33,134 nt of DNA, taken from positions 1 to 33,134 of the forward strand of contig JAHFJM010000002.1 in assembly GCA_023245935.1 (NCBI GenBank). Direction: 5' to 3'. Below, one piece after another: positions 1-33,134 of the stretch. The notes below the pieces were generated by a model that was not told the origin of the DNA, searched no databases, and saw nothing but the letters and a program-made list of their open reading frames with translations. A program made the translations under genes and the position numbers. This stretch comes from Candidatus Peribacteria bacterium. Its GTDB lineage: Bacteria > Patescibacteriota > Gracilibacteria > Peribacterales > Peribacteraceae. Position 1 is the first letter of the stretch. The number at the start of each line of letters is the position of its first letter.

Positions 1-337
1 GCAACATGCTCGCCGCTTCCTGCATGTAGAAACAACCGAAGAGATGCAGAAGATCTTTCCCAAGAGCCTCGCGCTTTGGACTACCTTCTACTTCACCCAG
101 CCGACATGCCGACCGAAGCCCCACCTCAGTGGGCGCAGGTCGGTCAATGTAAAAACCCTCGCTACACCACGGCACGGGCTCCAGTGTCCAATTCTTGCTT
201 TTCGCCCACGCTTTGATTTCCTCAACCGTGCACTTCAGCGTGTTCACTCGTATGGATTTCCGGAGCGGCTTCGCGCTGATTGCGTTCAGAGCAGCGAGGT
301 CGGTAAAAGAAGCGTAGCGATCAAAGGGGTGTGGCAC
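1..337 (-). CDS. RsmB/RsmF (NOL1/NOP2/Sun) family RNA cytosine-C5 methyltransferase, N-terminal part only
   Basis: The reading frame runs off the left edge, so only about 112 N-terminal residues are present. They match the substrate-binding N-terminal region of RsmF/YebU-type rRNA m5C methyltransferases: [12 protein letters not shown], then a W-x-L-x-PVPWC-x-EGFYI stretch, then [21 protein letters not shown], which leads into the SAM-binding fold. The catalytic cysteines lie beyond the window. The family methylates cytosine in 16S rRNA using SAM. The frame is open back to a stop at 401-403 and contains no ATG, so I chose GTG at 335-337, just before [10 protein letters not shown]. No Shine-Dalgarno sequence precedes it. 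It follows the 192-aa unknown by 56 bases on the same strand and may be co-transcribed. The family is clear; the exact subfamily and the start are less certain. Confidence 0.8.
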
Positions 338-393
338 TCGGCTATGGTACGAGAAGAAAGCGATCCACCAAAGGTAGAATTTGTAATGATTGC

Positions 394-972
394 CTATGCA
401 TCAGCTCCAACTCGATCATTTCCCACGAGAGATTTCTGTGCCTTAAACTTCTCAAGCGCGTTGAGATGATCGCCTGCTGCTATGAGTTGCTCAATGCGTT
501 TCCAGACTAAATCTCTTTGGCAGTCTCCGAAACGGAGAGCCTCGAGAACATCTGCAGATTCTTCACCGAGGTATTCCCGAAGACGAGTCAGTTTCTGTTT
601 TTTTTCTCGATCCGTGAGCGTCGTATCATCCGGACCCAACCCAAGGTTCAGCATCCGTTTTCTCATCGAAGGCTTGGCACGAAATTTCTCGAGACGCTCA
701 TCGTCGAATGGTCGAAAAGGAATCCCCGTTCCTGCAAACAAATCCTGCATGCGCTGCTGAGTCCACGCGAACATCTGAAAAGCGATGCGCCCTTTCAGAC
801 CCGTTTCCTGCGACTGAACAACCAATTGCCGGAAGCCTTCCTCGGTCAATGGAATATCGCGATCGATCATCTGCTGCATGCAGCCGTACGCAAAAATTTC
901 CACAATGTTCCTTCCAAGCGGCGTGCGTGTTATCTCACTCTGCCTCTGAGGTTGACTTGACGAATGCTCCAT
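394..972 (-). CDS. Hypothetical protein, 192 aa
   Basis: I do not recognise this protein. It is hydrophilic, with no signal peptide or membrane segment. Residues 110-180 are rich in Lys, Arg, Glu and Leu and look helical ([25 protein letters not shown]), and there are single Trp residues in two conserved-looking segments ([13 protein letters not shown] and [10 protein letters not shown]). The ATG start at 970-972 is divergent from the alpha/beta hydrolase, with about 40 bp between the two starts. Upstream on its own strand is TTGACG with an AT-rich -10 region (TCTAAT or TAATAT) 11-13 bases before the ATG. The gene ends 56 bases before the RNA methyltransferase on the same strand. It is called real from frame length, start context and codon use. 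Confidence 0.65.
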
Positions 973-977
973 AGGTC

Positions 978-1005
978 TTGCGTATATTAGAATCTATAGT
1001 ACACT
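978..1005 (+). promoter_or_regulatory. Promoter of the alpha/beta hydrolase gene
   Basis: TTGCGT (978-983) and TACACT (1000-1005) are separated by 16 bases. The ATG at 1014 lies 8 bases after the -10, so transcription would begin near the start codon. The region overlaps the divergent promoter of the 192-aa gene. Confidence 0.5.
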
Positions 1006-1013
1006 ATCCGTCA

Positions 1014-1805
1014 ATGCCTAATGAAATACATCATTGGTCAAGCGGCGACTATTCCATCAGCACCGTTGGTGAAGGAAAGCCAACTATCGCCTGTTTGGGA
1101 GGACTGGCGTACGCACCATCCGATTTTCACCAAGTTGCGGAAAAACTTCCGGGAACGACGCATATCATCAACAATCCGATTCACACGGGTGCGGTGCCTC
1201 GAACGAAAGAATGGCAGGAAAATTTGAGGAATGGCTATTCGAAAGTTCTGAGCGAAACGAAAACCGAGTACATCCTCGGTCACTCATGCGGAAGTTTCGA
1301 TGCAATTCATATCGCAAACGATCTTCAGAGTCTGAAAGGTGTGATCATGATGACTCCGCCATGCGGCGTGCCCGGGAATGCGGATGAAGGAAGAAAAACG
1401 GAATTCGGACTGCTGGATCGTTGTCTTGCGGGACTATGCGAAGACATGCCCGATGCTCTGTATGAAGAAATGATCGCAGACCACGTACGAGAATACGGAG
1501 CGAGAGTGAAAGATATCTATCGGAATGAAATTCCAAAGGGCACGAAAGTCGTTCAAGATATTCTTGAAGGAATGCGTTCTTCCCGAGTGCCAATTCTCGT
1601 GCTTCTCGGAACGAAAGACCCGTGGAATCTGCGCAGTGGATTCCCGTTTGTAGGCGATCATGTTTCAGAGCAACGTATTGAGAATTCGCACTATCCTCAA
1701 CGTTCGAATCCGGATGGAGTTGTCGAAATCACAAAGCAATGGATTGATAGAGTTGAAACTGGTTCCGTGAAAATCAATCACCTGCCGGAACTGGCTGTTA
1801 CATAA
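1014..1805 (+). CDS. Alpha/beta hydrolase family protein
   Basis: A 263-aa protein with the features of an alpha/beta hydrolase. It has the nucleophile elbow GHSCG (Ser about residue 91), an early glycine-rich turn (CLGGLAYAPSDF) that could form the oxyanion hole, a late strand and acid (ILVLLGTKDPWN, Asp about 202), and a likely catalytic His (ENSHYPQ, about 226). It has no signal peptide, so it should be cytoplasmic. The substrate cannot be inferred. The frame is open from a TTG at 978, but that codon lies in the -35 box of the likely promoter. I therefore chose the ATG at 1014, directly before the conserved part. It converges with leuS: 44 bp separate the two stops and no strong terminator is visible there. 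Confidence 0.75.
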   Translation: MPNEIHHWSSGDYSISTVGEGKPTIACLGGLAYAPSDFHQVAEKLPGTTHIINNPIHTGAVPRTKEWQENLRNGYSKVLSETKTEYILGHSCGSFDAIHIANDLQSLKGVIMMTPPCGVPGNADEGRKTEFGLLDRCLAGLCEDMPDALYEEMIADHVREYGARVKDIYRNEIPKGTKVVQDILEGMRSSRVPILVLLGTKDPWNLRSGFPFVGDHVSEQRIENSHYPQRSNPDGVVEITKQWIDRVETGSVKINHLPELAVT

Positions 1806-1849
1806 AGCATTCCTCCTGCAGAGCTGCCTAGCTCACCCTTCGACAGCCT

Positions 1850-4366
1850 CTAGACAACAAGGCTCACCAACTTTCCAGGCACATAAATCTCTTTCTTGAT
1901 GCCGGCTTCGATGTACTTTTTCACATTCTCATTCGCCTTCGCAAGCGAGAGAATGTCGTCTTTCGTCGCATCTTTCGAAACAACGATATCGCCGCGGACT
2001 TTTCCGTTGACCTGAATGACGACGGTCATCGTCGATTCGACGATAAGTGCTGGATCGTATTTCGGCCATGACTGTTCAATGGCGAAACCCTTACCTCCAA
2101 GCACCGACCAGAGCTCTTCAGCAAGATGCGGAGCGAGAGGAGCAAGAAGAAGCGCGACGGTCTTGCCGAGATCAAGAGACAGAGCTTCCTCTTTCTCGAT
2201 CAGGTTCAGGAATTCCATGAGCGCGCTGATTGCCGTATTGAACCGAAGCCCCTCGATATCCTCGCCGACTTTCTTGATCGTTTTATGGAGTGCAGCAGTA
2301 ATCGCAGGCTTATCTGCCGAAACTTTTTTGTCCGACTTCTCTGTTATCGCCCGATGCATGCGCTTCACGAATCGAACGACTCCGTTGATCCCAAGATCGC
2401 TCCAATCCCCTCCGGCTTCAAACGGACCCATGAACATCAAGTACATCCTGAAGACGTCGCTGCCGTGTTCCTTCACGAATGCATCGGGACTCACGACATT
2501 GCCTTTGCTCTTGCTCATCTTCGCGCCTTTATTGGTGATCAATCCCTGGTGCACGAGCTTTCGGAACGGCTCACTGTGAGACACGTATCCGAAATCCTTC
2601 AGTGCCATCATCACGAATCGTGCGTAGATCAGGTGCATGCATGCATGCTCGGGACCGCCGATGTAGAGCGAGACAGGCATCCATTTCTTTTCGATCGAAG
2701 AATCAACCAGTGATTTTCCTCCTTCTGCCAAATATCTCAGATAGTAGAAACTACTGCACACGAACGTATCCATCGTGTCATATTCCGGTGTCCAGCCCTT
2801 GCCGAAAATTTTCTCTGTGCGTGACTTGAATTCTTTGGAATGCCTGAGCGGAGATTCCCCCGTCGGCTTGAACTCGACATCCGTCGGCAAAAGCCACGGG
2901 AGATGTTCTTCGGGCACCGGATGCGGCTGACCCTTCGGATCGTACACAATCGGAATCGGTGCACCCCAGTACCGCTGACGCGAGACGAGCCAGTCGCGGA
3001 GGCGATAATTGATGATGGCTTTGCCCTTTTTATTTTTCTCAAGCCATTGAACCATCTTCTTCTTTGCCTGCTCAACATCTAGCCCATTTAAAAAGTCTGA
3101 ATTTATAATTTGTCCCGGTCCTCTCCAGCACTTTTTACCCTGCAAAACTAATTGATAGTCATCTTCATCACGTCGTTTGAATGCTGCATCTAGATCGCCA
3201 CCATCTCGAAGCACCACGGCAAAACCGCGATGAATATAGGAATTAAAATTCGCAACATGTTTATCTGGTCTAATAACTGGTTTTATGAGAGGTCTCAAAT
3301 CCTCTCTTCTTTCAGCAAAATCAAAATCTCTTTCGTCATGAGAAGGAACTGCCATAATCGCTCCCTTTCCGTATGACATCAAAACATATTCAGCCACGTA
3401 AATTGGCATTTTATCACCTGTGACCGGATTAATTGCGCAAGCACCAGTATCCTCACCATCAAAGAAGCTGACATCTGTTTTTCTTTGAAGTTCTGTTTTA
3501 TGTAAAACACGACCTAGAAATGCTGAAATATCTTTTTGCTTCTCTTTCGTTGTAATTTTTTTTACCAAAGGATGTTCGGGGGCAACAACTATAAATGTTG
3601 CTCCAAAAATCGTATCTTGTCTCGTTGTAAAAATGGTTAACTTCTCGTTCAAGCCAACCAAATCGAAATCTATTTCAGCCCCCTCACTGCGACCAATCCA
3701 TTCCTGCTGCATGTACTTTGTTTTTTCCGGCCAATCAATCTCCGCAAGTCCATCCAGAAGTTTCTGGGAATACCTCGTGATGCTCCAGTACCACTGCTCA
3801 AGCGGCTTCTGGATGACTTCCGTATCACATCGCTCACATCTCCCCTCTTTCACCTGCTCATTTGCAAGCACCGTTTGACAGCTCGGACAGAAATTCACGT
3901 TCCCTTTCTTCTTGTACGCGAGCTTGTGCTTGAACATTTCGAGAAACAACCACTGCGTGAATCGGTAGTAACTCGGATCCGTCGTATTCACCGTCTTGTC
4001 CCAGTCGTACATGCAACCGATTTTTTTGAGCTGCGTGATCATCGTCTCGACGTTCTTCTTCGTGGACTCCGCAGGATGCACGCCGGTTTTGATCGCATAG
4101 TTCTCAGCTGGAAGTCCGAACGCATCGAAACCCATCGGCGAGAACACATCGTAGCCTTGCATTTTCTTGAATCTCGCGATGCTGTCCGCCGGCGCATAGT
4201 TGTACCAATGCCCGATGTGGAGTTTGTCCCCGCTCGGATAGGGAAACATCACGAGGGAGTAGAAAGGGTTTTTGGCTTTCTGCAGATCGGTCTTGAACAC
4301 ACCCGCCTCTTCCCACTTCTTCTGCCATGTGGCTTCCGCCTTGGATGGATCGTAGGGTTCAAGCAT
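1850..4366 (-). CDS. leuS: Leucyl-tRNA synthetase
   Basis: This 838-aa class Ia synthetase charges tRNA-Leu with leucine in the cytoplasm. The order of motifs is standard: PYPSGDKLHIGHWYNY (HIGH motif, about residues 43-58), zinc-ribbon cysteines (CPSCQ and CERC), the CP1 editing domain with TTRQDTIFGATF and AVPSHDERDFDF, the KMSKSKGN loop, an anticodon-binding helical region, and the C-terminal domain with VQVNGKVRGDI. The length is normal. The part covering roughly residues 225-428 (about 3085-3690) is strikingly AT-rich, near 30-35% G+C in sampled lines against 57-62% on either side. That stretch corresponds to the editing domain. The reading frame is intact. ATG at 4364-4366 is preceded by a promoter-like sequence ending 8 bases upstream, with no Shine-Dalgarno sequence. 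Confidence 0.98.
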   Translation of the reverse strand: MLEPYDPSKAEATWQKKWEEAGVFKTDLQKAKNPFYSLVMFPYPSGDKLHIGHWYNYAPADSIARFKKMQGYDVFSPMGFDAFGLPAENYAIKTGVHPAESTKKNVETMITQLKKIGCMYDWDKTVNTTDPSYYRFTQWLFLEMFKHKLAYKKKGNVNFCPSCQTVLANEQVKEGRCERCDTEVIQKPLEQWYWSITRYSQKLLDGLAEIDWPEKTKYMQQEWIGRSEGAEIDFDLVGLNEKLTIFTTRQDTIFGATFIVVAPEHPLVKKITTKEKQKDISAFLGRVLHKTELQRKTDVSFFDGEDTGACAINPVTGDKMPIYVAEYVLMSYGKGAIMAVPSHDERDFDFAERREDLRPLIKPVIRPDKHVANFNSYIHRGFAVVLRDGGDLDAAFKRRDEDDYQLVLQGKKCWRGPGQIINSDFLNGLDVEQAKKKMVQWLEKNKKGKAIINYRLRDWLVSRQRYWGAPIPIVYDPKGQPHPVPEEHLPWLLPTDVEFKPTGESPLRHSKEFKSRTEKIFGKGWTPEYDTMDTFVCSSFYYLRYLAEGGKSLVDSSIEKKWMPVSLYIGGPEHACMHLIYARFVMMALKDFGYVSHSEPFRKLVHQGLITNKGAKMSKSKGNVVSPDAFVKEHGSDVFRMYLMFMGPFEAGGDWSDLGINGVVRFVKRMHRAITEKSDKKVSADKPAITAALHKTIKKVGEDIEGLRFNTAISALMEFLNLIEKEEALSLDLGKTVALLLAPLAPHLAEELWSVLGGKGFAIEQSWPKYDPALIVESTMTVVIQVNGKVRGDIVVSKDATKDDILSLAKANENVKKYIEAGIKKEIYVPGKLVSLVV

Positions 4367-4374
4367 CGGGATTC

Positions 4375-4403
4375 AGCCTACCCACAACGCGTTGTTTCGG
4401 CAA
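4375..4403 (-). promoter_or_regulatory. leuS promoter
   Basis: On the minus strand TTGCCG (4398-4403) is followed after 17 bases by TAGGCT (4375-4380). The leuS ATG begins 8 bases after it, so the mRNA would have little or no leader. The -10 match is only moderate. Confidence 0.4.
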
Positions 4404-4439
4404 CAGCACGGTGAAATCACATGCTTTCGCGAATGGAAG

Positions 4440-4468
4440 TTGACGGCGAAGAACTCCTCGACAAGAAT
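4440..4468 (+). promoter_or_regulatory. Promoter of the 259-aa unknown gene
   Basis: TTGACG (4440-4445), a 17-base spacer and AAGAAT (4463-4468) lie 8 bases before the ATG at 4477. This fits the leaderless arrangement seen at other genes here. Confidence 0.5.
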
Positions 4469-4476
4469 TGCCTGCC

Positions 4477-5256
4477 ATGAGCACTCTCGACGACCTTCGC
4501 TCCATGAAAGATTCTCCGTACGGAGTGCAATACGTTCAGGGAAGATTCTCTGCGGAAACAAGCGTGAACTTCTTCCAATCGGAACGAGAGTGGCTGAGCA
4601 TGCGTGACATCTGTGATGACCGTCTGAAGAAATATCAGATTCCGGATCAGAGTCAGTCTTCAAATTTTTTTCACCGTCCCGTTCTGCATCAACTGCGTCA
4701 GACGTATGCGAGTACGTTTGAAAAAAGACCGGATACGATTGAGGAGTGCCGAAGCGCGATCGCAAGTCTGATGATCACGATCAACACCATTGCATCTCTG
4801 GAGAGAGTTGTGCCGTTTGCATCGACACCGATCGATATGAAAAGTGTCAACTTGAGGGTGTTAAAACCCCAAGACAAACATCTGACAGTCGGAACGCCCT
4901 CGATGGTCGGTCTCGAACAATCGACCATCGCGGAATGGAACAAGCGTCGTAGTGCCACCGGTCTGTCGGAACTCGACCCATGGTCTCTCAAAACCTTCGG
5001 CAGCGTGCTCGCGCGGGATAACGTGGTGGCAGGCAGAATCCATCCCAACGGGGAAATGCGCACGCTGGGTCACTACTTCATGCGAACTGCGGACGATGAG
5101 AAGCAACGTGGATACGAACTGATCGACTTTGCAGCGGAGACTGGCACTGGAATCAACGACGCACTGATCATCCTCATACTGAATGAAATGAAAGCATCGA
5201 ATAGACTGCGTCTCACGAGCGTACTCGAAGACACGCATCCGCACGTAGAAATCTGA
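4477..5256 (+). CDS. Hypothetical protein, 259 aa
   Basis: I cannot assign this protein to a family. It appears soluble and cytoplasmic, with no signal peptide or membrane segment. The middle part contains a long helical stretch (EECRSAIASLMITINTIASLE), and the C-terminal half contains FGSVLARDNVVAGRIHPNG and a helical segment ending INDALIILILNEM. The frame is open from a TTG at 4468, but a well-formed promoter ends at 4468, so the ATG at 4477 (MSTLDDLRS) is the better start. It diverges from leuS. After its stop comes a 141-bp gap with a possible hairpin (CTTCC 5266-5270 with GGAAG 5294-5298, and CTGC 5278-5281 with GCAG 5288-5291). Confidence 0.65.
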   Translation: MSTLDDLRSMKDSPYGVQYVQGRFSAETSVNFFQSEREWLSMRDICDDRLKKYQIPDQSQSSNFFHRPVLHQLRQTYASTFEKRPDTIEECRSAIASLMITINTIASLERVVPFASTPIDMKSVNLRVLKPQDKHLTVGTPSMVGLEQSTIAEWNKRRSATGLSELDPWSLKTFGSVLARDNVVAGRIHPNGEMRTLGHYFMRTADDEKQRGYELIDFAAETGTGINDALIILILNEMKASNRLRLTSVLEDTHPHVEI

Positions 5257-5397
5257 AAAAGCTCACTTCCGATCACCCTGCTTCGGTGCAGAAGGAAGCC
5301 ATCAATAAGCTTCTAGGTTACTTCGAGTACCAAATGATCTTGCATGGACGACCGATTTTGAGAATACTGCGACACTTTTATTTTTTCTTGCCACCCT

Positions 5398-5742
5398 ATG
5401 AACTCACACAATGAAACTCCTGTCCCACCGGTTGAAGCCGTACTGAAGGCTAAAGAAATTGCAGAGAGTGCAAGTGCTGCAGCCGTAGATCAAGGTCACC
5501 ATTTCAATCGCGATAAGGCACTGACACACTTCGCCAGAGAGCTTCAAACTCTTGCGCCTCATTTTCCTGACAATCAGTGGCTGCGAGAGAAAGCTCTGAC
5601 ACTCCCTGGAGCGATTGATTCCGGCCGCGTACCGTCTGTCATTTTTGATGAACTGAAGTTGGGTTGCCAGGATATCTTCAGCAGATTTCAGCATCTTCTT
5701 CACAAAGAGTCGGCAAACACTGCGGAAGCAAACGCGGCGTAA
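5398..5742 (+). CDS. Hypothetical protein, 114 aa
   Basis: A small, probably soluble and helical protein with no family I recognise. The N-terminus is Ala/Glu-rich (EAVLKAKEIAESASAAAVDQG), followed by DKALTHFARELQTLAPHFPDNQWLREKAL. The C-terminus is low in complexity (NTAEANAA). A weak promoter (TTGAGA 5358-5363, TATTTT 5379-5384) precedes the ATG by 13 bases, with no Shine-Dalgarno sequence. A terminator-like hairpin follows at 5755-5778, and der begins right after it, so the gene is probably transcribed alone. Confidence 0.6.
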   Translation: MNSHNETPVPPVEAVLKAKEIAESASAAAVDQGHHFNRDKALTHFARELQTLAPHFPDNQWLREKALTLPGAIDSGRVPSVIFDELKLGCQDIFSRFQHLLHKESANTAEANAA

Positions 5743-5754
5743 GAATGATGAAGG

Positions 5755-5778
5755 AAACCTCTGAAGCGCAGGAGGTTT
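5755..5778 (+). terminator. Probable intrinsic terminator between the 114-aa gene and der
   Basis: AAACCTC (5755-5761) pairs perfectly with GAGGTTT (5772-5778) around a 10-base loop, and the 3' arm ends in a short T run. It lies just before the der promoter. The stem is only 7 bp and moderately AT-rich. Confidence 0.5.
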
Positions 5779-5780
5779 TC

Positions 5781-5789
5781 TGCTACACT
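5781..5789 (+). promoter_or_regulatory. der promoter, extended -10
   Basis: TACACT (5784-5789) is preceded by CTGC, giving the extended TGn form. It lies 11 bases before the der ATG (5801). I see no convincing -35 box. The leader would be only a few bases. Confidence 0.45.
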
Positions 5790-5800
5790 GGCGGTTCCGT

Positions 5801-7177
5801 ATGTCCAAGCTGCCAACTGTTGCCATCATCGGGAGACCGAATACCGGGAAATCGACACTCTTCAACAGGCTCGTCGGATCTCGTCGCGCCATCGAGAGCG
5901 AAGTTGCCGGAACGACACGTGACCTCATCAGTCATCGCATCGACGATGCGGAAGTCCCCTACATCCTGCTCGATACGGGCGGCATCGGATCGACCAACGA
6001 CAAAGACTTCGAATCGGATGTGAAGGGTCAATCGCTGCTTGCTCTCGAACATGCCGATATGATTCTGTTCACCGTAAACTCGCGCGAGGACATTACGCTG
6101 GATGACCAGAAGGTCGTGGATATGCTTCGCAAGCGCAAGAAGAAACATGTGCCTATCATCGTCGTTCTCACGAAGGTCGATGACCCGGGCATCGCGGCAG
6201 CGGTGATCTCGGATTTTCAGGAAATGAACGTCGGAGAGGACATGCTCACCGTCAGCGCACCGCACAGGATAGGCATCGACAGTCTGAACAAAGCAGTCGC
6301 TGCGCATCTGAAGACTCTTGGCTTCCTTGCCGTCACCGTCGCGATCGATCCGGATATCAAAGCAGCACCTCGCATCGCGATCATCGGTCGCCCGAACGTC
6401 GGCAAGAGCTCCATCGTGAATGCGATGATGTCCGAAACGCAGCGCGGAACCCTGCCGCTTCTCGTCTCTCCGGTTGCCGGCACGACGAGAGACAGTACCG
6501 ATACTGAGGTGAAATTTCACGATCGGACGTACATCTTGGTCGATACGGCGGGACTGAAAAAGAGACCGTACAAGCTGGAAGACGTCGAACGCTTCTCTCT
6601 GATGCGCACGATTCAGGCAATCGAACAGTGCGACATCGTCGTGCTCGTGCTTGACGCTCCCGTTCAAGTGAGCCAACAGGACAAGCGCATCGCTTCGATG
6701 GCGGTGGAGAGCGGAAAAGGGCTGATCATTCTTGCCAACAAAATCGATGAACTGAAAGGTGACGCGAGGAAGAAGAAACTGCACGAAATTTCGATTCTCC
6801 TCGGTTTCTGCAAATTCGCACCGATCATCCCCTGCTCCGCCCTCAGCCGCGAAGGGCTCGTGAAGATCTTCGATCTCGTGGATTCCGTGCAACGAAACCG
6901 CAGTCGTCGCATCACCACGCGCGAGCTGCATCGCTGGTTCGAACAAATCGTGCACGGACAACCGCTCGGGGAGATCGGCAAGTGCAAGCACATCACGCAG
7001 GCGGATGATCTGCCTCCCACGTTCGTGCTGTTCGTGAAAGACGCGAAGCGTGTGCGGGTCTCGCAGCTGCGGTACCTCGAAAACCGGCTGCGCGAAACAT
7101 TCGGCTTCGACGGTGTGCCGATCCGATGGGTGACGAAGTCGACGCCGAAGAAAGAGAGCAAGATGAAAGTAAAATAA
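5801..7177 (+). CDS. der: Ribosome biogenesis GTPase Der (EngA)
   Basis: This 458-aa protein has two tandem GTPase domains and a C-terminal KH-like domain, the diagnostic Der layout. It acts in maturation of the 50S ribosomal subunit. The first G1 loop is GRPNTGKST (residues 11-19), with DTGG (59-62) as G3. The second G1 loop is GRPNVGKSS (196-204), followed by DTAG and NKID. The first domain's nucleotide-specificity motif reads TKVD (124-127) instead of NKxD. The C-terminal segment (TRELHRWFEQIV to FDGVPIRWV) fits the KH-like domain. Length and order are normal. The ATG start is followed immediately by the first P-loop strand. The next gene begins 20 bases after the stop with its own promoter. 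Confidence 0.98.
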   Translation: MSKLPTVAIIGRPNTGKSTLFNRLVGSRRAIESEVAGTTRDLISHRIDDAEVPYILLDTGGIGSTNDKDFESDVKGQSLLALEHADMILFTVNSREDITLDDQKVVDMLRKRKKKHVPIIVVLTKVDDPGIAAAVISDFQEMNVGEDMLTVSAPHRIGIDSLNKAVAAHLKTLGFLAVTVAIDPDIKAAPRIAIIGRPNVGKSSIVNAMMSETQRGTLPLLVSPVAGTTRDSTDTEVKFHDRTYILVDTAGLKKRPYKLEDVERFSLMRTIQAIEQCDIVVLVLDAPVQVSQQDKRIASMAVESGKGLIILANKIDELKGDARKKKLHEISILLGFCKFAPIIPCSALSREGLVKIFDLVDSVQRNRSRRITTRELHRWFEQIVHGQPLGEIGKCKHITQADDLPPTFVLFVKDAKRVRVSQLRYLENRLRETFGFDGVPIRWVTKSTPKKESKMKVK

Positions 7178-7184
7178 GTTGTTC

Positions 7185-7190
7185 TATACT
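7185..7190 (+). promoter_or_regulatory. -10 box of the TMTC-like gene
   Basis: TATACT lies 7 bases before the ATG at 7198 and just after the der stop codon. The -35 region is poor. The placement predicts a leaderless mRNA. Confidence 0.5.
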
Positions 7191-7197
7191 TGCCGAA

Positions 7198-9132
7198 ATG
7201 CAGAACACTGAGTCGTCACCGTTTTTCCCCACATTCAGGGAAGTTGCATTCACGGCAATCGCATTTTTTGCAGTGACATTCGCCGTCTACGGACCGTCAC
7301 TCGGAAGCAGCTTTGTCGCGCTGGACGATCCGTTTCTGATCTACAACAATCTTGCGATTCGTTCGATAACGCCTGCAACGCTCAAGCATATTTTTACGAC
7401 CTACGATCCGGAACTCTACATCCCGTTCACGTTCCTGAGTTTTCAGCTGAACTACCTCATCGGCGGTCTGTCGCCGTTCTCGTTCCATCTGCTCAATCTC
7501 ATTCTCCACACGCTCAATGCGCTGATGGTGACGTGGCTCTTCGTGTTGCTTACAAAAAACAAACCTGCATCGATCTTCGGAGGGCTGCTGTTTGCTCTGC
7601 ACCCGCTCAATACCGAAGTCGTGATCTGGGCAACGGCAAGAAAGGAGTCCCTCTCTGCGTTCTTCTTCCTGATCTCGTTGCTGTCGTATCTCTACTACAC
7701 ACAGGGAAGCCGCAAAGCATACGTCTTGAGCATTGTCGCATTCCTCTTCGCACTTCTCTCGAAAGTAACGGTCTTCACATTACCGCTGATTGTAATCCTC
7801 ACAGACTGGCTGCAGGGAAAACCATTCAATCGGAAAACACTCATCGACAAAATTCCGTACTTCTTCCTCTCCGCACTCTTCGTTCTCGTCGGCATCATTC
7901 CGAAGACAAGCATCCTCACCTCCACAACATTCAGTGAGAAAATTCTGATGGCCGGCAAAAGCACGATGTTCTATCTCTGGAAATTCATTCTTCCGATTCA
8001 TCTTTCCATTCTGTATCCGAATAAAAATCCCATCACACTCTCTTCGCTCGAGTTCCCTCTTGCAGTTGCCGCTCTTGCAGCGATCATTGTCTGTGTTCTT
8101 CTCTCCATGCGACGAACCAAGACGCTTGCGTACGGTTTCGGATTCTTCTTCATTCTCCTTAGCCCAACGCTCGTGCATTTCAACAGAAATGCAGGGATAC
8201 AGTCCGGCAATGGAACGGGGATTCAGTTCGCATCGGATCACTATGCCTACATTCCTTCGATCGGACTTCTCTATCTCTGCGTACTATTCGTCCTGTGGCT
8301 CTGGAATCTGCCATCCAGAACACGGGATGCAAAGAACATGCATCGCGCGCTAGTCTCTTCTGCCGGAATCATTGTCGGAGTTTTTGCAGTGCTGTCGCTG
8401 CATCAGTCAACATTCTGGTTCAATAGCGAAACTCTCTTCGCTCACACGCTCTCGATCTATCCGTACTCAACGGCGGCACGCGTCAATCTCTCCGTGATCT
8501 ACCGGAAGACAGAGCGATTTGAGGAAGAACAAAAAGTACTCGAAGACGGTCTTCAGTTCGGACCGAACTCGAAACTCGAAACAGGGCTTGCCGCGATTGA
8601 TGTTCGGAAAGGAGATATTGAATCAGCCGAAAGGCATTACCAGAACGCACTCCGCATCGACCCGAAGAACTCCGAGGTTTTCTTCGACATCGGCGTGATG
8701 CGAAGCAAAGAAGGAAAAATTGCAGAAGCGCTTGAAAATTACGGTAGAGCGCTCTCAATCGATTCGAAGTACGTCGCCGTCTACAACAATATCGGCTCAC
8801 TCCTGCTCGATGAAGGGAAGGACGTCGAAGCGGAGAAAAACTTCAGGACTGCCGTGACTCTCAACCCATCGTTTCAAGAAGGGTTCCAGAATCTCGGTTC
8901 GCTCTACGCCGGACAGAAGAAATGGAGCGATGCGGAGGATGCATTTTTACAAGCACTGTCGATCGATCAGAGCTCGGTCGAGATTCGCCTTCAACTCGTT
9001 CCGATCGAGCTTGAGCTTGGGAAAAACACGCAGGCGTTCGATCTGATCAAAGAAATCATCAAGATTGATCCGAAGAATGCGGAAGCGAAAGCATTGATCA
9101 AACAGATGATCAAGTTGGGGATTATTGGATAA
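7198..9132 (+). CDS. TMTC/ArnT-like GT-C membrane glycosyltransferase with C-terminal TPR repeats
   Basis: The predicted 644-aa protein starts with about ten or more hydrophobic segments (residues about 15-420) and ends in a soluble region with about five TPR-like repeats (about 440-640). The first extracytoplasmic loop has LDDPFLIYNN, the acidic pair expected for a GT-C catalytic site. HLLNLILHTLNALMVTWL and FALHPLNTEVVIWATARKES match the TMTC/PMT-like pattern, as does ASDHYAYIPSIGLLYL. The family moves sugars from lipid-linked donors to proteins or polymers on the outer face of the membrane. The TPR part may hold the acceptor or a partner. The ATG at 7198 was chosen over an upstream frame extension overlapping der because TATACT ends 7 bases before it. 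The real substrate is unknown. Confidence 0.82.
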   Translation: MQNTESSPFFPTFREVAFTAIAFFAVTFAVYGPSLGSSFVALDDPFLIYNNLAIRSITPATLKHIFTTYDPELYIPFTFLSFQLNYLIGGLSPFSFHLLNLILHTLNALMVTWLFVLLTKNKPASIFGGLLFALHPLNTEVVIWATARKESLSAFFFLISLLSYLYYTQGSRKAYVLSIVAFLFALLSKVTVFTLPLIVILTDWLQGKPFNRKTLIDKIPYFFLSALFVLVGIIPKTSILTSTTFSEKILMAGKSTMFYLWKFILPIHLSILYPNKNPITLSSLEFPLAVAALAAIIVCVLLSMRRTKTLAYGFGFFFILLSPTLVHFNRNAGIQSGNGTGIQFASDHYAYIPSIGLLYLCVLFVLWLWNLPSRTRDAKNMHRALVSSAGIIVGVFAVLSLHQSTFWFNSETLFAHTLSIYPYSTAARVNLSVIYRKTERFEEEQKVLEDGLQFGPNSKLETGLAAIDVRKGDIESAERHYQNALRIDPKNSEVFFDIGVMRSKEGKIAEALENYGRALSIDSKYVAVYNNIGSLLLDEGKDVEAEKNFRTAVTLNPSFQEGFQNLGSLYAGQKKWSDAEDAFLQALSIDQSSVEIRLQLVPIELELGKNTQAFDLIKEIIKIDPKNAEAKALIKQMIKLGIIG

Positions 9133-9245
9133 CGAAAGGAATGAAAGGAGTCAAAGGAGTGAAAAGAATCAAAGGAAAGACGGAACGCAAAAACCCAACA
9201 TCTCTTTTGTTTCCTTTTATTCCTTTCCTTCCTTTGCTTCTTTTA
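9133..9245. repeat. Imperfect inverted repeat with 9-base periodicity between convergent genes, probable two-way terminator
   Basis: The left arm (about 9134-9180) is purine-rich and built from degenerate 9-base units such as AAAGGAATG, AAAGGAGTC, AAAGGAGTG, AAAAGAATC and AAAGGAAAG. The right arm (about 9200-9245) carries units such as CCTTTTATT, CCTTTCCTT and CCTTTGCTT in the complementary sense. Aligned unit by unit, the arms pair over about 45 bases with roughly 70% identity. The element fills the gap between the TMTC-like stop (9132) and the LOG-family stop (9243). A short frame across it (from 9141) looks like a by-product of the repeat. Confidence 0.6.
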
Positions 9246-9851
9246 GCCACGTCCCTTTTTTTCATCCTTCACCCTTCCATCCTCATGGATCGGAAGCGGA
9301 TACTGTTCCACGATGCGCTCGATCTTCATGAGGAGTTTCTTCGGATCATCGTCGAAAACCATATTCGGCGGAACTTTGCGCTTGCAGAGCCCTTCGATAA
9401 CGAACGGAACCGAATTGGAGATTCCCCCGGAGTTCGTGACGATACCGCACGGTCGACCTTCTTCGTACGCAATCGTCAATTCATTCAACGTCCCGATGCC
9501 GCCGCCAATGATGATGATCGCATCGCTGCTGCGGATATTGATGATATCGCGCTCCATGAAACCCATGCCGGTGAAGATGATGATGTCATGATCCGCAGGA
9601 GACAGGTATTCATTCACATGTTCGTACTGCGAAAACGCAGGAGAGATACCGAGAGTCAGACCGCCGGCTGCCTTGGCTGCAAGCAAGGCGTCGTTGGGGA
9701 GACCCGGACATGCGCCGTTGATGAAGATGTGCCCGCGTTTGGCGATTTCCATTCCGAGCTGCTTCGCTTTCTTCCGTGCGATGCGATCCTCAGTCTGCGG
9801 ACCGCTTGCGGATCCCATCACGCCGATCTTCAGTTTGCGTCCCGGTCTCAT
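9243..9851 (-). CDS. LOG/SLOG (TIGR00725-like) Rossmann-fold protein
   Basis: This 202-aa protein has the nucleotide-binding fold of the LOG/lysine-decarboxylase-like superfamily. KIGVMGSASG starts the fold, GACPGLPNDALLAAK follows, and IIIGGGIGTLNELTIAYEEGRPCGIV is the GGxGTxxE signature region. Some relatives release cytokinin-type bases from nucleotides, while others are sensors or have no known role, so no reaction is assigned. A segment FTGMGFMERDIINIRSSDAIIII is also well preserved. The frame is open far upstream (to about 10157), but the family similarity begins at the ATG at 9849-9851, and the longer frame would overlap the secreted-protein gene. TACACT lies 13 bases upstream on the minus strand. 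Confidence 0.8.
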   Translation of the reverse strand: MRPGRKLKIGVMGSASGPQTEDRIARKKAKQLGMEIAKRGHIFINGACPGLPNDALLAAKAAGGLTLGISPAFSQYEHVNEYLSPADHDIIIFTGMGFMERDIINIRSSDAIIIIGGGIGTLNELTIAYEEGRPCGIVTNSGGISNSVPFVIEGLCKRKVPPNMVFDDDPKKLLMKIERIVEQYPLPIHEDGRVKDEKKGRG

Positions 9852-9897
9852 AGTGATTGGAGGAAGTGTAGTGGAAGAATTTCGTACGGGAGAACGT

Positions 9898-10488
9898 TCA
9901 GCCCTGCTGATCCAGTCCTTCGGTGCATGCAGCAAGTAAAGCAGGAACCGTGCGTGCATCAATCTGAGCACAACGGGTGGACTCGTGCGTGGTCTGTGCG
10001 AGACAGAACGCAAGCAGATCGCCAAGTGTGGGACTCCCTGCATCTCCTTTTCCGAGATTCGATTCTCCGAGAACTTTACAGAGCCTTGGCTCAGCTTTCT
10101 GAATCGCCCACTGAATGCGTTCGTACTCCGAGCGAAGTGCGGAGTTTTTCTCCGCATTCACCAGTTCAGAAAACGAAGAAGGATGATCTGCTGCTCCGAC
10201 GATCGATTGGGTGAGAGCTTTCAGCATTGTCCCGGAATCCGGAATGAGAGACGTTCCTGCATGCGTTGCACTGTCGACGAGAGTGGAAACATTGACGCCG
10301 CTTTTTACGGAATCAACGAGCGCCTCGCTCTTTCCCGAATGAAAGACATCGGTCACCTGAGCAACGAGTCCGGACGAATCGAGCGCCTGCGCTTTCTCTG
10401 CGAAACCACGAAGATTCGCCTCCGAAGGCTGCACGAAGGCACAGGCAATGTAGAACGCAATGGAGCCGAAAACGAAGAACGTACGCAT
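9898..10488 (-). CDS. Small secreted protein of unknown function, 196 aa
   Basis: The N-terminus MRTFFVFGSIAFYIACAFVQ is a classical signal peptide with likely cleavage near PSEA. The mature part is soluble and mostly helical, with several short Ser/Val-rich segments and four cysteines clustered in the last 65 residues (RLCKV, AFCLA, TRCAQ, LAACT). Those may form two disulfides outside the membrane. No family is recognised. It begins 25 bases after the stop of coupling-protein-like ATPase A on the same strand, yet it has a very good promoter of its own. The longer frame (to 10524) was rejected because TATAAT at 10495-10500 would lie inside it. Confidence 0.7.
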   Translation of the reverse strand: MRTFFVFGSIAFYIACAFVQPSEANLRGFAEKAQALDSSGLVAQVTDVFHSGKSEALVDSVKSGVNVSTLVDSATHAGTSLIPDSGTMLKALTQSIVGAADHPSSFSELVNAEKNSALRSEYERIQWAIQKAEPRLCKVLGESNLGKGDAGSPTLGDLLAFCLAQTTHESTRCAQIDARTVPALLAACTEGLDQQG

Positions 10489-10494
10489 CGTCCC

Positions 10495-10503
10495 ATTATA
10501 CCA
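10495..10503 (-). promoter_or_regulatory. Extended -10 promoter of the secreted-protein gene
   Basis: On the minus strand TGG-TATAAT gives a perfect extended -10. The hexamer is at 10495-10500, 6 bases before the ATG at 10488. It sits in the gap after the ATPase A stop and predicts a leaderless mRNA. Confidence 0.6.
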
Positions 10504-10513
10504 GATTTTTGGC

Positions 10514-12991
10514 TTACATTCCAATCCTCCTGATGATTTCCCGACCGACGAATTCCTTGTCCCTGCCGTACTTCAACCGCGAGAGCTGCTTGAACGCTTC
10601 GACCGCTTTCGTGTCTTTCACGTACGTCGTATCCAGCCACGGTCTCGGCACTTCGATCGAGAACGGCGTGGATGGCTGGCTGTCGATACTGAGCTTCATG
10701 CATGCTTTGAACGCATCGAGGTTCACGAGGTCCGACTGCGAGAACGACGGTGCCATTTCTTTGGCGCAGAACTCGGCGTCCTGCGGACCGATCTTATAGA
10801 ACATCATCGTGCCCACGTTGCCGAAGACCGCACCCTTCAGCTTCACGGATCCCGAGAGCTTGCTGTCTTTCTCGAGCTGGTCGAGGTACTGGTGCGCGAT
10901 CACGAGACCGAGGCGGTACTTTCTCGCTTCGGAGAGAATGGATTCGATGGAATCGGTGACGTAGTTCTGGAATTCGTCGATGTAGAGGAAGAAGTCTTTG
11001 CGAACGGCGCTGGCTTCTCGCTGGCGACGCATTGCCGCGACTTGAATTTTATTCACGATGATCATACCGAGAAGCTTGCTGTTGATGTCTCCGATCAGAC
11101 CCTTCGAGAGGTTCATGAGGAGAATCTTTCCGTTGTCCATGATGTCGCTGAAGTCGAAGGAGCTCTTCACCTGACCGACGATGTTTCGAATGAGCGTATT
11201 CGTGGTGAATTGTCCGAACTTCGCGGCGAAGTACGGGATCATCTCCTGCTTCTCGCGCTGTCCGGTCTGCGCCATCTGCTTGTCCCAGAAGGAACGGACA
11301 ATGGGGTTTTTCAACCGTGAAACCTTCGCCTTCGCAAACTCGTCATCCGTGAAGAGACGCACGAGATCGGTGATGGCTCCGCCCTCCTCCTCGTCTCCCA
11401 TCAGCGTCAGACACCCGTTTCGGAAGTAGTCCTGAATGCGCGGTCCGAAGATTTCCTCACCGAACATCTTCACCATCATGTTCATGGCATCGAGAGCGAT
11501 GAGGTCGCGCTCCTCATCCGTCTTGCCTTCGAGCATGTTCAGCCCCATCGGACGCTCCGTATCGGCGGGATTGAAGTAGATGATGTCGTCGGCGCGCTCG
11601 CGCGGAACGTATGGAAAGAGATCCTCGATGAGAGACCCGTGCGGATCGATGACGCAGAGGCCTTTCTTGTTGTGGAAGTCTTGCCTCGCCATGATCTGAA
11701 TGACCGACGACTTTCCGGTACCCGTCTGACCGATCACGTAGAAGTGACGGAACCGGTCGTCATTCTTGAGAAAGATCTTCTGCTTGTCGCCTCGCACCGT
11801 GTTGTAGCCGAGAAACAAACCGTCTTCCGGCACGTTCTTCGGTGCCGGCGCGACTTTGAAATTCTGCCACTTGATGTTCTGGACTTTGTTGTACTTGATG
11901 TTCGGAAAATGGAAGAGGCTCGCGAGCTCCGCCGTTCCCAAAAGCATCTTCTTCCACGTCAGCTGCTGGAACAGCGTGTGTCTCGGAGTGCGACGAATGA
12001 AATCGTAGATCAGACGTGCATTCGAATGATGGCGCGTTCCATGGAAACTATTGCCTCGGATTTCATTGAACTGGGAGAAGCTGCTCCGAATACTCGTAAG
12101 ATTGAGTCTCGCTCTCTCTTCCGTCTCAGCGGAACTGACGATACGGATCGTCGCGAGGAACCCGGGGGAACCCGCCTTCTCGTCGATCGCCTTGCTCAGT
12201 TCCTCCACCTGCTGCGACACGCGCTCCGAACCCTGCGACTTGAGAGGATCTTTGTCGTTTCCCGTGAACATGTCGATGAAAGCAGCGAGGAGGGAGAGAG
12301 GATTCCACGAGAAGTTCTCGGAAGATTTCTTCGGATTGATGATCTTCTGCGCCTCTTTCTGGAGCACCTTCTGCCAATCCGACTTCACGGGTCGCAGCAC
12401 GATCTGCACCGCCGCCCCTTCGTCTTTGTTGAGCTTGCTGAATGCGTTCACGATCGTATTGAACGGATCACTCTTGATCTGCGAGTACGTCTTGAACGGG
12501 TAGACGAAACTCTTCGACGGAACCAGCGCCGTGGATACCGTCACCGAGTGCTTCGTGAAAATGTTGTAATCCTCCACGGCATCGATCACGGCATCCGGAT
12601 AGAACGACGTCAGTTGTTTCTCGATGAGTGGGATGATGGATCTTGGTGCGACGACGAAAATGAGAATCTCACCCGCGAGCGCGGCGTACTCAAACGAGAA
12701 GAAGTGCGATCCCTGCCAGTAATGCTTCATGGTGGAAATTTTCAGACTCGAGAGGGTCTGACAGAGATGGTCCATGACGCCGAGAACATCCTTGAAGCTC
12801 TTTCCTGTCGAGTATTGTTCGGATTCGAGCTCTTTATCTTCTTTGCTCTCCTTCTTCGGCATCAGGATCTGCAGGAACACGAGCTCTCGTTCTCGTTTCC
12901 AATCAGCAAGAACTCGCATCCACGCTAGAACTCCGACGACGGAAGCGGCGAGAAGCAGCAGTACCAGAATGGTGACGAGGAAGACCTGCAT
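10514..12991 (-). CDS. TraG/TraD/VirD4-like membrane ATPase, paralog A
   Basis: An 825-aa protein with one N-terminal membrane helix (about residues 4-26), a long conserved region of unknown fold (about 40-380) and a RecA-like ATPase domain of the type IV coupling protein/HerA group. Walker A is GQTGTGKS (421-428), followed by CVIDPHGSLIED. Walker B is FFLYIDEFQN (667-676). The strand LGLVIAHQY (694-702) ends in a likely sensor residue. Relatives use ATP to move DNA or protein through a membrane channel. No relaxase, VirB4 or channel gene is in view. It is clearly paralogous to 16733-19351 over its whole length, with shared segments such as FGPRIQ, YFRNGCLTLM and ERPMGLN. Transcription probably starts near 13041, leaving a leader of about 50 bases. 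Confidence 0.85.
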   Translation of the reverse strand: MQVFLVTILVLLLLAASVVGVLAWMRVLADWKRERELVFLQILMPKKESKEDKELESEQYSTGKSFKDVLGVMDHLCQTLSSLKISTMKHYWQGSHFFSFEYAALAGEILIFVVAPRSIIPLIEKQLTSFYPDAVIDAVEDYNIFTKHSVTVSTALVPSKSFVYPFKTYSQIKSDPFNTIVNAFSKLNKDEGAAVQIVLRPVKSDWQKVLQKEAQKIINPKKSSENFSWNPLSLLAAFIDMFTGNDKDPLKSQGSERVSQQVEELSKAIDEKAGSPGFLATIRIVSSAETEERARLNLTSIRSSFSQFNEIRGNSFHGTRHHSNARLIYDFIRRTPRHTLFQQLTWKKMLLGTAELASLFHFPNIKYNKVQNIKWQNFKVAPAPKNVPEDGLFLGYNTVRGDKQKIFLKNDDRFRHFYVIGQTGTGKSSVIQIMARQDFHNKKGLCVIDPHGSLIEDLFPYVPRERADDIIYFNPADTERPMGLNMLEGKTDEERDLIALDAMNMMVKMFGEEIFGPRIQDYFRNGCLTLMGDEEEGGAITDLVRLFTDDEFAKAKVSRLKNPIVRSFWDKQMAQTGQREKQEMIPYFAAKFGQFTTNTLIRNIVGQVKSSFDFSDIMDNGKILLMNLSKGLIGDINSKLLGMIIVNKIQVAAMRRQREASAVRKDFFLYIDEFQNYVTDSIESILSEARKYRLGLVIAHQYLDQLEKDSKLSGSVKLKGAVFGNVGTMMFYKIGPQDAEFCAKEMAPSFSQSDLVNLDAFKACMKLSIDSQPSTPFSIEVPRPWLDTTYVKDTKAVEAFKQLSRLKYGRDKEFVGREIIRRIGM

Positions 12992-13047
12992 GTGTGTGTT
13001 CTATGATAACGCTGAATCGGGGAAATGAAGAAACGAACTTTCCTCAT

Positions 13048-13062
13048 ATTATAGCACAAAAA
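13048..13062 (-). promoter_or_regulatory. Promoter of ATPase A, T-tract/TGC/TATAAT type
   Basis: Minus strand TTTTTGTGCTATAAT, with the -10 at 13048-13053. It is an extended -10 with a T-tract in place of a clear -35. Almost the same sequence precedes ATPase B and the 3D-domain gene. Confidence 0.6.
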
Positions 13063-13080
13063 CGGTGTTTTTTATAGTGC
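13054..13080. terminator. Hairpin overlapping the ATPase A promoter, possible mltG terminator
   Basis: GCAC-AAAAAC (13054-13063) pairs with GTTTTT and GTGC (13067-13080) around a GGT loop, with a small bulge. It lies 4 bases after the mltG stop on the minus strand, ends in a T-rich arm, and abuts TATAAT of the next gene. It could end mltG transcripts and shape the downstream promoter. Confidence 0.45.
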
Positions 13081-13083
13081 AAT

Positions 13084-14097
13084 CTAACGTATGTATTTCG
13101 CCTTATTTGCATTGTGTTCGTCATTCGTCACCGCATAGTGAATCATGCCTGTCGCGTCATGCAAGTAGTACCAGTACGGAGAATCTTTTGGCTTCAGTGC
13201 AGCCAGAAACGATGATTCGCCGGCATTCGTAATCGGTGTCGGCGGCAGCCCCTGCCTGCGTCTCGTATTGTACGGAGAATCGGTTTCGACATCGGCTTTC
13301 GTGAGCGGCTCTGTCTTCTTGCCGAGAACGTACCTCGTCGTCGCATCGACGCCGAGGACGACGTGGTTTTTCAGGCGCTTCCAGAGAATGCCCGCGACGA
13401 CCGCGCGCTCCTCCGCATGTCTCGATTCGCTCTCGACGAGCGAACTCATCGTGACAAGATCGGCGAGAATTCTTCCTGACTTCTTGATGTCATCTTCATG
13501 CGCTGTAACAATGCGTTTTCTGAATGTTCCGAGCATGCGCTCGAGAAAGAACTTCGGAACATAGTCCGTGGGAGAGACGGAGTAGGTATCGGGAAAAAGA
13601 TAACCTTCCAGGCGTGATCCAATCCCCTGCTCCCTCGTCCCTGCAGTTTTCTCAGGGAGAAACTCGAACGTGGAAAAATCGCAACGGAAAGCACAATCGA
13701 TGATATCGCCTTCCTTCCCGAGACCTTTCGACGCGAGCAAGCGATCGATGTCGGCAACGGTGAAACCTTCCGGAATCGTCACCAGAAATTCCTGAGACTT
13801 TCCGCTGACAATCGTTTCGACGATGTTTCTCGTCGACATCGCTGGATTCAGCGCAAAGACTCCCGCCTGCAACGATCCTGCGTTACCCGTGAAGCGTGCA
13901 TACATTTTGAAGGCGAACGCGGAACGAATGAGATTCGCACTGGAAAGCTTGATGGCGATTGCAGACACAGACGAGCCTTGCTCAATCGTGACCGGAATAT
14001 TCTTGGCGTTGCTCGAATCGACAGGCGATAAGGCATGCCAAAACCAGAGCAGGCTGAGAATGACGATGCCAAGCAGAAGCAAAGGGAACTTTTTCAC
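13084..14097 (-). CDS. mltG: Endolytic murein transglycosylase MltG (YceG-like)
   Basis: A 337-aa protein with one N-terminal membrane helix (LLLLGIVILSLLWFWHAL) and an outward-facing YceG-like domain. MltG cuts nascent peptidoglycan glycan strands, helping set strand length at the site of synthesis. Family hallmarks are the LysM-like start (IPVTIEQGSSVSAIAIKL), TIPEGFTVADIDRLLA, GYLFPDTYSV, and SSLVESES, which carries the likely catalytic Glu. VDATTRYVLGK, DSPYNTRRRQGLPPTPI and YYLHDATGMIHYAVTNDEH follow in order. The length is normal. The start is GTG at 14095-14097. TAGAAT (14104-14109) lies 6 bases before it, right after the ybaB-like stop, so a leaderless start is likely. Confidence 0.95.
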   Translation of the reverse strand: MKKFPLLLLGIVILSLLWFWHALSPVDSSNAKNIPVTIEQGSSVSAIAIKLSSANLIRSAFAFKMYARFTGNAGSLQAGVFALNPAMSTRNIVETIVSGKSQEFLVTIPEGFTVADIDRLLASKGLGKEGDIIDCAFRCDFSTFEFLPEKTAGTREQGIGSRLEGYLFPDTYSVSPTDYVPKFFLERMLGTFRKRIVTAHEDDIKKSGRILADLVTMSSLVESESRHAEERAVVAGILWKRLKNHVVLGVDATTRYVLGKKTEPLTKADVETDSPYNTRRRQGLPPTPITNAGESSFLAALKPKDSPYWYYLHDATGMIHYAVTNDEHNANKAKYIR

Positions 14098-14103
14098 CGA
14101 GTC

Positions 14104-14109
14104 ATTCTA
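14104..14109 (-). promoter_or_regulatory. -10 box of mltG
   Basis: Minus strand TAGAAT, 6 bases before the GTG start of mltG and just after the preceding stop codon. This is the same spacing as at several other genes here. No clear -35 box is seen. Confidence 0.45.
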
Positions 14110-14111
14110 CA

Positions 14112-14399
14112 TTACTTCACCCCAAGCCCCATCTCTCCCATGACGCCCTGCATGCGCTCGGCTGATACGACCTGTGCCTTCTTCATCGCACGATTGAGCG
14201 CATCGACAGCCAGTGCAGGAATCTTCTCGCGAGGAACCTCCGGTGCAATCTCCATCGAAACGACCTCCATACCTGCAGAAACGACGACCTTCACACCCGA
14301 CGCTTCCGCCTCGACATGAATGTACTTCAGCTCACTTTGCACTTTCTTTGCCTGCCGCTGGAATTTGAACGAGTTTCGAAGTTCGGAGAAGGAGACCAT
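14112..14399 (-). CDS. YbaB/EbfC family nucleoid-associated protein
   Basis: A 95-aa protein with the compact YbaB layout: a helical N-terminus (FKFQRQAKKVQSELKYIHVEAEASGVKVVV), a central beta part (SAGMEVVSMEIAPEV) and a C-terminal helix (LAVDALNRAMKKAQVVSAERM) ending in a Gly/Met-rich tail (MGEMGLGVK). Family members are dimeric DNA-binding proteins, often encoded beside dnaX and recR, neither of which is nearby here. The frame extends upstream to 14498, but that part would run through a GC-rich palindrome and a -10 box. The ATG at 14397-14399 (MVSFSELRN) is the natural start. mltG follows after 14 bases. Confidence 0.8.
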   Translation of the reverse strand: MVSFSELRNSFKFQRQAKKVQSELKYIHVEAEASGVKVVVSAGMEVVSMEIAPEVPREKIPALAVDALNRAMKKAQVVSAERMQGVMGEMGLGVK

Positions 14400-14405
14400 G
14401 ACCGA

Positions 14406-14411
14406 AGTGTA
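14406..14411 (-). promoter_or_regulatory. -10 box of the YbaB-family gene
   Basis: Minus strand TACACT, 6 bases before the ATG at 14399. A perfect 8-bp palindrome begins immediately upstream, in the usual spacer region. There is no clear -35 box. Confidence 0.45.
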
Positions 14412-14412
14412 G

Positions 14413-14431
14413 CACGGGCTTGGAGCCCGTG
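14413..14431. repeat. GC-rich palindrome in front of the YbaB-family gene
   Basis: CACGGGCT (14413-14420) and AGCCCGTG (14424-14431) pair perfectly around a 3-base loop, with partly matching TAG/CTA flanks. It has the look of a small dispersed palindromic (REP-like) element. It could also serve as a terminator for the 215-aa gene that ends at 14453, although no T run follows. Confidence 0.55.
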
Positions 14432-14452
14432 TGTAGTCCCTGCTTTTTAAAA

Positions 14453-15100
14453 CTATTTGGATTCCTTTTTCTGTTTCTCCTGCAACGCAAGGAACCATTG
14501 CTTCAGAGGTACGCCATCCACAAGTGTTTCAGTCTGGTCATTGAATGTAATTTTTGCTTCTCCTTTATCAGCATACGCCATAGCAACGCCATGCATGGCT
14601 CTTCGCTCCATGCTCTGCGCTTGTCCCAAAGCCCAAGCCTTCGGTTTTTCATCATCAATCTTCGGTATCGCAGTCATGATTGCATCTCTTGCTTCAACAA
14701 AATCCAACACCGGTGCCGCCGAAGCCCCTGGCCCAAACAGAGGGCTCAACACAGCCAACGCACGACCATGACGATTCATTTCGTAGATAGCATCGACGAT
14801 CGATTGGTCATCTGCATCTTCCGCAACCAGTAGCTGAAGCCTCACTTGAGCTGTAGCCAATCCCCCCACATGCTCATCGAGCTCTGCGACAAGATTCTCC
14901 ATTCCCTTTCCGGTACCGACATCATCGTTCTCTTTCATGAGTCTTCCAATTAGTAAGCCTGTAGCTGCAACAACTGCTCCGGCTGTCGCAATAATTTTTG
15001 CACGACTCATCGATGACTTTTTCGATGGAAAATTGACCTTTGCAACTTCCTGATTTGTTACAGCAGGAGATTGATCTGGACGGTTGGTTGATTCAGACAT
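14453..15100 (-). CDS. Hypothetical membrane-anchored protein, 215 aa
   Basis: No family recognised. Residues 1-33 are polar, followed by one hydrophobic helix (about 34-55, IIATAGAVVAATGLLIG) and then a soluble region of about 160 residues that is acidic and helical (NLVAELDEHVGGLATAQVRLQLLVAEDADDQ). It ends in a short basic segment (LQEKQKKESK). The first residues carry no signal-peptide-like charge pattern, so it is more likely a single-pass anchor than a secreted protein. A complete promoter sits 6 bases before the ATG. It is separated from mutY by a palindrome and from the YbaB gene by another, so it is probably transcribed alone. Confidence 0.65.
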   Translation of the reverse strand: MSESTNRPDQSPAVTNQEVAKVNFPSKKSSMSRAKIIATAGAVVAATGLLIGRLMKENDDVGTGKGMENLVAELDEHVGGLATAQVRLQLLVAEDADDQSIVDAIYEMNRHGRALAVLSPLFGPGASAAPVLDFVEARDAIMTAIPKIDDEKPKAWALGQAQSMERRAMHGVAMAYADKGEAKITFNDQTETLVDGVPLKQWFLALQEKQKKESK

Positions 15101-15106
15101 ACTGCG

Positions 15107-15134
15107 AATATATCAAGAAAACAGAATCATTCAA
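15107..15134 (-). promoter_or_regulatory. Promoter of the 215-aa gene
   Basis: On the minus strand TTGAAT (15129-15134), a 16-base spacer and TATATT (15107-15112). The hexamer ends 6 bases before the ATG at 15100. Both boxes are good, and the spacing predicts a leaderless mRNA. Confidence 0.6.
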
Positions 15135-15144
15135 ATTTTTTCCG

Positions 15145-15171
15145 TAGAGACGCACGATTCGCGCGTCTCTA
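15145..15171. repeat. Palindrome overlapping the mutY stop codon
   Basis: TAGAGACGC (15145-15153) and GCGTCTCTA (15163-15171) pair perfectly. The inner bases CG-ATT-CG extend the stem past one mismatch. On the minus strand the first three bases of the element are the TAG stop codon of mutY. It may act as a terminator or RNA-stabilising hairpin, or be a dispersed palindromic element. Confidence 0.55.
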
Positions 15172-16164
15172 ACTGCTGTGCAACACATACTTCCCACGCT
15201 TCACCTCAATCAATTCATCCTTCTTCAGCTTCTCAAGCAAACCCTTCAGCCACTCCGTGTGATTTCCCATGCTCCAATCAAGTGCAATCTCTCTTCCTAT
15301 TTCTGGAAGCGTCAGTCCCCTCTCCTCTTCTCGAAGTGCATCGATCACTCTCCCGCGGAAAATTCTGTTCGGGACAAATTTTCCCGCAACTTCGCGACCA
15401 GGCTCTCTTTTTTTTGCTGTGCCCTGTACCAATCCCTTCGAGGGATCTGGTACCGGGGTTCGTTTTATTTGTTTTCCATACGCCTTGAAAATAGGTCTCA
15501 TCTTCACCGGCATCAATTGCCATTTTGGATCGTTCTTCGTACAGACAAGAGACCCGAAGTCCATCATCGCTGCATAAAAATCTTTCGCAGACCAACCTGA
15601 ATCGATTGCTTCAGCCATGACATCCTCAAGAAGTTCCAAAAGAATTTTGTCGGACTTTTTCCAGACACCATCCGCGTTCTCAAGTCCGATGAAACACCGA
15701 TGCAGTATGCGCCGGATATTCGTATCAATGCATGCCGTCGGCAAACCGAATGCGAAGTTTCGAATCGCACCAGCGGTGTAATGACCGATGCCGGAGATCG
15801 ATTGGAGATGTTCTGAGTCGTGCGGAAATTTTCCCTGAAACTTTGTAGTGATTGTCTTCGCAGCATCACGAAGACGAAGTGCGCGGGAGTTGTAGCCAAG
15901 CCCCTTCCAGGCAATCAGTACTTCGCGATTCGACGCCTTCGAAAGATCTTCTATTGTAGGAAAAGTCTGTATAAAATTTTTATACAATATGATCACTCTC
16001 GACACCTGCGTCTGTTGCAGCATGATTTCGGAAACGAGCACGAGATAGGCACGATGATTTCTGTCTTTCACGTTCAAGTCCCGCCACGGCAATGTGCGTT
16101 TGTGAACAGCGAACCAGTGTTTGAGTTCGGTGTAGAAGATACGAATACGATCGGAGCGGTTCAT
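15169..16164 (-). CDS. mutY: A/G-specific adenine glycosylase (MutY), iron-sulfur motif degenerate
   Basis: A 331-aa DNA repair enzyme expected to remove adenine mispaired with 8-oxoguanine. It has LPWRDL (about residues 25-30), SEIMLQQTQV with the catalytic Glu (about 46), the helix-hairpin-helix ISGIGHYTAGAI, and CIDTNIRRIL with the catalytic Asp (about 147). The usual four-cysteine iron-sulfur loop is reduced to its first Cys (LVCTKNDPKW); the other three positions carry Trp, Met and Pro. The NUDIX-like recognition domain is missing. Instead residues about 265-331 look like a winged helix (RGRVIDALREEERGLTLPEI to VKRGKYVL). The frame is open to 16359, but ATG at 16162-16164 has TATACT 6 bases upstream and starts the family similarity. 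Confidence 0.88.
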   Translation of the reverse strand: MNRSDRIRIFYTELKHWFAVHKRTLPWRDLNVKDRNHRAYLVLVSEIMLQQTQVSRVIILYKNFIQTFPTIEDLSKASNREVLIAWKGLGYNSRALRLRDAAKTITTKFQGKFPHDSEHLQSISGIGHYTAGAIRNFAFGLPTACIDTNIRRILHRCFIGLENADGVWKKSDKILLELLEDVMAEAIDSGWSAKDFYAAMMDFGSLVCTKNDPKWQLMPVKMRPIFKAYGKQIKRTPVPDPSKGLVQGTAKKREPGREVAGKFVPNRIFRGRVIDALREEERGLTLPEIGREIALDWSMGNHTEWLKGLLEKLKKDELIEVKRGKYVLHSS

Positions 16165-16170
16165 AGTCAC

Positions 16171-16176
16171 AGTATA
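16171..16176 (-). promoter_or_regulatory. -10 box of mutY
   Basis: Minus strand TATACT, 6 bases before the mutY ATG at 16164. It lies back to back with the toxin-antitoxin promoter on the plus strand. The -35 region is weak. Confidence 0.5.
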
Positions 16177-16195
16177 GATGATCCTCCACATCCAC

Positions 16196-16234
16196 TTGAC
16201 TCGGTGATACACCTTCGATACACTTGTGATACAC
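16196..16234 (+). promoter_or_regulatory. Toxin-antitoxin promoter with three phased operator repeats
   Basis: TTGACT (16196-16201), a 17-base spacer and TACACT (16219-16224) form a near-consensus promoter. Three copies of GATACAC start at 16206, 16217 and 16228, exactly 11 bases apart, and cover the spacer, -10 and start region. This fits autorepression by a ribbon-helix-helix antitoxin alone or with its toxin. The leader to the ATG is about 18 bases. Confidence 0.65.
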
Positions 16235-16248
16235 TTTCCCATCATCTT

Positions 16249-16485
16249 ATGCCAACCAAGAAACGAAGGCTCAATATCACACTCAATAAAGATGCGGCTC
16301 TCTTCGTAAAGAAAATAGCGTTGCGTGACGATGTTCCCGAAGCAACAAAGGTCTCTCAATTGGTAGAACTTGCTCTGGAAATGGAAGAAGATATGTACCT
16401 AAGCAAGATTTCCGATGAAATATTGGAGAAATCAAAAGGAAAAACTATCTCTCATAAGGAATTTTGGTCCCGAGTTCACGGATGA
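16249..16485 (+). CDS. Antitoxin, RelB/ribbon-helix-helix type
   Basis: A 78-aa protein. The basic start MPTKKRRLNITLNKDAALFVKKIAL fits a short DNA-contacting strand followed by a helix, as in ribbon-helix-helix antitoxins. The acidic C-terminal half (LVELALEMEEDMYLSKISDEILEKSKGKTISHKEFWSRVHG) would wrap the toxin. The ATG follows the promoter/operator directly, and the stop TGA overlaps the toxin ATG (ATGA), a typical coupled arrangement. The surrounding DNA is AT-richer than most neighbours, consistent with arrival as a mobile module. Assignment rests on size, order, partner and operator. Confidence 0.82.
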   Translation: MPTKKRRLNITLNKDAALFVKKIALRDDVPEATKVSQLVELALEMEEDMYLSKISDEILEKSKGKTISHKEFWSRVHG

Positions 16486-16736
16486 TCTATACGATCGAAT
16501 ATGCAAAGGCTTTTCCATGGAAAGTTCTTGAGAAAATTCCCAAGGATGATCTTCAGAGAATTCAGAATGCAATTGAGCAAAAATTGACGAAAGAACCGCT
16601 GCTCTTCGGCAAACCTCTGCGACATTCTCTCAAGGGAAGTCGAAGATTACGCGTTGGCGATTATCGAGTTATTTACACTATCAAAAAAACAACAGTCACC
16701 ATTGCTCTTATTGGAAATAGATCAACTGTGTATTAG
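16482..16736 (+). CDS. Toxin, RelE/ParE superfamily
   Basis: An 84-aa protein of the RelE/ParE fold: MIYTIEYAKAFPWKVLEKIPKDD, a helical middle (LQRIQNAIEQKLTKEP) and the family hallmark LRHSLKGSRRLRVGDYRVIYTI followed by a final strand (TTVTIALIGNRSTVY). RelE-type members cut mRNA on the ribosome and ParE-type members poison gyrase; the sequence alone does not settle which, though RLRVGDYRVIY is closer to RelE-like enzymes. The ATG at 16482 overlaps the antitoxin stop. The toxin stop (16734-16736) overlaps the convergent stop of ATPase B (16733-16735), so the two transcripts would share a 3' end. Confidence 0.85.
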   Translation: MIYTIEYAKAFPWKVLEKIPKDDLQRIQNAIEQKLTKEPLLFGKPLRHSLKGSRRLRVGDYRVIYTIKKTTVTIALIGNRSTVY

Positions 16737-19351
16737 CCCTTCGTAATGCCAATACGATCCTCTATCTCCTGATCGACGAACGCCCTCTTCCGTCCGTACT
16801 TCATCCTGCTGAATTCCTTGATCAGCGCACCGAGCTTCTCGTTCCTGTTCGACTCGTCGTAGATCGTCGCCATGCTGAACGGACGGGAGGTCGTGTTGTT
16901 GATGTTCAGTTTCACGTAGCACTGGAAGTTCGGAATGCCGATGACATCCTGCTCGCTGAGCACCGGTGCATATTCCTTCGCCATGTACTCCGCGTCTTCG
17001 GCGCCGATTTTGAAACTCAGAATCGTACCGACGTTGCCGAACACCGCATCGCGCATCTTCGTACTGGACTGCCCGTACGCTTCGGTCTTGCCGACAAGCT
17101 GCCCGATGTACTGGTGTGCCATCACAAGCCCGAGCTCGTACTTGCGCGCTTCGCTGAGGATCGTCGCAAACGCATCGGTGATGAAGTTCTGGAATTCGTC
17201 GACGTACAGGTAGAACCGTTTGCGTTCCGCCTGCGGAACATCGGCGCGGCTGAGAGCCGCCATGTTCACCTTGTTCACGAAGATGAGCCCGAGGAGCTGC
17301 GCATTCACGTCACCGATCTTTCCTTTGCTCAGGTTCACCAGAAGGACTTTGCCTTCATCCATAATCTGGCGAATATTGAACGCGCTCTTCGGCTGACCGA
17401 TGATGTTGCGCATCGTGCTGTTCGTGATGAACGGACCGAATTTCGCCGAGAAGTACGGAATCATCTCTTCCTTCTCCCTCGCACCGGTCTTCGCGATTTC
17501 ATTCTCCCAGAAGCTCCGGACCACCGCGTTCTTGCACTTGCCGAGCTTGTAGCGCTGGAACTCATCGTCCACGAAGAGACGAGGCACATCGATGAGCGTT
17601 GCGCCTTCCTCTTCATCATCCATCAGCGTGAGACAGCCGTTTCGGAAGTAGTGCTGAATGCGCGGTCCGAAGATTTCGTTGCCGAACAGCTTGATGAAAA
17701 TTTCCATCGCATCGAGAGAGGCTCTGTCTTTCTCCTCGGGAGTTTTCGCCTCGAGAAGGTTCAGTCCCATCGGACGTTCGATATCGGAAGGATCGAACAC
17801 GACGATGTCTTTCGCCCTCTCCTTCACGGTATGGGCAAGCGCGTCTTCGATCAGATCGCCGTGCGGATCAATGATGCACATTCCTTCTCCGTTTGCGATG
17901 TCCTGTCTCGCCATCCAGTTGAGAAGCGCGGATTTACCCGAACCGGATTTACCGATGATGTACTGATGACGGGTGCGATCCTGCTGAAGGAAATGAATCT
18001 TCGTTTCAACGGCGCGGTGACGGTTGATGCCGAGGATGATGCCTTCGGTCGGTGCATTCGGAGGAGGAGGCAACACTCTGTAATTGATCCACTGAATGAT
18101 GGGAACTTTGTTGTAACGACTGTCGGGAAAGTGATAGAGACCCGCAAGTTCCTTTTCGACAAGCAAGCAATCCTGATGCAAGAAACCGTTCAAACGCCGC
18201 TTCCAGAGAAAGTGAAGAAGCGGGGCATTGATCGAGAGCGGAAGAATCCCGAGAAACATCCGCTTGTTGACGAAAGAGTTTCCGTACAGGTTGCGGAAGG
18301 TATTGAAAGCAACTTGAAGATTATTGGTGATATCCATCGAGCGCGCCCACGTTTTACCCGCACCCATGATCCGGATCGAACAATGGAACCAACTCATCCC
18401 GCCCTTCTCCGCCATGTGCTTGTAGAGTTCCTCCTCGGGCTGCACCATACGCACGAAAGAATCCCCCTTACTCGCACCCGGAGCCAGCGTTCCTCCGACA
18501 CTGTCGGACACGCCGGCAATGAGACCGAGAAGCGGAGACAAGATCGGGATGTTCATGAACCAGTATTCTTTCTTCCCTTTGAACTGGCTGCTCGCAAAAT
18601 TCCGCGTCTTCTTCCCCCACTTGTTGCTGAAGGAGGGTTGCAGGACGATCTGAATCGTCGCACGCTCGTCGCGCTCGAGCTTACTGAGCACGTTTGCAAG
18701 TTCGTTCAGAGAATCTTCCTGCATCTGCTCGTATGAGCGGATGGGATACGGATAGTCTTTCTTGAGCACCATGTTGTATCCGACGAGCTTCATCCCTTTC
18801 TCCCAGATTTCCGGCGCCTTCTCCACGGTCACCTCGGCATCGGAGTAGTACGCGGTGATCTGCTTCTCGACGATCGAGACGAACCTCGGCTCGGTGATGA
18901 CGAAAAAATTCAATTCGCCTTTCTCGACGAACAGTTCGAAGCTGAGACCGATGTAGCGGAAAATCCAATAGTGAAAAGATTGCCACACGGTGAGGCTGCG
19001 GATTTCCCAGAGAGCACGGTAGAGCTGCTCCATGACGGCAACGCGTTCTTTGAAATCTTTCTCCGTGCGCTTCTCCTGATCCAACTTGCTGTCGCTGCGG
19101 GGCAGGATGACTTTCAGACAGACGAGCGACTTGGATTTCCAGATTGCAAAACCCATGCGGAAGAAATACCTCAGGTAGGTGAAGATAAAATACAACGTGA
19201 CGATCCATGCCGTGTTCACATCGAGGTTCGCGATGTACCAATTCCATACGACGCCCCAAACGCTGAGATGCAGAATCGCTCCCAAAAAAATGCTCGAGGC
19301 CCAAAACACGGGCCAGAACCAGAGCGGAAGGAAAGCGAGGAAGGTATTCAC
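16733..19351 (-). CDS. TraG/TraD/VirD4-like membrane ATPase, paralog B
   Basis: An 872-aa paralog of the protein at 10514-12991. Its N-terminus has two to three membrane helices (residues about 8-68) instead of one. The central region keeps the paralog's features (ERDERATIQIVLQP beside KDEGAAVQIVLRP in A). Walker A is GKSGSGKS (467-474), followed by CIIDPHGDLIED. Walker B is RFYLYVDEFQN (712-722), then LGLVMAHQY. Such ATPases power transfer of DNA or protein across membranes, but no channel or relaxase genes are visible. The start is GTG at 19349-19351. The likely promoter lies about 80 bases upstream, so this gene has a real leader, including a small ACTGT/ACAGT hairpin. The stop overlaps the toxin stop. 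Confidence 0.85.
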   Translation of the reverse strand: MNTFLAFLPLWFWPVFWASSIFLGAILHLSVWGVVWNWYIANLDVNTAWIVTLYFIFTYLRYFFRMGFAIWKSKSLVCLKVILPRSDSKLDQEKRTEKDFKERVAVMEQLYRALWEIRSLTVWQSFHYWIFRYIGLSFELFVEKGELNFFVITEPRFVSIVEKQITAYYSDAEVTVEKAPEIWEKGMKLVGYNMVLKKDYPYPIRSYEQMQEDSLNELANVLSKLERDERATIQIVLQPSFSNKWGKKTRNFASSQFKGKKEYWFMNIPILSPLLGLIAGVSDSVGGTLAPGASKGDSFVRMVQPEEELYKHMAEKGGMSWFHCSIRIMGAGKTWARSMDITNNLQVAFNTFRNLYGNSFVNKRMFLGILPLSINAPLLHFLWKRRLNGFLHQDCLLVEKELAGLYHFPDSRYNKVPIIQWINYRVLPPPPNAPTEGIILGINRHRAVETKIHFLQQDRTRHQYIIGKSGSGKSALLNWMARQDIANGEGMCIIDPHGDLIEDALAHTVKERAKDIVVFDPSDIERPMGLNLLEAKTPEEKDRASLDAMEIFIKLFGNEIFGPRIQHYFRNGCLTLMDDEEEGATLIDVPRLFVDDEFQRYKLGKCKNAVVRSFWENEIAKTGAREKEEMIPYFSAKFGPFITNSTMRNIIGQPKSAFNIRQIMDEGKVLLVNLSKGKIGDVNAQLLGLIFVNKVNMAALSRADVPQAERKRFYLYVDEFQNFITDAFATILSEARKYELGLVMAHQYIGQLVGKTEAYGQSSTKMRDAVFGNVGTILSFKIGAEDAEYMAKEYAPVLSEQDVIGIPNFQCYVKLNINNTTSRPFSMATIYDESNRNEKLGALIKEFSRMKYGRKRAFVDQEIEDRIGITKG

Positions 19352-19429
19352 GCTGCAGGGGAAAAGGGTAAATCTTAACGTTGATGATCGATCCTCAACT
19401 GTGAGACAGTCTACGGAAAGAATCTAAGT

Positions 19430-19444
19430 ATTATAGCAGAAAAA
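19430..19444 (-). promoter_or_regulatory. Promoter of ATPase B, T-tract/TGC/TATAAT type
   Basis: Minus strand TTTTTCTGCTATAAT, with the -10 at 19430-19435. It differs by one base from the promoter of ATPase A, and the CCG before the T-tract is also shared. Confidence 0.6.
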
Positions 19445-19472
19445 CGGCATGAAATACAGGGTTTTGACCGGA

Positions 19473-20546
19473 TCATCTTCCACACTCCGTCACCTCCATC
19501 CGCATCTCGCGCATGCGACCTATTTTCGTGCCGACAAAGAAGTGGTAGAGACCGACGACGCTCGGAGTGAACTCGAATGTCTCACCGTCCGTCATCCACG
19601 TCTGCATGCCGAGATTTCCTCCGTCGGGATAGACGATATCTCTCACGACGAACGACTCATCCGATGCGAGTTTCAGTGTTGATCCGAGCGCAAACGTATG
19701 CGGAATTCCCGGCTTGAGAATCACGTCCTTCGTGATACGACGTTGGAAGCGGTCATCGAGACATTGATTCACCAGGTTGATGTCTCCGAGACGCTCGAAC
19801 GTCGCCTGGATTTTGCCGACCGAACGATCTGCGATCTGCAGAAATGCAGCGAGACTCAAATCCATATCGCGACCCTGGACGAACGGTCCCCGATCGTTGA
19901 TGCGCACGACGACACTCTTCCCGTTTTCAGTATTCGTGACTCGAACGAGAGTGTTTTGCGGGAATGTGCGATGGGCTGCCGTGAGTGCATTCATATCGAA
20001 TGTTTCACCGAATGCAGTCCCCTTCCCGTGAAATTTCTCGGAGTAAAGACTGACCTCATGCAGCTCCGAGTGCAGCTTGGAATCGAGATTGCGCATCAAG
20101 GTCAGAAGCTCTTCGTGCGTCAAAGACGGGGCTTCCGGATCAGCATCGAGTGCGTACTTTGCGGCGAGAGCAGGGGTGTCGGGAGCGTTCGGAAGTTCCA
20201 TGAAATCGTTTCCACCGTCTTTGAGCAGACGCTCGATATTGCGGGTTCTGAAGAGAAGCAGCAGTGCATCGGAGACGCTCAGTGGTTCATCCGGACGAAA
20301 CCGAATGTTCTCATCATTCAGAATGCCGCGCGATTTCGCGTACGTGATTTCGGCAAAGCCGGAGTCACCTTCCTGTACATCGATGTACGGCTTCTCGCGC
20401 GTCTTTTCCGTCGGACGGCTGATGCTGTTCCAAATGATCAGGAAACCGTCGCGGCGCGTGATCGCATCTGCTGCGTGAACATTCTGAACACACGCAATAT
20501 TTGCCACGAAGAAAATTACTGAAAGAAAAACAGGGGTTCTGTGCAT
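19473..20546 (-). CDS. Secreted RlpA-like protein with SLH-like region
   Basis: A 357-aa exported protein. A signal peptide (MHRTPVFLSVIFFVANIACVQNVHA) is followed by a single SLH-like segment (about residues 28-102: PYIDVQEGDSGFAEITYAKS, then RFRPDEPLSVSDALLLLF) that could bind cell-wall polymers. A double-psi beta-barrel RlpA domain comes next (about 166-254), with KGTAFGETFD, TAAHRTFPQNTLVRVTN, VVVRINDRGPF and GRDMDLSLAAF. The His and Asp used by lytic RlpA enzymes are present. A C-terminal beta-rich domain of about 90 residues follows, of unknown role. RlpA enzymes cut peptidoglycan strands lacking stem peptides. The ATG at 20544-20546 was chosen because it starts the signal peptide and TATACT ends 7 bases before it. 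Confidence 0.85.
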   Translation of the reverse strand: MHRTPVFLSVIFFVANIACVQNVHAADAITRRDGFLIIWNSISRPTEKTREKPYIDVQEGDSGFAEITYAKSRGILNDENIRFRPDEPLSVSDALLLLFRTRNIERLLKDGGNDFMELPNAPDTPALAAKYALDADPEAPSLTHEELLTLMRNLDSKLHSELHEVSLYSEKFHGKGTAFGETFDMNALTAAHRTFPQNTLVRVTNTENGKSVVVRINDRGPFVQGRDMDLSLAAFLQIADRSVGKIQATFERLGDINLVNQCLDDRFQRRITKDVILKPGIPHTFALGSTLKLASDESFVVRDIVYPDGGNLGMQTWMTDGETFEFTPSVVGLYHFFVGTKIGRMREMRMEVTECGR

Positions 20547-20553
20547 GGATGCA

Positions 20554-20559
20554 AGTATA
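20554..20559 (-). promoter_or_regulatory. -10 box of the RlpA-like gene
   Basis: Minus strand TATACT, 7 bases before the ATG at 20546, in the 19-base gap after the 3D-domain gene. It implies separate leaderless transcription even though the two genes are adjacent. Confidence 0.5.
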
Positions 20560-20565
20560 CAGCTA

Positions 20566-21948
20566 TTACAAACTTGCCGTTCCATTCGCCCTCACACTAT
20601 TCCATTTCTCCGCAACAATATCTCTCATCGCCGCAGCTTTCGTTGCGGGACCGAAAACACCTGCTCCGTGCGTCTCCGCCGAGGCAACAATTTTTGCGTC
20701 CATCTGATACCGAAGCAGCGCTGTCTTCGTACGTTCGCCGAACGTCCCGGTCGTGTCTTTTGATGCCAAGTACCCGCGGTCACGCAGGAATGTCTGGAGT
20801 ACTCTGACATCTCTGCCATGGTCACCACTGGCAAGAACTTTTGACGGAAGCAAAGCATCGAAACGTACGCTTGATGCGATGCGCATCTTCGTCACGATCC
20901 CCTCCGTTTTCATTGCAACGATCTTCATCTTCCATGCATGCAAAATCGCTGTCTGCGTGGCGGGTCCGATGGTTCCGACTCCTGCATCTGATGCATTCCC
21001 AACCACTCCGCTCTTCAGCTGAAATGCGATCACCGATTCCCGAAGATGAGCGTTGAAGATCCCATCGGTTCGCCCGCGGTAGAAACCGAGAAAACGAAGC
21101 AGTTTCTGAGCCTGACGGACGTCACTGCCGCGATTCCCCCGACGCAAGCCCAAGGCAAGATCCGGCAAATTTTCATCCTTAATACCCACAGCAGCCTTCA
21201 TTGCCGCAGCCGCATGATCGTCGACCGATGTCCCGTCACCTTTCAGCCCTGCATCCGCTAAAAATTCCTGCAGCGCTTTCTGGGTCGCCGGACCGAATGA
21301 ACCGCTCGGAGCATCCGGGAAGTACCCAAGATTCTTGAGCGTCAATTGCAGAAATCGCACTGCGAATCCCGTGTCTCCGAAGGCGGCGAGCTTGAGGAGT
21401 GCGTACGTATCAGTCTTCGCAAGAGTCCCAAGAAGCGCCGTCTGTGCGGGAAGATTCTTCAGTGAGAGACTCTCCCGTGGCATCTCCGGAGTTCCGAAGG
21501 GATATACCGTTCCGCTCACGCGCCTTGCGCCCCATGCGAGAGCCCGAGCCAGACCTTCTTCCCCCGTCCCCATCCAGAGATCGATGCGATGCAGATCATC
21601 ACTCCATTCGATAATCCTCCCTCCACGATCGTGCACCGTGCCGACGCCGAGACCCTCAAGATCGATCCTCGTTCCGAAATCGTAGGAAGCAGGTGCGGCA
21701 ATCATTCCCGGATAGACACCGGTTCCATCGGCGCCCGTCTCTCCCCTTCCGTTGAAGGCAATATCTTCTTCATAACTACCGCGAAAGTAGCAACACTGAT
21801 TCGGGAGAGGCGAATAGTACGCCGTGACGACGAAATCCTGCTGATACGGTCTCTCTTCGGCGTAGACTGGCGAAAAGAGCGATCCGATAACAGAAGTCAT
21901 CAGAATGGCAACGGGATAGATCCGAAATTTTGCATAGTGGAGAACCAT
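20566..21948 (-). CDS. Secreted 3D-domain protein with three peptidoglycan-binding repeats
   Basis: A 460-aa exported protein. A signal peptide (VAILMTSVIGSLFSPVYA) precedes a 3D domain (about residues 40-150) with VTAYYSPLPNQ and the conserved acidic residues in FGTRIDLEGLG, VGTVHDRGG and HRIDLWMG. Three PG_binding_1-type repeats follow, at about 188-235, 265-335 and 375-440, each with a helix pattern and an FGPATQKAL-type signature (SGSFGPATQKAL, VGTIGPATQTAI, GTFGERTKTAL). 3D domains resemble the lytic barrel of MltA, and the repeats would hold the enzyme on the wall. The frame is open to 22011, but the signal peptide starts at ATG 21946-21948. The leader is about 27 bases with no Shine-Dalgarno sequence. 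Confidence 0.88.
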   Translation of the reverse strand: MVLHYAKFRIYPVAILMTSVIGSLFSPVYAEERPYQQDFVVTAYYSPLPNQCCYFRGSYEEDIAFNGRGETGADGTGVYPGMIAAPASYDFGTRIDLEGLGVGTVHDRGGRIIEWSDDLHRIDLWMGTGEEGLARALAWGARRVSGTVYPFGTPEMPRESLSLKNLPAQTALLGTLAKTDTYALLKLAAFGDTGFAVRFLQLTLKNLGYFPDAPSGSFGPATQKALQEFLADAGLKGDGTSVDDHAAAAMKAAVGIKDENLPDLALGLRRGNRGSDVRQAQKLLRFLGFYRGRTDGIFNAHLRESVIAFQLKSGVVGNASDAGVGTIGPATQTAILHAWKMKIVAMKTEGIVTKMRIASSVRFDALLPSKVLASGDHGRDVRVLQTFLRDRGYLASKDTTGTFGERTKTALLRYQMDAKIVASAETHGAGVFGPATKAAAMRDIVAEKWNSVRANGTASL

Positions 21949-21981
21949 GGTTTTTGTGTATGTGTGAATGAAAATCTGATC

Positions 21982-21996
21982 ATTATAGCACAAAAA
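21982..21996 (-). promoter_or_regulatory. Promoter of the 3D-domain gene, T-tract/TGC/TATAAT type
   Basis: Minus strand TTTTTGTGCTATAAT, with the -10 at 21982-21987. It is identical over 15 bases to the promoter of ATPase A. Confidence 0.6.
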
Positions 21997-22005
21997 TGAG
22001 AACAT

Positions 22006-22034
22006 TTGCACTCTTGAGTTTCACTCGCTACCAT
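22006..22034 (+). promoter_or_regulatory. carB promoter
   Basis: TTGCAC (22006-22011), a 17-base spacer and TACCAT (22029-22034). The -10 overlaps the first possible ATG (22033), which would then not be transcribed. The ATG at 22045 would be the working start, 10 bases after the hexamer. Confidence 0.45.
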
Positions 22035-25000
22035 GCACCCCGACATGACAACAGAGAGAAGCAGTGGCAACCACGTGCCGAATCAGGGCGGGGAGGACAG
22101 TTTCCAAAAAAACGACGGTACGATTCGAACAATTTTACTGCTTGGTTCCGGTGCACTGAAAATCGGTGAAGCCGGCGAATTCGACTATTCCGGGAGCCAG
22201 GCGATCAAAGCATTCAAAGAGGAAGGGAAGCGCGTCGTGCTGATCAATCCGAACATCGCAACGAACCAGACGAGCTGGGGGCTTGCGGACCGGGTGTACT
22301 TTTTGCCGGTACAGCCGGAATTCGTGGAACAAGTCATCAAAGAAGAAAAGCCTGAAGCAATCGCATTAAGCTTCGGGGGGCAAACGGCACTCAACTGCGG
22401 GGTGAAGCTGGAGGAGCTCGGAATTTTAAAAAAGTACGGCATTCAGGTACTCGGAACCTCCGTCGATGCGATTCGCAAAACTGAAGATCGTGCACTCTTC
22501 AATCAGGAACTCAACTCCATCGGCGTCTCGGTTCCAAGGTCAATCGCCTGCAATCGCATCGAAGATGCCCGCGAAGCTTTGGATAAGATCGGTCTCCCCG
22601 TGATGATTCGCGCTGCGTTCGCACTCGGCGGCAAGGGAAGCGGCAGAGCCGGTACGAAGGAGAAAGCGGAAGAAATCCTGAGAGTCGCATTCGTCGAATC
22701 ACCGCAAGTACTGGTGGAGGAAGATCTGACGGGCTGGAAGGAAATCGAGTACGAAGTGGTGAGGGACAGGGAGGACAACTGCATCACCGTCTGCAACATG
22801 GAGAACATCGATCCGCTCGGGATCCATACCGGCGAGTCGATCGTCGTCGCCCCGAGCCAAACACTCGACAATGAGGATTACCAGATGCTCCGGTCGATCG
22901 CGCTCAAGGTCATTCGGCACCTCGGCATCATCGGCGAGTGCAACATCCAGTACGCACTTCATCCCAAGAGCAGAACGTACCGCGTCATCGAAGTGAATGC
23001 GCGTCTCAGTCGCAGTTCCGCACTCGCATCGAAAGCAACGGGATATCCTCTCGCATGGGTGGCGGCAAAACTCGCACTCGGCTACGCGCTGCCCGACATC
23101 AAGAACTCAATCACGAAAGTCACCTGTGCAGACTTCGAGCCCTCGCTCGACTACGTTGCCGTCAAGATGCCAAGGTGGGATCTGAAGAAATTCAACTTCG
23201 TCACGGAAGAAATCTCGACGGAAATGAAATCCGTCGGTGAGGTGATGGCACTCGGTCGCTCGTTCGAAGAAGCATTGCAGAAAGCCGTGCGCATGCTCAA
23301 TACCGGTGCAGATGGGCTATATCCGACACCGATGAAATTCGTGAAGAAAGAACTGCAAAGCGATATGAAGAACCCGAGCCCGCAGCGAATTTTCGCCGTG
23401 GCAGAAGCGCTCGCGGGAGAGTGGTCGACGGAGGAGATCAACATTCTCACCGGCATCGATACGTGGTTCCTGGAGCGAATCAAACGCTGTGCGGATCTCC
23501 GGCAGCAGCTCTTCAAGACGAAAGCGCAGACCTTGAGTACGGAGCTGCTGCTGGCATGCAAGAAATCCGGGTTCTCGGACAAATCGATTGCGCTGATTAG
23601 GGATAGCAAGACGGAGGAGATCACGAACGCGAGACTGGAAACCGGCATCACACCATTCGTGAAGCAGATCGATACGCTTGCCGGAGAATTCCCGGCACAG
23701 ACGAATTACTTGTTTCTTACATATAATGCCACAGAGAATGACGTTCATTTTGATGGTAACGGAGAAGCGGTGAGCGATGAGCTGAGAGCGATGAGAACGA
23801 TTGAAGACTCAAAGCTCAAAGCTCAAAGCTCAAAGCTCCGTCTGATCGTTCTCGGTGGCGGACCCTACTCGATCGGCTCCTCCGTCGAATTCGACTGGTG
23901 CTGCGTGCAGGCGGTGCGGGAACTGATGGCACAGGGCTTCGAAGTAACGATGATCAACAGCAATCCAGAGACCGTCAGCACCGACTATGATGAATGCGAT
24001 CAGCTGTTCTTCGACGAATTGAGTTTGGAGAGAGTAATGGACATCGTGCGACTCCTGAAGCCCGCGGGCGTGGTCGTCTCGATGGGTGGGCAAATCCCGA
24101 ACTCGCTCGCGTTGAAACTTGCGAAAGAAGGAGTCCCGATTCTCGGCACGGATCCGAGCGATATCGATCGCGCCGAGGATCGCCACAAGTTCAGCGCGCT
24201 TCTCGATACGATCGATGTCGACCAGCCCGAGTGGAAAGAATTCGCCGATCTCACTTCGGCAAAACAATTTTCCAGAAAAGCCGGATTCCCCGTCATCGTG
24301 CGTCCGAGCTACGTGCTCTCGGGTGCCGCGATGACCGTCGTCCACAATGAAGAAGATTTGAAAGAATATCTGGAAGCCGCCACCGACGTCTCGAAAGACG
24401 CACCCGTCGTGATCTCGAAGTTCGAGGTCGGTGCGAAAGAAATCGAATTCGACGGCGTTGCCCAGAACGGAAAGCTGCTGCTGTACGCCATTGGTGAACA
24501 CATCGAGAACGCCGGCGTTCATTCCGGCGATGCAACCATCGTGCTGCCGCCGCAGCGCGTGAACATCGAGACATTCCGGAGGATCAAGACCATTGCCAAG
24601 AAGATCGCTCTGGGACTCCGAATTTCCGGACCGTTCAACATCCAATTCCTCGCGAAGAACAACCGTCTGAAAGTGATCGAGTGCAACCTGAGGGCGAGTC
24701 GCAGCTTCCCGTTTGCCAGCAAAGTAACCGGGGTCAACTTCGCAAAACTCGCGACGGAAGCACTGCTCAAACGCGCACCGGAGAACATCCGGTACCAAAC
24801 GCTGGACTTGGATCACGTCGGCGTGAAGGCAGCGCAGTTCAGCTTCTCGAGACTGAAGGGTGCCGACCCCAGACTCGGGGTGGAAATGGCGAGCACCGGT
24901 GAAGTCGCATGCTTCGGCATGAACCTGGAACAGGCACTCCTCCTCTCGCTGCGGGCAATCGGTTTTCAGGTGCCGCGGAAGAACATTCTCCTCACGATTG

Positions 25001-25395
25001 GCGCACTCGAAGACAAAATCGACCTCCTGCCCTCGATCGAAACACTACAGAAGATGGGATTCGCCTTCTTCGCGACACATCGAACGCACGAATTCCTCAC
25101 ATCTCGGAATATTCCGAGCGTTCACCTGCACAAACTCTCCGAACCCCGAAGCCCGAACATCAAGGAGTACCTGGAGAGCAGACGCATCGATTTCGTCATC
25201 AACATCCCGCAGCACTCAAGCTCAACCGAGAAAACGGACGGCTACTTCATCCGGCGCATCGCAACGGACAGAAGCATTCCTCTCATCACCAACGTCCAGC
25301 TCGCGAAGCGCATCATCGAAGCACTGGAAGCGGACAAAGCGAATCCGGAGATTCCGCTGATGCCGTGGCCGGATATTCTGGAACACAGGTCATAG
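22033..25395 (+). CDS. carB: Carbamoyl-phosphate synthase large subunit
   Basis: A 1120-aa protein with the full CarB layout: two ATP-grasp halves and a C-terminal MGS-like regulatory domain (from about residue 980, ILLTIGALEDKIDLLPSIETL). It makes carbamoyl phosphate from bicarbonate, ammonia and two ATP for pyrimidine and arginine synthesis. The first half opens with GSGALKIGEAGEFDYSGSQ, a form I associate with Bacteroidota and eukaryotic enzymes, in contrast to IVIGQACEFDYSGTQ of most bacteria. The second half begins near residue 603 (LIVLGGGPYSIGSSVEFDW). The linker before it is encoded by a four-copy heptamer repeat. carA is not in the window. The true start may be ATG 22045, because the promoter's -10 covers the first ATG. 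The stop overlaps the convergent 107-aa gene. Confidence 0.96.
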   Translation: MHPDMTTERSSGNHVPNQGGEDSFQKNDGTIRTILLLGSGALKIGEAGEFDYSGSQAIKAFKEEGKRVVLINPNIATNQTSWGLADRVYFLPVQPEFVEQVIKEEKPEAIALSFGGQTALNCGVKLEELGILKKYGIQVLGTSVDAIRKTEDRALFNQELNSIGVSVPRSIACNRIEDAREALDKIGLPVMIRAAFALGGKGSGRAGTKEKAEEILRVAFVESPQVLVEEDLTGWKEIEYEVVRDREDNCITVCNMENIDPLGIHTGESIVVAPSQTLDNEDYQMLRSIALKVIRHLGIIGECNIQYALHPKSRTYRVIEVNARLSRSSALASKATGYPLAWVAAKLALGYALPDIKNSITKVTCADFEPSLDYVAVKMPRWDLKKFNFVTEEISTEMKSVGEVMALGRSFEEALQKAVRMLNTGADGLYPTPMKFVKKELQSDMKNPSPQRIFAVAEALAGEWSTEEINILTGIDTWFLERIKRCADLRQQLFKTKAQTLSTELLLACKKSGFSDKSIALIRDSKTEEITNARLETGITPFVKQIDTLAGEFPAQTNYLFLTYNATENDVHFDGNGEAVSDELRAMRTIEDSKLKAQSSKLRLIVLGGGPYSIGSSVEFDWCCVQAVRELMAQGFEVTMINSNPETVSTDYDECDQLFFDELSLERVMDIVRLLKPAGVVVSMGGQIPNSLALKLAKEGVPILGTDPSDIDRAEDRHKFSALLDTIDVDQPEWKEFADLTSAKQFSRKAGFPVIVRPSYVLSGAAMTVVHNEEDLKEYLEAATDVSKDAPVVISKFEVGAKEIEFDGVAQNGKLLLYAIGEHIENAGVHSGDATIVLPPQRVNIETFRRIKTIAKKIALGLRISGPFNIQFLAKNNRLKVIECNLRASRSFPFASKVTGVNFAKLATEALLKRAPENIRYQTLDLDHVGVKAAQFSFSRLKGADPRLGVEMASTGEVACFGMNLEQALLLSLRAIGFQVPRKNILLTIGALEDKIDLLPSIETLQKMGFAFFATHRTHEFLTSRNIPSVHLHKLSEPRSPNIKEYLESRRIDFVINIPQHSSSTEKTDGYFIRRIATDRSIPLITNVQLAKRIIEALEADKANPEIPLMPWPDILEHRS
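23809..23836 (+). repeat. Heptanucleotide tandem repeat (TCAAAGC x4) inside carB
   Basis: Four perfect head-to-tail copies of TCAAAGC occupy 28 bases and encode part of the linker between the two halves of CarB (SKLKAQSSKL). Gain or loss of one copy would shift the reading frame. Confidence 0.9.
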
Positions 25396-25713
25396 GGAGA
25401 GCTTCTTCGCAATCCCGGCACATGTATTCGCGTCTTCATACGAGCCAACGACACTGAGCTCTTCATATCGATCTGAGTAACAACCATCGTTTGAACAGAA
25501 ATACCGCTCGCCTTTTCCAAGCACAATCGGCTGCATATTCTGTCTCGGAATTGCGTGGCAAACGGTGAATGTCGGCGCACCGCTATGGAGAGGTTTGTGA
25601 CTGCGCTCGATCGTCAGTGAAAGTGCATCGACAAGAAGGAGGAGTGCAACAAGAAGCAAGCTGCCTCGCAGGATCTGATGGGTGGGTTTCTTTGATTTGA
25701 AAAATTTCTTCAT
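25390..25713 (-). CDS. Hypothetical membrane-anchored protein, 107 aa
   Basis: No family recognised. A basic N-terminus (MKKFFKSKKPTHQ) precedes one hydrophobic helix (about residues 18-35, SLLLVALLLLVDALSL). A short outward-facing domain follows with four cysteines (FTVCHAI, YFCSNDGCYS, ANTCAGI) that could form two disulfides. The ATG has a short leader of about 29 bases from a strong upstream promoter. The 3' end overlaps carB by 6 bases in convergent orientation, with the two stop codons nearly touching. Confidence 0.65.
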   Translation of the reverse strand: MKKFFKSKKPTHQILRGSLLLVALLLLVDALSLTIERSHKPLHSGAPTFTVCHAIPRQNMQPIVLGKGERYFCSNDGCYSDRYEELSVVGSYEDANTCAGIAKKLSL

Positions 25714-25749
25714 AATGGTTGTTGTATAAGTGGTGGATGTGTTTATACT

Positions 25750-25777
25750 ATTATACTATATTTTAATATAATTGCAA
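25750..25777 (-). promoter_or_regulatory. Promoter of the 107-aa gene
   Basis: Minus strand TTGCAA (25772-25777), a 16-base AT-only-like spacer and TATAAT (25750-25755). It lies in a very AT-rich patch (about 25725-25780). Confidence 0.6.
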
Positions 25778-25814
25778 ATAGCTTACGGTGCAGCAGAAAT
25801 GCTTTCCAGACCAT

Positions 25815-26492
25815 CTAGATCCCCGTCCCCTTCTTCACCCTCTGCGCAATGCTGACAAACTTCCGAATCAAGCGATGCTTCAAGGGCAGTTTTCCTGTTT
25901 GCTGAAACTCCTGCACGACCTTCGCAAACTTGACCCCCTTCAAGCGTACAGCCTCCAAGCTCTCCGGACGCTTATCGACAACGAGACCGAACACTCCTCT
26001 GCCGAGCGTGCAACGCGGTTCGAAATGCACCCCGAGAATGCTTGCGCCGAAGTACTGCAAACTCACGGGAATGTGACTGGTCGTTCGTTTCATCAGCGGC
26101 CATGCGGCACTCGGCGTTCCTCCGGTGAAGAGAAGGAAGAACGGTTTGCCCTGAAACGTGCCAAGAGAGTGAGAATCAGAATCCAAACCGAACGCTCCCA
26201 TGCGATCGATGAGATTCTTGAGATGAGCGGGAACGCTGAAATTCCAGATCGGGGACGCGATCACCACTCCGTCCGCCTGCATCATCTCACGTTTGATCCT
26301 CTCGAGATCATCAACCGGACAATGCGGTCCGTAACACTCAAGACCGAAGTGAGCCATCTGAAGATCTTTGAGCCTGATTTTTGCAAGGCTCACACCCAGA
26401 ACTGTTCGCATTCCGGATGCCAAAGAATCAGCAAGCACATTCGAGTTGCTGGGTTCGTTCGTGCCGGCAACGAGGAGAAGAATTCGAGACAT
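25815..26492 (-). CDS. NAD(P)H-dependent FMN reductase / flavodoxin-fold protein
   Basis: A 225-aa flavodoxin-fold protein of the NADPH-dependent FMN reductase family. The N-terminal strand and phosphate-binding loop (ILLLVAGTNEPSNSNVLADSL) match the GSxRxxSxN-type FMN site. ADGVVIASPIWNFSVPAHLKNLIDRM is the second family signature (SPEYN-like followed by LKNxIDW). FQGKPFFLLFTGGTPSAAWPL completes the fold. It likely transfers electrons from NAD(P)H through FMN to a quinone, azo or metal substrate, not inferable here. The frame is open to 26579, but ATG 26490-26492 starts the first strand. It is divergent from nrdJ with about 145 bp between starts. Confidence 0.85.
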   Translation of the reverse strand: MSRILLLVAGTNEPSNSNVLADSLASGMRTVLGVSLAKIRLKDLQMAHFGLECYGPHCPVDDLERIKREMMQADGVVIASPIWNFSVPAHLKNLIDRMGAFGLDSDSHSLGTFQGKPFFLLFTGGTPSAAWPLMKRTTSHIPVSLQYFGASILGVHFEPRCTLGRGVFGLVVDKRPESLEAVRLKGVKFAKVVQEFQQTGKLPLKHRLIRKFVSIAQRVKKGTGI

Positions 26493-26547
26493 CAGTACTG
26501 TTTCGAGTGTATCGGCTTCTGCGTCAACAGAGAAATAGTAAAACCTC

Positions 26548-26575
26548 TTGAGCCATCGTCTCAGATGAGTAGAAT
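26548..26575 (+). promoter_or_regulatory. nrdJ promoter
   Basis: TTGAGC (26548-26553), a 16-base spacer and TAGAAT (26570-26575). Transcription would start near 26582, at the base of the hairpin at 26581-26616. Confidence 0.45.
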
Positions 26576-26580
26576 GCATA

Positions 26581-26616
26581 GATGTTGTGGCGGTTGAGCA
26601 GTTCTACCACTACATC
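26581..26616 (+). promoter_or_regulatory. 5' leader hairpin of nrdJ
   Basis: GATGTTGTGG (26581-26590) pairs with CCACTACATC (26607-26616) at 9 of 10 positions around a 16-base loop. It begins at the predicted transcription start and ends 21 bases before the ATG at 26638. It is too small for a cobalamin riboswitch of the known type. Confidence 0.45.
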
Positions 26617-26637
26617 TTGTGTTTCCCCCTCCACATC

Positions 26638-29600
26638 ATGAACCCGCATTCCCCGTCCTCAGCGCAGGCGAAAGACATTCCTCTCGCCTCTCCTTCTGAA
26701 ACGCTGAAATCGGCGAAGAAGAAATCGCTGCAACGCGTGCGTGAAACGAAATCGCAGAAAGGCATGGTCATCGAGCGCAGGTTCACGACGCCGGGCTCCG
26801 ATCCTCTCGACGAAGTGAAGTACGATCGCAGGACCAGCAGAATTTCGAATACGAACGGTTCCGTCGTCTTTGAAATGAAGGACGCGGAGGTACCGGCGGA
26901 CTGGAGTCAGGTTGCAACGGATATCGTCGTCAGCAAATACTTCCGAAAAGCAGGAGTGCCGCAATTCGACGAGAAAGGAAACAGAATCAAGGATGCAGAC
27001 GGAAACGTACTGACCGGACCCGAGCGATCGGTGAAGCAGGTCGTCCGCAGACTCGCCGGATGCTGGCGATGGTGGGGCGAAAAGCACGGTTACTTTGCGA
27101 CGACGCAGGATGCCCAGACATTCGAAGATGAACTGAAGTACATGCTGGTGCACCAGATGGCGGCACCCAACAGCCCGCAGTGGTTCAACACCGGTATCCA
27201 CTATGCCTACAACATCACGGGTCCTGCGCAAGGACACTACTACTGCGAACCGACGACGGGAGAGGTCCTCCGGAGCACCGATGCCTACACGCACCCTCAG
27301 CCGCATGCATGCTTCATTCAGAGTGTTGCCGACGACATGGTGAACGAAGGCGGCATCATGGATCTCTGGGTCAGGGAAGCACGCCTCTTCAAGTACGGCT
27401 CCGGCACGGGAACGAACTTCAGCAACCTCCGCGGCGACGGCGAGCCTTTATCACAAGGCGGCAAGAGTTCGGGGCTCATGAGCTTCCTCAAAATCGGCGA
27501 CAGAGCCGCAGGAGCGATCAAGTCCGGAGGAACGACTCGCAGAGCGGCAAAAATGGTCTGTCTCGATCTCGATCATCCGGATATCGAGGACTTCATCAAT
27601 TGGAAGGTGAACGAAGAGAAGAAAGTCGCAGCCCTTGCCAAGTCCGGCTACGACACGGACTTCAACGGCGAAGCGTACTCAACGGTCTCCGGTCAGAATT
27701 CCAATAACTCCGTGCGTGTTGCCCACGAGTTCTTCAAGTCCCTCGAAGACAACGGCGACTGGAATCTTTACTGGCGCACGGAGAAGAAGAAAGCGAAAGC
27801 CGACGGTCGGGAGGCGAAGCCATGCAAGACGATGAAAGCGCGTGATCTGTGGGATCAGGTGAGTTACGCCGCATGGTCCTGCGCCGATCCCGGTGTTCAG
27901 TACGACACGACGATCAACGACTGGCACACGTGTCCGATCGATGGTCGCATCAATGCCAGCAACCCCTGCAGCGAGTACATGTTCCTCGACAATACCGCAT
28001 GCAACCTCGCTTCCTGCAATTTGATTCACTTCATGAAGATGGGCGCGGATGGCAAGAAAGAGTTCGATACGGAATCCTTCCGTCATGCCGTTCGCCTCTG
28101 GACGATCGTGCTTGAAATCTCCGTGCTCATGGCGCAGTTCCCAAGCCGTGAGATTGCGGAACTCAGCTACAAATTCCGCACGCTGGGCCTCGGATACGCG
28201 AATATCGGTGCGATGCTGATGCAGATGGGTATCCCCTATGACAGCGAACTCGGACGTGCGATGTGCGGAGGCATCACGGCAATTCTCACCGGCGAAAGCT
28301 ACGCAACGTCTGCCGAGATGGCGGAATGTCTCGGGACGTTCCCCGGCTACGAACCGAATGAAGAGCACATGCTGCGCGTCATGAGGAACCACCGCCGTGC
28401 CGCCTACAACGCCGCGGACTCGGAGTATGAAGAGCTTGCGGTAAAACCCGTCGGCATCAACCAAGAACTCTGTCCTCGCCCGATCCTCACGGCGGCAAAA
28501 GAATGTTGGGATCGCGCCGTGGCTCTCGGCGAGAAGTACGGCTACAGGAACGCGCAGACAACCGTCATCGCACCGACCGGAACGATCGGACTCCTCATGG
28601 ACTGCGACACAACGGGAATCGAGCCCGACTTCGCGATCGTCAAATTCAAGAAACTTGCCGGAGGCGGCTACATGAAGATCGCCAATCAGTCGGTGAAACC
28701 CGCACTTGATGCTCTCTTGTACACGGATGACCAGGTGAAAGGCATTATGAACTATGTGATGGGTACCCTCACACTGGAGGGCGCGCCACATATCAACCGA
28801 ACGACACTGAAGGCAAAAGGCTTCACCGATGCCGACATCGCGAACGTCGAGAAGAACCTTCGGTCGGTCTTCGAGATGAAGTTCGCTTTCAACAAATGGG
28901 TCCTCGGCGACGAAACGATGAAACGACTGAAGTTCACGGAGCAGCAGATCAGCGACTTCAATTTCGATGTCCTACGGGGTCTCGGCTTCACCCAGAAAGA
29001 AATTGAGGAAGCGAATATCCACGTCTGCGGCAACATGACCCTCGAAGGCGCGCCTATGATGAAACCCGAACATCTTCCCGTCTTCGATTGCGCCAGCAAG
29101 TGCGGTTCCCTCGGCAAGCGTTTCATCAGTGCCGAAGGACACATCCGCATGATGGCGGCTGCACAACCGTTCATTTCGGGCGCGATCAGCAAGACGATCA
29201 ACCTCCCGAACGAAGCAACCATCGAAGACTTCAAGAACGCGTACTTCCTCTCGTGGAAACTCGGCGTGAAAGCCAACGCACTCTATAGGGACGGCAGCAA
29301 GATGAGCCAAGCGCTCAGTAACAAGTCCGACGATAAGAAAGAGGAAACCAAAGTCGAAACGCAGATCGTCGAGAAGATCATCATTAAAGAGGTTCCTCGC
29401 AGGAGGAAGCTCCCCGATGAGCGTCTCAGCATGACGCACAAGTTCTCCGTCGCCGGCCACGAAGGCTATATACACGCCGGCATGTACGAAGACGGCAAAC
29501 CGGGAGAAATTTTCATCAAGATGAGCAAAGAAGGATCGACCTTGTCCGGTGTCATGGACACGCTGGCACTCTCGCTCTCGATGAACCTGCAGTACGGCGT

Positions 29601-30033
29601 ACCGCTGGAAGTCCTGTGTGAGAAACTCGTCCATACGCGATTCGAGCCGATGGGCATGACGACAAACCGCGAGATCCCGATGGTCAAAAGCCTCATGGAC
29701 TACCTCGGTCGCTGGCTTGCCCTGAAATTTCTGACGAAGCAGCAAGCGATGAAGTTTCACAATAAAGAGCTCGTCGAGAGGGCATACACCGAAGGCACGA
29801 AGAGCAAAGATGCGTTCGCCATGAGCCTGCCCGTTGTCGACGAAGGCATGTCTCAAATCGTGGAAGAAATCGCGACGGCTTCGGACAACCTCCCAAGCCC
29901 TTCCGCTCTCGACCAAGCAAAGCTCCAAGGCTACACGGGCTCGATGTGCAGCGGCTGCGGATCGACGAAGATGAAACGCAATGGCAGCTGTGAGCTCTGC
30001 ATGGATTGTGGTGCGACCAGCGGGTGCGGGTGA
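26638..30033 (+). CDS. nrdJ: Vitamin B12-dependent ribonucleotide reductase (class II)
   Basis: A 1131-aa enzyme that reduces ribonucleotides to deoxyribonucleotides using adenosylcobalamin to create the cysteine radical. Class II markers in order include NSPQWFNTG, HACFIQSV (redox Cys), GSGTGTNFSNLRG, GGTTRRAAKMV, NPCSEYMFLDNTACNLASCNL (substrate loop and radical Cys), and IAPTGTIGLLMDCDTTGIEPDF. The C-terminal tail carries CSGCG, CELCMDCG and GCG, the usual Cys-rich metal-binding and redox tail. The segment around 28750-29050 repeats TLEGAP twice. No intein is present and the length is normal. ATG 26638 is chosen; a GTG at 26587 in the same frame would add 17 residues but lies inside the leader hairpin. 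Confidence 0.95.
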   Translation: MNPHSPSSAQAKDIPLASPSETLKSAKKKSLQRVRETKSQKGMVIERRFTTPGSDPLDEVKYDRRTSRISNTNGSVVFEMKDAEVPADWSQVATDIVVSKYFRKAGVPQFDEKGNRIKDADGNVLTGPERSVKQVVRRLAGCWRWWGEKHGYFATTQDAQTFEDELKYMLVHQMAAPNSPQWFNTGIHYAYNITGPAQGHYYCEPTTGEVLRSTDAYTHPQPHACFIQSVADDMVNEGGIMDLWVREARLFKYGSGTGTNFSNLRGDGEPLSQGGKSSGLMSFLKIGDRAAGAIKSGGTTRRAAKMVCLDLDHPDIEDFINWKVNEEKKVAALAKSGYDTDFNGEAYSTVSGQNSNNSVRVAHEFFKSLEDNGDWNLYWRTEKKKAKADGREAKPCKTMKARDLWDQVSYAAWSCADPGVQYDTTINDWHTCPIDGRINASNPCSEYMFLDNTACNLASCNLIHFMKMGADGKKEFDTESFRHAVRLWTIVLEISVLMAQFPSREIAELSYKFRTLGLGYANIGAMLMQMGIPYDSELGRAMCGGITAILTGESYATSAEMAECLGTFPGYEPNEEHMLRVMRNHRRAAYNAADSEYEELAVKPVGINQELCPRPILTAAKECWDRAVALGEKYGYRNAQTTVIAPTGTIGLLMDCDTTGIEPDFAIVKFKKLAGGGYMKIANQSVKPALDALLYTDDQVKGIMNYVMGTLTLEGAPHINRTTLKAKGFTDADIANVEKNLRSVFEMKFAFNKWVLGDETMKRLKFTEQQISDFNFDVLRGLGFTQKEIEEANIHVCGNMTLEGAPMMKPEHLPVFDCASKCGSLGKRFISAEGHIRMMAAAQPFISGAISKTINLPNEATIEDFKNAYFLSWKLGVKANALYRDGSKMSQALSNKSDDKKEETKVETQIVEKIIIKEVPRRRKLPDERLSMTHKFSVAGHEGYIHAGMYEDGKPGEIFIKMSKEGSTLSGVMDTLALSLSMNLQYGVPLEVLCEKLVHTRFEPMGMTTNREIPMVKSLMDYLGRWLALKFLTKQQAMKFHNKELVERAYTEGTKSKDAFAMSLPVVDEGMSQIVEEIATASDNLPSPSALDQAKLQGYTGSMCSGCGSTKMKRNGSCELCMDCGATSGCG

Positions 30034-30039
30034 TATTCT
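30031..30039 (+). promoter_or_regulatory. Extended -10 promoter of the 153-aa gene
   Basis: TGA-TATTCT, with the hexamer at 30034-30039, 6 bases before the ATG at 30046. The TGA is the nrdJ stop codon itself. It predicts a leaderless mRNA. Confidence 0.5.
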
Positions 30040-30045
30040 TCTCTC

Positions 30046-30507
30046 ATGTCAGACCCCTACCTCGACCATCTCCCCAGCCACGAGCGTGAGAAGATCCGAA
30101 AGCGTCTCCGAAGCCCGGAAGAGTACGAAAGGCTGCGAGAGAAAGTAAAAGGACCGGAAGATCTTGAGAGGGAGATGGAGAAGAACTCGGAATTTGCCGA
30201 GGTGAAACTGGCACTGGAGACTGAACCGAAGATGCAGGAAAAAGCCAAAGAACAAGTCAGAGCTTTCGCACGTGAGAAAGGGATTGATACCTGTTTCGAT
30301 CATCCCTCCGCTCGACTGAACGATGCACTGAGCAAAGGATCCTTCGACGTGACGATCGATGCCAAGAGTCATGAACCGAAGCTCGGCGTACGAATAAAAA
30401 ATGCTCCTCAAAACTCCGGCGAAGCACCGAGTGGCAATGTCTCAGAAGTTTTCAGTCTGAGGCCGATGCTTCAGCAACAAATAATCTCAACATTCGTATC
30501 AAAATGA
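30046..30507 (+). CDS. Hypothetical protein, 153 aa
   Basis: No family recognised. Residues 1-85 are highly charged and helical (EREKIRKRLRSPEEYERLREKVKG, then EDLEREMEKNSEFAEVKLALE), possibly a coiled coil. Residues 85-153 look beta-rich (GSFDVTIDAKSHEPKLGVRIKN). No signal peptide. It starts 12 bases after nrdJ with its own -10 box. A small CTCAAT/ATTGAG hairpin (30516-30530) follows the stop, without a T run. Confidence 0.65.
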   Translation: MSDPYLDHLPSHEREKIRKRLRSPEEYERLREKVKGPEDLEREMEKNSEFAEVKLALETEPKMQEKAKEQVRAFAREKGIDTCFDHPSARLNDALSKGSFDVTIDAKSHEPKLGVRIKNAPQNSGEAPSGNVSEVFSLRPMLQQQIISTFVSK

Positions 30508-30587
30508 AAGACAGTCTCAATCCTATTGAGCCCTTACAGAATACATTTTCTAAGAACACTTTTTGTATACGATATACGCATAGAATC

Positions 30588-30899
30588 TCATAAATCCTGA
30601 TGATTATTCTGCATAAATACAATCAGTCTATCATCATCTGCAGCCCTATTTCGAGAGACTTTTCCACACTTGACACAGCGATACTCAATCGTGAAGCCTT
30701 TCTTGCTGTCTTGATCGATCGTCATTGGCTCAAGTAAGCCAAGGCAAGTGGAGAGACGGTCACCCGGTCCATCGCGGTCGACATGTTTTGAACAGAGACA
30801 CTTCGGACAGTGATCCCGATAGGTTCCTTTTCCAAGTGGCTCCACTGCGAGACCGCAGTGCTCGCAGACGAATGGTTCTTCGCGTGGAATAAATGACAT
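30588..30899 (-). CDS. RNHCP domain protein (zinc-ribbon-like)
   Basis: A 103-aa protein of the RNHCP family. It has FVCEHCGLAVEPLG, then YRDHCPKCLCSKHVD (the family's RNHCP motif, here RDHCP), PGDRLSTCLGLLEPM and YRCVKCGKVSRNRAADDD. The paired cysteines suggest two zinc ribbons. The family's role is not known to me, though the fold suggests nucleic-acid or ribosome contact. Only TCT separates the ychF stop (TGA) from this ATG, so it is almost certainly translated from the ychF mRNA and shares its regulation. Confidence 0.85.
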   Translation of the reverse strand: MSFIPREEPFVCEHCGLAVEPLGKGTYRDHCPKCLCSKHVDRDGPGDRLSTCLGLLEPMTIDQDSKKGFTIEYRCVKCGKVSRNRAADDDRLIVFMQNNHQDL

Positions 30900-30902
30900 A
30901 GA

Positions 30903-31997
30903 TCAGACGTTGAAGCGAAAATGCATCACATCGCCATCTTTCACGATGTATTCCTTTCCCTCTACTCTCAGTTTTCCTGCTTCCTTTGCTTTCGCCTCTC
31001 CCCCGAGAGAAATGAAATCACCGTAACTGATCGTTTCCGCTCGAATGAAACCTTTCTCGAAATCGGTATGGATCACTCCTGCAGCTTCGGGTGCGGTTGC
31101 GCCTTTCTTCACGGTCCAAGCACGCACTTCCTTCACGCCTGCCGTGAAGTAGGTCTGAAGCCCGAGTGCATCGTATGCGCCGTGAATCAGGCGATCCAAG
31201 CCCGACGTTGCTATTCCAAGTTCCTTGAGCATTCCTGCAGCATCTTCGGGGCTGAGCTCGATCAGCTCTTCCTCAGGTTTTGCGGAAACCAGAACGGCAG
31301 TGTCGGAATCAAGAAGACCGGCCTTCATCTTCGCTTCAACTAGCGGCATCGTCGCGATCGACTTCTCGTCGGTATTCAATGCGTAGATCATCTTCTTGGA
31401 CGTGAGCAGCTGGGTATCTTTCAGAATCGGCTGCAACTCCTTATCGATCACAACAGTCGAAGCAAGTTTTCCTGCATCCAATGCAACTTTAAGTGCCGAG
31501 AGCACCGTGAGTTCTTTGTTCAGGTCTTTATTCCCCGACCTGGCTCCGCCTTCGATTTTCTGTATCTTCTTCGAAACTTTGTCGAGATCCGCGATGATGA
31601 GTTCGGCTTCGATGATCTCCCTGTCCCGCTTCGGATCGATCGATCCTTCGACATGAATGATGTCTCCCCCGTCGAAGATTCTGACGACATGGCAGATGGC
31701 ATCGACTTCCCGAATGTGCGAGAGAAAAGCATTGCCAAGCCCTTCTCCTTTACTTGCCCCTTTCACAAGCCCTGCAATATCGACGAATTCGACGATGGCA
31801 GGAACGATCTTCTCCGGGCTGATGATCGCGGCAAGTTTCTGAAGCCTCTCATCCGGAACCTCCACGATGCCGATATTCGGCTCGATGGTGCAGAACGGAT
31901 AGTTCGCCGCTTGTGCTCCGTGACTGCGTGTTAACGCATTGAAAAGCGTCGATTTTCCGACATTGGGCAAGCCGACGATTCCGATTTTGAGAGACAT
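30903..31997 (-). CDS. ychF: Redox-regulated ATPase YchF (OLA1 family)
   Basis: A 364-aa Obg-related P-loop protein. The G1 loop is GLPNVGKST, followed by [18 protein letters not shown] and [20 protein letters not shown]. The specificity motif is ALNTDE, which differs from NKxD and fits the ATP preference of this family. A coiled-coil region lies in the middle. The C-terminal TGS domain includes [15 protein letters not shown] and [13 protein letters not shown]. YchF binds ribosomes and takes part in stress responses. The ATG at 31995-31997 follows the queA stop by 15 bases. An extended -10 (TGA-TAGTAT, 32007-32015) sits 9 bases before it and overlaps the queA stop codon, so it may have its own leaderless transcript as well as read-through. 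Confidence 0.96.
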
Positions 31998-32006
31998 AGC
32001 CGCGAC

Positions 32007-32015
32007 ATACTATCA
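32007..32015 (-). promoter_or_regulatory. Extended -10 promoter of ychF
   Basis: Minus strand TGA-TAGTAT, the TGA being the queA stop codon and TAGTAT lying at 32007-32012, 9 bases before the ychF ATG. Similar to the nrdJ/153-aa boundary. Confidence 0.45.
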
Positions 32016-33047
32016 GAGAATCAGCATCCCATCCCCGAAAGAAAATAATCTCATCTTCTCTCCAATCGCCTTCTCATAGAGCTCCAATAATTTCTTCCTA
32101 CCGGTAAAAGCCGATACAAGCATGAGGAGGCTCGACTTCGGTACATGAAAATTCGTAATCAACGCATCGACGAAGTGCGGCTTGTACGTTTCGGTGATGA
32201 AAAGCTTCGTCTGTCCCTTCGGTCTCGTAATCTCTCCTTTGTATGATGCAGATTCAAGTGTGCGAATCGTCGTCGTGCCGACGGCAACAATCGGTCTTCC
32301 GATCTTCTTTGCTTCGCTCAGTCTCTCAGCAGTTTCCGCATCAATCGAATAGAATTCCTCGTGCAAAACACCTTTCTCCACCTGATCTTTCGTCAGAGGA
32401 GCAAACGTACCGAGCCCTACGTGCAGCGTAATATACTCGACTGATCTTCCAGATTGAATAATTTTTTTGATCAATTCTTCCGTGAAGTGCAGTCCCGCAG
32501 TCGGTGCCGCGACCGAGCCCTGATCCAAGGCAAAAACCGTCTGGTACTCGCTTCGTCTCCTGGTCTCCTGGAGCGGAGAATCTTTCATGTACGGAGGTAA
32601 TGGAGTTTCGCCATGCAACAGCAAATTCGACAGCAATTCTTCTATTGGAAACGACGGCGTGAGAATGGCCTGAGTCCCATGACGATGTTTCACCTCAAAC
32701 GAGAGATCTTTCGTCCAACGAAGAATGTCTCCCTGCTTCAGCGAACCTGAAGCGAGAACACGAATAGCACCTCCGACAGTCTCGAGATACAACGCTGAAA
32801 TAAGGCCACCCGTATATTTCTTGAGAGTCATCTTCGCTGGAATGACTTTTGTCTTATTGAAAACCACAACACAGTCCTTCGGCAGGAAATCACCGATTGA
32901 TGCGAACGAACTGAAAACAACTTGATCGTTCTTCCTGTCGTACACGAGCAAACGAGCAGAATCCCTTGGTGAAACCGGTTCTTTGGCAATGAGAGCTTCC
33001 GGAAAACGATAGTCGTATGCCGCAAGAATGCTTTCAAACGTTGCCAT
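32013..33047 (-). CDS. queA: tRNA queuosine synthesis S-adenosylmethionine:tRNA ribosyltransferase-isomerase QueA
   Basis: A 344-aa enzyme that moves the ribosyl part of SAM onto 7-aminomethyl-7-deazaguanine in tRNA to make epoxyqueuosine. Motifs in order are YRFPEALIAKEPVSPRDSAR, VVVFNKTKVIPAKM, ETPLPPYMKD, YQTVFALDQGSVAAPTAGLHFT, EYITLHVGLGTFAPL, AVGTTTIRTLESA and NFHVPKSSLLMLVSAF. The length is standard. Other queuosine genes (tgt, queG) are not in view. The ATG overlaps the stop of the upstream gene (TGATG), so translation is coupled to it. Confidence 0.97.
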   Translation of the reverse strand: MATFESILAAYDYRFPEALIAKEPVSPRDSARLLVYDRKNDQVVFSSFASIGDFLPKDCVVVFNKTKVIPAKMTLKKYTGGLISALYLETVGGAIRVLASGSLKQGDILRWTKDLSFEVKHRHGTQAILTPSFPIEELLSNLLLHGETPLPPYMKDSPLQETRRRSEYQTVFALDQGSVAAPTAGLHFTEELIKKIIQSGRSVEYITLHVGLGTFAPLTKDQVEKGVLHEEFYSIDAETAERLSEAKKIGRPIVAVGTTTIRTLESASYKGEITRPKGQTKLFITETYKPHFVDALITNFHVPKSSLLMLVSAFTGRKKLLELYEKAIGEKMRLFSFGDGMLIL

Positions 33048-33134
33048 CAGTATGCCTTCGCAACGTAGATGCGTTTTGCAAATGCACTCTGCTTGCCCGA
33101 TACAGGATCTAACACCCCCTTTGCATCTTCCTTT
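33047..33134 (-). CDS. 3' end of an unidentified gene upstream of queA
   Basis: Only the last 28 codons are in the window, reading KEDAKGVLDPVSGKQSAFAK then RIYVAKAY before a TGA stop whose last base is the first base of the queA ATG. The gene is cut at the right edge. No family can be assigned from this fragment. The overlap shows that it forms an operon with queA. Confidence 0.6.
   Translation of the reverse strand, partial: KEDAKGVLDPVSGKQSAFAKRIYVAKAY

Follow-up and report, generated by a model that had tools for sequence, protein, structure and literature searches.

Aminoacyl-tRNA synthetases are usually discussed as whole genes moving between genomes. Genes in which homologous recombination has replaced a single domain can be recognised by part trees that disagree, by sharp edges placed in conserved flanks, by an intact reading frame and by a foreign base composition, and for inteins such replacement is driven by homing endonucleases. 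Canonical bacterial leucyl-tRNA synthetases (LeuRS), such as those of E. coli and T. thermophilus, have an active CP1 editing domain. D345 is critical for deacylation and its substitution abolishes editing in E. coli LeuRS (PMC4932531), and the T252R substitution abolishes post-transfer editing (PMC3834818). LeuRS with a degenerate or absent CP1 have also been described, in human mitochondria and in Mycoplasma mobile (PMC3834818). The leuS gene analysed here resembles the single-domain mosaics in all of the above respects, but differs from them in that a housekeeping synthetase has had one and the same domain swapped over and over at the same edges. A literature search, made mostly without subscription journals, returned no report of LeuRS editing in CPR bacteria, of CP1 exchange or of an HUH domain in a synthetase, which is weak evidence of absence.

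The window, that is, the whole stretch of 33,134 nucleotides that was analysed, sits in a 199-kb contig (C4) of a Peribacteraceae-type CPR/Patescibacteria genome (G000; 1.22 Mb in 8 contigs, 99% complete and 0.13% contaminated). Its leuS is a single open frame that is intact throughout (Table 1), as the first-pass annotation had read it, and the product scores 928.6 bits against TIGR00396 (leuS_bact, cut-off 548.4), which identifies it as a bacterial LeuRS. Pfam places tRNA-synt_1, tRNA-synt_1_2 and Anticodon_1 on the protein, with tRNA-synt_1 split in two stretches and the editing domain PF13603 (residues 222-375, E 1e-55) forming an insertion that separates the two halves of the catalytic domain. 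Domain order, fold and pocket residues are like those of the E. coli and T. thermophilus enzymes, from which the window LeuRS differs by Q for P250, K for T332, an extra ~30-40 aa in the C-side part of CP1, and a CP1 that is foreign relative to its own body. The extra segment has a similar length in two relatives (G025 and G267) and is shorter in a third (G033); model confidence is low there, and CP1 residues 361-410, which align poorly, are left out of the claims made here. Directly beside leuS, about 1.4 kb of the window (4367-5775, including an ORF at 4468-5256) finds no match at the nucleotide level around leuS in the two congeners, G001 and G002, and matching resumes at about 5776.

Table 1. 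Features of the window leuS, with the LeuRS of relatives that carry a Y1_Tnp domain (positions are those of the window)
Feature	Residues	Position	Strand	Basis
leuS, leucyl-tRNA synthetase, 838 aa, ATG start		1850..4366	-	ORF, TIGR00396, Pfam
CP1 editing-domain cassette, replaced	~226-453	3008..3691	-	two-breakpoint segmentation against G001/G002, blastn against G002, conflicting trees
AT-rich core, GC 38.8%, GC3 ~27%		3085..3690	-	base composition
Threonine-rich editing motif TTRQDT, numbered as E. coli T247-T252	247-252	3611..3628	-	alignment to E. coli LeuRS from PDB, census by CP1 type
HDERD, includes counterpart of E. coli D345	343-347	3326..3340	-	E. coli alignment, census
N-side conserved anchor WPEKTKYMQQEWIGRSEG, N-side breakpoint inside	212-229	3680..3733	-	congener comparison, segmentation
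C-side conserved anchor NYRLRDWLVSRQRYWGAPI, C-side breakpoint at anchor	453-471	2954..3010	-	congener comparison, segmentation
Extra CP1 segment, ~30-40 aa	~361-410	3137..3286	-	alignment, structure model
Y1_Tnp-bearing LeuRS of relatives: L130 (G032), L136 (G022), L142 (G011), L152 (G004), L215 (G136), L220 (G183), L157 (G040), L290 (G147), L291 (G137)

A block in the middle of leuS is set apart by its base composition; the comparison covered the window and the leuS orthologues. No other 606-nt segment of the window is as poor in G+C as the one at this block (38.1%): the minimum outside it is 40.3%, and the window averages 51.8% (sd 3.6). The abrupt step noticed at first sight is real, although the contrast had been exaggerated: it is about 39% against about 51%-53% in the flanks, and not 30%-35% against 57%-62%. 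The accompanying shift to A/T-ending codons was read correctly. GC3 is 69% over residues 1-224, falls to 29%, 28% and 26% over residues 225-290, 291-350 and 351-428, and then returns to 63% and 60%, so that residues 225-428 stand at 27.5% and the remainder of the gene at 64% (Fisher p 4e-20). If the whole foreign block is taken (residues ~226-453), GC3 is 30% against 65% in the other parts of leuS (Fisher p 5e-19 for residues 227-452). The difference between CP1 and body GC3 is -0.35 in the window, which ranks 1 of 56 family leuS genes (median -0.07), and the congeners have no such step, their CP1 GC3 (about 53%-73%) being like that of their own bodies.

Identity and phylogeny separate the same two parts of the gene. 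The window LeuRS body is 85%-86% identical to those of the congeners and CP1 only 28%-30%; against G025, the body parts are 72%, 81% and 58% identical and the CP1 core 59%-63%. The body tree groups the window with its congeners (support 99) and then with G027 and G285 (97), and all of these relatives carry the CP1 that we call type B. The CP1 tree, which has 145 rows, 190 columns and long branches, places the window with G025, G033 and G267 (99) within the canonical family clade, on a long branch (0.83), and the congeners in the type-B clade (100), 1.66 changes per column apart from the window group. AU tests on a 27-row set rejected both the placement of CP1 with the congeners (dlnL 120, p 5e-67) and the placement of the body with the CP1 kin (dlnL 539, p 1e-64). 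The gene is thus a mosaic, with significantly different trees for its parts and sharp breakpoints that have native sequence on either side. The first-pass annotation had proposed that recombination replaced CP1 and left the catalytic and anticodon parts native, and had named identical trees together with a composition step shared by relatives as the outcome that would speak against it; the trees differ, neither congener has the step, and both parts of the proposal are supported. Transfer of the whole gene is excluded, as the body groups with its own genus in the LeuRS and ValRS trees.

The edges can be placed closely. Per-codon identity to the congeners drops at residues 226-230 and recovers at 453-454, and in blastn of leuS against G002 positions 1850-3007 and 3715-4355 match at 78%-81% with no match over 3008-3714. 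The replaced segment (~3008-3691) is longer than its AT-rich core. The N-side limit first drawn from composition was correct, while the C-side limit fell about 77 nt short of the one that the congener comparison gives, at 3008. Since the genes on both sides of leuS are colinear with G002, and those on the right side also with G001, the locus is orthologous to that of the congeners.

Our data support the view that the swap in the window is one event of a recurrent exchange, in which CP1 acts as a repeatedly swapped cassette of at least five types. Four of these have a TT[RT] motif and the fifth, type B, has the divergent motif D-S-V-P-Q-T. The 56 full family LeuRS divide by motif into 22 of type B, 14 of A2, 12 of A1, 6 of A3 and 2 of A4; these labels are short motifs that agree with the CP1 clades, except that A3-like motifs fall in two clades. 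Eight genera (g1, g13, g17, g24, g28, g32, g58, and g60) hold mixed types. On the LeuRS body tree the distribution of the types is close to random: at least 31 type changes are counted on the 76-row tree, a minimum on an uncertain tree, and the 56 family rows need 25, compared with a mean of 29.2 over 300 shuffles of the labels, 8 of which gave a count as low. On a ValRS tree built independently from 29 genomes the types require 13 changes, and at least eight swaps lie between sister rows or groups with joint support of 97-100. In 13 of the 15 pairs that differ in type, the edges fall at residues 226-232 and 451-457, each in a well-conserved stretch on one side of CP1; the exceptions have N edges at 272 (G025/G227) and 123 (G034/G263). 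LeuRS CP1 identity is 25%-39% in pairs of unlike type and 60%-92% in pairs of like type, whereas the ValRS editing domain of the same genome pairs is 75%-98% identical, matching its body (87%-92% for the window genome and its congeners), and the IleRS of the window genome aligns with that of G001 in one piece, at 83% over the full length. Because ValRS and IleRS of these genomes are not swapped, the exchange is a trait of the LeuRS CP1, and a general mosaicism of these synthetases is excluded.

Two side observations concern other members of these families. The A2 CP1 of Peribacteraceae (TTRPDTNFGAT) groups with the CP1 of two Nitrospirota MAGs (L057 and L077) at 99, hinting at a possible exchange across phyla. 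The IleRS of the source genome (L252, G000 contig C4:175446-179807) is, at 1454 aa, unusually long; part of it (residues ~737-911) is matched by a distinct protein of ~240 aa whose gene lies elsewhere in the same genomes.

Because the block is foreign, the part trees conflict, the locus is colinear and the CP1 of ValRS is unswapped, we hold with high confidence that leuS carries a true replacement of its CP1 editing domain in a native body. An assembly or binning chimera, in which the leuS ends of the species itself were joined to the CP1 of another cell, would find some favour in the fragmentary assembly of 8 contigs and in edges that lie in well-conserved flanks, places where assemblers can switch. 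Such a chimera is very unlikely indeed, because the two joins lie 680 nt from each other within a 199-kb contig and are in frame at the domain edges and because the same edges recur in more than ten other, independently assembled genome pairs; the completeness and low contamination of the genome also speak against it, as does the fact that the relatives share no long run of identical nucleotides at the joins. Divergence in place, by relaxed or altered selection and a local AT bias acting on the resident CP1, could draw on the long terminal branch of the window CP1. However, both overall and in its key residues the block falls with G025, G033, and G267 rather than with the congeners, the AU test rejects its placement with the congeners, and such divergence would need to recreate the canonical TTR.DT pocket together with its indel pattern from type B; we give it practically no credence, and a drift to AT in place is excluded by the trees and motifs. 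It could also be argued that leuS was anciently present in two or more paralogous copies of differing CP1 type, whose bodies were homogenised by gene conversion and which were lost lineage by lineage. The types are old and widespread in the class, and a sorting of ancient copies would scatter them, but each family genome searched has one strong leuS locus, five types with ~25 changes demand many long-lived copies, and it would be left unexplained why the window block has a foreign base composition, which makes this scenario very improbable.

A further proposal concerns the driver and not the swap itself. In several relatives, a Y1_Tnp domain (PF01797, IS200-like HUH, ~170 aa) is inserted into CP1 near residue 240, between conserved linkers and with the frame kept. 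Pfam shows it in eight LeuRS (G032, G022, G011, G136, G183, G040, G147, and G137), and related inserts are found in G004, G295, G296, and G028, with that of G004 (L152) recognised by sequence similarity only and that of G028 split over two contigs. A CP1-lodged endonuclease of this kind could nick CP1-encoding DNA and drive replacement of the whole domain in a homing-like manner. The presence of the insert at one site in CP1 of types A1, A2, A3, and B would fit this, as would the 43%-63% identity among the family copies, their retained H-x-H and Y..NP motifs, and their distance from the best stand-alone proteins in the family (33%-34% identical). Some relatives therefore hold a nuclease-like HUH domain inside the swapped cassette, as in the intein and homing endonuclease systems; unlike in those systems, neither splicing nor homing is known for the HUH domain. 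Y1_Tnp was not found in the window LeuRS by Pfam, nor elsewhere in the window genome, and most of the exchanged CP1s have no insert. Moreover, the nuclease activity of the insert is only predicted, and ordinary recombination accounts for the edges. A homing-like driver is thinkable but unproven, and we consider it unlikely.

Other domains are also lodged in LeuRS of relatives. A Ser_hydrolase domain (PF06821, alpha/beta hydrolase) of ~170 aa or more lies immediately ahead of CP1, near residue 207-210 in the numbering of the window protein, in four proteins (L284, L285, L293, and L294, from G035, G051, G090, and G094). A NUDIX domain occurs in the C-side part of CP1 in the LeuRS of G221 (L292), and another in the C-terminal half of the LeuRS frame of G041 (L154).

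To return to the replacement by recombination, a donor with a near-identical CP1 was not found among 288 class genomes, where the best CP1 match is 55% identical. Since the closest CP1 reaches only 55%-59%, the donor is unsampled, and the source would be an AT-rich relative of the same broad lineage; the GC3 of the block (~30%) resembles that of AT-rich family members such as G021. Homologous recombination through two anchors would be the simplest mechanism. About 680 nt from this relative would have entered leuS, with crossovers at the two conserved stretches that flank CP1 (WPEKTK..MQ..WIGRSEG and YRLRDWL.SRQRYWG). The incoming CP1 would have displaced a resident type-B CP1, the kind still carried by both congeners and the nearest genera, and the catalytic core, anticodon-binding and C-terminal parts stayed native. 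By parsimony, the direction in the window lineage would most simply be from B to A1, because G001, G002, G027, G285, G026, and G022 are all of type B, with the nearest ones grouped in the B tree. It is possible that the DNA was taken up through natural transformation and integrated by RecA-type recombination. Natural competence is reported in CPR members of another class (PMC10633639) and gene exchange among CPR genomes has been described (PMC12455944). The source genome has a ComEC homologue (contig C6:338347-339099), but present competence cannot be claimed, because the matched stretch holds one in-frame TGA.

The CP1 now present in the window has the residues of an editing-competent domain. 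Counterparts of E. coli T247, T248, R249, D251, T252, and D345 (window D347) are all present, and an AlphaFold model of the domain (pLDDT 86.9) finds LeuRS editing domains as its best structure matches. The swap would change proofreading, and judging from these residues it most simply restored a canonical pocket, and with it perhaps canonical post-transfer editing, in a lineage whose congeners carry a non-canonical CP1 type. The conserved YGTG of CP1 is YGKG in the window (residue 334, window 3365-3367), which is unique among 26 A1 rows. As GKG replaces GTG near the pocket, full editing activity of the window CP1 is not certain.

Type B, in turn, departs from the threonine-rich motif, as do the LeuRS with degenerate or absent CP1 of human mitochondria and M. 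mobile (PMC3834818). In all 27 type-B rows, E. coli T247-T248-R249-P250-D251-T252 is replaced by D-S/T-V/I-P-Q-T; A334 is deleted, V338-P339 is C-S, and D342 and D345 are retained. Unlike the degenerate domains, however, type B keeps its pocket residues (D247, P250, Q251, T252, H341, and D345 in 27 of 27 rows). Because 44 CP1 positions are invariant across the type, it is constrained rather than decaying, and the pocket positions, invariant or nearly so, give no sign of a loss of constraint. Loss of editing cannot be assumed, because D345 and T252 are retained. An AlphaFold model of a type-B CP1 (pLDDT 86.5) likewise has LeuRS editing-domain structures as its best matches. The type is patchy, occurring in 22 of 288 class genomes by exact motif; six CPR genomes from other classes have it too, in each case within a LeuRS-like frame.

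Tentatively, we suggest that in this part of the CPR the CP1 of LeuRS may be an allelic cassette, with at least five divergent types, one of them with a rebuilt pocket, that recombine among species at fixed edges. They would be kept diverse by a selecting agent, for example inhibitors of the editing site or a host-dependent need for proofreading, or spread by a CP1-lodged nuclease domain. This is a plausible idea that we would not yet rely on.

Benzoxaborole drugs target the LeuRS editing site, at which type B presents an altered yet conserved pocket. Within this essential enzyme, the single module that determines how often errors occur at leucine codons is swapped far more often than the remainder of the protein, at constant edges and only in LeuRS among the three large synthetases compared. 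The outcome is natural pairs of near-identical LeuRS that differ only in their editing domain, and such pairs allow a direct test of what proofreading is worth to reduced, host-dependent bacteria.
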